Positions 1 through 64,000 are shown, numbered from the stretch's first letter. The stretch is DNA of 64,000 bases from Natronorubrum halophilum (GCF_003670115.1 NZ_QQTY01000002.1:186001-250000), one strand, 5' to 3'. Numbers and translations are program-made. Notes: generated by a model from the sequence alone, not told the origin.

Positions 1-1413
1 TTGCTGTACGCGTGGGGTTTCCGGGGCGATTTGGTCGGGATAGGACATCGGACTCGTACGGGGGTTCGTAATCCGCTCCCAAATGCGTTCTTCCGTTCGG
101 ACTGGGGCGAGCCGTTCGTCCTCCAGAACGGAGTCCCGGTCGACCGACGAAGCGGTCGTGTTTTCGACGCTCACCTTCGATGATACTGGTTTCGTATCGC
201 CACATGACGTTTATCAACTGGCGATGAGCGATCTCGTCGGTTACATCCCGACTCGAGCCGCCGCGAACGTCGTCCGCTGAACTGCTGAAATCCGGATTTC
301 TCGTCAGCGTGCTCGTCGGCTCGATTCCAGCGCCCAGCTTCGCGGATTTCACCCTCCCTCGAGCGAGGAACACGGAGTTCGGCCGAATCGAACTGGGTCG
401 TGCTCGAGGAGTTCCTCGTCGCTATGGAATCGAGCGACCGCGCTCGGCGGGCGATTGTGCAATCGGGTGACTGCGGCGGCCGGTCGAGGAAGACGCGTTC
501 ACGAGGTATTCTTGAACGAGTCCGGTATTGTTTGGAAAGCATACCATGTTTAGCGACCGAGTGACTCAGCCGAGCGCATCGAACTATTGTGTCCGGGCGA
601 TCGCGTCGCGGTTTGGTCCGCGAACTCCGAACGCGCTCGTCTCGGCGGCTGCCGTGATTTCTTGCCCCAGTGTTACTCCGGGTGACCTCTCACCGGCGCT
701 ACGTGCATCGCCGGACCGAGACGGCCCTCTCGAGTGCGTCCATCGGTTCTTCGAGTGATGTTCTCGCTCGCGCGAACGCACGTAGAATTCACATTTCAGA
801 CGATAACGTGGATTTCAGCGAGAACCGTTTGGAACCCTCGAGACCCTGGTTTTCGACGGAACTTGCCACTCCGCTCCGCTGCTCGATCCAACCCGATGTC
901 GTTCGATCGTCGCCCTGTTCGTCGAGTGGCCGGTCGCATCGCGATCGGAGTCAGAACCGGATGCGGTACCGCTTGCAAGCACGGCCGGTGGGGCTGTCGA
1001 ATCGGTTTCGCGGATCGGGCGAGCCATTCGGGAGTTGCCGTTTCCGAACGGGCCGCGGACGATTACCCGTGGATCGTTCCAGCGCGGTGCTCTGTGACCT
1101 GTGTGAAGACGATCACGAACGTACTTCGATTCACACTCAACTGCGCCTATTTTCGCGGTCGCGCGGTCAGGCGAAGTTCGATCCGCTCGCCTCTGCTTTC
1201 CGATAGTGGGTTTTCCACGAGAGTTCGTCGGTAGCCACGATATCGACGAGAGAGAGTCTGATGCGCCGACTTCGTTAGTGAAGGAACTCCGCTGAGTAAC
1301 TCGAGATGGACCAACACCTGGCCCATAAATCATATACTGCGATATCGAATCTTTCGGAAGTATCGGAATCGGGACGCCGTCGTTTAAGGGGATCGACGGG
1401 GAACTGAAAGGAT
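1..1413. other. 1.4 kb without a convincing gene, upstream of orc1/cdc6
   Basis: Open frames occur here on both strands, but their translations are rich in Arg, Ser and Pro rather than acidic and match no family I recognise, so I call no gene. The stretch ends at an Orc1/Cdc6 gene. Haloarchaeal origins commonly lie beside such genes, so I looked for ORB-type repeats. I saw only single TTTCC-like half sites, for example near 1040 and 1210, and no clear repeated ORB. It may be an inactive or diverged origin region, or degraded DNA. Confidence 0.4.
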
Positions 1414-2436
1414 GTGATCGTGGATGGTCGCGTCCTGCGCGAGGATTTCGTGCCCAGCGAGGCGGTTCACCGCCACGACGAGGTGAACCTCCTTTCGGAA
1501 ACGCTCGAGCCGCTGCTGTACGATCAGCGGGCGGACCCGTCGTTTCTCTTCGGTCCGACCGGCGTCGGCAAGACCTGTATCGCCCGGTACACGCTCGCCC
1601 AGCTGTGCAAACAGGAACCCACGGTGCAGGTTGCCTACGTCAACTGCTGGCAGGAGTACACCCGGTTTCGGGTCCTCTACAGCGTCCTCGAGGACGTCGG
1701 TCAAACGGTCGACATCCACCGATCGACGGCGAAGGACGAACTGTTCGACCGACTGGGGCGGACGGACGACCAGCCGGTCGTCGTTATTTTGGACGAGGTC
1801 GATCAGTTAGAGGAGACGGCCGCGCTGTACGACCTGCACCGATTGGGGCACGTCTCGCTCGTGTTGATCGCCAACCGCGAGGAGGAACTGTTCGCGAGTT
1901 TCGACGATCGAGTGCGTTCGCGGCTTCGGGCGGGGACCCGCGTTCGATTCGATCGGTACGGTACCGACGAACTCGCCGCGATCCTCGCGGAGCGAGCGAA
2001 CAAGGCCCTCGAGCCGGGCGTGGTGACCGACGACCAGTTGCGAACGATCGCCGACGCCGCGTCGGGCGACGCTCGAGTGGGGATCGGCATCTTGCGGTCG
2101 GCCGCCCGGCGAGCAACACAGCAGGGTGACGAGGTGGTGACCGACGCCGGCCTCGAGGCGGCGATTCCGGACGCTCGCACGGCGATTCGCCGGAAGACCG
2201 TCGAGGGGCTGATCGAACACCAGCGCATCCTGTACGACATCATCGCGTCAGCGGGCGAGATCGATCCGGGAACCCTCTACGACGCGTACGAACGGCGCGT
2301 CGAGAACCCGAAGACCAAGCGCACGCTGCGGAACTATCTGACGAAGATGGTCCACTACGACCTGATCGAAGCCGTCGGGAAGCGTCGCGGGCGGACCTAC
2401 CGGATCGTCGACGACGAGGCGGTCGACCGCCAGTGA
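1414..2436 (+). CDS. Orc1/Cdc6 family replication initiator
   Basis: This is an AAA+ ATPase of the archaeal Orc1/Cdc6 family, which binds origin repeats and helps load the MCM helicase. At 340 residues it is slightly short for the family. Walker A is GPTGVGKT near residues 45-52, Walker B is VVILDEVDQ near residue 125, sensor 1 is in LIANREEE, and the sensor 2 region is SGDARVGIGILR. The C-terminal ~90 residues fit the winged-helix DNA-binding domain. The start is GTG, since an ATG two bases upstream runs straight into a stop. Haloarchaea carry many paralogues, so I do not assign a number or claim that an active origin lies here. A sensor kinase follows after 83 bases. Confidence 0.9.
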   Translation: MIVDGRVLREDFVPSEAVHRHDEVNLLSETLEPLLYDQRADPSFLFGPTGVGKTCIARYTLAQLCKQEPTVQVAYVNCWQEYTRFRVLYSVLEDVGQTVDIHRSTAKDELFDRLGRTDDQPVVVILDEVDQLEETAALYDLHRLGHVSLVLIANREEELFASFDDRVRSRLRAGTRVRFDRYGTDELAAILAERANKALEPGVVTDDQLRTIADAASGDARVGIGILRSAARRATQQGDEVVTDAGLEAAIPDARTAIRRKTVEGLIEHQRILYDIIASAGEIDPGTLYDAYERRVENPKTKRTLRNYLTKMVHYDLIEAVGKRRGRTYRIVDDEAVDRQ

Positions 2437-2481
2437 CGGACCTCTGCGAAAACGAAAGCGGAGTCCGTTTCGAGCACTACC

Positions 2482-2487
2482 TTTATA
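2482..2487 (+). promoter_or_regulatory. TATA-like box before the histidine kinase
   Basis: TTTATA lies about 33-38 bases upstream of the ATG at 2520, in the short gap after the orc1/cdc6 stop. It supports a separate promoter for the kinase and argues against a GTG start at 2433 that would overlap the initiator gene. Confidence 0.4.
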
Positions 2488-2519
2488 CTCGTCAATCGAT
2501 TTGTGAGTACCACTCGAAT

Positions 2520-4631
2520 ATGGCAACCTCCGACCCGCCGATAGGTCAGCTCCGGTCGCGCGTCCGGCAACAGGAGGTCGTCGCCGAACTCGGCCAGCAG
2601 GCCCTCGAGTCCCCCGATATCGAGCGTCTACTGGACGACGCTGTCGACGCCGTCCGGGACGCCCTCGAGGTGGACTACTGTGGGATTTTCGAGGTGCTCC
2701 CCGACGCCGATACAGTCGTGCTCAGACACGGGGACGGGTGGCAGGATAACCGCGTCGGCTCGGCGACGATCCCGACCGGTTCGGACTCACAGACGGAGTA
2801 CGCCCTCGCCTCCGAGGGGCCGGTCGTCGTCACCGACTTCGAAACCGAGAACCGTTTTTCGGACTCGGCGCTGCTCGCCGACCACGACGTCACGAGCGGT
2901 ATCAGCGCCGTCGTCGGATCGCCCAAGGAGCCGTGGGGTGTTCTCAGCGTTCACGCGACGGCGGAACGCGAGTTCACCGAACACGACGCGACGTTCGTCG
3001 AGCGCGTCGCGAACGTCGTCGCCTCCGCGATCGATAATCAGCGACCACGCCGAACGCTCGAGGGAGAACTCGAGACGACGTTCGACCGGGTCACGGACGC
3101 GTTTTTCGGGCTGAATACGGACTGGGAGGTGACGTTCGTCAACGATCGCGCACAGAAACTGATCGATCCTGACGACGCGGGACCGATCGGAGAGTGTATC
3201 TGGGAACTCGTCCCCGATCTCGTCGACTCGACGTTCGAGGCGGAGTGCCGACGGGCGATGTCGACGCAGGAACCGACATCTTTCGAAGAGTACGTCTCGT
3301 CACTCGAGACGTGGCTCGAGGTCCGCGCCTATCCCTCTCCGACGGGACTCTCGATCTTCCTTCGGGACGGTAGCGAGCGAACGGAGATCGAGCGGGAACT
3401 GCACCAGAACAACCGAACGCTCCAGCGACTCTACGCGATCACTGCGGACCGGGAGCGGAGCTTCGACGAGAAGGTCCAGCAACTGCTCGAGGTCGGCTGC
3501 GAGCGCCTCGGGCTCGAAGTCGGATTCGTGGCCGATATCGACGAGCGCAACGACCGGTTCGAGGTGGTCCACGCGAGCGGAAACGACGACCGGCTACAGC
3601 CGGGATCGGTGACGAACCTCTCGGATACTTACTGCCGACGAACGATCGAATCCGACGGGTTGCTCGTGCTCACGAACGCGCCCGTGGAAGGGTGGGGGGA
3701 CGACCACGCCTACGACAGGTGGGACTTCGATAGTTATCTCGGCGGCCGAATTCACGTCGAGGGCGACCTCTACGGTACGCTGTGTTTCGCCGACGACACC
3801 GCCCGATCGACGTCGTTTACCCCCGCCGAACGGAGCTTCGTCGAACTCCTCACACAGTGGCTCAGCTACGAACTCGAGCGTCAACGCCATCAGCAAGAGC
3901 TCGAGGAGCTGGTGGCGGATCTCGAGGCCTCGAACGAGCGCCTGGAGCAGTTCGCGTACGCGGCCTCACACGACTTACAGGAGCCGCTCCGGATGGTCGC
4001 GAGCTACCTCTCTCTCGTCGAGCGCCGCTACGCTGACGAACTCGACGAGGACGGCCAGGAATTCATCGAGTACGCGGTCGACGGGGCGACGCGGATGCAG
4101 CGGATGATCGACGGCTTACTGGCGTACTCGCGGGTCGATACGCAGGATAATCCACTCGAAACCGTCGATATCGGTGCCATCATCGAGGACGTCGTCACCG
4201 ATCTCGAGGTGCGAATCGAGGAGACCGGTGCCGATATCACCGTCGAGCCCCTTCCGACGGTGTACGGCGATCCCGGTCAGCTTCGGCAGGTATTCCAGAA
4301 CCTGCTGGATAACGCGATCACGTACGCGGGCGAGCAGCCCCCACGTATATCAGTGTTCGCGGCAAAAGATGGACACCAGTGGGAAATCTCAGTTCGGGAC
4401 TGGGGAATCGGGATCGACCCTGACGACGCGGACCACATCTTCCAGGTGTTCAACCGGCTTCACAGCGCCGACGAGTACGACGGAGCCGGAATCGGGCTCG
4501 CGCTCTGTGACCGAATCGTCGAGCGACACGACGGCGATATTCGCGTCGATTCGACACCGGGTGAGGGGGCGACGTTCTCGGTGACACTCCCGGCACCGCC
4601 GGACACTGCCGCCACCGGGACCCATGAGTGA
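2520..4631 (+). CDS. GAF-PAS-GAF sensor histidine kinase
   Basis: This 703-residue sensor kinase has no membrane segment, so it is probably a cytoplasmic sensor. The order is GAF (about 30-175), PAS (about 185-290), a second GAF (about 315-460), a short coiled coil, HisKA and HATPase. The phospho-acceptor His484 sits in the H-box [10 protein letters not shown]. The N box is QNLLDNA and the G boxes include DWGIGI and GAGIGLAL. I chose the ATG at 2520 because a TATA-like box precedes it. The stop overlaps an alternative GTG start of the response regulator that follows, so the two genes are probably co-transcribed and partners. The signal sensed cannot be told from the sequence. Confidence 0.9.
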
Positions 4632-4642
4632 ACCAGACAGCA

Positions 4643-5101
4643 ATGAGTAATTCGAGACAGTCCAGGTCGGAGCCAGCACAGATCCTCTTAGTCGAAGATA
4701 ATCCGGGTGACGTTCGACTGACCCAGGAGGCGTTCAAACAGGGCCGCATCGAGAACGAACTGCACGTCGTCTCCGACGGCAACGAGGCTCTCAAGTTCCT
4801 CTACCAGCGCGGTGGATACGCCGACGTTCCGCGCCCGGACCTCATCCTGTTGGATCTCAACTTACCGAAAAAGGACGGCGAGGAAGTCCTCGAGGAGCTC
4901 AAGGGAGATTCGGACCTGCAAGCGATTCCAGTGATCGTCCTGACAAGCTCTCGGGCCGAGGAGGACGTCGTCAGGTCCTACGAACTGCACGCAAACGCGT
5001 ATCTCACGAAGCCGGTCGATCCGGACGACTTCATCGAAACCGTTCGCGCGTTCGAGAAGTTCTGGTTCTCGGTGGTTCGACTCCCGCCGGAGGGTGACTA
5101 G
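4643..5101 (+). CDS. single-domain response regulator (Rcp1-like)
   Basis: This is a stand-alone receiver domain of about 152 residues. LLVEDNPGD holds the acidic pocket, Asp71 in LLDLNLP is the expected phosphorylation site, and [11 protein letters not shown] and LTKPVDP carry the conserved Thr/Ser and Lys. There is no output domain, so it probably relays phosphate from the adjacent kinase or acts by protein contact. I use the ATG at 4643; an in-frame GTG at 4628 would overlap the kinase stop. It lies between the kinase and the REC-GAF-Bat regulator in one directon. A very similar orphan regulator lies at 30161-30613. Confidence 0.9.
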
Positions 5102-5103
5102 CA

Positions 5104-6804
5104 ATGAGTGAACCGAACACGAAGACGGAGACGGAGATGGAGACGGGAACTGACACCGATTCGGAGACGCTGGAGATCCTCCTGATCGAGGACAATCCCG
5201 GCGACGCACGCTTGATTCAGGAGATGCTTCGGGGGACCGAAGAACTCGCTCAGCGTGTCAGCCCGGACGACGCCGCGGGGCGAACGCCCGAGATCACTAA
5301 CGAGACGCGGCTTGAGGCGGGTCTCGAGACGATGGAGGAGATGACCGTCGACGTGGTGTTGCTCGACCTGAACCTCCCCGACAGCGAGGGGCTCAAAACG
5401 CTCGAGACGGTCCACGCGGAAAGCGAGCAGACGCCGATCGTCGTCTTGACCGGCGTACGCGACCAGCAAGTCGGCGTCCAGGCGATCCAGCGCGGCGCAC
5501 AGGACTTCCTCGTAAAGGACGAGGTGACGAGCGAGTTGCTCGTTCGAACGATTCACCACGCGATCGAGCGCGCCCGGCAGGAGCGCGAACGTCAGCGCCA
5601 GCGCGACCAACTAGAGGCGCTGAACCGGCTCAATCGGATCGGTCACGACATCACCCACGCGGTGATTACGACCGAGACGCGAGCCGATCTCGAGCAGCGG
5701 GTCTGTGATCGACTCGCCGAGTCCGACGGCTATCGGTTCGCGTGGATCGGCGGGGTCAACCCGGGAAGCGATCGCGTGGTGCCGAAAGCGGCGGCCGGCG
5801 TCGAAGACGGGTACCTCGACAGCGTCGCTATCAGCGTCGACGAAGACGATGCCGCCGGACAGGGGCCGTCCGGAACGGCGGTCCGAACCGGGTCCGTTCA
5901 GGTCGCGAACGACATGGCGGACGAACCGACCTTCGAGCCGTGGCGTGACGCAGCGCTCGAGCGCGGCTACCAGTCGTCTGCGGCGATCCCGATCATCCAC
6001 GAGGACCTCGTTTACGGCGTCCTGAACATTTATTCGTCCTCGCCGCGAGCGTTCGCCGGCCCCGAAACGACGATCCTCGCCCGAATCGGCGACGTCATCG
6101 CGCACGCGATCACGGCGATCGAGCGGAAAGACGCCCTCGTGAGCGACGCCGTCATCGAACTCGAGTTCCGCGTCGACGAACTGGCGGAGCCGCTGATCGA
6201 CCTGTCGGCGGACGAATCGTGTCGGATCGAACTCGAGCAACTGATCCGCGGGGACGAGACGCTACTCGCCTACGGCTCGGCACACGGTATCGATCAGGAG
6301 GTGTTTAAGGAGACGATCGCGGACACCGACGGGTTCAGCGAGGTCCGGTTCCTCGCAGCCAGACGCGACGAATTCGAGTTCGAACTCGTCGCGCCGGCGG
6401 CCGTCTCGCTGTTCGAGACGATCGCGACCCACGGCGGTCGGGTTCGATCGGCGACGATCGACGACGGCGAGTTCCGCTTCGTCGTCGAACTCTCCCGGGG
6501 ACGAGACACCCGCCAGATGATCGAACTCATCAAAGAGGAGCGCGACGACGTCACCTACCTCGCCCAGCGGACCAGCGAGCGCAGCGAGCGCAGCGAGTCG
6601 GGGTCGTCGTCGGTCCTCTCCGATGAACTCACCGAAAAACAGCGAGCGGCCCTCGAGACGGCGTACTTCGCGGGGTACTTCGATTGGCCCCGCGAGAGCA
6701 CCGGCGAGGAGATCTCCGAACGACTCGGTATCGCGCCGGCGACGTTCAACCAGCACCTCCGAACGGCCGAACGAAAGTTCTTCGACTCGGTTCTCGGGGA
6801 GTAG
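5104..6804 (+). CDS. REC-GAF-Bat-HTH_10 transcriptional regulator
   Basis: This 566-residue regulator has an N-terminal receiver (LLIEDNPGD; predicted phospho-Asp88 in LLDLNLP), a helical linker, a GAF domain (about 180-330), a bacterio-opsin-activator-type region and a C-terminal helix-turn-helix of the HTH_10 class near ISERLGIAPATFNQHLR. The linker before the HTH contains a short Ser-Glu-Arg tandem repeat, encoded by an imperfect 9-base repeat near 6575. It begins two bases after the upstream response regulator stop, so kinase, relay and DNA-binding output form one cluster. Bat-type proteins regulate transcription in haloarchaea; the target here is unknown. Confidence 0.88.
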   Translation: MSEPNTKTETEMETGTDTDSETLEILLIEDNPGDARLIQEMLRGTEELAQRVSPDDAAGRTPEITNETRLEAGLETMEEMTVDVVLLDLNLPDSEGLKTLETVHAESEQTPIVVLTGVRDQQVGVQAIQRGAQDFLVKDEVTSELLVRTIHHAIERARQERERQRQRDQLEALNRLNRIGHDITHAVITTETRADLEQRVCDRLAESDGYRFAWIGGVNPGSDRVVPKAAAGVEDGYLDSVAISVDEDDAAGQGPSGTAVRTGSVQVANDMADEPTFEPWRDAALERGYQSSAAIPIIHEDLVYGVLNIYSSSPRAFAGPETTILARIGDVIAHAITAIERKDALVSDAVIELEFRVDELAEPLIDLSADESCRIELEQLIRGDETLLAYGSAHGIDQEVFKETIADTDGFSEVRFLAARRDEFEFELVAPAAVSLFETIATHGGRVRSATIDDGEFRFVVELSRGRDTRQMIELIKEERDDVTYLAQRTSERSERSESGSSSVLSDELTEKQRAALETAYFAGYFDWPRESTGEEISERLGIAPATFNQHLRTAERKFFDSVLGE

Positions 6805-6833
6805 GGCCGCCGACCACGACCTCGTTTTACGGA

Positions 6834-7745
6834 TCAGTTAGACGACTTCGACGGACGATCGATCTGCTCTTCCGGAGAGCGGTTCCGTTCGAATCGCCGC
6901 CGGATTCGTCCGGCGACGTTCTTCGCCAAGACCCGCCCCGAAAACGCGAGCGTACGCCGCCGATCCCGATAGTACATCTCTCCCAGTTGGTCGTCAGGGA
7001 CGGACTCCGGGTCGACGGTCGGATCGCGCAGATTGGAGATTCCGTCCGCGAGGAGTTCGATCTGTTTCAGCGCGATCCGATCGAAGACGTCCCAGAGCGT
7101 GTGGCAGTCCTGGAGACTGACGTCGTCGTACGCCACGATCTCGCCGCCGTCGATCGATTCGTTCACCCGCTGGAGCGTCGATCCCGCCTGCGTCCGTCCG
7201 TCGTGGAAGATCGGCGGAGGTCCCATCCCGCGGTAGTTCCGGATATCCGCGGGATGAAAGCTCAAAACGCCGTACTCCGGCGCGGTCAGAACCGCTCCGC
7301 GGATGAGTCCGAACCCGAAGCGGACCACGACGTCACACTCCGCCGCCAGCCGATCGACGATTTCGTCGGGGAGTTCGTTCCAGCCGTTCTCGGTCTGTGG
7401 CTCACAGCTGACGTGAGCGGCATCAGCCAGACAGTCGATGCGTTCCGCCGTGTGTCGGTGCCAGAGTCGCTGCTCGTCGCCGAGCAGTCGGCCGATACTC
7501 CGCTCCGCGAGGATGAACGTCCACGCCCGCTCCTCCCGGAGGAGATCGAAGAACTGTACGATATCGTCGAGCCCGACTCGCTTCTTTTGGTTCCACGACT
7601 CGGCTTCGTACTCCGTGGTATCCCCGTTGTGAACAACCAGCGGGATCTCGACGTCGGTTTCCTCCTGGAGCCGTTCTATCGCGTGGACTTGCCACTCGTA
7701 GAGATACGGCTCGGTCAGAATACCGACCGTCGCTGGTTTGGTCAT
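6834..7745 (-). CDS. formyltransferase-fold protein
   Basis: This protein of about 303 residues belongs to the formyl-transferase fold shared by methionyl-tRNA, GAR and sugar-amine formyltransferases. The core signature is FHPADIRNYRGMGPP, followed by a segment containing ESIDGGEIV. The His of HP and the downstream Asp are present, but the Asn normally two residues before that His is Ser (GVLSFHP), so classical activity is uncertain. The substrate is unknown; sugar or lipid-linked substrates are possible. I chose the ATG at 7745 over 7757 because a TATA-like TAACTA lies about 28 bases upstream, which fits a leaderless start. It converges on the Bat regulator gene. Confidence 0.7.
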   Translation of the reverse strand: MTKPATVGILTEPYLYEWQVHAIERLQEETDVEIPLVVHNGDTTEYEAESWNQKKRVGLDDIVQFFDLLREERAWTFILAERSIGRLLGDEQRLWHRHTAERIDCLADAAHVSCEPQTENGWNELPDEIVDRLAAECDVVVRFGFGLIRGAVLTAPEYGVLSFHPADIRNYRGMGPPPIFHDGRTQAGSTLQRVNESIDGGEIVAYDDVSLQDCHTLWDVFDRIALKQIELLADGISNLRDPTVDPESVPDDQLGEMYYRDRRRTLAFSGRVLAKNVAGRIRRRFERNRSPEEQIDRPSKSSN

Positions 7746-7949
7746 GTGGCCGCTCATTCGCAGCTTCGTGCTTAGTTACCGGCACCATGTTGGCCGAATT
7801 ACCCGCAGAAACCGGGTATTGTCGACCGCAATCCGGCCGATGACGGCTGCGTCACCTGTACGGTCCGCTGACTACCCATTTCAGGTATCGATCGGCGATC
7901 CGGTTTCGTTTTCGAAAGAGCAAGGGAACAGTCGAGCGTCTACCCGCGC

Positions 7950-8063
7950 GTGACCGGCGATACCAACGGCGACTGTGACTGTCTCGAGTGCGAGCTCTGT
8001 GGCGAGACCGTTCCCGCAGCGGTCTATCGCGAGCACCTGCTCAAGGCGTGTCCCGGCCGGTGA
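7950..8063 (+). CDS. 37-residue Cys-rich zinc-finger microprotein
   Basis: A GTG-started frame encodes 37 residues with CDCLECELCG followed by YREHLLKACPG. The pattern C-x2-C with a later H-x5-C resembles a compact C2HC zinc finger. It ends 24 bases before the convergent arcS gene. Very small zinc-finger proteins are common in haloarchaea and often missed by gene callers. Its role is unknown. The alternative is chance, but the spacing of Cys and His and the acidic start make coding likely. Confidence 0.6.
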   Translation: MTGDTNGDCDCLECELCGETVPAAVYREHLLKACPGR

Positions 8064-8087
8064 GCGGAGACGGGGAGCGCCGATCGA

Positions 8088-9845
8088 TCACTTCTCTTCG
8101 ACGTGGCGGATTTCACACGCGATGCCGCGCGAACTCTCCGCCATCTCGCAACCGAACATCTCCGCGCGACCGACGCCGAAGGCCTTCGGTCCCTCGACAA
8201 CGACCTCGTCGCCGACGCGAATCGCCTCGTCCGCGTCGACGACACCCGGCGCGAGCACGCTCCCGTGCGGGACGAAGCCGTCGATCTCGACCCGCTTGGT
8301 CGGCGCGTCGCTGCCGATCCACCGTCGGGCACCTGCGAGGGTAAACGAGAGCGTACCGTACTGGGGAACCATCGTCGCGAGCTGGGTTTCCTCGGTATCG
8401 CGCACCTGAATCTTCGGATACCGACTCGTCGTTTGGACGTCGTCGAAGAGGTCGTCGCCCGCGCCGTCGCCGAGCAGATAGTCGGCGATGGCCCGGACAG
8501 TATTGTGCTCGCGTTCGCGTTTGGAGTACTTCAATTCGTCCGACAGCGCGTCGGAAAGGGCCGCGAGCGACTCGTCGTTGGTCGGGTGGTCGTCGACCGT
8601 GTAGGTGACGTCGATCTCGAGTCGCTTCTCGACCCGTTCGACGATGTCGCGGTAACCGCCGTCGGGAACGTGAGCGATAATCTTCTGATACTCGTTACGT
8701 TCGAGATAGCGCTGAAGGACTTCGCTGACGAACGTTTTTTCGTCCTCGGACCAGCGGCCCGTAACCACGGTGTCGTAGTGTTGGGCCGGGTAGGTCGTCT
8801 CGAGTTCCTGCGGGACGACGCCGATCGGACTCGTCATCGAAACCAGGTGGCCGCGCCACTGGACGGCGTCGTGGAACTGCCGGTGGCTCTGGGACTCGCT
8901 GTAGGGTTTCGTCGCCGAGCAGGGAACCAGGACGAGCGGGTTCGAAAAGCGGTTCCGGTACCGGGTCGTCACGCGGTCGGCGAAGCGCTGGATCTCGACT
9001 CGACGAAGGGTATCCGAACTCGACGCGTTGATCTGTGCATCGCGGAGGATCGGCGTGCGCTCCTCGAGGTAGCCCCACTGGGAGTCCAGTTCGCGCACGG
9101 CGGCGGTGAGCCACTGGTCGTGGCGAGCCTGGCCCTCGACGTAGTCCCGGAGGCGGCCGTCGCGGATGCGACGGCGGACGATGCCGAGCTCGGCCCGAAG
9201 CGCGTTGGCGTTGTGTTCGGCGCAGTCCTCGCGGGTGAACTCGTCGCGGGGCTGCTGGCAGGCCGGACACGAGCAGGGGAGTTCCTCGAGATCCTCGAGG
9301 AAGTAGGCCTCGTCGGTCGTCAGATATCGTCCTTCCGTCCCCTTCACGACGGCTGCGGTCTCGTCGAACAGATCGACGCCGGCGTAGGCGAGCAGGGCGA
9401 CGTTTCGCGGCGTGGCGACGCCGGAGAACAGGAGCGCGGTGTCGGCGGGAATCGTCTCGCGGACGTTCACGACGGCCTCGACGAGCGCCGCGCCGTGGCC
9501 CCTGATCGACTGGACGTCAGAGACGGCGTAGGCGTCAGTACCGTGGTCCGCGGGGCTCTCGCTCGAGACGACCGCGACACTCGGATACTCGACGTCGGGG
9601 TAGTCGACGGCGAACGATTCCTGTACTTCTTCGGCGGTGCCGCCGGGGAACGCTCGGTGGGGAAGAACGGTGAGTTTCGACTCGTCGCCCTCGGGGAGGT
9701 CTCGATCGTCACTCCAGAGCGACCCCGCATCCTCGAGGACGTCGTCGACGACTGCCGGAGTCGTCACGGGCGACTCGAGATCGAGGCGCAGTTCGCCCAC
9801 GCGCGCGGCCCCATCGCGCTCGTGGATTTCGAAGTAATCGGTCAT
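8088..9845 (-). CDS. arcS: archaeosine synthase ArcS (TgtA2)
   Basis: ArcS converts preQ0 at position 15 of archaeal tRNAs towards archaeosine (G+), acting after TgtA. The protein is 585 residues. It has a TGT-like N-terminal part with a Cys cluster (LPCSCPACQQP), a central segment with LVLVPCSATKPYS typical of ArcS, and a C-terminal PUA RNA-binding domain over the last ~75 residues (GVVDADEAIRVGDEV). I start it at MTDYFEIHERDG (9845); the longer frame upstream is Arg/Ser-rich and not halophilic in composition. tgtA, the enzyme for the preceding step, is about 1.5 kb away on the same strand. Confidence 0.93.
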   Translation of the reverse strand: MTDYFEIHERDGAARVGELRLDLESPVTTPAVVDDVLEDAGSLWSDDRDLPEGDESKLTVLPHRAFPGGTAEEVQESFAVDYPDVEYPSVAVVSSESPADHGTDAYAVSDVQSIRGHGAALVEAVVNVRETIPADTALLFSGVATPRNVALLAYAGVDLFDETAAVVKGTEGRYLTTDEAYFLEDLEELPCSCPACQQPRDEFTREDCAEHNANALRAELGIVRRRIRDGRLRDYVEGQARHDQWLTAAVRELDSQWGYLEERTPILRDAQINASSSDTLRRVEIQRFADRVTTRYRNRFSNPLVLVPCSATKPYSESQSHRQFHDAVQWRGHLVSMTSPIGVVPQELETTYPAQHYDTVVTGRWSEDEKTFVSEVLQRYLERNEYQKIIAHVPDGGYRDIVERVEKRLEIDVTYTVDDHPTNDESLAALSDALSDELKYSKREREHNTVRAIADYLLGDGAGDDLFDDVQTTSRYPKIQVRDTEETQLATMVPQYGTLSFTLAGARRWIGSDAPTKRVEIDGFVPHGSVLAPGVVDADEAIRVGDEVVVEGPKAFGVGRAEMFGCEMAESSRGIACEIRHVEEK

Positions 9846-10059
9846 ACCAGAAACTGGGTGGGGGAGGGCGAAAGAGGCTGTCGGTCGCGGCTCGCGAGTC
9901 GCGGTCGCACTCGGCCGAGAGGCAGACGTGACGGATCTCCCCGCCATCGCGGCTCGAGCGCGTCACTCGACGCACCCGGGGTCCACGCTCGCCGTCGATC
10001 GGTTCCTCGTCGGAGTGAGACGCCGTCTCCGTGGCGAATAGCGACGTTAGTGGACGGTT

Positions 10060-10428
10060 TCAGGCGCGACCGAGAAACGTCGCGGTTGCGGAGGTGTGGC
10101 CGCGGTTGAACGAGAGGATCTTGGTCTCGATAACGTCGCCCACCTCGAGCCCGTCGGGAACGTCTTCGACGAAGACGACGAACCCTTCGATCTTACAGAC
10201 CGCCTGTCGCTCGCCGGAGTGGTGTTCCGTAAACTCCTGAACGGCGACCTCCCTGACATCGCCGAGATCGACCGGTGGTTCGCGCTCTTGGGCGTCGTTG
10301 TGTCGGTCGTATGATTCCCGTTGGGCTGACGATCGGCTCCCGCCCCGAAACCGCTTGAGCAGCCACGAGCCGAACACGACGATGACGATCAGACCGAGAG
10401 CGAGCGACGCTACCCCGAGCATACTCAT
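10060..10428 (-). CDS. membrane-anchored TRAM-domain protein
   Basis: This 122-residue protein has one N-terminal membrane segment (MLGVASLALGLIVIVVFGSW) followed by a charged linker. Its C-terminal TRAM domain of about 60 residues includes GFVVFVEDVP, GDVIETKIL and ATFLGRA. TRAM is a small beta-barrel that binds RNA and is found in tRNA-modifying enzymes and in archaeal stand-alone proteins. The gene sits between arcS and tgtA, so a link to tRNA handling is plausible but inferred. Start at MSMLGVAS (10428). Confidence 0.8.
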   Translation of the reverse strand: MSMLGVASLALGLIVIVVFGSWLLKRFRGGSRSSAQRESYDRHNDAQEREPPVDLGDVREVAVQEFTEHHSGERQAVCKIEGFVVFVEDVPDGLEVGDVIETKILSFNRGHTSATATFLGRA

Positions 10429-10733
10429 AGCAGACGACGCCGACACCTTTGCTGTTCTGGTCTCTGTGCGGCCGCGTTTCCGATACTGTCGACAGTGCGT
10501 CAGCGCGGTCGATTCGCCGGCCGATCCCGACGAATCTCACGCCCGGGTACGGCGACCGGATCTTCGACAGCAGACATCGAACGCATCGGGGTCCGGATCC
10601 GCACACGAAACGGGGAACTTGGTAATCGAAAATCACGAAAGCGGCGTATAAACCGGCTGTACCACGAGATAATCCGCAGTATTAGATTCGAATCTCCGCT
10701 ACCCTTTTATGTATCCGGGCGTTGCAATACGTC
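10429..10733. other. intergenic stretch between divergent TRAM and HalOD1 genes
   Basis: No gene is apparent in these 305 bases. The right end is A+T-richer and carries the TATA-like promoter of the HalOD1 gene; the left end should hold the TRAM gene promoter. Confidence 0.5.
10705..10710 (+). promoter_or_regulatory. TATA-like box of the HalOD1 gene
   Basis: TTTTAT lies about 24-29 bases before the GTG at 10734. That spacing fits a leaderless haloarchaeal transcript beginning at the start codon and favours this GTG over the TTG at 10722. Confidence 0.45.
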
Positions 10734-11066
10734 GTGAACGACGCATTCATCGGTTCGGCTGACAGCAGATTCGACGGGTCCGTGAGTATCGCCATCGTTA
10801 CCGCCGTCGCCTCGAAACGGGACGTTGATCCGACCGAACTACCGCCGCTCTACGAGTGGATCGAACCCGACGCACTGGACGCACTCTTCGAGCCGACGCG
10901 ACGCGGCGGTCCGCGGCGCGGTCATCTCGAGTTCACCTACGACGGCCACGAGATCGGTGTCGAGTGCGGCGACGGTCTCGAGATTACAGTAGACGGCGTT
11001 CCGATGGTCGAACCGGTTTCGACCGCGGACGCCGGCCACTCCAGCGAGTATCGGACTGACGCCTGA
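10734..11066 (+). CDS. HalOD1 output-domain protein
   Basis: This acidic protein of 110 residues matches the haloarchaeal HalOD1 output domain: VSIAIVTAVASKRDVDPTEL, then PPLYEWIEPDALDALF, a short linker, and FTYDGHEIGVECGDGLEITV. HalOD1 is found alone or at the C terminus of haloarchaeal signalling proteins, and its biochemical function is not known. The GTG start is chosen from the TATA spacing. It stands between the TRAM and tgtA genes on the opposite strand, so it is probably transcribed on its own. Confidence 0.8.
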   Translation: MNDAFIGSADSRFDGSVSIAIVTAVASKRDVDPTELPPLYEWIEPDALDALFEPTRRGGPRRGHLEFTYDGHEIGVECGDGLEITVDGVPMVEPVSTADAGHSSEYRTDA

Positions 11067-11169
11067 GACGGCTGCGTCGCCGCTGTCGGTGTACCGTCGA
11101 ATCGCGTCAGCCCCGTTCAGTTTCGCGTTTTTCGAGCACACTACGCTACCGATAGTCGCCGCTAAAAAT

Positions 11170-11232
11170 CACTGTACGCCCGATCGCACGAGGGGAGCGC
11201 GGTTCGGAGCGAACGGAGTGAGCGAGAACCGC
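11170..11232. repeat. dispersed intergenic repeat, copy A, with hairpin
   Basis: A 36-base segment (11170-11205) matches 41439-41474 with five mismatches. It ends in GCGGTTC, followed by a 20-base core (11206-11225) and GAACCGC, so it can form a 7-bp stem around the core. In the second copy the core is in the opposite orientation. Confidence 0.65.
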
Positions 11233-11283
11233 GGGAATGCGATCGGTGTGTGAATCGCGTTCGTTGGTACTATCGCGACGAGA

Positions 11284-12762
11284 CTACTCGTCGCGGGTCA
11301 GATCGACCAGTTCGACCGTCTCGGGCACTCGCTCGAGCACTCCCGCCGGCCACCCGCGGTGACCCAGCGTGAGTTCGGCGTTCGGATTGTCGCCCGCGAG
11401 CCGTGCGACGCCGTCGGCCGCGGCCTCGAGCGCCGCACGATCCGTCCGGTCCGGCACCTCCGCGGTGAGCGGATAGCTCTTCGAGAGCGCCCGCGGGAAA
11501 GGACCGAAGGGCGGTTCGACGCGCCAGGAGTCGTCGAACTCGTCGCCGCGCGGGGGGTTCCCTTCGGTGAGAAAGAGCGAGTCCGGGACGGAAAGCCGCT
11601 CGAGGCGCCGGTGGTGGCGAACGACTTCCGGCCGCCGTGCGCTCTCGTGGGAGGTGTAAAAGAACGCGCCCTTCGAGACGGGATCGGTTCGCTCGAGTTG
11701 GGCGGCGTGATCGAGCAGCGCGCGGTAGCCGTCGAGCATCGTCGGGTGCGCTCGAGCGCGTTGTTCGACGAGTTCGAGGAGGTTGCCCGCGCGGATGGCC
11801 TGTTTGATCCGGCGGATCTCTTCGAAGGTGACGTGGAGGTTGTGGGCGGCGAGTTCCTGCTCGCGAGGTTTCTCGGCGAGCGCGCGAAGTTCGTCCGGCG
11901 AGTGTTCGGTACAGACGGGACACGAACACGGTAGATAGTCCAGATCCTCGAGGTGACGGGTCCCGCGGACGGTGAGATACCGGTCGTCGCGGGCGTAGAG
12001 CGCGTACGCGGCGGAGTCGAACAGGTCACAGCCCATCGCGACGCTGAGCGCGAACATCATCGGGTGACCGGCGCCGAAGAGGTGGACCGGCGCGTCGGCA
12101 CCCAGGCCGCGCTTGGCGGCGGCGATGGCGTCGACCATATCGTCGTACCGGTAATCGTTCATCAGCGGCACGACCGCACCGATGGGGAACACGTCGAGGT
12201 CGGTCCCGTCGGCGTGACGACCGGCCTCCTCGCGCAGGTCGGGATACGTCGACCCTTGGACGGGCGCGCTCACGAGCATGTCGTCCGTCTCGACGTCCTC
12301 GGCGATCTCGAGTCGTTCTTTGGTCGTCTCGAGTTCGGTTTCGGCGCGCTCGCGGTCGACGTCCGGCGGAGTCGGGATGTCGACGGGGGTGGCGATATCG
12401 GAGCCGATGGCGCGTTGGAACTCGAGGATCTCCTCGGTCGTCACTTCGATCTCGCCGTACTCGGAGAGCTGAAAGGAGCCGGAGTCGGTCATGATCGCGC
12501 CCGGAAAATCGAGCAGATCGTGGAGGCCGTCCTCGAGGGCGCGCTCGCGGACGTCGGCCGTCTCGTGAATAATGTACGAGTTCGTGATGAGGATCTCGGC
12601 ACCGAACTCCGTCGCGAGTCGACGGGGGGCGATCGTATCCAAATTCGGATTGATCACGGGCAGGAGCGCCGGCGTCTCGACCGAGACGTCGGCACGCGGA
12701 ACGGTGAGCTCGCCGATTCTCCCGCCGGCGTCGGTATCCCGAACTTCGAAGGACTCGCGCAT
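11284..12762 (-). CDS. tgtA: tRNA-guanine(15) transglycosylase (archaeosine TGT)
   Basis: TgtA exchanges guanine 15 for preQ0 in archaeal tRNAs, the first tRNA-level step to archaeosine. The protein is 492 residues. The TGT catalytic barrel shows [13 protein letters not shown], with Asp as the expected general base/nucleophile near residue 94, ALLPVINPN near the N terminus, and the zinc site CSCPVC with a downstream His in AAHNLH. The C-terminal ~150 residues are an archaeal extension without an obvious PUA domain. Start at [14 protein letters not shown]. arcS lies downstream in the same orientation, with the TRAM gene between them. Confidence 0.95.
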
Positions 12763-13013
12763 CTACCGTCTCTTGGCGAGCGTGTCGGTAAACGTTCCGT
12801 TCTCCGACGATCACGAGAAGCGGTGGCGAGCGCAGGCACAAGGTCAATTCTGCCGTAACCGGAGGTCAGACGCGGGTCGAATACCGTCAGTTCACTCGAT
12901 AGGATGAACCTCCTATTAGTAACTGTTGCACGGTTTCAAACTGTGTGTTTCGCCGAGATAATCTTGTAACAGTCGCCTCATTTTAGCCCTGATCCGCCGG
13001 TATCTGCGAGCGC

Positions 13014-14261
13014 ATGGTTACACGACCGCAAAAACTCGGAGTCGTCTTTATCGCGCTGATGGTTGCACTGGCGGGGGGTCCTGCCCTCGCAGGCGCAACC
13101 GCAGGGGTGAACGACGACGCCGGAGACATGAACGCGACACTCGAAAACGTGCAGGTAGAGACGCTGGAACTCGATAACGCGACCATCGAGAACGCCACTA
13201 TCGAAGAGCTAAACGTCGAGAACTTCGACGCGGATACCCAGGAACTCGAGGACGAACTCGAGGCAGGGAACGAAACGAGCGATAACGAGACCGACGACAA
13301 CGAAACGGGCGACAACGAGTCGGTGACGATCTCCGACATCGGACTCGAGGAACTCGAACTTGAGGACGTCTCGATCGAGGACCTCGACCTCCAAGAGGAC
13401 GCTAACGCGACCGACGACAACGAGACTAACGTCACCGACGACAACGAGACCAACGTCACCGACGACAACGAGACTAACACGACCGACACCGGAGAGGATG
13501 TGATCGACGAGGACGCGACTATGCTCACCATTCATGAGCTCACCATCGAAACGATGGACGTCGAGACGCTCTCCATCGGCGAGTTGACCGTCGAGGATGA
13601 CACGGAGACCGGTCTCGCGGACGATAACGAGACCGACGACAACGAGACCAACGTGATCGCCGACGGCAACGAGACCAACGTGACCGTCGACGACAACGAG
13701 ACTGACGGCAACGAGACCAACATAACCGTCGACGAGGAGAACGAGACGATAACCGCTGCCTCCATTCAGGAAGACGAAAACGAGACCGACGACAACGAGA
13801 CTGACGATAACCTAACTGACGACAACGAGACCGACGATAACGTGACCGACGACGCCGAAGAGGAAGAGATCGACTCGCTCACGATCGAGCACTTCGACGT
13901 CGACGAAATCACCATCGACTCGATGATGGTCGAGCAAGCCGAGGAGGAAGCGGCTGACGAGGAGAACGGCCTCGCAGACAACGAGTCCGAGATGGACAAC
14001 GAAACCGACAGCCAGACCGTCTCGGAGGGCTCCGCCTCCACCATCGACATCGGTGACGCAACCGCCGGCATCCTGACCCTCAGTGACGCCGAGGACCTTC
14101 AGGGAACCGACGACACGGAGATGAACGGTACGGAGATGAACGACACCGACATGAACGACACGGAGATGAACGATACCAACGATACGAACGTTAGTGATGA
14201 AGACGAGAACACCACTGACGATGACGACGGGCTGCTGCCGTCGATCAGCAACCTGCTCTGA
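13014..14261 (+). CDS. secreted acidic protein with a dense N-glycosylation sequon array
   Basis: This 415-residue protein has a Sec-type signal (hydrophobic VVFIALMVALAGGPALAGA) and then an extremely acidic low-complexity chain. By my count about 36 N-x-S/T sequons are present, mostly in repeats such as TDDNETNV. Blocks of leucine/isoleucine-rich segments (for example ELELEDVSIEDLDL and LTIEHFDVDEITIDSMMVE) alternate with the sequon blocks and could form a beta-solenoid-like repeat. No C-terminal anchor such as PGF-CTERM is visible. It shares a TAASIQ motif and sequon style with the Tat protein at 15971-17305. Function unknown; a heavily glycosylated surface or matrix protein is my inference. 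Confidence 0.8.
   Translation: MVTRPQKLGVVFIALMVALAGGPALAGATAGVNDDAGDMNATLENVQVETLELDNATIENATIEELNVENFDADTQELEDELEAGNETSDNETDDNETGDNESVTISDIGLEELELEDVSIEDLDLQEDANATDDNETNVTDDNETNVTDDNETNTTDTGEDVIDEDATMLTIHELTIETMDVETLSIGELTVEDDTETGLADDNETDDNETNVIADGNETNVTVDDNETDGNETNITVDEENETITAASIQEDENETDDNETDDNLTDDNETDDNVTDDAEEEEIDSLTIEHFDVDEITIDSMMVEQAEEEAADEENGLADNESEMDNETDSQTVSEGSASTIDIGDATAGILTLSDAEDLQGTDDTEMNGTEMNDTDMNDTEMNDTNDTNVSDEDENTTDDDDGLLPSISNLL
13410..13478 (+). repeat. 24-base tandem coding repeat (TDDNETNV)
   Basis: Nearly three tandem copies of a 24-base unit encode TDDNETNV, differing only at one synonymous position (act/acc). Each unit carries two overlapping sequons. Confidence 0.75.
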
Positions 14262-14617
14262 TCGACGCGACGTAACGGAGCGGTCAGTGCGGCGCTGACC
14301 GGTTTCGTCCGTACTTTTTATTCGATCGACCGAGACAGTTCGCCGGATACTCGTCCCGAAGCCGAACGACTCGCGTTCGTTCTGACTCTCACCGCCACCT
14401 GTCGCCAACTAACGCGTGCGCCTGGTACCGAACCGACGTAGCAGTACGACGATCCGAACGATGACGAAGAGGGATGGCGTCGGGTCGATGACGAGACGGG
14501 TGATACGAAGCCGGAGTGTCGGTTCCGGCGACGAGAACGGTGGTCAGCCGTCGATCACCGCGGGAGAATGACGGATCGAACGCGAACGGCGACCGATCGA
14601 GCGTTGGGATCGTGTTT
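14262..14617. other. 356-base intergenic stretch after the sequon-array gene
   Basis: The left end holds a probable terminator at 14282-14319. Further on, a frame around 14440-14560 reads as an acidic peptide (DDPNDDEEGWRRVDDETGD) but has no start codon or clear family, so I do not call a gene; it may be a remnant. Confidence 0.4.
14282..14319 (+). terminator. hairpin plus T-run after the sequon-array gene
   Basis: GGTCAG (14282-14287) pairs with CTGACC (14295-14300) around a 7-base loop. A run of five T residues follows at 14315-14319, 21-58 bases after the stop codon. This looks like a transcription end for the upstream gene. Confidence 0.5.
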
Positions 14618-15172
14618 TCACCCGTCGGTTTCGAGCAACTGATAGTACGACATCGCGAGGACCGTCCGTCCGTCGCGGATCTCTCCGGTGCGGACGGCCT
14701 CGAGTAGCTCCTCGAAGGGGAGCGGCGTTACGCGGATGCTCTCGTCGTGATCGAGTTGCTGGTCGGCCGTCGGCCGACAGCCGCGGGCGACGAAGAAGTG
14801 CAGGACCGAATCGGCGATTCCGTTTGCGGGCTCGACGGTCACCAGCGGCTCGAGACGCTCGGCCTCGTGGCCGGTCTCTTCGGCGAGTTCACGGCGAGCG
14901 GCCACCTCGAGGTCGTCGTCGTCGGGTTCGGTGCCGCCGACGGGAAGACCGCGGTTGATTCGGGAGACGGCGTGACGCCACTCCTCGATACAGACGACAT
15001 CGCCGTCGGGGCGAAACGGGAGCACGCAGACGCTCGCGGGTTCGGAGAGGTAATCGTACTCGGTTTCGGTGTCGTCGGGCAGTTGAACGGCCTCGTTAAC
15101 GACGTCGAAGCCCGGACAGGTGTAGGCTACCCGGCGATCGGTGGTCTCCCAGGCGAGCGGATCCGTAGGCAT
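14618..15172 (-). CDS. Nudix hydrolase (ADP-ribose pyrophosphatase-like)
   Basis: This 184-residue protein carries a Nudix box, GTEPDDDDLEVAARRELAEE followed by TGHE, with Asp in place of the first Glu of the consensus. The preceding region (SVCVLPFRPDGDVVCIEEWR) and the following acidic segments resemble ADP-ribose pyrophosphatases that hydrolyse nucleoside diphosphates linked to another moiety. Start at MPTDPLAWE (15172); the longer frame is basic and unlikely. It lies between the two sequon-rich genes but shows no obvious functional link to them. Confidence 0.8.
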   Translation of the reverse strand: MPTDPLAWETTDRRVAYTCPGFDVVNEAVQLPDDTETEYDYLSEPASVCVLPFRPDGDVVCIEEWRHAVSRINRGLPVGGTEPDDDDLEVAARRELAEETGHEAERLEPLVTVEPANGIADSVLHFFVARGCRPTADQQLDHDESIRVTPLPFEELLEAVRTGEIRDGRTVLAMSYYQLLETDG

Positions 15173-15359
15173 ACCGGCCCTTACGGCGGTAGCTGTCAAA
15201 AGCGCCACGTTACGTCTCCACCGCCGCACGCGAAGTGAGGATCTCGGTTCTCGACCCGTGTTATCCGTCCTATGTGGTGCGTTCCAGATAGCATGACGAT
15301 CGTATCTGCTCTATAACAAAGCCACAGATCGGTGAACGTCGTTACTCAGAGGGTGATCC

Positions 15360-15635
15360 ATGGATCAGTTAACCGGTTTCCAACGTGACTTGTTGTACGT
15401 GATCGCAGGTAAAGACCGTCCGTCAGGACAGGAGATCCTCGACGACATCAATCGATATATCGATCAACCGGTCACCCACGGCCGGCTGTATCCCAATCTC
15501 GACACGCTCGTCGAGACGGAACTCGTCGAAAAGGGGCAACTCGACCGACGGACGAACTACTACGCGCTGACCCCGAAAGGACGGCGCGAACTCCAACAGC
15601 GCCAGGAGTGGGTTGACCAGTACGTCGACGTCTAA
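15360..15635 (+). CDS. PadR-family transcriptional regulator
   Basis: This 91-residue winged-helix protein of the PadR family has the typical start LTGFQRDLLYVIAGKDRPSG, then GRLYPNLDTLVETELVEKG and the wing DRRTNYYALTPKGRREL. The C-terminal helix (QQRQEWVDQYVDV) would form the dimer interface. Such stand-alone small PadR proteins are common in haloarchaea. A TATA-like CTCTATAAC lies about 45-50 bases upstream. The target is unknown; neighbours are a divergent Nudix gene and the DUF4397 surface-protein gene. Confidence 0.85.
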   Translation: MDQLTGFQRDLLYVIAGKDRPSGQEILDDINRYIDQPVTHGRLYPNLDTLVETELVEKGQLDRRTNYYALTPKGRRELQQRQEWVDQYVDV

Positions 15636-15970
15636 TACTCCTGGCCGTTCTCGGAGCACAACTGTTCGACAGTACCAACTGGGGTGATCGACTCGAGGGA
15701 AGCGCTGCCAGTACCACTCGGCATCCCTTCGTCACCGCACCGTAACCACCGTCTCATCGCCGCAGCGCTCGTCAGCGATATCCTCGGCAGTTTCATCGCC
15801 ACTGTCGTCCGTCCGCTCTCGGCGCGTCTCGCGACGGGAGATCGTTGCTCGAGACGAAACGGACGAACTACCGTCTCTCCGTTCGAAATCGTCGTTCGTC
15901 GCGTATCCGGCGACGGCTATCGAAAAAATAATCGGTCCGGCTAGCGGCTACCGGAATCGCTTGCGTCTAC
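15636..15970. other. 335-base stretch between PadR and DUF4397 genes
   Basis: The two flanking genes converge here. No frame has a convincing start and family match. An A-run near 15924 could serve termination of the leftward or rightward transcript. I see nothing else. Confidence 0.35.
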
Positions 15971-17305
15971 TCAGTCGTCGGCCGACGCCGACTCCTCGCT
16001 GTGGTTTCCGCCGTCCGAGTGGCTGTCGTTAGTGTAATTTTCGCCGTCGGCGTGGTCGTCGGTGTGATTTCCGTCATCGGTGTAGTTCCCGTCGTCGGCG
16101 TAAGCGTCGTCCTCGTCGTCTTCTTCCATGCCGTCGACGGCGACGCGAATCTCGAACGGCCGGTCGCCGGCGGTGTCATCGACCTGCTCGAGGTAGCCGA
16201 TCGCGAACGCCGTGTACGACATGTCTTCCTCGAGGTCGATTTCGGCGGATGCAACCGGGTCGGGCCGGTCGATTACCTGGTCGTCCTGGCCGCCGTCGTC
16301 GAGACCAGTATCGGTTTCGTTCTCCGTCTCGTTGAGTCCGGTGTCGTTTTCCTCCTGAACGGATGCGGCGGTTTCCGGTTCTTCAGGCTCCGTATCGGAG
16401 ACGTTGCCGTTTTGAGTCCCGTTTTCGACGCCCGCTCCGAAGTCGATTTCACCGGCCGGGAAGAGCTCCAGGGTCTGGGCTCCCGGCTCGACCGGGGTGT
16501 AGCCCGACGGTTCGCCGAAGGCGACGTCCTCGAAGATCGGCAGTCCCATATCCGAGTCGGTAACATCGACCGGCGGCGCGTCGGGAGACGCGTGAACCAG
16601 TCGAAGCTGTGACGTTCCCGGCTCTTCGATGTAGTCCGGTCCTTCGTCGTACAACAGCAAGACCTCGAACGTCCCCATTTCGGGCTGGTCTTCCTCGACG
16701 TCGTCGGTCACGGTGGCGTCGTCTTCGTCGCTTACCGTCGCGTTATCCGTATCGTCCACGGTGGCGTTGTCCGTGTCGTCCACGGTAGCGTTGTCCGTGT
16801 CGTCCACGGTAGCGTTGTCCGTGTCGTTCACGGTGGCGTTGTCCGTGTCGTTTGCGTCATACTGGATGGACGCGGCAGTTTCCGGCTCCTCCGCTCCCTC
16901 GTCGACGGTACCGTCGTCCGCTGTCTCGTCGGTCTCGAGTTCGCCGATCGCGGCGGCCGTGTAGTAGCCCGTGTCGACCGGAAGCGTATCCTCGTAGACG
17001 GTTGCTTCGTCGCCGGCAGCCGTGATCCTCAGCGTATACGTACCTGGCGCGATCTCGAGGTACGGCGTGAGTTCGTCGTACGCGAGGTCCGCGAGGACCT
17101 GTTGATCGTCGACGTAAACGTCGACGTTCGGGGCGTCCGGTGCGAAGTGACCGACTCGAATCGCGCCCATCTCATCACCCGATGCCTCTTCGGGATCTCG
17201 TTCGTCGTCTTCGTGCTCACTGACGGCCAGTGCCGTCCCAGTGAGTGCTGAACCTGTACCAACTACACCGATCGCCTTGATTGTCGAGCGTCGTGATAGC
17301 GTCAT
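15971..17305 (-). CDS. Tat-exported DUF4397 protein with sequon repeats
   Basis: This 444-residue protein begins with a twin-arginine signal (SRRSTIKAIG, then a hydrophobic stretch ending GTALAVS). Two DUF4397-like beta domains follow: one around residues 47-120 (IRVGHFAPDAPNVDVYVDD) and one around 230-345 (LRLVHASPDAPPVDV). They are separated by a linker with five tandem units of the type DDTDNATV. The C-terminal tail is again sequon-rich (GNYTDDGNHTDD). I count about 17 N-x-S/T sequons. TAASIQ and TAASVQ occur before the sequon stretches, and TAASIQ is also found in the protein at 13014. DUF4397 proteins are extracellular with no fixed function. No C-terminal membrane anchor is seen. Confidence 0.85.
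   Translation of the reverse strand: MTLSRRSTIKAIGVVGTGSALTGTALAVSEHEDDERDPEEASGDEMGAIRVGHFAPDAPNVDVYVDDQQVLADLAYDELTPYLEIAPGTYTLRITAAGDEATVYEDTLPVDTGYYTAAAIGELETDETADDGTVDEGAEEPETAASIQYDANDTDNATVNDTDNATVDDTDNATVDDTDNATVDDTDNATVSDEDDATVTDDVEEDQPEMGTFEVLLLYDEGPDYIEEPGTSQLRLVHASPDAPPVDVTDSDMGLPIFEDVAFGEPSGYTPVEPGAQTLELFPAGEIDFGAGVENGTQNGNVSDTEPEEPETAASVQEENDTGLNETENETDTGLDDGGQDDQVIDRPDPVASAEIDLEEDMSYTAFAIGYLEQVDDTAGDRPFEIRVAVDGMEEDDEDDAYADDGNYTDDGNHTDDHADGENYTNDSHSDGGNHSEESASADD
16734..16858 (-). repeat. 24-base tandem coding repeat (DDTDNATV)
   Basis: Five tandem 24-base units in the reverse strand encode DDTDNATV-type repeats within the linker between the two DUF4397 domains. Units differ at a few bases, so slippage or recent expansion with some drift is likely. 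Confidence 0.75.
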
Positions 17306-17459
17306 GCTACGAATAGAACGGTGACCGAACTCGGCAAAAACAGCTCAGTCAGTTACCCTGATTGTCGTCTCGTTTACTCGACCCGTCCCTGTGTAGAACG
17401 TCCGTAACGGATCGAAACGCGACCCTACAGTCGAGTATCGGTACCGAACACCGTTGACG

Positions 17460-18191
17460 TTATATGCTCTCGTCGAAGGAGACCCGTGAGAGATCCGACT
17501 CGAGATCGTCGACGTGCTCGTTGAAGGCCTCGACGAAGGAACCGACGTCGTCTGCGAGCCGTCGCACCTCGGGGGCCGACGGGGGGCCGTACTGCGAGAG
17601 GAGGTACGTTCCGTCCGAGCCGCCGACTCGCAGGTACGAAACCGCGTCCCCGTCCCACTTGAGTTCCCAACGGGTGCCGGCAACTGTCGTCGCGTAGGTC
17701 CCGTACTCGCCCTCGTATCGATAGAGTTCGCTCGCCATCGCGTTCCCGACCTCGCGGATCCGTTCGACGATCCGGTCGCGTTCGGCGACCAGTTCGGCCG
17801 TCGATTCGACCTCGGGGAAGTCGTCCGGAACGTCCTCGAGGAGCCCGTCGAAGGACCTGACGTACTCGTTGTAGGCCGCGACGAACGACCCGTAGTCGGC
17901 CATCGCCGTTTCGAGCGCTTCGGGCTCGGGCGGCTGCTGGCTCGAGACGACGTACGTCTCCGATCCGGATTTGGGGTCGAATCGAAGGTACTGAACGTCG
18001 CCGGCCTCGTACTTGAGCGTCCAGCTGCCTCCGTCGGTCTCGAACTCCTCCTGTCCGTAGTCGCCACCCTGTAACACGGCGAGTTCCCGCGCGATCTCGC
18101 CCGCGTGCGTTCGAACGCGCGTCGCCAGTTCGTTCCGCCGTTCGGCGATGTCGTCCGTGCTTTCGACATCCGATTCGAGTCCCTCGGTCAT
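17460..18191 (-). CDS. haloarchaeal protein with an internally duplicated domain
   Basis: This acidic protein of 243 residues (start MTEGLESDVESTDD) consists of two related halves. Each has a helical part followed by a beta section: GSWTLKYEAGDVQYLRFDPK in the first and RWELKWDGDAVSYLRVGG in the second. Each then ends with a matching helix (YGSFVAAYNEYV and VGSFVEAFNEHV). There is no signal peptide or membrane segment. I do not recognise the family. It looks like a tandem duplication of a domain of about 110 residues, perhaps a binding module. It stands alone downstream of no obvious operon partner. Confidence 0.75.
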   Translation of the reverse strand: MTEGLESDVESTDDIAERRNELATRVRTHAGEIARELAVLQGGDYGQEEFETDGGSWTLKYEAGDVQYLRFDPKSGSETYVVSSQQPPEPEALETAMADYGSFVAAYNEYVRSFDGLLEDVPDDFPEVESTAELVAERDRIVERIREVGNAMASELYRYEGEYGTYATTVAGTRWELKWDGDAVSYLRVGGSDGTYLLSQYGPPSAPEVRRLADDVGSFVEAFNEHVDDLESDLSRVSFDESI

Positions 18192-18472
18192 CAGTTCCGA
18201 GAGGGGCTGGGGGCCGGTAACGGTTGCGTCTCGAGTCGCGTTCGACCGAACGCTGAGCTCCCGACGGATCCGAGCCGGCCGTCGGTTTCTCTCGTCTCGT
18301 ACACCGACTCCCTCCCCAGATGCAGATAAGCCACCAGCCGACACTCACGTGATCTCGCGCCACTCGAGTTCCGTCTATTCGCCTCAGTTTCCACCGGTTC
18401 TCTCGCGGCTCCGATCGTTCTCCTCGCCGCTGCTGGCGGTCGATAGCTGCGGTGGGGAAACTCGAACACCGG

Positions 18473-18685
18473 CTACTCTTCGGAGGGCGGATCGTCCCTC
18501 ATCATCGGTTCGTTATCGTCGGCCTCCGAGTCCGGGTAACAGTGTCGCGTCTGTTGGTTGAGTAACTCTACCTCGTGGGATCGGTCTGCGTGCTCGTTGA
18601 AACAGTCCTGTGCGTCCTCGAGTCCCTCGATCAGTCGCTCCAGTTCGCAGGTATGACAGACACACCTGTACAACTCCTCGCTCAT
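18473..18685 (-). CDS. small Cys/His-containing haloarchaeal protein
   Basis: This 70-residue acidic protein starts YRCVCHTCELERLIEGLEDA and continues with NEHADRSHEVELL. The C-x-C-x2-C group and the later His pair suggest a zinc-binding fold like other small haloarchaeal zinc-finger proteins. The C terminus is a disordered acidic tail. The family is unknown to me. It follows the divergent or upstream spacer at 18686-19029 and is probably monocistronic. Confidence 0.7.
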   Translation of the reverse strand: MSEELYRCVCHTCELERLIEGLEDAQDCFNEHADRSHEVELLNQQTRHCYPDSEADDNEPMMRDDPPSEE

Positions 18686-19029
18686 CGGTTACTGGATGCT
18701 AGACGTCGCCGTCGGCTGTGATCACGGTGTGACGTAGCAACGATTGCGTCGATGGATGTGTTCCAGGTCATGGGTTAGTCGTGTTCGTTCGTGGTGTCGA
18801 TCGACGGACAGCGTACACTCCGCAACGGTCGGTTCTTCTGCCGAGAGCAGCTCACGGTGCGTATTCGCGGGCTGCGACAGTGATCGGCTTCGGAACGACT
18901 GTCGGTATCCATGACTTGTTGCCTAGTATAAAAATGGGCCTCCAAACTTCTTTGGGGCCAAACGGATACTTGTATGAGTTTACTTTCTCGAACTTACTGG
19001 CGCAGAGTTCCCATCTCGTGCGCTCACAC
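18686..19029. other. 344-base spacer with a TATA-like box and hairpin
   Basis: No standard gene is seen. TATAAAA at 18927-18933 could serve either strand. On the reverse strand a 45-residue frame beginning at 18912 has four Cys, but it is basic and starts too close to the TATA box for a leaderless transcript, so I do not call it. A near-perfect hairpin lies at 18937-18960. Confidence 0.45.
18937..18960. other. inverted repeat beside the TATA-like box
   Basis: GGCCtCCAAA and TTTGGgGCC flank a CTTC loop just after TATAAAA. It could be a regulator-binding site over a transcription start or a stem-loop in a short RNA. Confidence 0.45.
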
Positions 19030-19509
19030 TCACTCCTCGTGGACGACGCCCTCTCCGAAGCGATTGAACGGTCGAACCCGCTCCGCTCGGAGAAGGCTCT
19101 CTCGCTCGATCGTTAGCGGAAGGTCGTCTAATCGGGAAATAACGTCGTCGACCTCCTCGGTCGTGTTGGCGACAGTGAGGACCCGGATATTCTCCCGTGC
19201 GCTCGACATCTCGTCGACGCTGACGATGTGTGGTAGTTCGAGTATCTGCTCGGCGATCTCGTCGCGATCGTCCATCGCGACGGTGCAGGAAAGCTGGAGT
19301 CGGATCGGAAAGCCGGCCGCTTCGTAGTTGACGATCGGTACGTACCCCTCGATAACCCCCTTGTCCTCGAGTCGTTCGATCCGATTCCGGATCGTCGTGT
19401 CGGTCACCGGTAGCTCGTCAGCTATATCGACCGGTGTCATCTCTCGAGCGTTCTGTTGTAAGCAGTGAAGGATTCCGTAATCGATTTCGTCGAGTCCGTC
19501 CGCGGCCAT
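19030..19509 (-). CDS. Lrp/AsnC-family transcriptional regulator
   Basis: This 159-residue regulator has an N-terminal winged helix (LDEIDYGILHCLQQNAREMT, then TDTTIRNRIERLEDKGVIEGY) and a C-terminal RAM/AsnC ligand-binding domain (LQLSCTVAMDDRDEIAEQIL, then ENIRVLTVANTTEEVD). Lrp proteins bind palindromic sites and respond to amino acids or related metabolites. An imperfect inverted repeat (CTAAGG...CCTAAA, 19521-19536) lies just upstream of the start and may be an operator, possibly its own. It stands apart from metabolic genes, so the regulon is unclear. Confidence 0.88.
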   Translation of the reverse strand: MAADGLDEIDYGILHCLQQNAREMTPVDIADELPVTDTTIRNRIERLEDKGVIEGYVPIVNYEAAGFPIRLQLSCTVAMDDRDEIAEQILELPHIVSVDEMSSARENIRVLTVANTTEEVDDVISRLDDLPLTIERESLLRAERVRPFNRFGEGVVHEE

Positions 19510-19763
19510 ACTGGAGGTATCTAAGGAGGTCCTAAAGGCTCTTCGGGTCGAAGCGAGAGCACCCCCGACGGCGACACTGTGGTCGCTGGCTCATCGTCGG
19601 CCGCACCGGATTCACGTCCGATCCGGAACGACGGCTCGGCTCAAGGGGAGATGAAGAATGTGACGAAACGGCGGTTTACGCTCGAGCGGACGGGTGATAC
19701 TGTTTCGTCGCGAAACACGCGCTCATCACGTGCGAACTGGGCGATCGGAGATGCTCATGGGCG

Positions 19764-20333
19764 TCAGTGATCGTGGTCGTCGCCGTGATCGTCCTCTCCG
19801 TGGCTGTGACTCGAGTGGGGTTCTGTCACGTCTGTCGTCATCTCGCCGCCGGTTTCGGAGCGGAGTTCGGCCTCGAACTCCGCGGGCACGTGTTCGGTAA
19901 CTATCGAGTAGTAGCCGTCGGACTCGACGCGAAGCTCGATCGTCGTTTCGCCGTCGGATTCAAAATCGACGCGGTACAGTCGGTCAGCCGACGGTCGTGT
20001 CGTGTCTCCGTCGGTGAGAACGGTGTCTGCCTCCGCCTTCTCGAACAGTTCTGTTGCCGTTTCCCCCGCGTGGAAGAGCCCGTGTTCGCCGCCCTCGTCC
20101 GCCGGGACGACCGCGAGTCGCATATCGGGATCGGGTCCCTCATGGTACGCGTAGGTGTACGTCCCCGACTCGAGCTCGTACAATCCACCCCATTCCCAGG
20201 GCGGATCCTCGTGTTCGTGCTCGTGACCGCCGTCATCGGTGATGTCACTAAGGCAACCACTGGCGGGCAGTGATGTAAGCCCGGCAGCGCCCAGACCAAA
20301 CTGCCGTCTCGTGATCGTTGCGGGAGATGACAT
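19764..20333 (-). CDS. His-rich Tat lipoprotein
   Basis: This 189-residue protein starts MSSPATITRRQFGLGAAGL, a twin-arginine signal, and ends the signal with a lipobox at PASGC, so it should be anchored outside the membrane by a lipid. The mature protein has His clusters at both ends (HEHEHED near the N terminus; HSHGEDDHGDDHDH at the C terminus) around a beta-rich core. The clusters suggest binding of zinc, nickel, copper or iron. The start is ATG at 20333; the extended frame upstream is not halophilic. It may be a metal-binding partner of an importer encoded elsewhere; I see no transporter nearby. Confidence 0.72.
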   Translation of the reverse strand: MSSPATITRRQFGLGAAGLTSLPASGCLSDITDDGGHEHEHEDPPWEWGGLYELESGTYTYAYHEGPDPDMRLAVVPADEGGEHGLFHAGETATELFEKAEADTVLTDGDTTRPSADRLYRVDFESDGETTIELRVESDGYYSIVTEHVPAEFEAELRSETGGEMTTDVTEPHSSHSHGEDDHGDDHDH

Positions 20334-20578
20334 GCCCCATCTTCCCTCACGCTGGTAATAGGAATTCTGAATTCGTAACCGATCGATACGCCGATTGTCG
20401 TTCTCGTCGCGAGAAACGGAATTTTTCTCCAGTGGACCGGCGCAGATGCCGAACAGTTGCGAGACGGTCGCTCTCACTACGCTCGAGCGCTGCGGCTCGC
20501 ATGTTCGAATCTGCTTGGATCCATTTTTCTGCATCGCGGACCCGTCGCTCCGCTCCTCGAGTTGCGATGCGGGAAAAG

Positions 20579-20651
20579 TGGGCCGGCGCAGATTCGAACT
20601 GCGGTTACGGCCACCCGAAGGCCGAAGGATACCAAGCTACCCCACCGGCCC
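20579..20651 (-). tRNA. tRNA-Pro(CGG)
   Basis: A 73-base cloverleaf on the reverse strand has acceptor stem GGGCCGG/CCGGCCC, D-arm GGGTAGCTTGGTATCC, anticodon stem CGGCC/GGCCG with loop TTCGGGT (anticodon CGG), and T-arm with GTTCGAATC. CCA is not encoded. T4 follows the 3' end, and a TATA-like GTTAAACG lies about 30 bases upstream. It is not interrupted by an intron. Confidence 0.93.
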
Positions 20652-20740
20652 GCAGTTTCAACTCTGGACGCGTAATCGTTTAACGGTTCCGGACCGCAAA
20701 TCGGATCACCGGGTTGCGGTTCTCACCTGCGATTACCCCC

Positions 20741-21337
20741 TCAAAACCGCTCGTAACCGTCCGTATCCAGATAGTGATGCGCGACCGTGATCGCCTGATC
20801 GGCGTGCAACAGTTCCGGCCCGAGACGGAGCCGTCGGTCGACGACGTTCTCGAGTACAGCCTCCTCCTCGTCGGTGAAATCTCGGTGGTCGGACAGCACG
20901 AATACAGGGTTCTCGAGCCCGCCAGCGTCGGCCGCTGTGTCGCCGTCTTCGTGCAACTGGACGACGGTTCCGTCGTTCGCGAGCGCCTCCAGCGTCGCTT
21001 CGAAGCCGCGGCGGTAGAGTTCGACGCCCGGGCTGGGCTCCGCCGGGAGCGCGCCGATAGCCTCGTCGCGGTGCTCGAGGGCGTTGCGAACCAGCGCGGC
21101 CGTGCTTCGTTCGTCGGGGTTGAGTCTGCGAAGGTCGCTACCGTCGAACGTGATCGTGAGTTCGTCCTGGACGACGAGATGGGTGCGGACATCCGTACGG
21201 ATGCCGTGGGAGGTGACGAACGATGCGGTGATCGACCGACACAGTGCGTCGAGGCGGCCGGCACCGCCCGCGAGGTCGTCGAGCGAAAAGTCGGGTTCGG
21301 TCGGCACCTCGTGACCGATGAGTACGAACTGGCGCAT
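20741..21337 (-). CDS. trmY: tRNA (pseudouridine(54)-N1)-methyltransferase TrmY
   Basis: TrmY methylates N1 of pseudouridine 54 in archaeal tRNAs, using S-adenosylmethionine. The protein is 198 residues of the SPOUT-type (trefoil-knot) fold. It starts MRQFVLIGHEVPTEPDFSLD and has the C-terminal knot region NPVFVLSDHRDFTDEEE and VVDRRLRLGPELLHADQAI. The length matches archaeal TrmY. It lies 89 bases downstream of nothing but its own promoter region; the pseudouridine synthase Pus10, which makes its substrate, is encoded about 2.6 kb away. Confidence 0.93.
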   Translation of the reverse strand: MRQFVLIGHEVPTEPDFSLDDLAGGAGRLDALCRSITASFVTSHGIRTDVRTHLVVQDELTITFDGSDLRRLNPDERSTAALVRNALEHRDEAIGALPAEPSPGVELYRRGFEATLEALANDGTVVQLHEDGDTAADAGGLENPVFVLSDHRDFTDEEEAVLENVVDRRLRLGPELLHADQAITVAHHYLDTDGYERF

Positions 21338-21575
21338 ACCGGAACACGGTCGACCGGCGGGATAGCCTCCACGGTTTCTCGAGCGGTCGGGCCGCTCGTC
21401 CTCCCCTGTGTAGTGTCATCATACCACGGCTAGATGAGACGAGACGAAACGCTGGTCTCGCACTCCTCTCCGGGTGACAGAAACCGAAAACCGGCCGCAG
21501 GCCATCGGTTCTCGCCGACTGACATTGCATAGGCATGGCCAACCGTTTCCCTTCCTTCCGGTATGAAATAATTAC

Positions 21576-21755
21576 ATGGCGAAATCACAGCCGGATAGCA
21601 ACGACCGCCGGTTACTCACGCTCCTCGAGGGGCAGTCGTGTCCGTACTGCGCCGACGGCGAACTCGAGCGAGGCGTCTACAAGGACAATCGGGCGATGGT
21701 CTGTGACAGCTGCGAGACGCCACACGTCCAGCTATGGCAGCCGGCGGAGTACTGA
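21576..21755 (+). CDS. HVO_A0556-type small zinc-finger protein
   Basis: This 59-residue protein has two C-x2-C knuckles, SCPYCADGELERGVYKDN and MVCDSCETPHVQLW, typical of the haloarchaeal HVO_A0556-like zinc-finger family as I remember it. A basic, polar N terminus (MAKSQPDSNDRR) precedes the fold. Such proteins are stand-alone zinc ribbons with no defined biochemical role. It is too short for many gene callers and stands alone between trmY and the small membrane protein. Confidence 0.78.
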   Translation: MAKSQPDSNDRRLLTLLEGQSCPYCADGELERGVYKDNRAMVCDSCETPHVQLWQPAEY

Positions 21756-21933
21756 GGACCGGTCTCCGGTGATCGACGGTGACACGCACTGGCGCGCGAT
21801 ACCGCGGCTGCGAACGACGTTCGCGATTTCGTTTTGACTGGCACTCGAGACCACTTACGGACAGCGCGGATCGTACATCCGGTGGGCCGTCTCGATTCGT
21901 GACGCGCGAAGGGACGAACTCGCTGGCAACGCC

Positions 21934-22128
21934 TCACTGCGAGCGCGAGCCGGGGTAATCGTGGCCGACGATGAGGGCGAGCGCGTGGACGACGAGGAGG
22001 ACGAGGAAAACCGATAGCATGCCGACCGAGTCGATGCCGGCGAAAAAGAGTGGGAAGTAGGCGATCGGCAAAAGCGTGCCGAGCCAGAAGCCGACGGTGG
22101 TAACGGCGCTTCCCAGGTGCATGGTCAT
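21934..22128 (-). CDS. small two-helix membrane protein
   Basis: This 64-residue protein consists of two hydrophobic helices (VGFWLGTLLPIAYFPLFFAG and SVGMLSVFLVLLVVHALALI), followed by a short polar tail. It begins four bases after the stop of the DUF7511-like gene upstream, so the two are probably co-transcribed. I do not recognise a family and would not assign a function. Confidence 0.6.
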   Translation of the reverse strand: MTMHLGSAVTTVGFWLGTLLPIAYFPLFFAGIDSVGMLSVFLVLLVVHALALIVGHDYPGSRSQ

Positions 22129-22132
22129 GGCA

Positions 22133-22324
22133 TTACCGCATCGACGTGAGCGAAACGAACGAGTCGTCGTGAGCGGTAATCCAGTTGGTCATCAGTTCCT
22201 CCTCGGTTGCCTCTCGGGGAAAGATCGCACACTCGTCGGGGGCGTCTTCGTTCTCGATAGTCGCGTGATCGAGTTCGATGGGCGGTTCGTCGGCAGGGGG
22301 ATGGATGTCGGCGTCCGTGTTCAT
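22133..22324 (-). CDS. DUF7511-like small acidic protein
   Basis: This acidic protein of 63 residues has the C-terminal pattern ECAIFPREATEEELMTNWIT followed by DDSFVSLTSMR. I recall this as the haloarchaeal DUF7511 family. I start it at ATG 22324 (MNTDADIHPP); a TTG nine bases upstream is possible. It is paired with the downstream membrane protein. Function unknown. Confidence 0.65.
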   Translation of the reverse strand: MNTDADIHPPADEPPIELDHATIENEDAPDECAIFPREATEEELMTNWITAHDDSFVSLTSMR

Positions 22325-22619
22325 CTGTGACAAGCGATGGGTGATCGCTCCGACCGTCGATATTCGAGAGTATCCTATTGTTATCGAGTTGCTAATCCGC
22401 CGGACAGCGACGGTAGCCGTCGATTCCGATCCGTCCCGATCCGGTCGTTCGCACGAGCGAGAACGAAATCGCTGCCGACGTGTACGGGGAGATTACGACC
22501 GACGCGCGAGCAATCGTGGGAAACCGATCCGTGTACGTGGTCGTTTCGACCGGCTTCGATACCGTGCCGACTGGTTCGATACTACCGATCGGTGTCCGTC
22601 CGTGCAACTGGCGAGCGGA

Positions 22620-23723
22620 CTACTCGATCGGTGGCCGCGAACCGAGCGTCAGCGATACCGTCACCTCGCTGCGGTCGCGCCAGCACTCGATCTCGATTGT
22701 ATCGCCCGGACTGGTCTCGAGTCCGAGGTACGTCGAGAGGACGTGACGATCTGGGATCGGTTCGCCGTCGATCGCGAATATCACGTCGCCGCCGACGGGA
22801 ACCCGGTCGTCGGTCGAGGTTCCGGCCGCCTCGAGAACGCCGTCCGCGGCTTCGCCGTCGACAACCGCGGTCACGATTACGCCGGTCATTTCGGGAAGCC
22901 CGTTCGCCTCGGCGATGTGTCGGTCGACGGTTTCGAGGCCGATTCCCATGTAGGGATGTTCGTACTCGCCGCGCTCGATGAGCGCCGGAGCGACGCGAGC
23001 CGTCATCGCTGCGGAGATCGCAAAGCCGATGTTGTTGGCCCCGCCGGCGTTGATGACGCCGATGACCTCCCCGTCGAGGTTGACGAGCGGCCCGCCGCTG
23101 TTTCCGGGGTTGACCGCGGCGTCGGTCTGGACCACGTTCGAGAACGAGAAGCTCCGATCCGGCATATCGAGCGTCCGATTGACGCCGCTGACGATCCCCT
23201 GCGTCGCCGTTCCCTCGAGACCGTAGGGATTGCCGATCGCGAGCACCTGTTGTCCGACGACTGGGCGTTCGGTTGACAGCGACAACGGCGTCGTCCCGTC
23301 GGGGACGTGATCGGCCTCGAGAACGGCTAGATCGGTGTAGAAATCGGTTCCGACGAGTCGGGTGCTCGTCCAGTCGCCGTTGATATACTGAAGGTCGATG
23401 GTCTCGCCGCCGGCGACCACGTGTTCGTTCGTGACGATATGGGTGTCGTCGACGAGAAAGCCGGAGCCCTGTCCGCGACGCTGCTCCCCGGTATCCGGAT
23501 CGCTGACGCCGGCGACCTGAATCTGCGTGACCGAGTCGATGACCGCCTCGTAGACGTCGGTGAACGTCGATCCGTCGGCGATGTCGTCTCGATCGATCGA
23601 CCGCGATCGACTCTCCGAAACCGAGTTATCGGTTCTGGGCTCGGCACAGCCGGCGACGGCACCGACAAGCCCGGTTCCGGCGAGCGAGAGAAACCCGCGA
23701 CGATCCAGTCGGGATTCGTTCAT
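22620..23723 (-). CDS. Tat-exported HtrA/DegP-type serine protease
   Basis: This 367-residue protein starts MNESRLDRRGFLSLAGTGL, with a twin-arginine signal and a lipobox ending at GAVAGC, so it is probably a lipid-anchored extracellular protease. The trypsin-like domain shows all three catalytic residues: His in TNEHVV, Asp in TDLAVLE and Ser in NPGNSGGP. A C-terminal PDZ domain (about 270-360) includes MGIGLETVDRHIAEANG and DVIFAIDGEPI. HtrA proteins degrade or refold damaged exported proteins. I rejected the frame extending to 23915, which is basic. It is divergent from pus10. Confidence 0.92.
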   Translation of the reverse strand: MNESRLDRRGFLSLAGTGLVGAVAGCAEPRTDNSVSESRSRSIDRDDIADGSTFTDVYEAVIDSVTQIQVAGVSDPDTGEQRRGQGSGFLVDDTHIVTNEHVVAGGETIDLQYINGDWTSTRLVGTDFYTDLAVLEADHVPDGTTPLSLSTERPVVGQQVLAIGNPYGLEGTATQGIVSGVNRTLDMPDRSFSFSNVVQTDAAVNPGNSGGPLVNLDGEVIGVINAGGANNIGFAISAAMTARVAPALIERGEYEHPYMGIGLETVDRHIAEANGLPEMTGVIVTAVVDGEAADGVLEAAGTSTDDRVPVGGDVIFAIDGEPIPDRHVLSTYLGLETSPGDTIEIECWRDRSEVTVSLTLGSRPPIE

Positions 23724-23978
23724 GTGCTGTCGGTAGCACCCGGTCCATTTGAACGTCCGGGATTCGTACATGCTAGCCCCTCGAGTTCCTCTCGAGGACC
23801 TGTTTCGGACGGTCGAGGACGGATATCGATGGAGCGGCGACCGATACCGAGAGCGGTGAGAACTGATCGCGGGATCGTTCGAGGGTCCGGTTTCGCGGTA
23901 GGCGATCGGACGCACGGCCGCGCGACGCGTCCGCCCGAAGGGAAAACGTGTTACCCGCGGCCGCCCGATGCTCGTGAT

Positions 23979-25337
23979 ATGATCACGGAAGACGCCCGCG
24001 CGTTACTCGAGACGGGACCCGTCTGTGACTCCTGTCTCGGCCGACCGTTTGCCGAGCGGAGTTTCGGATTGACCAACGCCGAACGCGGTCGGGCGGTACG
24101 GACGACGGTCGCGATGGAAGACGACGACGATTTCGCCCCCGTCGATCCCGCGGATTGCTGGGTCTGTGAGGGGTACTGCGGAACCTTCGATGCGATCGCC
24201 GAAACGATCGTCGACGCGCTCGCAGACGTCGAGTTCGTCACCTATCAGGTCGGGACCCGCGTCCCGCCGCTGGTCGAGGAAAACGAACGCCTCCTCAGGG
24301 AGGACGCCGACCTCGAGACGGAGATCGGCGAGTTTCTCAAACAGGAGAGCAACCGCGAAGTGGGGCGTCGCGTCGGCGCGAGAACGGGTACCGAGGTCGA
24401 CTTCGACCGTCCGGACGTCCTCGCGATCGTCGACCTCGAGGCGTTCGATCCCCGCGAAGCCCTCGAGTCGGACTCCGTCACGAGCCACGCGGTCGACGTG
24501 CAGGTCAACCCCGCCTTCGTCTACGGCCGCTATCGGAAACTCGAGCGGGACATCCCTCAAACGGAGTGGCCCTGCCGGGAGTGTGGCGGCAGCGGCATTC
24601 AACTCGGCGACGGGGGCGAGGAGCCCTGTGACTACTGCGGCGGATCGGGCTACATGTACGATACGAGCGTCGAGCAGGTCGTCCGCCCACACGTCGTCGA
24701 CGCGATGGACGGCGAGGAGGGGACCTTCCACGGCGCGGGCCGCGAAGACGTCGACGCCCGGATGCTCGAGGGCGGTCGGCCGTTCGTCCTCGAAGTGAAG
24801 GATCCGAAAACGCGCGATCCGGACCCCGCGGTCGTAGAGCGCGAGATCAACGAGACCGCGGCGGGGGCGATCGAGGTCGAGGGGCTGCGCCTTGCGACTT
24901 ACGACATGGTCGAACGCGTCAAGGAACACGACGCGAGCAAGCGCTATCGCGCGGACGTCGAGTTCGCTGAACCGGTCGAAAACGGCGACTTCGAGGCCGC
25001 GCTCGAGACCCTCACGGGGACGACCGTCGATCAGGATACACCTCAGCGCGTCGATCACCGTCGAGCGGCGCTCACCCGCGAGCGAACGGTCTACGATATC
25101 GACGGCGAACTGCTCGAGCCGACGCGGGCCGAGGTCCGGATCCACGGCGAGGGCGGCCTCTACGTCAAGGAACTGATCAGCAGCGACGACGGCCGCACGG
25201 TGCCGAGTCTCTCGGGACTGCTCGAGGTCGACGCCGAGGTGACGGCGCTCGACGTCCTCGCCGTCGAAGGCGAGAACGAACCGTTCGAACTCGAGGAGTT
25301 CTTCCAGGACGAACCCCGCGGCGAAGGAGCAACCTGA
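23979..25337 (+). CDS. pus10: tRNA pseudouridine(54/55) synthase Pus10
   Basis: Archaeal Pus10 makes pseudouridine at positions 54 and 55 of the T-loop. The protein is 452 residues. The N-terminal THUMP-like/zinc region has VCDSCLGRPF and CWVCEGYCG. An inserted zinc-ribbon-like segment (CRECGGSGIQ and CDYCGGSGY) follows, and the catalytic pseudouridine-synthase domain includes LEGGRPFVLEVKDPKTRDPD. Start is ATG 23979; the frame extending left runs antisense to the protease gene. It pairs logically with trmY, which methylates its product. rnhB follows in the same direction after 85 bases. Confidence 0.93.
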   Translation: MITEDARALLETGPVCDSCLGRPFAERSFGLTNAERGRAVRTTVAMEDDDDFAPVDPADCWVCEGYCGTFDAIAETIVDALADVEFVTYQVGTRVPPLVEENERLLREDADLETEIGEFLKQESNREVGRRVGARTGTEVDFDRPDVLAIVDLEAFDPREALESDSVTSHAVDVQVNPAFVYGRYRKLERDIPQTEWPCRECGGSGIQLGDGGEEPCDYCGGSGYMYDTSVEQVVRPHVVDAMDGEEGTFHGAGREDVDARMLEGGRPFVLEVKDPKTRDPDPAVVEREINETAAGAIEVEGLRLATYDMVERVKEHDASKRYRADVEFAEPVENGDFEAALETLTGTTVDQDTPQRVDHRRAALTRERTVYDIDGELLEPTRAEVRIHGEGGLYVKELISSDDGRTVPSLSGLLEVDAEVTALDVLAVEGENEPFELEEFFQDEPRGEGAT

Positions 25338-25422
25338 AGCCGCGTATCGCCCGCTTGCAACCGGGTACGGTCCCGAGTCGGAGTCACAACCGTTATTTCG
25401 CCGTCCGCCGAGCTATCACCGT

Positions 25423-26112
25423 ATGCCATTCGGCGTCGACGAAGCGGGAAAGGGTCCGGCGCTCGGCTCGATGTTCGCCGCGGCCGTCCACCTCGAGGAC
25501 CCCGACGTGCTCCCCGACGGAATCGCAGACTCCAAGCGACTCGCGCCCGCTCGACGCGAGGAACTGGCCGCAGCGATCCGCGACGACGGCCGGATCCAGG
25601 TCGGCGTCGCCGAGATTTCGACGGCGCGGATCGACGACCCGGAGACGGACATGAACTCGCTGGCCGTCGCCGCCCACGCCGAGGCGATCGAGGGGGCGCT
25701 CGACGGCGTCGACGAGGGTGCACTCGAGACCGACTCGATCACCGGCCTCTGTGACGCCTGCGACACCGACGCCGCCCGATTCGCCCGTCGCGTTACGGCG
25801 GCCTGCTCGGAGTCGCCCTCGCTCGCGTCCCCCGAACTCGAGATCGACGCCCGCCACGGTGCCGACGACGACTCGAAAATCGTCGGCGCGGCCAGTATCG
25901 TCGCCAAAGTCGAGCGCGATGCCCACGTCGCCGCGATCGCGGAGGAGCACGGACCGGTCGGCAGCGGCTATCCCAGCGATCCGACCACCCGCGAGTTTTT
26001 GGTGTCCTACGCCGCCGAACACGGCGACCTGCCGCCGTTCGCCCGCGAGTCGTGGTCGACCTGCGAGGACGTCCTCGCCGACGCCCGACAGACTGGCCTC
26101 GACCGATTCTGA
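25423..26112 (+). CDS. rnhB: ribonuclease HII
   Basis: RNase HII cleaves the RNA strand of RNA/DNA hybrids and single ribonucleotides in DNA. The 229-residue protein begins PFGVDEAGKGPALGSM, containing the first acidic residues, and continues with ADSKRLAPARREEL, the region EIDARHGADDDSKIVGAASI and SGYPSDPTTREFL. The length matches archaeal RNase HII. It follows pus10 in the same direction. An A+T-rich element (CGTTATTTCG, about 30 bases upstream) may be its own promoter. Confidence 0.93.
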   Translation: MPFGVDEAGKGPALGSMFAAAVHLEDPDVLPDGIADSKRLAPARREELAAAIRDDGRIQVGVAEISTARIDDPETDMNSLAVAAHAEAIEGALDGVDEGALETDSITGLCDACDTDAARFARRVTAACSESPSLASPELEIDARHGADDDSKIVGAASIVAKVERDAHVAAIAEEHGPVGSGYPSDPTTREFLVSYAAEHGDLPPFARESWSTCEDVLADARQTGLDRF

Positions 26113-26213
26113 GCGTCGCGGACGGAGCGCCGATCGAGACGATCGAACGCCCCTGCCGGGACCTGTAGACCGTTTTACACTGGCGCTGGACACGTGAGTG
26201 AGACACGTTCGAT

Positions 26214-26359
26214 GTGGTCGGTCTTCTCGCGCTCGCTGCGGTCGTTCAGGGGGCGACCATCGCTGCCGCGGGCTCGAGCATACCCGAACTGGTGAGCGTC
26301 CTTGTTTCGACGCTACTCCACGGGAGTTCGAGGTCGGCGTCGGCGTCTCGAACGTCGTC
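26214..26359 (+). pseudogene. frameshifted remnant of a sodium/calcium exchanger family gene
   Basis: The reading frame from 26214 gives GATIAAAGSSIPELVSVLVS and TLLHG, which resembles an alpha-repeat of CaCA cation/Ca2+ exchangers (compare the family motif GAGSSAPEL...). Shifting the frame by one base at about 26324 continues as EFEVGVGVSNVV, again fitting the family (…VGVGNVVGS). A single lost G in the original cacgg(g)gag would explain this. Stops lie before and after, and no other exchanger parts are nearby, so only a fragment of the gene remains. The rest of the 26113-26473 gap shows nothing else. Confidence 0.6.
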
Positions 26360-26473
26360 CCGACCTGAGCGCCACGCCGGTTTCCGTCGGCGTTTCGCTC
26401 GAGTCGACGTGCCGGGCTGCAGTATCAGGCTGGCTGCTCTTGCCCGTGGCACCCCGTTTTCGGGCTGATCAGT

Positions 26474-26581
26474 ATGCCGACCTGTACGAACTGCCACGAT
26501 CCCGTCTCGCTCGATTTTGCGCGCGTGTACGGTGACGACGGTACCGTCGACTGGTGCCCGCGCTGTCGAGGGGGGAGCTAG
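26474..26581 (+). CDS. DUF7563-like zinc-finger microprotein
   Basis: This 35-residue protein, MPTCTNCHDPVSLDFARVYG followed by a short acidic linker and WCPRCRGGS, has two C-x2-C knuckles and resembles the haloarchaeal DUF7563 family as I recall it. It ends 40 bases before the convergent secD gene. Role unknown; too short for default gene callers. Confidence 0.7.
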   Translation: MPTCTNCHDPVSLDFARVYGDDGTVDWCPRCRGGS

Positions 26582-26621
26582 CGCTGAGAACCAGCCGGAA
26601 CGAAACGACCGGATGGACCGC

Positions 26622-28250
26622 CTACTTCCTCGTCATCAGTCGCTGGAGGATGTCGCCGTAGGCGGGCCGGGTGATGAGCACCCCGATCAGCACGCCGAGG
26701 ATGGTGATGATGGCGAATCCGCGCAGATCACCGAGGCTCAAGACGGCCAGCGGCGACATGGCGATGATCGTCGTCGCCGCGGCGGCCCCGATGACCCAGA
26801 ACGCCTTGCGGAAGCGAGACTCGAACACCCGCTGTGAGTTGACGTCGCCGTCGTCCATCACCTCGTCGGCGATGATGATGAGGTCGTCCACCCCCGTCCC
26901 GACGACGGCGATGAAGCCGGCGACGTGAGAGAGGTCCAGGGGCATGCGTATCAGCGCGGCGAAGCCGAGCAGGATGACGACCTCCGCCATCGCGGTGACG
27001 ACCATCGGTGCGGCGACGCGGACGTCACGGTACCGCAGGAAGACGACGGAACTGACGGTCAGCACCGACAGCGCGCCGATGAGCAGCGAGTAGAGCTTGA
27101 ACTGATCGGCGAGCGTGGGCGATAGCGAGTAGGTCTGCTCCTGGCTGAAGTCGAGCGGCGCGGGGAGGGGTCCGGCCTGCAGATTCACCGAGAGCGTCTG
27201 ACCTTGCTGTTGGGTCTGGGCCCCCATCGTAAACGTGGGATCGTTCGCCCACGTTCCGTCGCTCATGCTCTGGGCCAGATCCCCGCCCATGCTGTGGGCG
27301 TCGACGACCTCATCGTCGACGACGGTGAGCAGACAGTACTGTGGCTCGTCACCGTGGTCGAAGCTGATCGTCTCGCCGTCACCGCGGAGGGAACACTGCC
27401 CGATCCCCTCGTCGCTGGTGAACCCGAGTTCGTTCATTCGCTCCTGATAGGTGGGTGCGGCGTTACTGTCGACCTGGACCGGAACCCTGTAGCCCGTCCC
27501 TTGCTCGGCCGGTCTCGGCGGATCGACCGTTTCGATATCCGACCCTTCCAACACCGTCTCGTTCGTCTGGTTCCCGTCCTCGTCCGGATAGTACGCCCGA
27601 ACTTCGACGATACCCCGATCCGAAAGGATCTCGCGGAGTTCGTCGGGGCTCATGTCCGGCACTTCGGTGACGATGTAGTAGTTGCCGCCGAGCTGTTCGG
27701 ATTCGTACGCGTTGCCGCCCGAGAGGCCAGCCGCGTTGATCTTCGACTGGATCGTCTCGACCATCTGGCTGCGCGTCTGTGCCGTCACGCCGTCGCGGAT
27801 ATCTTCGTCGGGATCGACCTCGACCCCCGCTTCGCCGAGCGCGTCGGCGAACTCCTGTTTCGTTCTCTGGTTGGTGAACAACTCGGCGTGAACGTTGCCG
27901 TCGTCGTCGTGGCTGACGCTCACGTTACCCGTATCGAGATCGAGTTCCTCGTACAGCGTATTCTCGATTTCCGTGAGCCGTTCGCGATCGACGCGGCCCT
28001 CTTCGTCTACGGCACCGGCGTCGATATCCTCGGCAGTCATCCCGACGACCGGGGCGCTAATGCGCGTCCCGCCGTCGAGTCCGAGTCCGTACTCGAGGTT
28101 CGTCGGGTTGTCGCCGACGCTCTCGTCTCCGGCGAGACTGTCGTCCGCCATGATTCCGCCGGGGATGAAGAGGGCAACGAGCGCGCCGGTGATGAAAACT
28201 ACCAGGAAGAGGACCCGCCAGTACTCCTTGACGAACGTGATCGGTCCCAT
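26622..28250 (-). CDS. secD: protein-export membrane protein SecD
   Basis: SecD works with SecF to assist protein translocation through SecYEG, using the ion gradient. The 542-residue protein has a first membrane helix near residues 10-30 (VLFLVVFITGALVALFIP), a large external domain containing the P1-type folds (about 35-380), and five more helices at the C terminus with the family motifs in GTGVDDLIIIADEVMDDGDV. Start is MGPITFVKEYW at 28250; the secF stop codon overlaps this ATG (TAATG), pointing to coupled translation. secF is upstream, the reverse of the bacterial order. Confidence 0.94.
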   Translation of the reverse strand: MGPITFVKEYWRVLFLVVFITGALVALFIPGGIMADDSLAGDESVGDNPTNLEYGLGLDGGTRISAPVVGMTAEDIDAGAVDEEGRVDRERLTEIENTLYEELDLDTGNVSVSHDDDGNVHAELFTNQRTKQEFADALGEAGVEVDPDEDIRDGVTAQTRSQMVETIQSKINAAGLSGGNAYESEQLGGNYYIVTEVPDMSPDELREILSDRGIVEVRAYYPDEDGNQTNETVLEGSDIETVDPPRPAEQGTGYRVPVQVDSNAAPTYQERMNELGFTSDEGIGQCSLRGDGETISFDHGDEPQYCLLTVVDDEVVDAHSMGGDLAQSMSDGTWANDPTFTMGAQTQQQGQTLSVNLQAGPLPAPLDFSQEQTYSLSPTLADQFKLYSLLIGALSVLTVSSVVFLRYRDVRVAAPMVVTAMAEVVILLGFAALIRMPLDLSHVAGFIAVVGTGVDDLIIIADEVMDDGDVNSQRVFESRFRKAFWVIGAAAATTIIAMSPLAVLSLGDLRGFAIITILGVLIGVLITRPAYGDILQRLMTRK

Positions 28251-29134
28251 TACGATCTCACCCCATGGAACTTGTACCAGCGAAGTAGACTCAGATTCAG
28301 CATATACGTGTTCATCAGGTCGGCTGCGAGGCCGACGAAGAGGATGATCCCGATCGATGCCAGCAACTCGACGCCGAACAGCCACGCCGTGACGCCCATG
28401 ACGAGCATCGCCACCATCGACGTCACCGTCATCGTGACACCGGTCCCCATCGCGCGGTTGGTGCTTTCGTAGAAGTCGCCGCTACGCCGCAGAATGTGGT
28501 TGTTCAACAGGATGTCGGAGTCGACCGAATACCCGATCAACATGAGCAACGCGGCGACGGTCCCGAGCGAGAGCGAGATTCCGGCGACTGCCATGAACGC
28601 CAGCGGGATCACGATGTCCGAAAGCGCCGAGACCACGATCGCGATCGACGGCACGAACGTTCGAAAGAGCAAGAACGTGATCGCGCTCATCCCGAGGAAG
28701 GCCACGGCGATCCCCAACAGGGCGGTCCGCTGGGTTTGATCTCCGAAACTCTCCGATACCGTCGATTCGAGTTGGACGACATCGGCGTCTCCGTCTTGCT
28801 CCAGGTTCGCCTCGGCTTGCTCGGTCAACGTCGAGAGATCGGTCGTGGTGAACTGGACGATGTACTGGTTTTCCGTGTCGGGCCCTGAGACCGCCTGGAT
28901 CGACTCGGGCTCTTCGTCGAAGGCGTTCGCGATCTCCTCCTGCGAGGAGGTCGTCTGGATGGTCAGTTCCGATCCGCCGGCGAAGTCCATCCCCGGCTGA
29001 ACCGGCGCTCCCGTCGCGAGAAACGAGCCAGTGAGGACGAGCAGTGCCACCGCGAGAACCGCGAGCGGAACCGCCGCGAGTTGGCGGTCGCTGTACCGGG
29101 TATAATCGATCTCCGGTACGTCGAAATAACCCAT
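28250..29134 (-). CDS. secF: protein-export membrane protein SecF
   Basis: SecF is the smaller partner of SecD. The protein is about 294 residues with six membrane helices: one at the N terminus (AVPLAVLAVALLVLTGSFLA), an external domain with MDFAGGSELTIQ, and a C-terminal bundle with IGYSVDSDILLNNHILRR, the SecF signature region. It starts at MGYFDVPEIDYT (29134) and its stop shares bases with the secD start. The two genes form a two-gene operon. Confidence 0.94.
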   Translation of the reverse strand: MGYFDVPEIDYTRYSDRQLAAVPLAVLAVALLVLTGSFLATGAPVQPGMDFAGGSELTIQTTSSQEEIANAFDEEPESIQAVSGPDTENQYIVQFTTTDLSTLTEQAEANLEQDGDADVVQLESTVSESFGDQTQRTALLGIAVAFLGMSAITFLLFRTFVPSIAIVVSALSDIVIPLAFMAVAGISLSLGTVAALLMLIGYSVDSDILLNNHILRRSGDFYESTNRAMGTGVTMTVTSMVAMLVMGVTAWLFGVELLASIGIILFVGLAADLMNTYMLNLSLLRWYKFHGVRS

Positions 29135-29433
29135 ATACGCGACCACTCGAGATCAGCCGAAGTAAGCCTTCTCAATTTCTACAGCATGTTTTTCGAAGAA
29201 CGTTATCCAGATGGCGTTGAGTTGAACCCGCTCGAGGCGGTCTCACGGATTCTGACGCCCGAATAAGGTCAAAACGCACGACTTACCAATTGGACGACCA
29301 GCGTCCCGGACGAGACGGTCGTCGACCGAATCGAGGTCTCGAGCCCCTAATATTCGCGATTTCCACGGTTTCAGGCGGAACAACTGTCGTTCTTTGACGC
29401 ACGCGTGGACGGTTCGCGACGAGCGCGAGAGCA

Positions 29434-29907
29434 TCAGTCGGGAAGGTACCGAACGCTCAACACGCCGTCGTCGGCGGACCGGCGAACCTCGACGCGGACC
29501 GCCTCGAGCCTGGCCGCTCGAGCGATCGTCTCCTCGTCGTCGAGGACGTCCCGTGCTGCGGCCTCGACCTCGTCTTCGGGGACGCGAAAGATGTGTATCT
29601 CGCCGGTGCCCGCTCGCTCCTCCTGGACGAGTTCGCCGACCTCGGCGTCGGCCGCCACCGCTTTCGAGTGCTGGGTCGGTTCGAGGTCGGTATCGACCAG
29701 TTCGATCGAGCGGCGGTCGTCGACCTCGACGACCTGCCACGTGACCTCGAGCGGCGGGTCGGGTGCGACGGTCGCCTCGAGGACGTCGTGGACCTCGAGG
29801 CCGGGGTTCGACGCGAGGGTGTGGACCTGTGCGGTCTCGGCGTCGCGGATGACGGCCGAGTCGTCTTCGGCGTGGGTGACGACGAACGTGCCCGTTTTTT
29901 CGGTCAT
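29434..29907 (-). CDS. DUF5812 family protein
   Basis: This 157-residue protein starts MTEKTGTFVVTHAEDDSAVI and continues with a beta-rich N-terminal half, then a helical region with GEIHIFRVPEDEVEAAARDV and a C-terminal strand. I recall the family as DUF5812, restricted to haloarchaea, with no known function. The start at 29907 is preferred over the longer Arg-rich frame. It lies downstream of the orphan response regulator gene on the same strand, 253 bases away. Confidence 0.75.
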   Translation of the reverse strand: MTEKTGTFVVTHAEDDSAVIRDAETAQVHTLASNPGLEVHDVLEATVAPDPPLEVTWQVVEVDDRRSIELVDTDLEPTQHSKAVAADAEVGELVQEERAGTGEIHIFRVPEDEVEAAARDVLDDEETIARAARLEAVRVEVRRSADDGVLSVRYLPD

Positions 29908-30160
29908 GAGCGGGTGGTACGCGCAGGGACGGTTTCGGGGTTTCGACTTTCGATCACGTCTCGCGAGGAATCGGCGGTCGCGATGTCGACGCGCCGCGAA
30001 ACGGCGAACGGCCGTCGGCCGCGAGTGCGCGAGCAAGTCTGCCGGGGAGGCGTGGAACTGTCCGGTTCCAGCGCGAACAGCAGTTCACTGCCACCCCCAC
30101 GACGAATGCAAAAACGAGTTCCCCGAAATCCGTTCGGGCGATCCGCCCCGAGCACCTGCC

Positions 30161-30613
30161 CTACGACGGGGCGGGCGGATGCTGCGCCGAATCGATCCAG
30201 AAGTCCTCGATCGCTTTCGCCAGCGCATCGAACTCGTCGGGGTCGTCCGGTTTCGTGAGGTAGGCGTTCGCCGCACGCTCGTAGCTTTTGACGATATCTT
30301 CCTCCGTCTCCGAACTCGAGAGGACGAGGATCGGCGGCGGCGGGTAGTCTAGTTCGTCTCCGAGGATCTCCAGAATCTCGAATCCGTCCACCCGCGGGAG
30401 GTTCAGGTCGAGGAGCACGAGATCGGGGTTGATACTCGAGGTGTCAGTCCCGCAGACGTCGAAGTACGTCGTCGCCCCCTCGCCGTCGGTGACCGTGTGG
30501 AATCTGATCTCGCTGTCTATCTCTTTAAACGCCTCCTGGGTCAGCCGAACGTCGCCCGGGTTGTCTTCGACGAGCAGGATATCGATCGGTTCGGTTGGGG
30601 AATGAGTGGTCAT
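30161..30613 (-). CDS. single-domain response regulator
   Basis: This stand-alone receiver of 150 residues is related to the one at 4643-5101. It shares [19 protein letters not shown], has predicted phospho-Asp69 in LLDLNLP, and shows LSSSETEEDI and LTKPDDP. There is no kinase beside it, so the partner is elsewhere; haloarchaeal kinases often act on unlinked receivers. The start is MTTHSPTEP (30613); a GTG 15 bases upstream is an alternative. Divergent from pgi. Confidence 0.88.
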   Translation of the reverse strand: MTTHSPTEPIDILLVEDNPGDVRLTQEAFKEIDSEIRFHTVTDGEGATTYFDVCGTDTSSINPDLVLLDLNLPRVDGFEILEILGDELDYPPPPILVLSSSETEEDIVKSYERAANAYLTKPDDPDEFDALAKAIEDFWIDSAQHPPAPS

Positions 30614-30763
30614 CGTGGTTGAATTCACCTAGTCGCACGGGCCGCGTAAAGCTGGTCCCTACACACGTGGTGCTTTGTTCCCGTCCGGCCCGTTCTTCGG
30701 GACCGGTTGCGGTCGCCCCTCCATCACGGAACGCCTTTGGTTCCGGCCCTCGCCTGCTCGCAT

Positions 30764-32122
30764 ATGAACGTAGACATCGGCAACGCGCTGGCGTCCGTCG
30801 CGTCGCCCGGCGTTTCGCGGGAGTCCCTCGAGCGACTGGACAAGCAGGTGGCGGCCGCACACGAGCGCATCGAGCAGGGGATGGGGAACGGCGAACACGG
30901 CTACGAGGCGCTGAACCTCCCCGAACGAACCGATCCGGACGAGATCAGGGCCGCTGTCGAACCGGTCGCCGACGCCGAGGCCCTGATCACGGTCGGTATC
31001 GGCGGCAGCGCACTCGGCGCGGCCACGATCACCGACGCGCTCGCCGACGAGAGCGACACCGAAGCCGTCTATCTCGACAACGTCGATCCCGCTTGGGTGT
31101 CGAGCGAACTCGATCGGCTTCCGCTCGAGAACGCGGCGATCAACGTCGTCTCGCGGTCGGGAACGACGGCGGAAACGCTGGCGAACTTCCTCGTCGTGAG
31201 AGACGCCTTCGAATCCGCAGGCGTCGACTGGACCGAGCGAACGATCGTGACGACCGGCGACTCGGGGCCGCTTCGGGACCTCGCGGAGCGCCACGATCTG
31301 CCCTCGCTGAAGGTCCCCGACGGCGTTCCGGGCCGCTTTTCGGCCCTCTCCGCGGTCGGACTGGTCGCCGCGGCGATCTGTGGCCACGACGTCGAAGCCC
31401 TACTCGAGGGAGCCGCCGCCGAAGCCGAAACCCTGACCGGATCGCTCTTCGACTGTCCCGCCTACGCCTACGGCGCGACGACATACGCACTGGACCAGCG
31501 CGGAGCCGGGATCAACGCCATGATGCCCTACGCGGAGTCCCTCGAGACCGCCGCCGAGTGGTTCGCTCAGCTGTGGGCCGAGAGTCTGGGCAAGGACGAC
31601 CTCGGACAGACGCCCGTTCGCGCACTCGGCGTCACGGACCAACACTCCCAGCTTCAACTCTACCGCGCGGGTCCGCGGGACAAACTCGTCACGTTCGTCA
31701 CGGTTCGGGAGACCGCGGATCGTCCGATTCCGGACACCGACGTCGAGGATCTCGCCTATCTCGGCGACACGACACTCGGCGGGTTGCTCGAGGCCGAGTT
31801 CGAGGCGACCGAGGCCAGCCTCGCGGCGGCCGGCCGACCGAACGTCCGACTCGAACTCGAGCGCGTCGACGAGTTCGAACTGGGCGGCCTGCTCTACGGC
31901 ACGGAAGCGGCCTGCGTGCTCGCGGGCGAGCTGTACGGCGTCAACACGTTCGAACAGCCCGCCGTCGAGTGGGCGAAGAAGGCGACTCGAGGGCTGCTCG
32001 GGGGCGGCGTCTCGGAATCGGAGTCCGATTCCGAGGCTCGTCGGGACGCGAAGCATTCCGACGGCGAGTTCGAGGAGGCCGACGCCGTCGCCGAGAAGAC
32101 GGAACTTCGCGTCGAACGGTAG
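30764..32122 (+). CDS. pgi: glucose-6-phosphate isomerase
   Basis: Pgi interconverts glucose 6-phosphate and fructose 6-phosphate, used in haloarchaea mainly for gluconeogenesis and sugar storage. The 452-residue protein has two SIS folds, with ITVGIGGSALGAATITDAL near residue 75, VVSRSGTTAETLANF near 130, and the C-terminal catalytic segment with GVTDQHSQLQLYRAGPRDK. The acidic tail after GLLGGG is low-complexity (SESESDSEARRD). Start is ATG 30764; the extended frame is not halophilic. It stands apart from other sugar genes. Confidence 0.94.
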   Translation: MNVDIGNALASVASPGVSRESLERLDKQVAAAHERIEQGMGNGEHGYEALNLPERTDPDEIRAAVEPVADAEALITVGIGGSALGAATITDALADESDTEAVYLDNVDPAWVSSELDRLPLENAAINVVSRSGTTAETLANFLVVRDAFESAGVDWTERTIVTTGDSGPLRDLAERHDLPSLKVPDGVPGRFSALSAVGLVAAAICGHDVEALLEGAAAEAETLTGSLFDCPAYAYGATTYALDQRGAGINAMMPYAESLETAAEWFAQLWAESLGKDDLGQTPVRALGVTDQHSQLQLYRAGPRDKLVTFVTVRETADRPIPDTDVEDLAYLGDTTLGGLLEAEFEATEASLAAAGRPNVRLELERVDEFELGGLLYGTEAACVLAGELYGVNTFEQPAVEWAKKATRGLLGGGVSESESDSEARRDAKHSDGEFEEADAVAEKTELRVER

Positions 32123-32315
32123 CGGCTCTATTTTTCGTTCGAGAAGACCTCGCGCAGATTCGTCTCGCGGTGAGCGAGCAGCGAACCGCGAGCCGGCGCA
32201 CGCCACCGCGCGTGGATCGATCGGTTTGCAACGTCGTTCCTCTTCGAGTCGAACGGACTCGGCCGCTCGGTTCCGGTTCGCCTATGAACGCGCACACGAA
32301 CATCCACGTATACGC

Positions 32316-33437
32316 ATGAGCGACGAACACACCGCACGGGCCGCCGACGGCGACGGCGCTCCGCTCTCGTCCGCCGTCGTCCCCGCCATCGGAACCGTCC
32401 TCGCAGCCGTGACGCTCGTCGCGTTCCTGATTCCGCTTCGTCGCGGGGTCGACGAGTTCGCGCTCTGGATCGGGATAACTGGCGCACTCGTCACCACCGG
32501 GGCCTTTCTCGCGCGCCGCCACGGCCTCCTCGAGCGAAACATCGCCGGACCGATTGCGGCCGGCTCGAGCCTCCTCGTCGTCGTCGTGTCGGGCTACGCG
32601 ATCACCCAGGGGATTCTGGGATCGGTCGTCGTTCCGGGACTCGAGTGGTCCGTCTCGCTGCTGTTCGTGGCGTTTTTCGTGGGGGCGGGAACCATCGGAA
32701 TCGGCGTCGCCGACGCCGCCGGTCTCTCGGGTCGCGGGCTACTGGACCGGCTGACGCTCTCGGTCGAGATGCTCGTGCTCGCGTTCGTCGGGCTGATTGG
32801 CATGTCGTTCGCGTACCTCTTTCTCGAGTTGCCGGTCATGCTGATCGCCGGCGAGCCCACGGCGTTTCAGGGGACGGTAATCGAGTACCTCTCCGTCGGC
32901 GTCGGCCTCGGCGCAGTCGCGGTCGGCTATCTGGCGTTTCGCGGCCGCGACCTGTCGTTCATCGACCTCGAGCGCCCGACGCTCCGGACGGTCGGGTGGA
33001 TCGTCGGCGGGATCGTACTGATACTCGCGGCGAACGTGGGGCTCTCGTGGCTCATGTCTCTCGTCGGTATCGACGGCTCGGATCACACCACAACGCAGCA
33101 GGTAGCCGACAATCCCGACCTGTTGCTCGTCATCATCCCGGCGATGGTGTTACTGGTCGGCCCGTTCGAAGAACTGCTCTACCGAAACATCATCCAGAAG
33201 TCGCTCTACGAGCGGTTCTCGCGCACCGGTGCCGTCGTCGTCGCAAGCGTCGTGTTCACGTGCGTTCACATTTCGGCGTACGCCACCGCCGGATCGGGAG
33301 AACTGCTCGCGAGCCTTTCGTTGTTGTTCGTCCTCGCGTTGATACTCGGGACGATCTACGAGCGCACGGACAACCTGCTCGTTCCGGCGCTCGTCCACGG
33401 CTGTTACAACGCGGCGATCTTTCTAACGATGCTTTGA
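32316..33437 (+). CDS. CPBP-family intramembrane metalloprotease
   Basis: This 373-residue multi-spanning protein (about eight helices) belongs to the CPBP/Abi family. The motifs are EELLYRNIIQ (metal-binding Glu-Glu and Arg), a His in FTCVHISAYA and HGCYNAAIF. The family cleaves peptides in the membrane and includes CAAX prenyl proteases and bacteriocin-immunity proteins; the substrate cannot be told. Start is MSDEHTARAADG (32316). A second, shorter member lies at 55271-56116. It converges on nob1. Confidence 0.85.
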   Translation: MSDEHTARAADGDGAPLSSAVVPAIGTVLAAVTLVAFLIPLRRGVDEFALWIGITGALVTTGAFLARRHGLLERNIAGPIAAGSSLLVVVVSGYAITQGILGSVVVPGLEWSVSLLFVAFFVGAGTIGIGVADAAGLSGRGLLDRLTLSVEMLVLAFVGLIGMSFAYLFLELPVMLIAGEPTAFQGTVIEYLSVGVGLGAVAVGYLAFRGRDLSFIDLERPTLRTVGWIVGGIVLILAANVGLSWLMSLVGIDGSDHTTTQQVADNPDLLLVIIPAMVLLVGPFEELLYRNIIQKSLYERFSRTGAVVVASVVFTCVHISAYATAGSGELLASLSLLFVLALILGTIYERTDNLLVPALVHGCYNAAIFLTML

Positions 33438-33471
33438 GAACTCGAGAAAAACGGGAGCGACGGCTCGCCGG

Positions 33472-33930
33472 CTACGTGGGGTTCTTACGCGCCAGTTCCG
33501 AGCCACAGATCGGACAGCGGTCCTTCTCTTCGTCGAACTCCCGACCGCAGCCCTGACACTGATAGGTCCAGTGGCGCTGTTCGTCGATTCCCTCTCGGGC
33601 GATCACTTCGACGGTCACGTTGAGCTTTTCGGCGACGTTTTGCATCGCGTAGTCGTCGGTCACGAGCGTGGCGTCGAGTTCGAAGCTCGCGGCGACGAGT
33701 CGGATGTCGGTGTCGGACAGGACCCCGAGGTCGCCGGATTCCTTGGCCGCTCGCTCGACCTTTTCCGTAGTATCCTCGTTCGGAATATGAATGTGCATCC
33801 CCGAGCCTTCCATCGCGTCGTAGCGATAGGCGCTTTCGTCCTCGAGTTCGTCGCGGACGAGGGGGATCGTCGCAGTCTGTTCTGTCGTGTGAAAGTCGTG
33901 GATAAACGCCGAGGAGTCGAGAACGTACAT
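33472..33930 (-). CDS. nob1: endoribonuclease Nob1
   Basis: Nob1 is the PIN-domain nuclease that trims the 3' end of pre-16S rRNA in archaea. The protein is 152 residues: PIN residues appear in MYVLDSSAFIHDF, LVRDELEDE and GVLSDTDIRLVAASFELD (acidic active-site pocket), followed by a C-terminal zinc ribbon CQGCGREFDEEKDRCPICGS. Start is ATG 33930. The PRC-barrel gene precedes it by four bases, so they probably form an operon. Confidence 0.93.
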   Translation of the reverse strand: MYVLDSSAFIHDFHTTEQTATIPLVRDELEDESAYRYDAMEGSGMHIHIPNEDTTEKVERAAKESGDLGVLSDTDIRLVAASFELDATLVTDDYAMQNVAEKLNVTVEVIAREGIDEQRHWTYQCQGCGREFDEEKDRCPICGSELARKNPT

Positions 33931-33934
33931 ACCG

Positions 33935-34180
33935 TTAGCGCTGGACGACGATGTAGTCTTTGACCGCCTGAACGCGGTTGACGGAAACGAGGAATCGGCC
34001 GGCATCGTTGACGTCGAAGTCGACCGATCGGGTCGGCAGTGCTTCGTCGGGCTCGATGACGAGGTTGTGTAGCTTGCCGGATTTGAGGTCCATCGTAATA
34101 TTATACAGCAGTCCTAGCTCGGTTCCATCGGAGCCCATGACGGCCTTCCCCGAGAGGTTTTCAGCGAGTATATCGCTCAT
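33935..34180 (-). CDS. PRC-barrel domain protein
   Basis: This 81-residue protein is a single PRC barrel: MSDILAENLSGKAVMGSDGT, then LGLLYNITMDLKSGKLHNLV and a beta hairpin ending NRVQAVKDYIVV. Stand-alone archaeal PRC proteins often neighbour translation or ribosome genes, and one is suspected to help rRNA maturation. Here it leads the nob1 operon and is divergent from infB. A TATA-like TTTTAATA (about 34205-34212) lies about 28 bases upstream. Confidence 0.9.
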   Translation of the reverse strand: MSDILAENLSGKAVMGSDGTELGLLYNITMDLKSGKLHNLVIEPDEALPTRSVDFDVNDAGRFLVSVNRVQAVKDYIVVQR

Positions 34181-34203
34181 GCATACCCGTACTTACTAAT
34201 CGG

Positions 34204-34212
34204 TATTAAAAA
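34204..34212 (-). promoter_or_regulatory. TATA-like promoter of the PRC-barrel/nob1 operon
   Basis: Reading leftward, TTTTTAATA lies about 25-32 bases upstream of the PRC-barrel start codon, the spacing expected for a leaderless haloarchaeal transcript. Confidence 0.5.
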
Positions 34213-34347
34213 CCACGGGGATGTCAGACGGACGGCGTTCGAATCGAACGCGAACCGTCTCCGAATCGAGCCCTCGCTCGACTGTGACGATGGGTTTAAC
34301 TACTGGGCAGCGGACGATAGTACTAAGACCTTCTCGGGTGGTTCACC

Positions 34348-36147
34348 ATGTCGAATACGGATACGCACGACCCCACATCTCTCAGAACGCCGATCGTCGC
34401 CGTTCTCGGACACGTCGATCACGGCAAGACCAGTCTCCTCGATAAAATTCGCGGCTCCGCGGTTATCGAGGGTGAAGCAGGGGCGATTACCCAGCACATC
34501 GGCGCGACAGCCGTTCCGCTGGATATCATCTCCTCGATTGCGGGCGACCTCGTCGACCCGGACGACTTCGATCTGCCCGGCCTCCTCTTTATCGATACCC
34601 CGGGTCACCACTCCTTTACGACGCTTCGCTCACGCGGCGGTGCGCTCGCGGACATCGCGATTCTCGTTGTCGACGTCAACGACGGCTTCCAGCCCCAGAC
34701 CCTCGAGGCCCTGGAGATCCTCAGTCGGTCCCAGACGCCGTTTATCGTCGCGGCGAACAAGATCGACACCGTCCCCGGCTGGAAGGTACACGAGGACATG
34801 CCGATCAACGACACCTACGAGGCCCAGTCCGAACGGGTGCGCAAGCGACTCGACGAAAAGCTCTATGAGATCATCGGCAACCTGAGCGACGAGGGATTCT
34901 CGGCCGACCTCTACTGGCGCGTCCAGAACTTCCAGCGCAACGTCGGCGTCGTCCCCGTTTCGGCGATGACCGGCGAGGGCGTCCCCGACCTCCTGACGGT
35001 CATGATGGGACTCTCCCAGCGCTACATGAAAGAGGAGATGGAGATCGACGTCACCGGCCCCGGCGTCGGCACCGTCCTCGAGGTCAAAGAGGAGAAAGGC
35101 TTCGGGACGACGATCGATATGGTCCTCTACGACGGGACGATCAGCGCGGACGACCAGATCGTCATCGGCGGAAAGAACGAACCGATCGTCACCGACGTTC
35201 GGGCCTTGCTCCAGCCGCGCCCGCTCGCGGAGATTCGAACCGAGAGCCGATTCGAGAAAGTCGACGAAGTGTCGGCTGCGACCGGGATCAAGGTCGCCGC
35301 GCCCGAACTCGAGGACGCGATGGCCGGCGCGCCGGTCCGCGTCGTCCGCGACCGGCCGCTCGAGGACGTCATTCGGGACGTCGAGGCCGAACTCGCCGAT
35401 ATCGCCGTCGATACCGAAGAGCAGGGCGTCGTCGTCAAAGCCGACACGCTGGGCAGCCTCGAGGCGATGGCCGACGCGCTCGACGACGCGGAGGTGCCCA
35501 TCGTCCGCGCGGAAGTGGGCGACGTCGCACCGCGCGACGTTTCGGTCGCCTCGACGGCCGAGGATCCGAAACAGCAGGCGATCCTCGGGTTCAACGTCGA
35601 CGTGCTCGGCGACGCCGAACAGCGCGCCAAAACCGACGACGTGACGCTTTTCACCGACGAAGTCATCTATCAGCTCATCGAGGAGTACGAGGAGCACATC
35701 GAGGAACTCGAGCGCGCCCAGCAGGACACGATCCTCGATAACATCGTCCGACCGGCCCGATTCCGCATTCTGCCCGACCACACCTTCCGCCAGAACGATC
35801 CCGCGGTCGTCGGCGTCGAGGTGAACTCGGGGACGATACAGAACAACGCGAACGTCGTGAAGTTCGAGAATAACGAATCCGACCGCGTCGGCCAGGTCAA
35901 GGGGATTCAAGAACAGGGAGAAGACGTCGACGAGGCGCGCGCGGGCAACCGCGTCTCGGTCGCCATCGACGGCCCGACCGTCGGCCGCCAGATCGAAGAG
36001 GACGACGAACTCTGGATCGAGATTCCGGAAAAACACGCGAAGATCCTGGAACAGGAACTCGCGAGCGAGATCCCCGGCGACGAACTCGAGGCGCTGAACA
36101 TGTACCTCGACAAGAAGCGAAGCCGGGATCCCTTCTGGGGCAAGTAG
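34348..36147 (+). CDS. infB: translation initiation factor aIF5B (IF-2)
   Basis: aIF5B is a GTPase that promotes subunit joining and initiator tRNA positioning. The 599-residue protein has the G domain at the N terminus: G1 GHVDHGKTSLLD (about 21-32), G3 DTPGHHSF and G4 NKID. Domain II follows, with the conserved linker helix and a C-terminal domain ending in KKRSRDPFWGK. The length and motifs match archaeal IF-2/aIF5B. It is divergent from the PRC-barrel/nob1 pair, and a TATA-like GTTTAACTA lies about 50-57 bases before the ATG. Confidence 0.95.
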   Translation: MSNTDTHDPTSLRTPIVAVLGHVDHGKTSLLDKIRGSAVIEGEAGAITQHIGATAVPLDIISSIAGDLVDPDDFDLPGLLFIDTPGHHSFTTLRSRGGALADIAILVVDVNDGFQPQTLEALEILSRSQTPFIVAANKIDTVPGWKVHEDMPINDTYEAQSERVRKRLDEKLYEIIGNLSDEGFSADLYWRVQNFQRNVGVVPVSAMTGEGVPDLLTVMMGLSQRYMKEEMEIDVTGPGVGTVLEVKEEKGFGTTIDMVLYDGTISADDQIVIGGKNEPIVTDVRALLQPRPLAEIRTESRFEKVDEVSAATGIKVAAPELEDAMAGAPVRVVRDRPLEDVIRDVEAELADIAVDTEEQGVVVKADTLGSLEAMADALDDAEVPIVRAEVGDVAPRDVSVASTAEDPKQQAILGFNVDVLGDAEQRAKTDDVTLFTDEVIYQLIEEYEEHIEELERAQQDTILDNIVRPARFRILPDHTFRQNDPAVVGVEVNSGTIQNNANVVKFENNESDRVGQVKGIQEQGEDVDEARAGNRVSVAIDGPTVGRQIEEDDELWIEIPEKHAKILEQELASEIPGDELEALNMYLDKKRSRDPFWGK

Positions 36148-36198
36148 CGGAATCGACTCGACCAGCACCCTTATCGTATCGGATATCGTATCGTTCAC

Positions 36199-36405
36199 AT
36201 GAAACGGTTCGTCTGGGTCCTTGTCGTATCGTACGTCGTGCTCGGGTCCGGGCTCTTTTATAGTCTGGCGCTCGAGTCGCCGACGCTGTTCGTCGCCACC
36301 GGTGGGCTACTCGTTTCGCTCGCCCTGACGCAGTGGTATCTCCTCTCCAGATACAACGGACGGGCGCGCGATCCCGCGGAATCGCTCCAGCGCGACCGTT
36401 CCTGA
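36199..36405 (+). CDS. small two-helix membrane protein
   Basis: This 68-residue protein has a membrane helix near the N terminus (VWVLVVSYVVLGSGLFYSLA), a second in ATGGLLVSLALTQWYLL, and a polar basic tail. It follows infB in the same direction and may be co-transcribed with it. Similar infB-linked small membrane proteins exist in haloarchaea, but I do not know a function. Confidence 0.6.
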   Translation: MKRFVWVLVVSYVVLGSGLFYSLALESPTLFVATGGLLVSLALTQWYLLSRYNGRARDPAESLQRDRS

Positions 36406-36422
36406 GTGTCGTTCTCGCTTTT

Positions 36423-37349
36423 TCAGTCCGACGGCTCACTGATGGTGGACCGGTCCGCCGCGGGGGTGAACCGATCGGATCGCCCGCGTGCACGTTCGAT
36501 TCCATCGCGGACCGCTTCGGGATCGTCGATCATCGATCGATCGCAGCGGATGTCTATCCAGCGGCGCTCGAGGACGAGTTCGTCCGACGTCAGCCGAACG
36601 TCGGCGATCGCCTCCCACGGAACGTGCTTTTTCGCGTACCAGCGCTCGAGGACGAGCCCGGACTCGTGGGCGCGGATCGTCGGGAGGTTCCACCCGGTAC
36701 TCGCGTGGTCGTCCCAGGTACCGGCCCAGTCGAACCAGTAGAAGAGGAGGGGGACGCACCCGTAAAACGCTATCTTCAGGCCGAAGAACCAGTCCCACGC
36801 CAATCCACTGAGGAGTCCGACGACCACCCACAGCGCCGTGATCGCCGGAACGATCCGCTCGCCGGAGCCGAAACCGGTCCGGCGCCACGTCCAGGTCGCG
36901 CTCGGTTCGTCGGCGGTAATCGCGTCGACGTAACGGTTGCGGGCCATCCGTGCGATGCCGGCGGCGACCGCGGCGGTGAGCAAGGCGAAAGCGCCCGTGA
37001 CGACGCTCAGTCGGGCGGTGTACTCGAGTTGGGTAACCGGCGGCGAGAGGAGTACCGCGGCAAACGCTACCGCCGGGACGTAGCAGGCGAGCCGTCGGGC
37101 TCGGCTTCGACCGATCCGTTCCGGAAGGCCGTGCAGTCGATCCCCGAACACCAGCGCGAGGAGTAGCGTGCCCTTTACCGTACTGGGTGCGGTCACCAGG
37201 AGGACCACGGTCGATGAGCCGGCGATGATCCCGGCGATCGTGGTGACCCCGGCCAGGATCAGTCCGAGGTAACACCCGATTCCGGCCTTGAACTCGATAT
37301 CAAGGTCTTCGGCGGGTGGGTTGGGAAGCGACTGATACTCGTAGGACAT
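36423..37349 (-). CDS. haloarchaeal membrane protein with a PH-like C-terminal domain
   Basis: This 308-residue protein has several helices in the N-terminal two thirds (for example GCYLGLILAGVTTIAGIIAG and ARLSVVTGAFALLTAAVAAG). A C-terminal cytoplasmic segment of about 100 residues (LPTIRAHESGLVLERWYAKK, then VPWEAIADVRLTSDELVLER) resembles a bacterial PH-like/YdbT-type domain. The ATG at 37349 is used; a GTG precedes it. Function unknown. It is divergent from the 37498 gene. Confidence 0.6.
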   Translation of the reverse strand: MSYEYQSLPNPPAEDLDIEFKAGIGCYLGLILAGVTTIAGIIAGSSTVVLLVTAPSTVKGTLLLALVFGDRLHGLPERIGRSRARRLACYVPAVAFAAVLLSPPVTQLEYTARLSVVTGAFALLTAAVAAGIARMARNRYVDAITADEPSATWTWRRTGFGSGERIVPAITALWVVVGLLSGLAWDWFFGLKIAFYGCVPLLFYWFDWAGTWDDHASTGWNLPTIRAHESGLVLERWYAKKHVPWEAIADVRLTSDELVLERRWIDIRCDRSMIDDPEAVRDGIERARGRSDRFTPAADRSTISEPSD

Positions 37350-37497
37350 CACGATGATGTTGTGGCTGCGACACGAAATAGTTCAGGGATCTGTCCCGAG
37401 AGCCGGTCGCTCGAGATCCGGTGGACCGTCGTCGTTCGTGACCACTCGGACAACTACCCCTGTAAGGATTATCACACTGTTCGTGGTGGGGTGTCGT

Positions 37498-37848
37498 ATG
37501 CTCGTGCAGCTCGATCAGTACAAACACGAAGAGGTCCAGTTCGACGACAACAGGACGACCGGCGAGTCACAGACGGAAGATTCGGTCAACCCGGACTCGG
37601 AGGCGTACTTCGGGAAAGACATGGACGAACTCGACGTCGAAACCTGGGAGACCGTCGAGTACGAGGACGACCCGATCCAGCGTCGGTCCGTCACGGTCAG
37701 TGGGATTACCGCCGTATCCGTTCCGCAGGAATCGACGGACGAGGACGATCCGGATCTCCCCGGACGGACGATCCAGCTCCGCACGGGCGGTGACAGCGAG
37801 TTCTTTGAGCAGGCCGTCATCGTCGAGGTCCAGGACGAAGACCCATAG
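37498..37848 (+). CDS. acidic haloarchaeal protein of unknown function
   Basis: This very acidic 116-residue protein starts [17 protein letters not shown]. It has a disordered acidic middle, a beta section ([17 protein letters not shown]) and a beta C-terminal part ([18 protein letters not shown]). No membrane segment or Cys pair. I do not recognise the family. A strong hairpin follows the stop. Confidence 0.6.
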
Positions 37849-37854
37849 GGTCGC

Positions 37855-37912
37855 TCGAGGAGCGTAGTCGCAGTTCTTCGAAGACGAGGGTCGACTACGT
37901 TCCTCGAAAAAG
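37855..37912 (+). terminator. hairpin after the acidic protein gene
   Basis: TCGAGGAGCGTAGTCG (37855-37870) pairs with CGACTACGTTCCTCGA (37892-37907), 15 of 16 positions, around a 21-base loop, followed by an A-run. It could end the upstream transcript or, read leftward, carry a U-run. Confidence 0.45.
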
Positions 37913-38075
37913 AGCCGTTTGTGAGCGAGACGGCTGCGTACCGTGGTTTTCGTCGTCGAATCTCCTCTCGATATCGCCCGTAGGTGCGTCGGCGAACTTT
38001 GCTCGAGTGTGTCAGGACGTCTCGGAGTCCGTCCGGTCCCGAAATCGTTTTCAACCGTTCACTCGGACACTCGGT

Positions 38076-39758
38076 ATGCCGACGGAATCGGACACTCATT
38101 ATGACCCCTCTCTGGGGAACAAGTTCATCTTCGTCACCGGCGGCGTGATGTCAGGGCTCGGGAAGGGAATCACGGCCGCGAGCACCGGCCGTCTCCTCAC
38201 GAACGCCGGGTTCGACGTCACCGCCGTCAAGATCGATCCGTATCTCAACGTCGACGCGGGGACGATGAATCCGTACCAGCACGGAGAAGTCTACGTCCTC
38301 GAGGACGGCGGCGAGGTCGACCTCGATCTGGGGAACTACGAGCGGTTCCTCGATATCGACATGACCTCGGACCACAACATCACCACCGGGAAAACGTACC
38401 AGCACGTCATCGAGAAAGAACGTGCGGGCGACTATCTCGGAAAGACGGTCCAGATCATCCCGCATATCACCGACGACATCAAACGGCGGATCCGGGAGGC
38501 CGCCGAAGGTACCGACGTCTGTATCATCGAAGTCGGCGGCACCGTCGGTGACATCGAGGGGATGCCCTACCTCGAGGCGCTGCGCCAGTTCGCCCACGAG
38601 GAACCCGAGGAGAACGTTCTCTTCACCCACGTCACGCTCGTTCCGTACTCGAAAAACGGCGAGCAGAAGACGAAGCCGACCCAGCACAGCGTCAAGGAAG
38701 TGCGCTCGATCGGCCTCCAGCCCGACGTGATCGTCGGGCGCTGCGAGGATCGACTCGAGCCCGAAACGAAGGAGAAGATCGCGCTGTTCTGTGATATCCC
38801 GACCGAGGCGGTGTTCTCGAACCCCGACGTCGAGGACGTCTACCACGTCCCCCTGATGGTCGAGGAGGAGGGACTCGACCAGTACGTCCTCGAGCACTTC
38901 GGACTCGACGACGACGCGCTCCCCGCGGGCGAGCGGACGAACGACTGGCGCGATATCGTCACCACCGAAAAGGACGGCGAGGTCGACATCGCGCTGGTCG
39001 GCAAGTACGACCTCGAGGACGCGTACATGTCGATCCACGAGTCGCTGAAACACGCGGGCTTCGAGGTCGGCAGCAACGTCACCACCCACTGGGTGCCGGC
39101 CGACGAACTGGCCGACGGCCACGACGGCCAACTCGAGGGGGTCGACGGGATCATCGTCCCCGGCGGCTTCGGAATGCGCGGCTCCGAAGGAAAGATCGAA
39201 GCCGTGCGCTACGCCCGCGAGAACGACGTGCCCTTCCTCGGGCTCTGTCTCGGCTTCCAGATGGCCGTCGTTGAGTACGCCCGGAACGTACTGGGACTCG
39301 AGGACGCCCATTCGGCCGAGATGATCGAGGACACGCCCCATCCAGTCATCGACATCCTGCCCGAGCAGTACGAGGTCGAGGATCTGGGCGGGACGATGCG
39401 GTTGGGCGAACACACGACCGTCATCGAACCCGAGACGCTGGCGTACGAACTCTACGGCGACACGTCCTGTACCGAGCGCCACCGCCACCGCTATGAGGTA
39501 AACCCCGAGTACTTCGATGATTTCGAGGACGAACCACTCGTCTTCTCCGGTACTGCGGGCAACCGAATGGAGATCCTCGAACTCGAGGGCCACCCCTACT
39601 TCCTCGGCACGCAGTTCCACCCCGAGTACACGTCCCGACCCGGTCAGCCGAGCCCGCCGTTTCTGGGGCTCGTCGAGGCGATCATCGATAGGGCGACCGA
39701 TGCCGACGCGACTGGCGACGAATCCGATGCGGACGCCGAGACGGAGGTAACCCACTGA
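38076..39758 (+). CDS. pyrG: CTP synthase
   Basis: PyrG makes CTP from UTP using ATP and glutamine. The 560-residue protein has the synthase domain with [20 protein letters not shown] near the N terminus and [16 protein letters not shown]. The C-terminal class I glutamine amidotransferase domain has [15 protein letters not shown] (catalytic Cys) and [15 protein letters not shown] (His and Glu). Start is [14 protein letters not shown]. The stop TGA overlaps the guaAb ATG by one base, so translation is probably coupled. Confidence 0.96.
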
Positions 39759-40675
39759 TGGTAGACACTGAGACGTTTGTTCCGGACGCAGTTGCAGAGA
39801 TCGGCGACGAAATCGGCGACGCGAACGCCGTTATCGCCCTGTCGGGCGGCGTCGACTCTTCGGTCGCCGCCGCACTGGCATACGAGGCCATCGGCGACCG
39901 ACTCACCCCGGTTTACGTCGACACCGGCCTGATGCGCAAGGGCGAAACCGACCAGATCCGCGAGACGTTCGACTACATGGAGTCGCTGCGGATCGTCGAC
40001 GCGAAAGATCGGTTCCTCGAGGCCCTGTCGGGCGTTACGGACCCCGAGGAGAAACGCAAGGTTATCGGCGAGCAGTTCATCCGCGAGTTCGAACGCGAGT
40101 CGAAAGACACCGACGCCGACTACCTCGTCCAGGGGACGATCTACCCCGACCGCATCGAGAGCGAGGGCGGGATCAAGTCCCACCACAACGTCGGCGGACT
40201 TCCCGACGTCGTCGACTTCGACGGCATCGTCGAACCCGTTCGCGATCTCTACAAGGACGAGGTCCGCGAGGTCGCCCACCACCTCGGTCTCGACGAACTC
40301 GTCGCCGAACGGATGCCGTTCCCCGGCCCGGGGCTGGCAGTTCGGGTTATTGGGGAAGTCACCGACGAGAAACTCGAGGTCGCTCGCCACGCGTGTCACG
40401 TCGTCGAGGAGGAACTCGAGGAGTACGAGCCCTGGCAGGCGCTTGCGGCCGTTATCGGCAAGGCGACGGGTGTGAAAGGCGACAACCGCGTTCACGGCTG
40501 GGTCGTCTCCGTCCGCTCCGTCGAATCGCGCGACGGGATGACCGCCCGTGCGCAGGAGATCGATTGGGAGACGCTCCAGCGCATCCAATCGCGCATCACC
40601 GGCGGAAACGAGAACGTCGCCCGCGTCGTCTACGACGTGACCCACAAACCACCCGCGACGATCGAGTACGAATGA
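39758..40675 (+). CDS. guaAb: GMP synthase subunit B (ATP-PPase)
   Basis: This is the ammonia-dependent synthase subunit that converts XMP to GMP; archaea encode the glutaminase subunit separately. The 305-residue protein has the pyrophosphatase loop [31 protein letters not shown] and [13 protein letters not shown]. It overlaps pyrG by one base and the downstream DUF7126-like gene by four. No guaAa glutaminase gene is within this window. Confidence 0.95.
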
Positions 40676-41004
40676 GCGCACCCATGGACGCGATCGTCGC
40701 CGGCCCGGACGAAGACGGAATCGCCGACGCCCTCGAGGCCGAGGGAGCCAACGTCGCCCGTATCACCGGTCTCATTTCGCGACCGACCCTCGAGGAGGCC
40801 GGCGTTCTCGAGGCCGACCTGTACGTGCTGACTGATATCGATCAGGCGACGACGATCCCGATCGTCTGTGACCTTACGGACGACGTACGGACCGTCGTCT
40901 ACGCTCGACGCACGATCCCGGAGTTCATCAAGGGCCAACTCGATCTCGCGGTCGACCCCAAACTGATGGACGCCGCGATCGTCGCCGAAGAACTGACCAG
41001 CTGA
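40672..41004 (+). CDS. DUF7126-like small protein
   Basis: This 110-residue protein overlaps guaAb by four bases (ATGA). It reads [20 protein letters not shown], then [20 protein letters not shown] and [20 protein letters not shown] recall this as haloarchaeal DUF7126, sometimes mislabelled CTP synthetase because it sits beside pyrG. The fold appears Rossmann-like. Its place in the pyrG-guaAb operon suggests a nucleotide-related role, which is inference. Confidence 0.75.
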
Positions 41005-41186
41005 CGGCCGGATCTGGCCGCGCTCGCCGACGGTCCGGACCGACGGCAGTTTTCCCTCCGCAGAAAATCGCTATTGTGCGGAAGACGGCCCGAATAAACG
41101 TTCTCGGGTCACCGTTGCGCTGAGTAAAATCGCATTGAATTCGAGAAAATCCGGGATAAGATTCTCACACCGTCTCCCCCGTTCAA
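41005..41186. other. left part of the 503-base gap between DUF7126 and 5-FCL genes
   Basis: No gene is apparent here. A GGGATAAG element near 41153 might be a weak promoter for a rightward transcript across the hairpin-rich segment that follows. Confidence 0.35.
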
Positions 41187-41394
41187 GTGGATCCCACCGG
41201 TACTAATGGATGGAGGTCGACGGGCAGACCCCACCAAGGCATCCACTGCCTGTACCCGTGACTTCCAGCAACCCCACCACAGCACCCTTCCCCACCATTG
41301 CCACACCGTACCGTTTTGCGGTACCAGCACGGGCGCTGCACCCGCCCGTGTCACCCTGCGGTTGGCACTCGAGGCGCGACGGATTCGCGCCTCG
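41187..41394. ncRNA. hairpin-rich segment, candidate non-coding RNA or repeat element
   Basis: Several perfect stems lie close together. They are ACGGGCAG...CTGCC/CCCGT (41220-41259), GTACCG/CGGTAC (41308-41324), CACGGGCG/CGCCCGTG (41328-41350) and a 10-bp CGAGGCGCGA/TCGCGCCTCG (41370-41394). Overlapping frames on both strands are Pro/Ser/Arg-rich and not halophilic in composition, so coding is unlikely. It does not show the conserved motifs I know for RNase P RNA or SRP RNA. Strand is not decided. It could also be a non-autonomous mobile repeat; number of copies in the genome would tell. Confidence 0.4.
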
Positions 41395-41438
41395 GGGATG
41401 GATCTTCTCGTTCGTGAGCTATCGTAGCCACTGACAGT

Positions 41439-41498
41439 CACTGCACACCTGATCGCACGACGGCAGCGCGGTTCTCGCTCACTTCGTTCGCTCCGGTG
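41439..41498. repeat. dispersed intergenic repeat, copy B (core inverted)
   Basis: The first 36 bases match 11170-11205 with five mismatches. The following 20 bases (41475-41494) are the reverse complement of the core at 11206-11225 with one mismatch. The closing GAACCGC arm of copy A is missing here. Confidence 0.65.
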
Positions 41499-41507
41499 TA
41501 ACTCGTT

Positions 41508-42317
41508 TCAGTTGTTACGATACCACTCTCGAAGCCGTTTCAGGACCGGTATCTCCCCGAGTCGCTCGTCGGGGAGCAGGTCCCAGTCGATCCCGGTCGG
41601 TTGATCGCGATTCGCCAGACGGAGCGTTCGCTCGGGCGTGACGACCAGATCCATCGAAACGTCGTGATCGCCGATCGAGACCGGGTCGTCGATCAGTTGG
41701 CGCTCGTGGATCGTCGTCGCGACCGTCGTCGTCTCGTCGACGAGGTCCAGATCACGTAAGATCGCGTACTCGAGATCGCTGTAGCCCTCTCCTTTGCCGA
41801 TACGACCGCCGGACTCGCTCACGGCGACGCTGCCGGAGACGATCAGATCGACGCGGTCGACCGCCTCCGGGCCGACCTGTTCGCCGTGTGTCGACGACCC
41901 CGAAACCGTCGTCGCCGCGTCGTAGTCCTCGAGTTCGTCCGGGTCCAGTTTCAGGAAGCACTGCTCGTCCGCGAGGCGCGGCACCGCCATGTAGACCGTC
42001 TTCCTCTCCCGGAGCGCTCGGCGACGGACGGGCAGTTGCGGGGCGTCGGGATTGGCCTTGATCGTGGTCGCGGCGCGCCACTCGGGTTGGTCGGCCAGCC
42101 GGTCGGCGGCCTCGTCCGCGCCGGCGAAGTTCGGAATTCGGCCGTGGGGCGGAAACGGAAACCGGGCCTGGCCGCTCTCCTCGAGGTCGTCCCAGACGCG
42201 CTCGCGGACGGACCGTTTGTCGGTGGCGGCGTCGTCCGTACCGGTAGCGCCGCCAGTGGCGTCGTTCGCACCAGTAGCGCCGTCGGTGTCACTGCGTCGC
42301 TCGTTGGAACCTCCCAT
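41508..42317 (-). CDS. 5-formyltetrahydrofolate cyclo-ligase family protein
   Basis: 5-FCL uses ATP to convert 5-formyl-THF to 5,10-methenyl-THF. The protein is 269 residues with an acidic low-complexity N terminus and the family core RIPNFAGADEAADRLA, VYMAVPRL and the signature GKGEGYSDLEYAILRDL. Start is MGGSNERRSDTD (42317). It follows the moaB-like gene with one base between stop and start, so they are co-transcribed. The role in haloarchaeal folate metabolism is by family. Confidence 0.85.
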   Translation of the reverse strand: MGGSNERRSDTDGATGANDATGGATGTDDAATDKRSVRERVWDDLEESGQARFPFPPHGRIPNFAGADEAADRLADQPEWRAATTIKANPDAPQLPVRRRALRERKTVYMAVPRLADEQCFLKLDPDELEDYDAATTVSGSSTHGEQVGPEAVDRVDLIVSGSVAVSESGGRIGKGEGYSDLEYAILRDLDLVDETTTVATTIHERQLIDDPVSIGDHDVSMDLVVTPERTLRLANRDQPTGIDWDLLPDERLGEIPVLKRLREWYRNN

Positions 42318-42318
42318 C

Positions 42319-43023
42319 TCACTCGCCTCCGTCTCCCTCGTTATCTCCGCCTTCGTCTTCGCTCCCGTTCTCAGTCGGTTCGTCGACGGCGGCGTCGGTC
42401 TCCGCCGATTCGCTCTCGGGATCACGTTCTGCTTCCCGAGCGAGGTCGACGAGACGGTGCACTTCGGGCAGGACGATTTCGTCGAGTCCGAGTCGTGCGG
42501 CGTCTTCGTCGCCGGGAAGGCAGAACACGGGAATTCCGTCGGCGATGCCGGCGAGCGTTCGCGCCGTGATGGCGCGGGTGCCAACCGCCTCGTAGGCCAG
42601 CGCGGTGAACAGGTCGGTGAACGTGGTGAGCTCCTTCTCGAGTAGCGGTTCGAGGGCCTCGATGGTGACGTCGCCGGGTTCGACGCCGGTCGCCCCACCG
42701 GTAACGACGATGTCGATGTCCTCGCGGTCGAGCATCCGCGACACGCTCGACTGGACCTGATCGTGGTCCGAATTGATGTGTTCCCGAGTGGCAATCCCGT
42801 GACCGCTCTTTTTCAGGGCCGTCACGATGGCATCACCGGTTGGATCGGACTCGAGCGTCCGGTCCGTCGCGATCGTGATCACGCTGGCACCGAGGGCCTC
42901 GGTATCGGGCTCGGATGCGCCGTCTTCGTCGACGCGTTCACCCCCTTCGTCCCCGCTCGTATCGGCACCCTGTTCCGTCTTCGCGTCCGCGCCCGCATCT
43001 CTCCTCGCGTCCGTCTCGTTCAT
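42319..43023 (-). CDS. MoaB/Mog-type molybdopterin adenylyltransferase-like protein
   Basis: This 234-residue protein carries a MoaB/MogA-like core of about 150 residues: VITIATDRTLESDPTGDAIV, VVTGGATGVEPGDVTIEAL and FCLPGDEDAARLGLDE. MoaB/Mog adenylates molybdopterin before metal insertion. Both ends are acidic and low-complexity, typical halophile extensions. The gene leads the 5-FCL gene. The symbol is left empty since paralogues exist. Confidence 0.85.
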   Translation of the reverse strand: MNETDARRDAGADAKTEQGADTSGDEGGERVDEDGASEPDTEALGASVITIATDRTLESDPTGDAIVTALKKSGHGIATREHINSDHDQVQSSVSRMLDREDIDIVVTGGATGVEPGDVTIEALEPLLEKELTTFTDLFTALAYEAVGTRAITARTLAGIADGIPVFCLPGDEDAARLGLDEIVLPEVHRLVDLAREAERDPESESAETDAAVDEPTENGSEDEGGDNEGDGGE

Positions 43024-43215
43024 ACCGTTCCCTTCGAGAGCCGACGAGTAAAACGCTGGCTAACGAGCGCCTCGAGGACCCGGAGACGGTTCCCACCGCC
43101 GTTGAAGGACGGAATCGACGTGTCCCGTTGCGATCGTCCGTCGACGGTATCAGCCGGGACCGGTCAGTGCTGGTAGCCCAACTGTTATGCAGCGAGTTTC
43201 CGTTGAGTCGCGTGT

Positions 43216-44241
43216 ATGCACGCAGTCAAGATCACCGAACACGGCGACCGGGACGTCATCGAGTACGGCAACTACCCCGACCCCGAGGTCGGACGCGAGG
43301 ACGTGCTGGTCGACGTCAAGGCGGCAGCACTCAACCACCTCGATATCTGGACGCGCCGCGGAATGCCGGGAATCGACCTCGAGATGCCCCACATTCCGGG
43401 CAGCGACGGGGCGGGCGTCGTCGAAGCGGTCGGCGAGGACGTCACCCGCTTCGAGGAAGGCGATCACGTCGCGCTCTCGGCCGGCGTCGGCGACCTGCGA
43501 ATGGACGATCCGACGCTCGATCCGCGCTTCCACATCATCGGCGAGCACGTTCCGGGCATTCACGCCGAGTACGCCGCCATCCCCGAGGATAACCTGATTC
43601 CGGTCCCCGACGGCGTCGACTGGTCGGTCGCCGGCTCGAGCTGTCTCGTCTTCCAGACCGCCTGGCGGATGCTGATCGAGCGGGCGGAACTCGAGGCCGG
43701 CGAGTCGGTGCTCGTGTTGGGAGCCAGCGGCGGGGTCGGCCACGCCGCGCTCCAGATCGCCGATTACGCGGGCGCGGAGGTGTACGCGACCGGCAGCACG
43801 GCGGAAAAACTCGACTACGCCCGCGAGCACGGTGCCGATCACGTCTGTAACTACGAGGAGGAGGAGTTCGCGGATTGGGTCTTGGACGAGACCGACCGTC
43901 GCGGCGTCGACGTCGTCGTCGAGCACGTCGGCGCGCCGACGTGGCAGGACTCCCTCAAGAGCCTCACCAAGGGCGGGCGGCTCGTGACCTGTGGCGGCAC
44001 CGGCGGCGGAAACCCGGAGACGGACATTCCGCGCATCTTCTGGAACCAGCTCCAGATCATCGGCTCGACGATGGCCACGCCCGGCCAGGTCGACGACGTG
44101 ATGGAACTCGTCTGGGACGGCACGTTCGAGCCCGCGATTCGCGAGGAATTGCCGATGAGCGAGTCCGCACGCGCCCACGAGATCATCGAGAACCGAGAAG
44201 GGTTCGGCAAGGTCGTCGTTCGGCCCGACAGCGAACTGTAA
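43216..44241 (+). CDS. MDR-family zinc-less oxidoreductase (quinone reductase-like)
   Basis: This 341-residue medium-chain dehydrogenase/reductase shows LNHLDIWTRRGMPGIDLEMP and HIPGSDGAGVVEAVGEDV in the N-terminal GroES-like part. The Rossmann fold nucleotide loop is VLVLGASGGVGHAALQ. The Cys and His pairs that bind catalytic zinc in alcohol dehydrogenases are not apparent, so a quinone oxidoreductase-like activity with NADPH is more likely. Substrate unknown. It stands alone, divergent from the moaB-like gene. Confidence 0.85.
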   Translation: MHAVKITEHGDRDVIEYGNYPDPEVGREDVLVDVKAAALNHLDIWTRRGMPGIDLEMPHIPGSDGAGVVEAVGEDVTRFEEGDHVALSAGVGDLRMDDPTLDPRFHIIGEHVPGIHAEYAAIPEDNLIPVPDGVDWSVAGSSCLVFQTAWRMLIERAELEAGESVLVLGASGGVGHAALQIADYAGAEVYATGSTAEKLDYAREHGADHVCNYEEEEFADWVLDETDRRGVDVVVEHVGAPTWQDSLKSLTKGGRLVTCGGTGGGNPETDIPRIFWNQLQIIGSTMATPGQVDDVMELVWDGTFEPAIREELPMSESARAHEIIENREGFGKVVVRPDSEL

Positions 44242-44281
44242 CCCGAACCGCGATCAGTAAGCCTGAAAATCGGTAGCAACC

Positions 44282-44453
44282 GCGAGCGAACGAAGTGAGC
44301 GAGCGGGCCAGGGAACCCTCGAAGCCGCGCTAACGGCGAGGCTGAGGGGGTGACGCTGTGCTTTTCGTCGAAGCTAAGCGGGAGCGAAGCTCCCGCGAGG
44401 TCCGAGAGAGCTTTGCTCTCTCGAAATTTTGTCGACGGCCGGCGACGCCGGCC
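44282..44453. repeat. cluster of short inverted repeats
   Basis: Near 44283 lies a GAGCGAACGAAGTGAGCGAG core, as found in the other dispersed repeats. Then three perfect hairpins follow: GCGGGAG/CTCCCGC (44378-44396), CGAGAGAGC/GCTCTCTCG (44403-44423) and GGCCGGC/GCCGGCC (44437-44453). An A/T-run follows the second. Confidence 0.6.
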
Positions 44454-44516
44454 CGCGGAGCAAACGTTCGTTCTGAAACCGTGAGGGCTTTCACCACGGA
44501 CCCGAAAGCTTCACCC

Positions 44517-44819
44517 GTGAGTTCGAGCGACGACGGCGGCTACGTCCACGATCCCTCGGCGTTCGACGCCGACGGAGAGCGAACGGGGTCACCAGACGAC
44601 GGTTCGGACGGGCCAGCCCATCCGGCGACCGCAGACCGGGAGTTCGACTGGCGAGGCTGGACGGTCGTCGGCATGATCGTCGTCGCGTTCATCATCGCCC
44701 CGGGGGCCATCCTCGTGTGGCCGCCGGACGTCGCCTACCGGTTCGCTCTGTTGAGCCTGCCGCTGTTTCCGGCCTTTTTCCTCGCCGTGACGGCCGTCTG
44801 GGCGACGACGCGTCCGTAG
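44517..44819 (+). CDS. small membrane protein with an acidic N terminus
   Basis: This 100-residue protein starts from GTG. The first ~45 residues are acidic and disordered, then two membrane helices follow (VVGMIVVAFIIAPGAILVW and YRFALLSLPLFPAFFLAVTA). An ORF start further upstream (44358) runs through the hairpin cluster and is spurious. No recognised family. Confidence 0.6.
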   Translation: MSSSDDGGYVHDPSAFDADGERTGSPDDGSDGPAHPATADREFDWRGWTVVGMIVVAFIIAPGAILVWPPDVAYRFALLSLPLFPAFFLAVTAVWATTRP

Positions 44820-44849
44820 GCCCCAAAAAAGTCTCAGTCGTCGTCTCTT

Positions 44850-45176
44850 TCACTCGGTCGGTTGCCTCGACTCGAGGCGCGCCTCGAGTCGGTCGACGAC
44901 GCTCGATCCGTTGACGATATCCTGTTCGGGAGCGTCCTCACAGGTGACGTACGCGGTCATCGCGTCCGAGAGTTGCTGGGCTTGATAGTCGGTGAATACA
45001 GCCGTTTCGTCGGCGGCTTCGATGGTCTCGAACAACTCGAGCGCCCACGCCGGCGCGGCCTCGCCGTTGTCGATAGCCTCGTCGATATCGGTCGCGAGGA
45101 GGTGGTGGACGACCCATTGCTCGTCTCTGGAGAGCGTGACTTCGTACGTCTCGGCTTCCGATGGTTTGGAACTCAT
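44850..45176 (-). CDS. DUF7853-like small protein
   Basis: This 108-residue acidic protein starts MSSKPSEAETYEVTLSRDEQ and continues WVVHHLLATDIDEAIDNGEA with a helical C-terminal half. It resembles a haloarchaeal family I recall as DUF7853, found as a short all-alpha protein. Function unknown. It converges on the small membrane protein gene. Confidence 0.65.
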   Translation of the reverse strand: MSSKPSEAETYEVTLSRDEQWVVHHLLATDIDEAIDNGEAAPAWALELFETIEAADETAVFTDYQAQQLSDAMTAYVTCEDAPEQDIVNGSSVVDRLEARLESRQPTE

Positions 45177-45303
45177 TTCGTCACACGGACCGATTTCGTT
45201 GGTCCTCAAACAACGCTACGAACGGTGGTCTCATAAGCCTTGTTACTTGCTAGCACGATTAATCGGGCGGTCGGTGATTCACCGTTTGCGGCGCGTCGCC
45301 TCG

Positions 45304-45870
45304 CTACTCGCCTCGGACGTCGCGTCGCATCGCGATCTCGAACCACGGACAGAGTCGAAGCTGGCGATACCACTCCGGGTTCGAGTGGAGCCGTTCGTAG
45401 GGGACCCACATCAGCCCGGCAACCTCCTCCTCGTTCGGTTCGAGGCGGTGGTCGGACAGCGTCAGCTTCAAGACGGCACAGACCTCGTGTTCGACGCCCG
45501 CGTTCTCGAAGTAGCGTTTGTACTCGAAGCGGTCGGTCAGGCGCAGGTCGTCGTACTGGTCGGGCGCGATTCCAAGTTCCTCCTCGAGTCGTTCGCGGGT
45601 CGCTTCCTCCTGGCTCTGTCCCTCGACGGGGTGGGAGGCGACGGTGCCGTCCCAGTGGGTCCCCCAGAGGCGCTTGTCGGGTGCCCGCTGGGCGAGCAGG
45701 ACGTTCCCCTCGCCGTCGAAGACGAGCGAGGTAAATGCTCGATGTCGAATTCCGTCGCCGGTGTGGGCCTCGAGTCGGTTGACCAACTCGAGTTCGGTGT
45801 CGTCTGCATCGACCGCGATCACGTCCTGTCCGGCGTTCTCGTGGGGAAGTTCGTCCCGTTCCGTACTCAT
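45304..45870 (-). CDS. IDI-1-like Nudix protein (isopentenyl-diphosphate isomerase family)
   Basis: This 188-residue protein aligns well with type 1 IPP isomerase: RHRAFTSLVFDGEGNVLLAQ, LWGTHWDGTVASHPVEGQ, a Nudix-type helix TRERLEEELG and EHEVCAVLKL with the expected Glu. In canonical IDI-1 the segment TNSVCGHP supplies a catalytic Cys. Here it reads DGTVASHP, so that Cys is Ala. The start is MSTERDELPHENAG (45870). It may be an isomerase using a different acid, or a related Nudix hydrolase. It lies directly downstream of the lipid kinase gene. Confidence 0.75.
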   Translation of the reverse strand: MSTERDELPHENAGQDVIAVDADDTELELVNRLEAHTGDGIRHRAFTSLVFDGEGNVLLAQRAPDKRLWGTHWDGTVASHPVEGQSQEEATRERLEEELGIAPDQYDDLRLTDRFEYKRYFENAGVEHEVCAVLKLTLSDHRLEPNEEEVAGLMWVPYERLHSNPEWYRQLRLCPWFEIAMRRDVRGE

Positions 45871-45920
45871 ATCACCACCATCGCAGAGGGTCCTGAAACC
45901 AGTATCGTCTTCCAGCGGCG

Positions 45921-46871
45921 TTACGCGTTGAACGGCCACGTTTCTCCCGCCTCGTCGGGGTTCGATCGGTAGCGCTCGCCGACGGTGACTTCCAGCGCGC
46001 TCGCGGTCGTCTCGAGCGAGAGCGACTCGGTCTCGAGCATCTCGCCGTCCAGACTGTACTCGACCGAGCTCCGTCGGCTCTCGATCGCGAGCGACGGGGC
46101 TCGCCGGCGGACGATGTGTTCGCTCTCGCGGCCGAACAGTCCTTCGAGCGCCGCGCTGCCGATCAGATCGGTGGTCGCGGCGTCCTCGACGATCGTGACC
46201 TCGAGCAGGCCGTCCTCGACGTTGGCCTGTGCCGTTCGCGCACCGGTGAACCGTCGACAGTTACCGATGAGAACGAACAGGGCCTCCCCCTCCCAGTTCC
46301 GGGCCGTCTCTCCGTTCGGACCCGCGGCCGTCTCCACCCGCAGCGGGAGCGAATCGAACCCGTCGACGGTATCGAACGTGTTCTTTACGTACGCGAGCAC
46401 GCCCAACTCCTTCTTGCTCTCGGTGGTCGTCTCGCTACTCGCCTCGGCCGTAATACCGCCGATACAGGAGTTGACGAAAGCCCGGTCGTTCGCCGCCCCG
46501 AGATCGATCTGCTGACGACGACCGTGTTCGATCACCTCGAACCCGTGTTCGACGCCTTCGATGCCGATATTCGCCGCGAAGTTGTTGCCCGTTCCCGCAG
46601 GGATGACGCCGACGGTCGTCGACTCGAGCGCGTCCGCGGCGACGATGCCGTTGATAACTTCGTTTACCGTACCGTCGCCGCCGACGGCAGCGACGAGGTC
46701 GGCGTCGGGTACGGCCTCACGGGCGAACCGTTCTGCGTCGCCGCCCTCCTCGGTCTTTCGAACCGCGAACCCGTGATCTCCCGCCAGTTCGACGACGTCG
46801 TCGACGTGATCCTGGCTCCCGCTGACGGGGTTGAGGACGAGGACGCGGTCGTCCGCTCCGTCGGAATGCAT
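45921..46871 (-). CDS. diacylglycerol kinase-family lipid kinase
   Basis: This 316-residue protein belongs to the YegS/DagK family that phosphorylates lipids. The catalytic motif is VGGDGTVNEVINGIVAAD, preceded by VLNPVSGSQDHVDDVVELA and followed by GVIPAGTGNNFAANIGIEGV. The C-terminal beta domain (SLAIESRRSSVEYSLDGEML) matches the second lobe. Start is MHSDGADDRVLVLNP (46871). Its neighbour is the IDI-1-like gene, so the pair may serve isoprenoid or lipid metabolism; this is inference. It is divergent from the PHP gene. Confidence 0.85.
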   Translation of the reverse strand: MHSDGADDRVLVLNPVSGSQDHVDDVVELAGDHGFAVRKTEEGGDAERFAREAVPDADLVAAVGGDGTVNEVINGIVAADALESTTVGVIPAGTGNNFAANIGIEGVEHGFEVIEHGRRQQIDLGAANDRAFVNSCIGGITAEASSETTTESKKELGVLAYVKNTFDTVDGFDSLPLRVETAAGPNGETARNWEGEALFVLIGNCRRFTGARTAQANVEDGLLEVTIVEDAATTDLIGSAALEGLFGRESEHIVRRRAPSLAIESRRSSVEYSLDGEMLETESLSLETTASALEVTVGERYRSNPDEAGETWPFNA

Positions 46872-46925
46872 ACCTCGGAACACGCCGGCCCAGCGCAAAA
46901 GGGTCTGGCCGGCGTATGCACTTTC

Positions 46926-47633
46926 GTGTACGCCGTCGATCTCCACGCTCACACGAGATTCTTTCACGGCCGCCGGAGCCTCGGCGACCGATTCGACCCG
47001 CTCGGCGCTCGGCTGCTCATGCGGGCGGCCGACCGCCGCGGCCTCGAGGGTGTCGCGACGACCAATCACGATTACTACACGCCGTTCGATCCGCCGGCGA
47101 GCGCCGAAACGCTGCCGGGGATCGAGATCACGACCGACCGCGGCCACGTTCTCGTCGTCGGTCCGGATCCGCCGTCTGAGACCGAACCGGGGGCGCTCTC
47201 GCCGGGCGAGGCGGTCGAGTTGGCCCACGAGCGCGACTGCGCCGCGATCGTCGCCCACCCCTTTCGAAACAGTACGGTGCGGGAACTCGAGGACGTCCCC
47301 TTCGACGCGATCGAGGTCAACGGCAAACACCCGCGTTCGCGACCGCTCGTCGAAGAGTTGGCGGCCGAGCGGGATCTTCCGCTGGTCGGCGGCAGCGACG
47401 CGCACTACCCGTTCGAGGTGGGACGGGCGTACACCGTCGTCGAGGCGGACCGGCTCACGCCCGAATCGGTCGTGGACGCGATCCGCGATGGAAACGTCAG
47501 CGCGCGCATCTCTCGATCCGGATTCGACCGCTTGCTGCGTCGGGGCTACCGGGCGATCCACAACCGCAAGCGCGTGATCGACGCGATCGAGCGACCGACG
47601 CCCGGCGTCGGGACGCCGCCGGGTGAGGACTGA
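46926..47633 (+). CDS. PHP-domain metal-dependent phosphoesterase-like protein
   Basis: This 235-residue PHP protein starts from GTG (MYAVDLHAHTRFFHG). Metal-binding motifs appear in order: DLHAHT, TTNHDYYTPFD, ILHP-like VAHPFRNST and GGSDAHYP. PHP proteins hydrolyse phosphate esters such as nucleotides or histidinol phosphate. The ATG frame nine bases upstream is in another reading frame. Divergent from the lipid kinase with 54 bases between the starts. Confidence 0.82.
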   Translation: MYAVDLHAHTRFFHGRRSLGDRFDPLGARLLMRAADRRGLEGVATTNHDYYTPFDPPASAETLPGIEITTDRGHVLVVGPDPPSETEPGALSPGEAVELAHERDCAAIVAHPFRNSTVRELEDVPFDAIEVNGKHPRSRPLVEELAAERDLPLVGGSDAHYPFEVGRAYTVVEADRLTPESVVDAIRDGNVSARISRSGFDRLLRRGYRAIHNRKRVIDAIERPTPGVGTPPGED

Positions 47634-47819
47634 TGCGCGTCGACTGATCGACGTCCGTCTCGTCGGCTCTGTTCGTCGCGGTCCCGATTCTCGGGACGAT
47701 CCGCGTTCGAGACGACCCCGAAAACGTCCGCGTTCGAGGAGATCCCGAAGAACTCGAGTCGAACGATCGGTATCGCTCCCGAGCGGAACGTCGGTCGGCG
47801 GGAAGTTGCGTGGCTCGTC

Positions 47820-48233
47820 CTAGCCGAGTTCTTCGTCCAGAATCAGCCGCGTCTTCGTGCTCACGACCTCCTCCTGATCGCGCGCCTTCGTGATGAGATC
47901 GTTCACCCCGCGCGTGTCCGCGGCGTCGACGACGAGGACGATGTCCTGTTCACCCGAGACCATCCAGACGAGATCGATCTCTTCCCACTCGGCCATCCGC
48001 TCCGAAACGACCTTCGTGTCGACGTCGACCGCGACGCTGATCTCGAGCATCGCCTGCACGTTTCCGGTTCGGGTCGAGATCGTAAAGCGTTCGATGATGC
48101 CGTCGTCCATCATCCGCTCGACGCGATTGCGGACGGTTCCCTCGCTCGTCTCGACCTCGTTAGCGATCTCTGTGTAGGGTGTCCGGGCGTCTCGCCGGAG
48201 AATATCGAGGATCTGTCGGTCAAGGTCGTCCAT
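47820..48233 (-). CDS. Lrp/AsnC-family transcriptional regulator
   Basis: This 137-residue regulator (MDDLDRQILDILRRDARTPY) has a winged helix with TSEGTVRNRVERMMDDGI and a RAM domain (NVQAMLEISVAVDVDTKVV, then DIVLVVDAADTRGVNDL). It is divergent from carA with 102 bases between. A perfect palindrome in that gap is a likely binding site, so it probably represses itself and/or controls carA. Start is ATG 48233; a TTG 12 bases upstream is possible. Confidence 0.9.
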   Translation of the reverse strand: MDDLDRQILDILRRDARTPYTEIANEVETSEGTVRNRVERMMDDGIIERFTISTRTGNVQAMLEISVAVDVDTKVVSERMAEWEEIDLVWMVSGEQDIVLVVDAADTRGVNDLITKARDQEEVVSTKTRLILDEELG

Positions 48234-48269
48234 GGAGATGTGCAACTATGGGGAAGGGGCACTTACCGA

Positions 48270-48284
48270 TTACGAATTTCGTAA
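48270..48284. promoter_or_regulatory. perfect palindrome, probable Lrp operator
   Basis: TTACGAATTTCGTAA is a perfect 15-base palindrome in the lrp-carA gap. It lies about 52-66 bases before the carA ATG and 37-51 bases before the lrp ATG. A further partly symmetrical TACGTAGATCGTA lies at 48323-48335, next to the carA start. A TATA-like CTTATG is near 48304. Confidence 0.6.
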
Positions 48285-48335
48285 CTCAGCTTCGAAGACA
48301 ACACTTATGGCGGTCGATCCAATACGTAGATCGTA

Positions 48336-49412
48336 ATGACAGCAGCCTACGTTGCACTGGAGGGCGGCCACGTGATCGAGGGACGTGGTCGTGCTTCGGG
48401 AACGGCTCGTGGCGAACTCGTTTTCACGACGGCGTATTCAGGCTACGAAGAAAGTCTCACCGACCCATCCTACGAGGAGCAGATCCTGACCTTCTCGTAT
48501 CCGTTGATCGGTAACTACGGCGTCCGAGAGGAACGCTTCGAGTCCGATCGGGTCCACCCGCGCGCCGTGCTCGCGAAGGAACTCACCGACGACGTCGCCG
48601 AGTGGCTCTCGAGCGAGGGCGTCCCGGCCGTCGACCACCTCGACACCCGAGAGGTCGTCACCGACATCCGTGATAGCGGAGCGATGAAGTGCGGCATCGC
48701 TGTCGGCGAGGACGTCACCGAGGAGGACGCGCTGGCCGAACTCGAGGCCTGCAAGACGATGAGCGAACACACCGAGATCGGCGCGCAGGTCACCGTCGAC
48801 GAGCCGGCCGTCCACGGCGACGAAAACGACGGCGAAACCGTCGCCCTGATCGACTGTGGTGCGAAGGGATCGATCATCGACTCGCTGGTCGCCCGCAACG
48901 CGACGGTTCACGTCCTGCCACACGAAGCGGACGTCGACTCCGTCGAGGCCATCGATCCGGACGTTCTGTTCATCTCGAACGGCCCCGGCGACCCCGCGAA
49001 CTACGAGGGCGCGATCGACCTCGTCGAGGCGTTCGTCGAGGATACGCCCGTCGCCGGCATCTGTCTCGGCCAACAGATCGTCGCCGAAGCGCTCGGCGGC
49101 ACCACCGAGAAGATGACCTTCGGTCACCGCGGCGTCAACCAGCCCGTTCTCGACCTCGAGTCGGGCCGGGTCGTTATGACCACCCAGAACCACGGTTACA
49201 CGGTCGCCGAGCCCGGCGAGCACCTCGAGGTCACCCAGGTCAACGTCAACGACGACACGCCGGAAGGGATCGACGGGATCGAGTACGACGTGCTCACCCG
49301 TCAGTACCACCCCGAAGCGAACCCCGGCCCGGAGGACACCCTCGACTTCTTCGACGACGTCCTCGCGATGGCCGACGCGCACGGTCAGCGAGCGGTCCCC
49401 GCCGACGACTAA
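48336..49412 (+). CDS. carA: carbamoyl-phosphate synthase small subunit
   Basis: CarA is the glutaminase subunit that feeds ammonia to CarB for carbamoyl phosphate, used in pyrimidine and arginine synthesis. The 358-residue protein has an N-terminal small domain (MTAAYVALEGGHVIEGRGRA). Its class I GATase domain shows Cys in AGICLGQQIVAEALGG, the family motif in HRGVNQPV, and His/Glu in QYHPEANPGPEDT. carB is not in this window. The divergent lrp suggests control by amino-acid availability. Confidence 0.95.
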   Translation: MTAAYVALEGGHVIEGRGRASGTARGELVFTTAYSGYEESLTDPSYEEQILTFSYPLIGNYGVREERFESDRVHPRAVLAKELTDDVAEWLSSEGVPAVDHLDTREVVTDIRDSGAMKCGIAVGEDVTEEDALAELEACKTMSEHTEIGAQVTVDEPAVHGDENDGETVALIDCGAKGSIIDSLVARNATVHVLPHEADVDSVEAIDPDVLFISNGPGDPANYEGAIDLVEAFVEDTPVAGICLGQQIVAEALGGTTEKMTFGHRGVNQPVLDLESGRVVMTTQNHGYTVAEPGEHLEVTQVNVNDDTPEGIDGIEYDVLTRQYHPEANPGPEDTLDFFDDVLAMADAHGQRAVPADD

Positions 49413-49585
49413 CCGGACGGCGACTCGGTATCTGTTCTGTGGATGTTGCCGTGTTGGGTCAGTATGACGCTCGGCCTCGAGCAAACTGTTCGTCGTCGAG
49501 AACCGCCGTGAGCCGTCGCTGGTCGCGGTGGCGTCGAATCCGCGATTCACGCGGTCGATTCCCGTTCGCCGACACCGACTGTCGA

Positions 49586-50761
49586 CTACTGTGATCCGGT
49601 GACGATTTCGGCGACCGCTTCGCGGTCGAACAGCTGTTCGTCGGCCGGAATCTCCGGGTAGGGCTCCTCGGACACGTGCCCCGGCCACTCCCCGAACTCC
49701 TCGGGATAGAGCTGTTTGGCGGTCATCTCGAGCTGGAACAGGTTCATGATCGGTCCCTGATAGCGCATTCCGCTGGCGACGACCCGGTCGTTTTGAACCG
49801 CGGCCAGTTCGCTCCCGGCGGGGTCGTCCGCGAGGCGCTCGCGGATCGAGTCGATGGCGTACTGCGGCGTGATTCCCCAGAGGTGGAGAATAACGTCCGG
49901 ATCCGCCTCGAGCATCGTCTCGTAGTCGATTTCGCCCCAGTCGCCCGGCCACTCCTGGTCGGCGAGGGCGTCGTGGGCACCGAGCGGCCGCGTCTCCGCC
50001 TGCCAGAACCCGGGCGTGTTGAGGTGGTAGGCGTAGAACACGCCGTCACCCAGCGTGACCCGCGCGACCGTCGGCCGGTCGTCTTCGGGCGGAAGCCGGG
50101 ATTCGATGTCGGACCGCATCTCGTCGTACACCGCCTCGAGGGCCTCGTAGCGCTCTCGTTCCTGAAAGATCTCGGCGACCGTCTCGAACATCTCCCAGAG
50201 CGTCTCGTACTCGTAGTCGTCGGCGTACGCCTCCGCGGGGTCGCTGTGAACGCCGCTGTGAAAGCTTCCGTACCAGGGACCGAGACGCTCGCTGACCTCG
50301 TCGATAGTGGACTCCGTCCAGCCCGACTCGTTGAGCAGGACGTAGGAGGGATCGAGGAAATGAACGTCGCAGTCGTACGCGTAGAGTTCCTCCTCCCCGA
50401 GCCCGTCCAGGAGCGGGTTCTCGAGGCCCTCCCATTCGAAGTCGACTCCCTCGAGGCGGTCGTAGAACATGTCCATCGTCGACCCCGCCATGTCGGTCGA
50501 GAACAGCGAGTTCACCGCGTCGCCGTGGCCGAGGGCAACCGCCATGTCCGCGTATTGCGGGAACGTGACGAAGGCGTCTTCGGGAACGGCGTCGAACTCG
50601 GCCTCCCCCGCGTGGTTCAGCGAGACCGTGTACGCCGCTTCGTTGGACTCGCCGTCGTTCTCGCCGTCCTCGCCGAGACAGCCGGCGAAGGCTGCACCCC
50701 CGGCCGCAATCGTCCCCAGAAGTGCTCGGCGGCGTCGGTCGAACTGACGTGATGCGTCCAT
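49586..50761 (-). CDS. Tat-exported iron-type ABC substrate-binding lipoprotein
   Basis: This 391-residue protein starts MDASRQFDRRRRALLGTIAA, with a twin-arginine signal and lipobox GGAAFAGC. The mature protein fits the two-lobed FepB/BtuF-type binding protein that captures siderophores, heme or cobalamin. An iron link is supported by a DtxR-like palindrome immediately upstream of the start. The transporter's permease and ATPase are not adjacent. It lies in reverse orientation to carA. Confidence 0.8.
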   Translation of the reverse strand: MDASRQFDRRRRALLGTIAAGGAAFAGCLGEDGENDGESNEAAYTVSLNHAGEAEFDAVPEDAFVTFPQYADMAVALGHGDAVNSLFSTDMAGSTMDMFYDRLEGVDFEWEGLENPLLDGLGEEELYAYDCDVHFLDPSYVLLNESGWTESTIDEVSERLGPWYGSFHSGVHSDPAEAYADDYEYETLWEMFETVAEIFQERERYEALEAVYDEMRSDIESRLPPEDDRPTVARVTLGDGVFYAYHLNTPGFWQAETRPLGAHDALADQEWPGDWGEIDYETMLEADPDVILHLWGITPQYAIDSIRERLADDPAGSELAAVQNDRVVASGMRYQGPIMNLFQLEMTAKQLYPEEFGEWPGHVSEEPYPEIPADEQLFDREAVAEIVTGSQ

Positions 50762-50766
50762 GCGTT

Positions 50767-50780
50767 TTAGGCACACCTAA
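50767..50780. promoter_or_regulatory. DtxR-type iron operator-like palindrome
   Basis: TTAGGCACACCTAA, a perfect palindrome at the arms (TTAGG...CCTAA), lies 6-19 bases upstream of the substrate-binding protein ATG. DtxR/IdeR-type iron repressors bind similar elements in bacteria, and haloarchaeal Idr-like proteins are expected to bind related sites. Its placement over the transcription start suits repression when iron is plentiful. Confidence 0.6.
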
Positions 50781-50978
50781 GAACCCAAAAGCCGTTCGGT
50801 TTTCGGCCAGATAACCACTCTGCGGGTGATCGTGCTGGTTTTTCCACCAGTTTCCGGTGTTCGTCTCGGTCGGTCGGCGCAGGCTGGATCGTCCGCGCGG
50901 ACGACCTCGGTAGTGAATTCTAATCGCCCTTCCTCCTCGCACCGTTCGGATTCGACCCGCTGGCTTCTATCCGTCGCC

Positions 50979-51743
50979 TCACTCCGCGTCCGCGAAGCTG
51001 TACGTGACCGTCACGGACGCGGTCACGCGAACGGGGCCGGCGTCGATCTCGGTCGGAGGCGCGCCGCCTCCCTCGGCGGCCGCCGCGTCGTCGGTCGCCG
51101 TTTCGTAGACCGGGCGAACGCCCACGTCGCTCGTCGAGACCGATCGCGTCCCCGTAATCTCGACGCCGCGGTTGGACGCGATGTGGGCGGCCTCCTCGTC
51201 CGCGTTCGCCAGCGCCCTGTCCAGGGCCTCGTTGCGCCGTTCTTCCCGGGTCGCGTCCTGAAGATCGAACTGGACGCGACCGACGGTGTCCGCGCCGGCC
51301 GCGGTCGCTGCGTCGATCACTTCGCCGGCGCGATCGGGATCGTCGAATTCGACCCGGAACGAGTGGTGTCCCTCGTACCCCGTCCCGTTGTGTACCTGTC
51401 TGACGTTAAATCGGCCGGATTCGACGTTTTCCTCGGGGAGTCCCAGTTCGTCGAACGCCTCCCGGAGCGTCTCGGCGTCGCCGGCCAGTTCGTCGGTCAC
51501 CTCGTCGGCGGTCTCGCCGCTCGCCTCGACGCCGATCGTCAGTATCGCCCGATCCGGCTCCACTTCGACTACCCCCTCGCCGCGCACCTCGATCGCGTTC
51601 CCGGGATCGTCCTCGGGCGGCGCACCGTGACCGTTCGCATCCGACTCCGAACCGGCGGCCGTCCCGAGAACGCCGTCTACACACCCTGCCGTCGTTATCG
51701 CGACGCCGACGCCCGACGCCGCGAGGAACTGTCGTCGATCCAT
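50979..51743 (-). CDS. Tat lipoprotein with SIMPL domain
   Basis: This 254-residue protein starts MDRRQFLAASGVGVAITTAG with a twin-arginine signal and a Cys at the lipobox (TTAGC). The mature part matches SIMPL/DUF541 proteins: AIEVRGEGVVEVEPDRAIL, FRVEFDDPDRAGEVIDAATA and a C-terminal VRVTASVTVTYSF. SIMPL-domain proteins are periplasmic or secreted and lack a defined enzymatic role. Neighbours are the iron-type lipoprotein and the purNH region. Confidence 0.82.
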   Translation of the reverse strand: MDRRQFLAASGVGVAITTAGCVDGVLGTAAGSESDANGHGAPPEDDPGNAIEVRGEGVVEVEPDRAILTIGVEASGETADEVTDELAGDAETLREAFDELGLPEENVESGRFNVRQVHNGTGYEGHHSFRVEFDDPDRAGEVIDAATAAGADTVGRVQFDLQDATREERRNEALDRALANADEEAAHIASNRGVEITGTRSVSTSDVGVRPVYETATDDAAAAEGGGAPPTEIDAGPVRVTASVTVTYSFADAE

Positions 51744-51885
51744 ACGGAGGGATCTCCGGCCGTCGAGATAGCACCACCCCTAGCTAAAACGCGGCTTTGA
51801 GTTACCGTCCCTCCTCGAGTAGCACGAACTCCCGCGTGCGGCGAGCACGACTGCAACCGAGTGTCTGACACGAACTCGGCGTCGC
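51744..51885. other. left part of the gap downstream of the SIMPL gene's start
   Basis: No gene seen here. It holds the promoter region of the SIMPL gene at its left end. The gap continues rightward with the purH-like remnant and repeats up to 52068. Confidence 0.4.
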
Positions 51886-51930
51886 TCAGTCGCGTCTAAA
51901 AGACCGCTGGCCGGTAAACGCCATCGCGGA
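51886..51930 (-). pseudogene. second 3' end of purH (remnant)
   Basis: Reading leftward, the sequence encodes AMAFTGQRSFRRD and a TGA stop. The true purNH gene ends AMAFTGQRSFRHD at 52069. At the DNA level, 51899-51928 matches 52082-52111 with one mismatch. The frame and the stop position agree, so this is a leftover end of a second purH copy rather than chance. The 138 bases between the two ends are repeat-like (several GCTCACTTCGTTCGC-type cores). Confidence 0.75.
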
Positions 51931-51999
51931 TCCACCTTTTTCCGCTCGGGTTCGCTTCGCTCACCCTCGCGCAAAAATCTGTCCGGCGAGAGCACAGCT

Positions 52000-52065
52000 C
52001 TCGCTGACCTTCGCTCACTCCGTTTGCGAAGAGACCAAAAAGCTGCTCACTCACTTCGTTCGCGA
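52000..52065. repeat. GCTCACTTCGTTCGC-type repeat segment between the two purH ends
   Basis: Short inverted-repeat cores of the same type as at 11206, 41475 and 44283 recur here (for example CTCACTTCGTTCGCGAG near 52050). It separates purNH from the purH remnant and could have mediated recombination. Confidence 0.5.
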
Positions 52066-52068
52066 GTA

Positions 52069-53706
52069 TTAATCGTGACGGAAAGACCGCTGACCGGTAA
52101 ACGCCATCGCGATACCGTGTTCGTCCGCGGCCGCGATCACGTCGTCGTCGTTGACCGAGCCGCCAGGTTGAACGACCGCCTCGATGCCCGCCTTCGCGGC
52201 CTCCTCGATACCGTCCGGGAACGGGAAGAACGCGTCCGAGGCCATCACCGCGCCCTCGGCATCCTTGCCCTCCGCGTGTTCGTCGGCTTTCATCGCCGCG
52301 AGTCGAACCGCATCGACGCGGGAAACCTGCCCCATCCCGACGCCGACCGTTTCGGTGCCCTTCGTAAAGAGGATCCCGTTCGATTTGACGTGTTTGAGCG
52401 TCTGCCAGGCGAACACCATCGACTCGAGTTGTTCCTCGGTCGGCTCGCGTTCGGTGACGACCTCGAGATCCTCGACCGAGACCGACTGGAGGTCGCGCTC
52501 CTGCACGAGCCGACCACCCACCAGCGGTTTCTCCGTAAAGCGTTCCGTTCGCTCGCCCAACTCGCCGACGTCGAGCACTCGCAGGTTGCCCTTCTCGAAG
52601 AGCACCTCGAGGGCGTCGTCGGCGTAGCCGGGCGCGACGACGACCTCCTTGAACGAGTCGATGATCCGCTCGGCGGTGTCAGCGTCACACTCGCGATTCA
52701 GCGCGACGATGCCGCCGAACGCGCTCATCGGATCCGTCGAGAGAGCCTTCTCGTAGGCGTTGGTCAGGTCGTCGGCAGTCGCACAGCCGGCCGGATTCGT
52801 GTGCTTGATCACCGCGGCGGCTGGTTCGTCGAACTCCTTGATCAGGTTCAACGCGCCGTCGGCGTCGTTGTAGTTGTTGTACGACAGGGCTTTCGCGCCC
52901 TCGTTCAACTGGTCGGCGTGGACGACGCTGGCCTCGTCGCAGGTGTAGTCGGCGTACACCGCGGCGTCCTGATGGGGGTTCTCGCCGTAGCGGAGCGTGT
53001 CCGCGCGGTCGTCGGAAACCAGCCGACGCGTCGGGAGACCGTTGTGATCGTCAGAATCGGTACTCGCCACGTCGACGTCGACCGATACCTCGCCGGCGTC
53101 CGTATCCACGTCGACACTCCCCTCGGCGAACCACTTCGCCGCACGCGGGTACGCACGGAACTCGCCCTCGTAGAGCACGCGCTCCTTCAGACTCTCCTCA
53201 TCGTCCCCTTCGTAGACTGGAACCGGCTCCTGCGTGACGATCGGACCGCCGTCGACCTCGCTCTCGACGACCGTGCCGTCCTCGTCGGTCGCGTCCGTCA
53301 CGACGTGGACCGTACAGCCCGTGACCGACACGTTCGCCTCGAGCGCGTCGCCCCAGGCGTCCATGCCGGGGAAGGCGGGCAGCAGCGAGGGGTGAACGTT
53401 CAGCGTCGTCGGGGCCTCGGAGAGGAAGGTATCCGAGAGGATTCGCATGTAGCCGTCCAGACAGACGAGATCGAACTCGTGGGCGGACAGGGCCTCGAGC
53501 ACGGCTTTTTCGTGCTCGCTGCGGCTCATCCCCTCGGCGAGCGGGACGACCTCGGTCGGAATTCCGCGCTCGGCGGCGGCCTCGAGCACCGGCGCGTCCT
53601 CGCTGCTCGTGAGGACGACGGCCAGTTCGGCCCCGCCCGGCTTGCGATCGGCGATGTTCAACAGGTTGCGTCCTCGGTTGCCGGCCATCCCGGCGATTCG
53701 CGTCAT
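52069..53706 (-). CDS. purNH: PurN-PurH fusion: GAR formyltransferase / AICAR formyltransferase
   Basis: This 545-residue bifunctional purine enzyme has an N-terminal PurN domain, starting MTRIAGMAGNRGRNLLNIAD, with DGYMRILS and LNVHPSLLPAFPGMDAW (catalytic Asn-His). It catalyses formyl transfer to GAR. The C-terminal domain is the AICARFT part of PurH (YGENPHQDAAVYAD, KHTNPAGCATADDL and a C-terminal QRSFRHD) without the IMP cyclohydrolase (MGS-like) domain. The fusion is known in haloarchaea. Start is ATG 53706; the frame further upstream is not part of it. It is divergent from purB. Confidence 0.94.
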   Translation of the reverse strand: MTRIAGMAGNRGRNLLNIADRKPGGAELAVVLTSSEDAPVLEAAAERGIPTEVVPLAEGMSRSEHEKAVLEALSAHEFDLVCLDGYMRILSDTFLSEAPTTLNVHPSLLPAFPGMDAWGDALEANVSVTGCTVHVVTDATDEDGTVVESEVDGGPIVTQEPVPVYEGDDEESLKERVLYEGEFRAYPRAAKWFAEGSVDVDTDAGEVSVDVDVASTDSDDHNGLPTRRLVSDDRADTLRYGENPHQDAAVYADYTCDEASVVHADQLNEGAKALSYNNYNDADGALNLIKEFDEPAAAVIKHTNPAGCATADDLTNAYEKALSTDPMSAFGGIVALNRECDADTAERIIDSFKEVVVAPGYADDALEVLFEKGNLRVLDVGELGERTERFTEKPLVGGRLVQERDLQSVSVEDLEVVTEREPTEEQLESMVFAWQTLKHVKSNGILFTKGTETVGVGMGQVSRVDAVRLAAMKADEHAEGKDAEGAVMASDAFFPFPDGIEEAAKAGIEAVVQPGGSVNDDDVIAAADEHGIAMAFTGQRSFRHD

Positions 53707-53884
53707 ACTCGGATCCCCGCCCGCGAACGGCAAAGTGGTTGCGGTCTCGATCACCGATTTATCCACGTTGGTGTATTATTCTGGCAGTATTTCCCCCGCG
53801 TTTTCTCGAGATGTGCACGCTCGTGGCCTCGGCGGGGTCGCGGTTTCGATACGCTTTTAGAGCGCGTCAGGAAAGGCTCGCACA

Positions 53885-55270
53885 ATGACTGACATCAACG
53901 CCCTGTACGCCGTCTCGCCGCTGGACGGCCGCTACGGCAGTCGGACCGCGCCGCTGTCGCCCTACGCCAGCGAAGCCGCACTCATGCGGGCCCGGGTTCG
54001 CGTCGAGGTCGAGTACCTGCTCGCGCTCGCCGACCTCGAGGCGACGCCGCTCGAAATCGGCGAAGACGAACGCGAACAGCTTCGCGGCCTGTATGAGCAC
54101 TTCGCGGAGGAGGACGCGCGACTGATCAAGACGCTCGAGACGGAGGGATACGCCGACTTCGACGCCACCAATCACGACGTCAAAGCGGTCGAGTACTTCG
54201 TCCGACACCGCCTGTCGGAAGACAGCAACGCCTCCACGTGGATCCACTTCGGGCTGACCAGCGAGGACGTGAACAACCTCGCCCACCGGCTGCTCGTCCG
54301 CGACGCCGTCGACGAGGTTCTTCTACCGGAGCTGTACGACGTCCGCGACGCGCTCGCCGAGATGGCACAGGAACACCGCGACCTCCCGATGCTGGCTCGC
54401 ACCCACGGCCAGCCCGCGACGCCGACGACGTTCGGCAAGGAGATGGCCGTCTACGCGGCCCGCCTCGGTCGTGCGACGGGCCGCATCCGCCGAGCCACGG
54501 ACGAACTCAGCGGCAAACTCGGCGGCGCATCCGGCACCTACGCGGCCCACGTCGCCGCCTACCCGGACGTCGACTGGTCGGCGTTCGCCGAGGAATTCGT
54601 GACGGAACTGGGCCTCGAGTTCGAGTCGCTCACCACGCAGGTCAACCCCTGTGACGACCTCGCGGCGGTCTTCGACGCCTTCCGCGGCGCGAACGACGTC
54701 CTACTCGACCTCGATCTCGACATGTGGCTTTACGTCTCCGATCGCTACCTTGGCCAGGAGGCCGTCGAGGGCGAAACGGGCTCCTCGACGATGCCCCACA
54801 AGGTCAACCCGATCGACTTCGAGAATAGCGAGGGCAACCTCTCGAAGGCCAACTCGGATCTGACCTTCCTCGCCGATTACATCACCACGTCGCGACTACA
54901 ACGCGACCTCTCGGACTCGACGGTCAAGCGCAACATCGGTGCCGCCTTCGCTCACTGTCTGATCGGCTACGGGAAGGCCGCCGCCGGGCTCTCGAAGGTC
55001 GTCCCGACCGAGCGGGTCATGCGCGAGGAACTCGAGTCGACGCCCGAAATCATCGGCGAGGCCGTCCAGACCATTCTCCGACGCGAGGGCCAGGAGGACG
55101 CCTACGAGCGCGTCAAAGCCGTGACCCGCGGCAAGGACGTCACGATCGAGGACTTCCGCGAGATGTTCGACGAGCTCGAGGTCGACGAGGACGTCCGCGA
55201 GGAACTGCGCGCGCTGACGCCGGCGGACTACACCGGCGTCGCGAGCGAACTGGTCGACGAACTGGAGTAG
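53885..55270 (+). CDS. purB: adenylosuccinate lyase
   Basis: PurB cleaves SAICAR and adenylosuccinate in purine synthesis. The 461-residue protein has MTDINALYAVSPLDGRYGSR at the N terminus, AHRLLVRDAVDEVLLPEL and ARTHGQPATPTTFG (conserved THGQ), and the signature SSTMPHKVNPIDFEN near residue 300. It is divergent from purNH, an adjacent purine gene, across 178 bases. The CPBP gene begins directly after its stop. Confidence 0.95.
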   Translation: MTDINALYAVSPLDGRYGSRTAPLSPYASEAALMRARVRVEVEYLLALADLEATPLEIGEDEREQLRGLYEHFAEEDARLIKTLETEGYADFDATNHDVKAVEYFVRHRLSEDSNASTWIHFGLTSEDVNNLAHRLLVRDAVDEVLLPELYDVRDALAEMAQEHRDLPMLARTHGQPATPTTFGKEMAVYAARLGRATGRIRRATDELSGKLGGASGTYAAHVAAYPDVDWSAFAEEFVTELGLEFESLTTQVNPCDDLAAVFDAFRGANDVLLDLDLDMWLYVSDRYLGQEAVEGETGSSTMPHKVNPIDFENSEGNLSKANSDLTFLADYITTSRLQRDLSDSTVKRNIGAAFAHCLIGYGKAAAGLSKVVPTERVMREELESTPEIIGEAVQTILRREGQEDAYERVKAVTRGKDVTIEDFREMFDELEVDEDVREELRALTPADYTGVASELVDELE

Positions 55271-56116
55271 GTGGCGTCAGACCTGGCCGTCGCGCCCCGA
55301 CGTGTCAGTACCTATTTCTATCGGAGGCAACTACGGATCCGTGTGTCCTCGAGACGACGGCTTTCGGCGGCGGTTCCAGCGAGCGTTCGTGCGGTCGGAC
55401 TCTGTCTCGTCATCGGGATCGTCGGCTGGTTTACCGGATTTGCCGCGACGCTCGGCGTCGAGATGCAGTTGTTCGCCCTCGGCTACGGGGCCGGAACGGT
55501 CACCCAGCTCGGGTCGGCGGTCGCGTTCAACGTCGTCGGCGCTGGCGGGTTCGCGCTGACGTATCTGATCGTTCGTCGCAACGGGTTCGACCGGTCGTTC
55601 GTCGTCGGTTTTCTCCGGCTTCGCAAACCCGACCGCTGGGATCTCGTGTGGATCGTCGTCGGACTGTTCGGTGCCTTCGTCGTCGCGTTCGGCTATCAAG
55701 CGGCGATCGAACTGTTCGACCCGTTCGGAACGGGCGGCGAGGGAACGACGCACTCGGGAATCGAGCAGGGACGCGAGTATCCGCTCCTGTTGTTGCTCGG
55801 CATTCCGATCGCCATCCTGCTCACCGGACCCGGTGAAGAGCTTCTCTACCGCGGCGTCATCCAGTCGCGACTCGGCGAGACGTTCCCGACGCCCCTGGCG
55901 GTGCCGCTGGCCGCGCTCGTCTTCGCCGTCGTCCACCTCCCGGTGTACATCGGGGAAGATCCCGGTGCGGTTTTCGTTAGCCTCGGGACGGTCACGGCGC
56001 TGGGGCTGTATCTCGGAACTCTCTACGAACTCTCCGACACCCTGCTCGTTCCCGCGCTGGTTCACGGCGCGTTCAACGCCGTCGTCTATCTCTCGAATTT
56101 CCTCGCACACGTGTGA
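55271..56116 (+). CDS. CPBP-family intramembrane metalloprotease (second)
   Basis: This 281-residue protein has several membrane helices and the CPBP motifs GPGEELLYRGVIQ, VVHLPVYI and HGAFNAVVYL. The GTG start at 55271 is adjacent to the purB stop; the first ~35 residues are basic, so an internal GTG (55343 or 55388) may be the true start. The other CPBP protein at 32316 is longer. The substrate is unknown. Confidence 0.8.
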   Translation: MASDLAVAPRRVSTYFYRRQLRIRVSSRRRLSAAVPASVRAVGLCLVIGIVGWFTGFAATLGVEMQLFALGYGAGTVTQLGSAVAFNVVGAGGFALTYLIVRRNGFDRSFVVGFLRLRKPDRWDLVWIVVGLFGAFVVAFGYQAAIELFDPFGTGGEGTTHSGIEQGREYPLLLLLGIPIAILLTGPGEELLYRGVIQSRLGETFPTPLAVPLAALVFAVVHLPVYIGEDPGAVFVSLGTVTALGLYLGTLYELSDTLLVPALVHGAFNAVVYLSNFLAHV

Positions 56117-56149
56117 CCCGCCGGCGTTTGGCGTCTCACAATCGGCGAA

Positions 56150-57079
56150 TCACCGCTCGCCATCGGACTCTCGGGACGTCTCGTCGTCTCGATCGGGATC
56201 GAGGGCCCACTCCCACTCGTCGATGGAGCCCTCGTCTTCGTCCGCCGCTCGAGTCGAGTGGCTCCCCGGATCCGCTCGCGTTTCGCCGCTCGAGCCCGCC
56301 CCATCGAAATATCCCGCCGTCGCGGGCGCCGACTCCGTCTCCGTTCCGACCTCGCCTGCGGCAGCCGTCTTCGACTTCGTGATCCCGGTTTCGCTCGAGT
56401 TGCTACGCCTCCGGTCGGCGGTTGCCAGACCGTCCGGTGCGTCCGTCGGATCGCGCTCTTGTCCGTCGCCGGCGTCGATATCCCGTCCACCGCTTCCGAC
56501 GTCGGTCCACCGTCTCACGGCGCCGCCGGTCCCGAGGGTCGCGACGCCCATCGCCACGACCGCACCGAGAACCGGAACGAGTTGACTCGCACCGAGGACG
56601 ACCGTCCCGGTCGCGAGCGCACGCCGGAGCGACGGCGACTCGTCGCCGAGCCGACCGGCGATCCGGTCGCCGACAGCGACGACGCCGAACGAGCCGCCGG
56701 CGATCAACAGCACCAGCCAGAGAAGCACCGCGGGGAGGGCGACGAGCGCCCCGAGTGCGAGGACCGCCGGGTTCTCGACGTACGTGGTGACGAATAACGG
56801 AATCGCGACGACGACGAGGAGACCGAAGAAGACGACGAAGCCGGTCGCAAACGCGAGATCCGGGCGCTCGAGGGTGTCGTCTCGGATCGAACGCGCGGCC
56901 GACGGCGTCCCGGCGATCAGTATTCCGCCGACGACGAGCGTGAGGGCCATCCAGCCGACCGCGAGCGCGAGGGCCCGGACTTCGAGGAGGTCGAGCACCG
57001 GCGTGGCGGCGATGCTCGAGACCGCGGCGACGGGACCGATGGGGAGTACCGCGTCGAATCCAGCGAAAACGGGAAACAC
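56150..57079 (-). CDS. haloarchaeal membrane protein with a long acidic C-terminal tail
   Basis: This 309-residue protein has about five helices in the first 190 residues (for example AVGWMALTLVVGGILIAGTP, GFVVFFGLLVVVAIPLFV and LGAVVAMGVATLG). The last ~110 residues are a charged disordered tail. I cannot name the family with confidence; a bacterial bactofilin-linked or halo-specific membrane family is possible. It converges on the second CPBP gene. Confidence 0.6.
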   Translation of the reverse strand: MFPVFAGFDAVLPIGPVAAVSSIAATPVLDLLEVRALALAVGWMALTLVVGGILIAGTPSAARSIRDDTLERPDLAFATGFVVFFGLLVVVAIPLFVTTYVENPAVLALGALVALPAVLLWLVLLIAGGSFGVVAVGDRIAGRLGDESPSLRRALATGTVVLGASQLVPVLGAVVAMGVATLGTGGAVRRWTDVGSGGRDIDAGDGQERDPTDAPDGLATADRRRSNSSETGITKSKTAAAGEVGTETESAPATAGYFDGAGSSGETRADPGSHSTRAADEDEGSIDEWEWALDPDRDDETSRESDGER

Positions 57080-57221
57080 GTGCTTGTCGTCTACGTTACC
57101 CAGCGCCGACTAAAAACGTGCGGTCGTGCCGGCTGGTGATTGCGTACGTGTCGTCCGGTACGTTGCGTTCGAAAATCGATGAGATCAACACCGGTTTGTT
57201 CGGGTGCCCCCAACGACCTGT

Positions 57222-57332
57222 ATGGGCGACGAACTACTCGAGTTCCTCTTCCCCGAGATCGCGACGGTCGCGCTGTTCGCCGTGGCGATCCTCGGGATGA
57301 TCGCACTGCTCTATATTTCGACCCAGTGGTAA
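57222..57332 (+). CDS. 36-residue single-span membrane microprotein
   Basis: MGDELLEFLFPEIATVALFA is followed by a hydrophobic helix VAILGMIALLYISTQW and a stop. A short acidic start with one membrane helix is typical of haloarchaeal membrane microproteins. It ends nine bases before the convergent dapE gene. Role unknown. Confidence 0.55.
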   Translation: MGDELLEFLFPEIATVALFAVAILGMIALLYISTQW

Positions 57333-57341
57333 CGCGGCGAC

Positions 57342-58514
57342 TCACTCGACGATCGACCGAACCGTCTCCTCGAGCGCCGCCGCCGCCTCGCGGACCGCGC
57401 TCACCGTAACGTACTCTCGCGGTGCGTGTGCGACCGCACCTTCCGAATCCGCGAGCACGCCGGGACCGAACACGACCGTCGGCGCGTCCGGGGCGAAATA
57501 GGAGGCCTCCGTCGCGGCGGCGAAGGAGCGGACGTTGCCGCCGGACGCGCTCGCAAGGACGTCGACGACTTCCGCGTCGGGGTCGGTATCCCAGGCCTCG
57601 AGGAACGGCGTTTCCCGGTCGGTAAACCGGAACTCGAGCCCGATACCGTCGGGCACGGCCGCCTGCAGGTGATCCGTCAGCGCGGCGTGGAACCCGTCGG
57701 CGGTCTCCGGCGGCACGCTCCGGCGGTCGACCGTCAGCGCGCAGTCGGCCGGCACTTGGTTGGTCGCCTCGCCGCCCGCGACGACGGTCGGCGTGAGAGT
57801 CGCCTCGCCCAGTTGCGGGTGGGCCGGCGGCGCGTCCTCGCGCCCGCCGAACGTTCGGATTCCCTCGAGAACGGACTCGAGGGCGGCAATCGCGTTGCGT
57901 CCGGTCTCGGGTTCGGCGGCGTGGGCGTTCGCACCCGCGAGGTGGATCGTCCCCTGAAACCGTCCCTTCGCTGCGGTACAGACGTCGAGATTCGTCGGCT
58001 CGCCGACGATCACCGCGTCGGCGTCTCGAGTCGGCGAGTCGCCCCTCGAGATCAGTTCGTACGCGCCCGTCGAGAGCACCTCCTCGTCGGGGGTGATCGC
58101 GAGCGTGACGCGCCCGGTCGCGTCCGCGGGGTCGACGGCGAAAAACGCGGCCAGTAACGCGGCGAGCGGCCCCTTCGCGTCACAGGAGCCGCGTCCGCAA
58201 ATCACGTCGCCGCCGCCGGCCTCTGGACCGTTCGCGTCGCGCTCGAACGGTACGTGCGGCGAGACGGTATCGATGTGGGTGTTCAAGACGAGGTGGGTGT
58301 CGGCAGCCTTCGGGCCGCGAGTCGCCAGGACGTTCCCGGCGTCGTCGACGCGGGGCGTCACGCCTCTCTCCTCGAGCGTCTCGCACAGAAACTCCCGCAT
58401 CGGGCCGATATCCTCGTGAGAGGGGAACTGAACGGCCGTCTCGAGGAAGGCGACGGGATCGAATTCGGCGTCGCCGACGCGTTCGTCCCCGGAACTCGTA
58501 TCAGTCCCGGTCAC
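57342..58514 (-). CDS. dapE: M20 metallopeptidase, probable succinyl-diaminopimelate desuccinylase
   Basis: DapE removes succinate to free L,L-DAP in the succinylase route. The 390-residue protein shows the M20 metal ligands: LNTHIDT (His), GRGSCDAKGPLAALLAAFF (Asp), TPDEEV (catalytic Glu), GEPTN and a C-terminal AHAPREYV (His). M20 members also include ArgE-like enzymes, but it overlaps dapF by four bases and closes the lysine operon, which supports DapE. The start is MTGTDTSSGDER. Confidence 0.9.
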   Translation of the reverse strand: MTGTDTSSGDERVGDAEFDPVAFLETAVQFPSHEDIGPMREFLCETLEERGVTPRVDDAGNVLATRGPKAADTHLVLNTHIDTVSPHVPFERDANGPEAGGGDVICGRGSCDAKGPLAALLAAFFAVDPADATGRVTLAITPDEEVLSTGAYELISRGDSPTRDADAVIVGEPTNLDVCTAAKGRFQGTIHLAGANAHAAEPETGRNAIAALESVLEGIRTFGGREDAPPAHPQLGEATLTPTVVAGGEATNQVPADCALTVDRRSVPPETADGFHAALTDHLQAAVPDGIGLEFRFTDRETPFLEAWDTDPDAEVVDVLASASGGNVRSFAAATEASYFAPDAPTVVFGPGVLADSEGAVAHAPREYVTVSAVREAAAALEETVRSIVE

Positions 58515-59341
58515 GGTTCGGCCGTCGGTTTGGCGCTCACTTCGCCGTCGAACTCGTGCTCGACGGGTCCGGTAAGCGTCGCGCGTCCGCGGTCGTTGAA
58601 GCTCACCTGCAGTTCGCCACCCGGCGGCCGAACCGTGACCGGGTCGGCGTCCGTGAGCCCGAGACGGCGCGCGATGACGGCGATGGCGACCGCGCCGGTC
58701 CCACAGGAGTCGGTTTCCCCTTCGACGCCGCGCTCGTAGGTTCGCTGGTCAAATCCGCCGTCCCCGTCCGGGCTGGCGACGGTGACGTTCGTCCCCCTGG
58801 GGAACACGTCGGCGTAGCGGACCGGCGGGGCGACCGCCTCGAGATCGACGTCGTCGACGTCGTCGACGAACGCGACGGCGTGAGGGACGCCGGTGTTTAC
58901 CAGCGTTACCTCGAGCCCTTCGATCTCCGCCTCGAACAGCGGTTCGGTGGCCGTGACGGGCACTTCGTCGGGGGCGAACGTCGGCGTCCCCATCTCGACG
59001 GTGATCTCGCCGTTCGCTCGATTCGCGCGCAGCGTGCCCGATTGCGTGTCGATCATGACGGTGTCGGTGTCCGTCCGCTGCATCGCCCACTCGGCGGCAC
59101 AGCGCGCGCCGTTGCCACACATCGGTGCCGTCGCGCCGTCGGGCTGGACCAGCGTCATCACGACGCGCGGCGGGCGAAAGCGTTCCTCGAGCGCGAGATA
59201 GAGGATGCCGTCGGCACCGACGCCGGTCTCGCGGTCGCACTCGCGTTCGGCCAGTTCGCCCCGATCGGAGACGTATTCGGCCGCATGGATAATCAAAAAG
59301 TCGTTGCCGGTGCCGTGGTATTTCTGGAATGGGACGGTCAT
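58511..59341 (-). CDS. dapF: diaminopimelate epimerase
   Basis: DapF converts L,L-DAP to meso-DAP. The 276-residue protein has both active-site Cys: MCGNGARCAAEWA and ETDSCGTGAVAIA. The N terminus VPFQKYHGTGNDFLIIHAAE is typical. It ends overlapping dapE by four bases and begins 102 bases after lysA, the only non-overlapping junction of the operon. Confidence 0.95.
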   Translation of the reverse strand: MTVPFQKYHGTGNDFLIIHAAEYVSDRGELAERECDRETGVGADGILYLALEERFRPPRVVMTLVQPDGATAPMCGNGARCAAEWAMQRTDTDTVMIDTQSGTLRANRANGEITVEMGTPTFAPDEVPVTATEPLFEAEIEGLEVTLVNTGVPHAVAFVDDVDDVDLEAVAPPVRYADVFPRGTNVTVASPDGDGGFDQRTYERGVEGETDSCGTGAVAIAVIARRLGLTDADPVTVRPPGGELQVSFNDRGRATLTGPVEHEFDGEVSAKPTAEP

Positions 59342-59443
59342 CGTGCTATCGTGTCTCGTGGTCGTTATCTGCTTCTCGGTCCGCGTTCGTCCTTGGTCTT
59401 TCGGTTCGGGGACCGCGCTGTCCCGCGCTCGCGTGGTGAACTT

Positions 59444-60802
59444 CTACTCCGCGAGGTCACCGCTCGAGTCGTCCGAAGTGCGACGCGCGTCGCGCTCGAG
59501 GCGCGTTACGTCGTCGACCGTCTCGCGGCGGCGAGCGAGTCGAACCTCGTCGCCGTCGACGACGACCGACGCGGGCCGGGGCCGGGAGTTGTACTGGTTG
59601 GCCATCTCGTAGCCGTACGCGCCGGCGTTCCCGATCGCGAGGACGTCCCCGCGTTCGCTGGCAGGGAGTTTGCGGTCGGTACAGAAAACGTCCCCGCTCT
59701 CGCAGATCGGGCCGGTAATCGTCTGTTCGATCGTCTCGCGGCCGCTGTCGGGCGTTTCGCTGCTCGAGGTGGCCGCCGCCGCGTCCGCGTCGGCCGTCAG
59801 ATTCCGAATCGGATGGGACGCGTCGTACATCGCGGGCCGAAGCAGCGTCGTCATCCCGGCGTCGATCCCGACCGCCGTCGTGTCGCGGGCGTCTTTCACC
59901 GTGTTCACCGTCGTCAGGAGCACCCCCGCGTCCGCGACGACGTAGCGCCCGGGTTCGACCGTCAGCGTCGCGTCCACGTCGCCGAGCGCGTCGCGGGTCG
60001 CGTCGGCGACGGCCTCGAGATCCAGGGGCTCCTCGTCGTCGCGGTAGGGAACGCCGAAGCCGCCGCCGACGTCGACGAACTCGAGGTCGGTCGGAAGCGC
60101 CTCGTTTCCGTCCCGAGCGAGGTCGCCCATCCGCGACACGAACTCCCGGTGGTCGTCGAGCTGGTCGCTCGAGACGCCCGAACCGACGTGGGCGTGGATA
60201 CCGACCACGTCGAAGCCGCGGTCGGCGGCATCTTCGAGCACCTCGAGCGCGCGCTCGGTCGGAACGCCGAACTTCGCGTTGGCACCGGTCTGGACCTTCT
60301 CGTGGTGACCGGCACCGATTCCGGGGTTGACCCGGAGGCAGAGCCGGCCGTCGTAGCCGCGGTCGGCGAGGCGGTCGATCGTATCCTCGGCCCCGACGGT
60401 GACCGTCAGGTCGGGGTACTCCTCCCACGCGTCGATACCCCAGTCCAGGTCGCTGGCGGGCGGGTTGACGGCCGTGTAGTGGACGTCGGCCCCCGAGTCG
60501 CTGGCCGCGAGCGCCCGCTCGAGTTCGCCGGCGGAGGCACACTCGAGGCCGATGCCCTCCTCGCGAAGCGTCTCGAGGACGTCCCCGAGCGCGTTCGCCT
60601 TCACCGCGTAGAGGATCTCGGCGTCCGGAAACGCGGCCCCGAGACGACGTGCGTTCTCCCGAACCCGCTCGAGGTCGAGGACGTACAGCGGCGAGCCGTA
60701 GTCGGCGACGAGTGCCGAGAGGTCGTCCTCGTTCCAGTCCTCGAGTCGGCGGACTGCGGGGTTCGCCCGCCCCGAGCGCTCGCGGGCGCCCGTATCACTC
60801 AC
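59444..60802 (-). CDS. lysA: diaminopimelate decarboxylase
   Basis: LysA is a PLP enzyme converting meso-DAP to lysine, the last step of the pathway. The 452-residue protein has the PLP Lys in EILYAVKANALGDVLETL, the substrate loop VGIHAHVGSGVSSDQL, DVGGGFGVPYRDDEEPL and the ESGDVFCTDRKLP motif. The start overlaps dapD's end by four bases. An acidic insert near residue 340 (ADADAAAATSSSE) is a halophile extension. Confidence 0.94.
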   Translation of the reverse strand: MSDTGARERSGRANPAVRRLEDWNEDDLSALVADYGSPLYVLDLERVRENARRLGAAFPDAEILYAVKANALGDVLETLREEGIGLECASAGELERALAASDSGADVHYTAVNPPASDLDWGIDAWEEYPDLTVTVGAEDTIDRLADRGYDGRLCLRVNPGIGAGHHEKVQTGANAKFGVPTERALEVLEDAADRGFDVVGIHAHVGSGVSSDQLDDHREFVSRMGDLARDGNEALPTDLEFVDVGGGFGVPYRDDEEPLDLEAVADATRDALGDVDATLTVEPGRYVVADAGVLLTTVNTVKDARDTTAVGIDAGMTTLLRPAMYDASHPIRNLTADADAAAATSSSETPDSGRETIEQTITGPICESGDVFCTDRKLPASERGDVLAIGNAGAYGYEMANQYNSRPRPASVVVDGDEVRLARRRETVDDVTRLERDARRTSDDSSGDLAE

Positions 60803-61635
60803 TCCCGCAGCACCTCCTCGCGTTCCGTCGCCTCGAGCGTCTCCGTCTCGAGGTCGGTGGCGACGACGGCGGGCTTGTACGCGCCCCCCTCGAAGAGGTC
60901 GTGGTCGCTGATCGAGGACTCGACGAAGCGGGTGAACGCGCGCCGGTCGGCGGGCAGTTCGCCGTAGAGCACCTCCTCCTCGACGAGGTCGTAGACCGGA
61001 ATTCGCGGCGTCAGCAGCGTGTTCTCGCCCACGACGCTGTTCTCGCCCACGACGAAGCCGCTCGTGACGCGACAGCCGGCACCGAGCGAAACGTCGTCCT
61101 CGACGATGACCGGCGCGCCCTCGACCGGTTCGAGGACGCCGCCGATGAGCGTATTCGCGCCGAGTTTGACGTTCGCGCCGATCTGGGCGCAGGAGCCGAC
61201 GGTGTCACAGGAGTCGACCAGTGTGCCATCGCCGATGCGCGCGCCGATGTTGACGAACGCGGGGCTCATCAAGATGCAGTCCGAGCCGATGTGTGCGCCC
61301 TGGCGGACGACGGTGCCGTCCGGCGTGTTTCGGCTGCCGCGGTCACCGTACTCGCTCGAGTCCGCCAGCGGGAGCACGTCGTTGTACGTGACGCCGCCGT
61401 GCGTGTACTGGCCGATCGAACGCAGGCCGAAGTTGAGCAGAATGCCCTGCTTGACCCACTCGTTGGCCTCCCACTCGTCGCCGTGCTTTTCGGCGGCGCG
61501 GATCTCGCCGTCCTCGAGCGCGTCGAGGAAGGCCTCCAGCGTCGCGTAGGCCCCTTCACCGGCGGTCTCGGCGCTGACGTCGTCGTTCTGGTAACGGCCC
61601 CACAGGTCGGAAATCTCGCTCTCGAGTGCGCTCAT
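60799..61635 (-). CDS. dapD: tetrahydrodipicolinate N-succinyltransferase
   Basis: DapD uses succinyl-CoA to open tetrahydrodipicolinate. The 278-residue protein has a left-handed hexapeptide repeat region (GARIGDGTLVDSCDTVGSCA, GANVKLGANTLIGGVLEPVE). Start is ATG 61635 (MSALESEISDLWG). It overlaps dapB and lysA by four bases each. Presence of dapD with dapE shows the succinylase branch rather than the acetylase or DAP-dehydrogenase route. Confidence 0.94.
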   Translation of the reverse strand: MSALESEISDLWGRYQNDDVSAETAGEGAYATLEAFLDALEDGEIRAAEKHGDEWEANEWVKQGILLNFGLRSIGQYTHGGVTYNDVLPLADSSEYGDRGSRNTPDGTVVRQGAHIGSDCILMSPAFVNIGARIGDGTLVDSCDTVGSCAQIGANVKLGANTLIGGVLEPVEGAPVIVEDDVSLGAGCRVTSGFVVGENSVVGENTLLTPRIPVYDLVEEEVLYGELPADRRAFTRFVESSISDHDLFEGGAYKPAVVATDLETETLEATEREEVLRE

Positions 61636-62399
61636 TCGCTGATCACGTCCGAGAAGTCGTACCAACCCGCCTTCTGTCCAGCGATCCACGTTGCCGCGTC
61701 GACCGCGCCCGCGGCGAAGACCCCGCGATCCTCGGCGCGGTGCGTGAGGCGGACCTCCTCGTGGTTGCCCGCGAGGACGACCTCGTGTTCGCCCGTGATA
61801 GCGCCCGCGCGAAGCGCGTGGACGCCGATCTCCCCCTCTTCGCGCGGGTCCTCGCCGTCGCGGCCGTGCGTGCGCCCGGCGAACTCGCCGTTGTCCTCGA
61901 TCTCCTCGAGCAGGCGGTTCGCGGTCCCACTCGGCGCGTCGCGCTTTGCGTTGTGGTGGGTCTCGACGAGTTCGACGTCGTACCCCGGCAGGTTTCGGAC
62001 GGCCTCGCCGACGACGTTCAGCAGGGCCTGAACCCCGCGAGCGAAGTTCGGCGCGTAGAGGACCGGGATCGTCTCGCTCGCGCCCTCGAGCGCCTCGAGT
62101 TGGTCGTCATCGAAGCCCGTCGTTCCCGTAACGAAGGCGACGCCGGCGTCGACGCAGGCGTCGGCGTACTCGAGCGCCGATTCCGGACCGGTAAAGTCGA
62201 TCACGGCGGTCGGTTCGCGGTCGACGACCAGCGAGTCGAACGCGTCCGCGGGTTCGATCTCGACGGTCTCGACCGTCTCGCCGTCCGGATCGCGGTTGAC
62301 CGCGAAGACGACTTCGCAGTCGGCGTGGTCGTCCGCGGCGGCGATCACTTCCCGGCCCATTCGGCCCGTCGCGCCGGTGACGCCGATCCGAACCGTCAT
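61632..62399 (-). CDS. dapB: 4-hydroxy-tetrahydrodipicolinate reductase
   Basis: DapB reduces the product of DapA to tetrahydrodipicolinate. The 255-residue protein begins TVRIGVTGATGRMGREVIAA (Rossmann NAD(P) loop), with VELVETHHNAKRDAPSGTAN (catalytic His-Lys, substrate loop). Start ATG at 62399; it overlaps dapA by four bases and dapD by four. The long open frame to 63464 is not part of it. Confidence 0.95.
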   Translation of the reverse strand: MTVRIGVTGATGRMGREVIAAADDHADCEVVFAVNRDPDGETVETVEIEPADAFDSLVVDREPTAVIDFTGPESALEYADACVDAGVAFVTGTTGFDDDQLEALEGASETIPVLYAPNFARGVQALLNVVGEAVRNLPGYDVELVETHHNAKRDAPSGTANRLLEEIEDNGEFAGRTHGRDGEDPREEGEIGVHALRAGAITGEHEVVLAGNHEEVRLTHRAEDRGVFAAGAVDAATWIAGQKAGWYDFSDVISE

Positions 62400-63337
62400 C
62401 GATCGCCCTCTCGGGTGGCTTCCGCGTCGCCGTCGACGACGTCGGCCGTCTCCGACTCGAGGTCGACGAGGACAGCCTCGAGACCGTCGCGATACTCGTC
62501 GGCGAGTCGGGTGAGCGGCGTTCGCATGCGTGCCGGGCCGTAGCCCCGGATCTCCATCGCTTCCTTGACCGGGATCGGGTTGGTCTCGACGAAGAGTTCG
62601 CGAAAGAGCGGGCCGAGCTCGTGGTGAATCGCCTGTGCGCGCGCGTAGTCGCCGTCGAGCGCGGCACCGACCATCGCGCAGGTGAGCTCCGGTTCGATGT
62701 TCGCGGCGACGCTGATCGTTCCCGTTCCGCCGACCGAGATGGTCGGAAGTGTGAGCGCGTCGTCGCCCGAGAGCACTGCAAAGTCCTCGTCGCTCGTTCG
62801 TTCGGCGATCTCGCCGATCTGACCGAGGTCGCCGCTCGCGGCCTTGTAGCCCGCGATGTTGTCGTGGCTCGCGAGTTCGACGGCGGTGTCCGGCTCGATG
62901 TTCCGGCCCGTCCGCGAGGGCACGTTGTAGACGATCTGTGGCAGGTCGACCGCGTCGGCGATCGTTCGGTAGTGGTCGACGAGCCCGCGCTGTTCGGGCT
63001 TGTTGTAGTAGGGCGAGATGAGGAGGAGGCCGTCCGCGTCGGCCGCGGCGGCGCGCTCGGAGAGTTCGAGCGCTTCGCGGGTGTTGTTCGAGCCGGTGCC
63101 CGCGATGACGGGCACGTCGTCGACGGCCTCGATGACCGCCTCGACGACGCGAATGTGTTCGTCGTGGGTCAGAGTCGCGGATTCGCCCGTGGAGCCGACG
63201 GGAACGATCCCGTCGACGCCCGCGGTCTCGAGTCGCTGTGCGTCGCGCTGTAAGGTTTCGAAGTCGATGCGTTCGTCTTCGTCGAACGGCGTACACATCG
63301 CCGGGAAGACGCCGGTGAAGTCGATTTCTGGTGTCAT
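62396..63337 (-). CDS. dapA: 4-hydroxy-tetrahydrodipicolinate synthase
   Basis: DapA condenses pyruvate with aspartate semialdehyde, the first committed step to lysine by the DAP route. The 313-residue protein has the family motifs GSTGESATLTHDEH, SPYYNKPEQRGLVDHY and NVPSRTG, with Schiff-base Lys in AGYKAASGD. It is the first gene of the dapABD-lysA-dapFE operon. Three hundred and fifty bases separate it from the divergent htpX-like gene. Confidence 0.95.
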   Translation of the reverse strand: MTPEIDFTGVFPAMCTPFDEDERIDFETLQRDAQRLETAGVDGIVPVGSTGESATLTHDEHIRVVEAVIEAVDDVPVIAGTGSNNTREALELSERAAAADADGLLLISPYYNKPEQRGLVDHYRTIADAVDLPQIVYNVPSRTGRNIEPDTAVELASHDNIAGYKAASGDLGQIGEIAERTSDEDFAVLSGDDALTLPTISVGGTGTISVAANIEPELTCAMVGAALDGDYARAQAIHHELGPLFRELFVETNPIPVKEAMEIRGYGPARMRTPLTRLADEYRDGLEAVLVDLESETADVVDGDAEATREGDR

Positions 63338-63687
63338 GGGTTTCTATTGCTACGTGGGTCGGTGGTCGGCTACTTGGGTATGATGATTCGTGCGTGATGA
63401 ACCAGGCGGCGAGTCCGTTATCGAACCTGATTCGCTCCGAGTCGCACCCGAGACGGGACGTCACCCCGCCTCGAGCGCAGTTACACGCGTTTACGTTTCG
63501 AAAAACGAGCGACGGCGGCGCTCACGACACGACCGACGCGCTGGTGAGCGACCTGACGCATGTCTCAGACGTCGAACTGAACCACCTTATCCGTTGTGTC
63601 TTCGATCAGTCACTGCCACCGCCGTTGTGCCACTAACTGACATGACGTTTCGCGTAATTTATCCCGGAGCAGTACGTACGTCTTCCC
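63338..63687. other. 350-base region between divergent dapA and htpX-like genes
   Basis: No gene is seen. The left end is the dapA leader and the right end the htpX-like leader, with an A+T-rich CGCGTAATTTATC element (63651-63663) about 25-37 bases before the htpX ATG that could be its promoter. Confidence 0.45.
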
Positions 63688-64000
63688 ATGACAGATTTCG
63701 GACTGAAAATACGGATGGTCGTCGTCGGGGCCATCCTGTTTGCCTTCTACGTCGGCGCGGCAACGGTTATCGCGCTGATGTTTGGCGTGAGCCCGCTGGT
63801 GATACTGCCCGCCGGTATCATCATCCTGCCCGCGATCCAGTACAAACTCGGGAAGTGGATGGCGACCAGAAAAGCCGAGGAGATGCCCAACGAGGGTCAG
63901 TATCGGGACGTCCATCAGATGACCGAGTCCCTCTCCCGCGACATGGGCGTCAAGAAGCCGAAGCTGATGGTGATGAACATGGGCGTTCCCAACGCCTTCG
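63688..64000 (+). CDS. HtpX-like M48 membrane protease (partial, 5' end)
   Basis: The window ends after 104 codons. MTDFGLKIRMVVVGAILFAF and the two hydrophobic helices (GAATVIALMFGVSP and LVILPAGIIILPAIQY) are followed by EGQYRDVHQMTESLSRDMGV, KKPKLMVMNMGVPNAF. This matches the N terminus of archaeal HtpX proteins, membrane zinc proteases that degrade faulty membrane proteins. The HExxH metal site lies past the window edge. Confidence 0.85.
   Translation, partial: MTDFGLKIRMVVVGAILFAFYVGAATVIALMFGVSPLVILPAGIIILPAIQYKLGKWMATRKAEEMPNEGQYRDVHQMTESLSRDMGVKKPKLMVMNMGVPNAF

Follow-up and report, generated by a model that had tools for sequence, protein, structure and literature searches.

Short linear motifs in disordered regions are a concept that belongs to eukaryotes, where short, degenerate and exposed sequences recur in unrelated proteins, and the palindromic elements of Rickettsia insert in frame. 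PARCEL, a palindromic amphipathic repeat coding sequence, is spread among surface-protein genes (PMC2996958), and in haloarchaea the AglB-dependent glycosylation of N-x-S/T sites (sequons) is established (PMC8241124). The literature searched contained no mention of the hexapeptide TAASIQ, nor a description of the pair of exported proteins, here designated A and B, that share it in Natronorubrum halophilum.

The window considered here is the whole stretch of 64,000 nucleotides of N. halophilum DNA that was analysed. Protein A (13014..14261, plus strand; 415 aa) bears a Sec-type signal and belongs to no Pfam family. It is laid out as five short β-modules, with cores at 13170..13232, 13326..13394, 13521..13592, 13860..13946 and 14010..14081 on the plus strand (residues 53-73, 105-127, 170-193, 283-311 and 333-356, respectively), separated by acidic, sequon-rich disordered linkers. 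An h-x-h-x-x rhythm runs through the module region, and the AlphaFold model displays five β stretches of approximately 25 residues at pLDDT ~90, with linkers below 50 and a pTM of 0.46 overall. In some orthologues, the first strand of module 2 reads T-I-S-D-I-Q. Neither the Pfam and NCBIfam models (E up to 1) nor the PDB profiles were matched by A, and Foldseek and VIA fold searches returned nothing significant. Of the 125 genomes searched within its family, the Natrialbaceae, 99 have homologues of A, and the profile of A matched almost nothing outside this family.

Protein B (15971..17305, minus strand; 444 aa) possesses a Tat-type start and two DUF4397 regions with acidic, sequon-bearing linker insertions. 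Its match to PF14344 (E 1e-29; 103.8 bits against a gathering threshold of 30.6) covers two stretches, each also recovered in a genome search: the first domain lies at 16922..17164 and the second, which matches the N-terminal half of the profile, at 16427..16612, both on the minus strand. The predicted model contains two Ig-like domains at pLDDT ~80-92 joined by linkers below 50, and its best structural matches are the Ig-like extracellular domains of PepT1/PepT2 (E down to 3.6e-7); by this model, the domains of B are of the Ig-like β-sandwich fold. Homologues of B, some DUF4397 paralogues included, are present in 104 of the 125 genomes. The earlier note on this DNA had assigned B to DUF4397 and given a Sec signal to A and a Tat signal to B, as is borne out here, and its estimates of about 36 sequons in A and 17 in B proved exact on recounting. 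The 24-base tandem units that it described in both genes are likewise recovered by TRF, with 3.6 copies encoding TDDNETNV units between modules 2 and 3 of A (13402-13487, plus strand) and 4.7 copies encoding DDTDNATV units in the first linker of B (16740-16851, minus strand). A special meaning of this common period was rejected, as repeat periods vary widely among orthologues of both genes.

The shared motif was located in each of the places claimed for it: once in A (TAASIQ; 13752-13769, plus strand; residues 247-252), within the linker between modules 3 and 4 where pLDDT falls below 50, and twice in disordered linkers of B, as TAASIQ (16862-16879, minus strand; residues 143-148) and TAASVQ (16355-16372, minus strand; residues 312-317). 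Behind each of these copies, the next sequon begins 2-3 residues on. TAASIQ is the sole 6-mer common to A and B with at least three residues outside D, E, N, T and S. Some similarity of this kind might be expected by chance in low-complexity acidic proteins, and a comparable shared 6-mer indeed arose in 42 of 3000 shuffles of A and B (1.4%). From the window alone, the sharing is only mildly unlikely and hence suggestive.

The orthologues place it far above chance. In 12 Natrialbaceae genomes, a degenerate form of the motif, T[AGD][AS]x[IV]Q[DE], is found 41 times in A (0.10 predicted by shuffling) and 11 times in B (0.01 predicted), and it is absent from all remaining orthologues (35 of A and 26 of B; 61 in total). 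Throughout the 52 copies, T and Q are invariant, in part as imposed by the search rule, while position 2 is A, G or D, position 3 is A or S, position 4 is A, S, V, L or I, and position 5 is I or V, with acidic residues thereafter. The extended element approximates [DE]E[AP]-E-T-[AGDE]-[AS]-x-[IV]-Q-[DE]-D-[DE]. A linker usually holds at most one copy; two genomes (G103 and G105) have one copy in each of four A linkers, and a single linker in G026 has two. When T[AG][AS][AS][IV]Q[DE][DE] was surveyed as a DNA pattern in the 125 genomes, a procedure that misses AGY serines and some variants, each of the 31 matches was a copy at this locus, either in A or in B, and the reversed control produced 0 matches. 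In the window genome, stricter patterns find exported copies in A and B only. Among 391 genomes of the class, the readable matches outside the family belong to MCM-type and other cytosolic proteins or to off-frame readings. With 52 copies observed in 12 genomes against roughly 0.1 expected, and with control patterns at 0, chance similarity is ruled out by shuffles, orthologue counts and genome-wide controls alike, and it retains practically no probability. Most orthologues of A and B in other genera do without the motif, so that neither protein needs it to fulfil its basic role.

The genes themselves are stable neighbours. The locus begins with a gene that we take to be tgtA, encoding an archaeosine tRNA-guanine transglycosylase (11284..12762, minus strand), and between A and B lie a NUDIX hydrolase (14618..15229, minus strand) and a PadR-type regulator (15360..15635, plus strand; 86-97% identity across genera), both conserved neighbours. 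A hypothetical protein downstream of B (17460..18344, minus strand) is a neighbour in most genera. The order tgtA - A (1-2 copies) - NUDIX - PadR - B holds in nearly all of the loci compared, and matching loci come from Natronorubrum, Haloterrigena, Natronolimnohabitans, Natrinema and other Natrialbaceae. Both A and B are present at the locus in at least 31 genomes across genera, a figure to be read as a lower bound for synteny and not as a rate, since 40 added loci were mostly picked for close A/B matches. The earlier note had named as grounds against its proposal a motif that is absent or random in orthologues, or genes that never neighbour one another elsewhere; what is found, within one clade, is a motif conserved in both proteins and synteny across those genomes.

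That proposal was a paired surface-glycoprotein system, in which A and B would recognise each other, or be co-processed, through the motif. Beyond synteny, it draws support from the genomes of Natronorubrum and Natronolimnohabitans, in which the motif is present in A and B together or in neither, and from four genomes that have no A (G099, G101, G106 and G108) and whose B is free of the motif. Haloterrigena (G023-G028), however, carries the motif in A and not in B, where it was either lost or never gained. Furthermore, the motif-bearing genomes form one clade in a tgtA tree, restricted to Natronorubrum, Haloterrigena and Natronolimnohabitans, and for A as for B, two changes account for the distribution of the motif. 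Independent origins were rejected on this basis, and because a single origin is compatible with the tree, the joint presence of the motif in A and B counts as one phylogenetically independent pair only.

Sequon density offers no firmer ground for pairing. In 31 genomes, the sequon densities of A and B rise and fall together (rho 0.83). An unlinked lipoprotein of the DUF4397 family has a linker that tracks A equally well (rho 0.83, n=17, at least two of which are signal regions parsed in error and free of sequons), and the co-variation was therefore rejected as a sign of pairing. As this unlinked lipoprotein follows the same trend, sequon richness is a genome-wide style and not a mark of partnership. 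A tie between the motif and sequon blocks was also rejected, for five genomes (G098, G103, G105, G107 and G109) have motif-bearing orthologues with as few as 0-3 sequons per protein, and most orthologues from Natronorubrum likewise combine the motif with next to no sequons. The sequons that surround the motif in the window appear to be a distinct trait of the lineage as a whole, and AglB presumably N-glycosylates them.

The motif also extends to proteins encoded elsewhere. With a broader pattern, T.[AS].[IV]Q[DE]D[DE], the motif was also recovered in a Tat lipoprotein, C (Pfam CarboxypepD_reg), from six members of the motif clade (G023, G098, G103, G105, G107 and G109), in the form of TDASIQEDD, TDASIQDDD, TESAIQEDD or TGSFIQEDE; the control for this pattern gave 0 matches in all 125 genomes. 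The form TESAIQEDD is carried by the ENGL-rich Tat lipoprotein of G098. A Tat protein, D, assigned by Pfam as a 4Fe-4S protein, contains TDSFIQDDE in G107 under the same broad pattern and a variant, TGSFVQED, in G023. Both C and D are unlinked to the locus and belong to families unrelated to each other and to those of A and B, and the element sits in their acidic linkers. Thus, A, B, C and D all bear it in G107, and A, B and C do so in G098, G103, G105 and G109. A Sec membrane protein (DUF7345/DUF7343) of G107 and G109 presents TGATVQ[ED]DE directly after its signal peptide, and what is left of the matches (G019 and G084) comes down to an ABC-transporter ATPase and a match read off frame. Once the copies in C and D were found, the notion of a motif private to the A/B locus was rejected. 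The motif itself, its conservation in both proteins and the synteny of their genes all stand from the original proposal, whereas private pairing, the link to sequons and the matching of sequon densities do not, and a mutual A-B recognition system now appears very improbable.

Short of a function, the word could have travelled as a neutral passenger, in which recombination of acidic, GAC/GAG-rich tracts spread TxAxIQ among linkers with no role of its own. Other linker words do recur in this manner: ENGLEDD, and more generally ENGL[ED]DD, along with NGVADDE, turn up within a single genome in A, in B and in acidic proteins unlinked to them, and their recurrence means that some of what is shared could have spread by a neutral exchange of repeats. 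Of the 17 copies from B, C and D, 16 have a silent GAA directly before the T, compared with 63 of 271 other E-T pairs (p ~4e-9, a value computed over orthologues that are not independent), and copies inside one protein agree in the codons of identical residues more often than expected (0.70 vs 0.50). The single clade origin of the motif also fits such a history. Between A and B copies, in comparison, codon identity is 0.57 against 0.51 expected, and the DNA of the motif is equally alike within a lineage (0.722) and between lineages (0.729), which counts against exchange between these genes; the B-C core DNA is somewhat closer within a lineage (0.83 vs 0.74, n=15). Recent gene conversion between A and B thus finds no support in codons or in core DNA. 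Also contrary to neutrality, T, Q and the residue classes persist with silent sites near saturation, placement is regular at one copy per linker, and the word stays hydrophobic though the linkers drift to pure D/E/N. From these patterns the element would seem to be old, perhaps copied between genes once and then held at the protein level. Neutral spread is, on balance, somewhat unlikely, although it comes close to docking in probability; processing ranks below both, and a private pairing of A with B is unlikely.

Processing would make the motif a cleavage site, at which an extracellular or membrane protease cuts between T-x-[AS] and x-[IV]-Q-[DE] and frees the domains bounded by linkers. In favour of this, the invariant T is followed at position 3 by a small residue, A or S, and the segment is exposed and disordered. 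The element also resembles export junctions that precede acidic mature N-termini: past its Tat signal, B of G103 continues with GTALAIQEDD, and the Sec protein of G107 and G109 reads ADAGATGATVQ[ED]DE. Internal copies, however, are invisible to signal peptidase as no hydrophobic segment precedes them, position 4 accepts V, I, L and F, and no protease is linked to the motif. With up to four copies per protein, moreover, cleavage would cut A into single modules. Taken together, these features render processing improbable.

The reading that we tentatively prefer is that TAAS[IV]Q represents a clade-specific element of exported, disordered linkers that arose once, spread between genes and was kept as a docking or assembly sticker. 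The element constitutes a small hydrophobic island within the long acidic linkers of exported proteins. It would be of single origin in the clade, with its spread among the linker-encoding tracts of different genes hinted at by the silent GAA. Exposed in this way, it might offer several proteins an extracellular binding site for one and the same partner, candidates for which include a shared surface protein or exposed β-sheet edges. The T-I-S-D-I-Q strand of module 2 is pertinent to the latter, as the peptide, when free, is similar to a strand of a module and might bind along a β edge left exposed, although this is speculation. A wider version of the docking reading, in which several unrelated exported linkers are tagged, in one clade of haloarchaea, with T-x-[AS]-x-[IV]-Q as an extracellular address code that a common surface partner reads in gathering or processing them, is a doubtful possibility.

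Should the element prove functional, archaea would possess a system of short linear motifs that acts outside the cell, capable of gathering or processing unrelated exported proteins without a common fold. Should it prove neutral, it would demonstrate that acidic linker words move between genes of one genome, and would urge caution in reading low-complexity motifs as functional. Either way, the motif is conserved, yet is neither a private signal of the A-B pair nor a consequence of glycosylation.

In relation to known systems, B resembles the DUF4397 proteins (PF14344) in its two DUF4397 regions, and its model is like the tandem Ig-like domains of PepT1/PepT2 and, more weakly, AlgF; the DUF4397 paralogues encoded elsewhere in eight related genomes differ from B in having neither long acidic linkers nor the motif. 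The modules of A recall pentapeptide-repeat and β-solenoid proteins in their h-x-h-x-x rhythm and confidently predicted β stretches, but A differs from these in matching no sequence model and in having its modules split by disordered linkers. Both proteins, as known from their sequences, are akin to the AglB-dependent N-glycoproteins of Haloferax volcanii (PMC8241124) in being secreted and rich in N-x-S/T sites, although the motif persists in A and B orthologues that are nearly sequon-free. The element shares with eukaryotic short linear motifs its brevity, degeneracy, exposure and recurrence in unrelated proteins, and departs from them in being extracellular and archaeal, with a partner that is putative only. 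Along with these motifs, the nearest likeness in kind is to PARCEL (PMC2996958), likewise a short coding element distributed over unrelated genes of one organism, those of surface proteins included, and to the Rickettsia palindromic elements. Compared with these, the element described here comprises approximately 12 codons, is variable in its DNA and is confined to the acidic linkers of exported proteins.

In four related genomes (G106, G108, G101 and G099; loci L107, L108, L109 and L111), no protein A lies between tgtA and the NUDIX gene, while the DUF4397 protein, B, is kept, and the B proteins of these genomes lack the TxAxIQ motif. The loci of G007 and G008 (L132 and L133) each carry a tandem pair of B-like genes, one gene of each pair being only 36-40% identical to B. 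The PadR-type regulator encoded between A and B (window 15360-15635) retains 86-97% identity across genera, with its neighbours far less conserved.

A subtype of protein A, comprising L118:6309-7514 and 13 other A proteins, conserves a hydrophobic island (~GGIL[GS]QIGDFIGGIF) in the linker preceding module 4, which looks like a short amphipathic helix. Many A proteins also end in a short hydrophobic C-terminal tail (PSIAVL, GLLG or similar; window 14225-14261), whereas B proteins of the motif clade terminate in TADD or similar.

Strings resembling the motif also occur outside the linkers. Protein B of G103 (L103:8166-9503) bears GTALAIQEDD where its Tat signal ends, a string that resembles the internal motif but is placed at an export-cleavage junction. 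The string VTISDIQ, which begins module 2 of the A proteins at L103 4064-5563 and L110 9703-11364, conforms to T.[AS].[IV]Q, the pattern of the motif, although it lies within a folded β-module. Finally, ENG[LV][ADE]DD words recur in several unlinked acidic exported proteins (L241-L244), and linker words are therefore common to unrelated proteins within a species.
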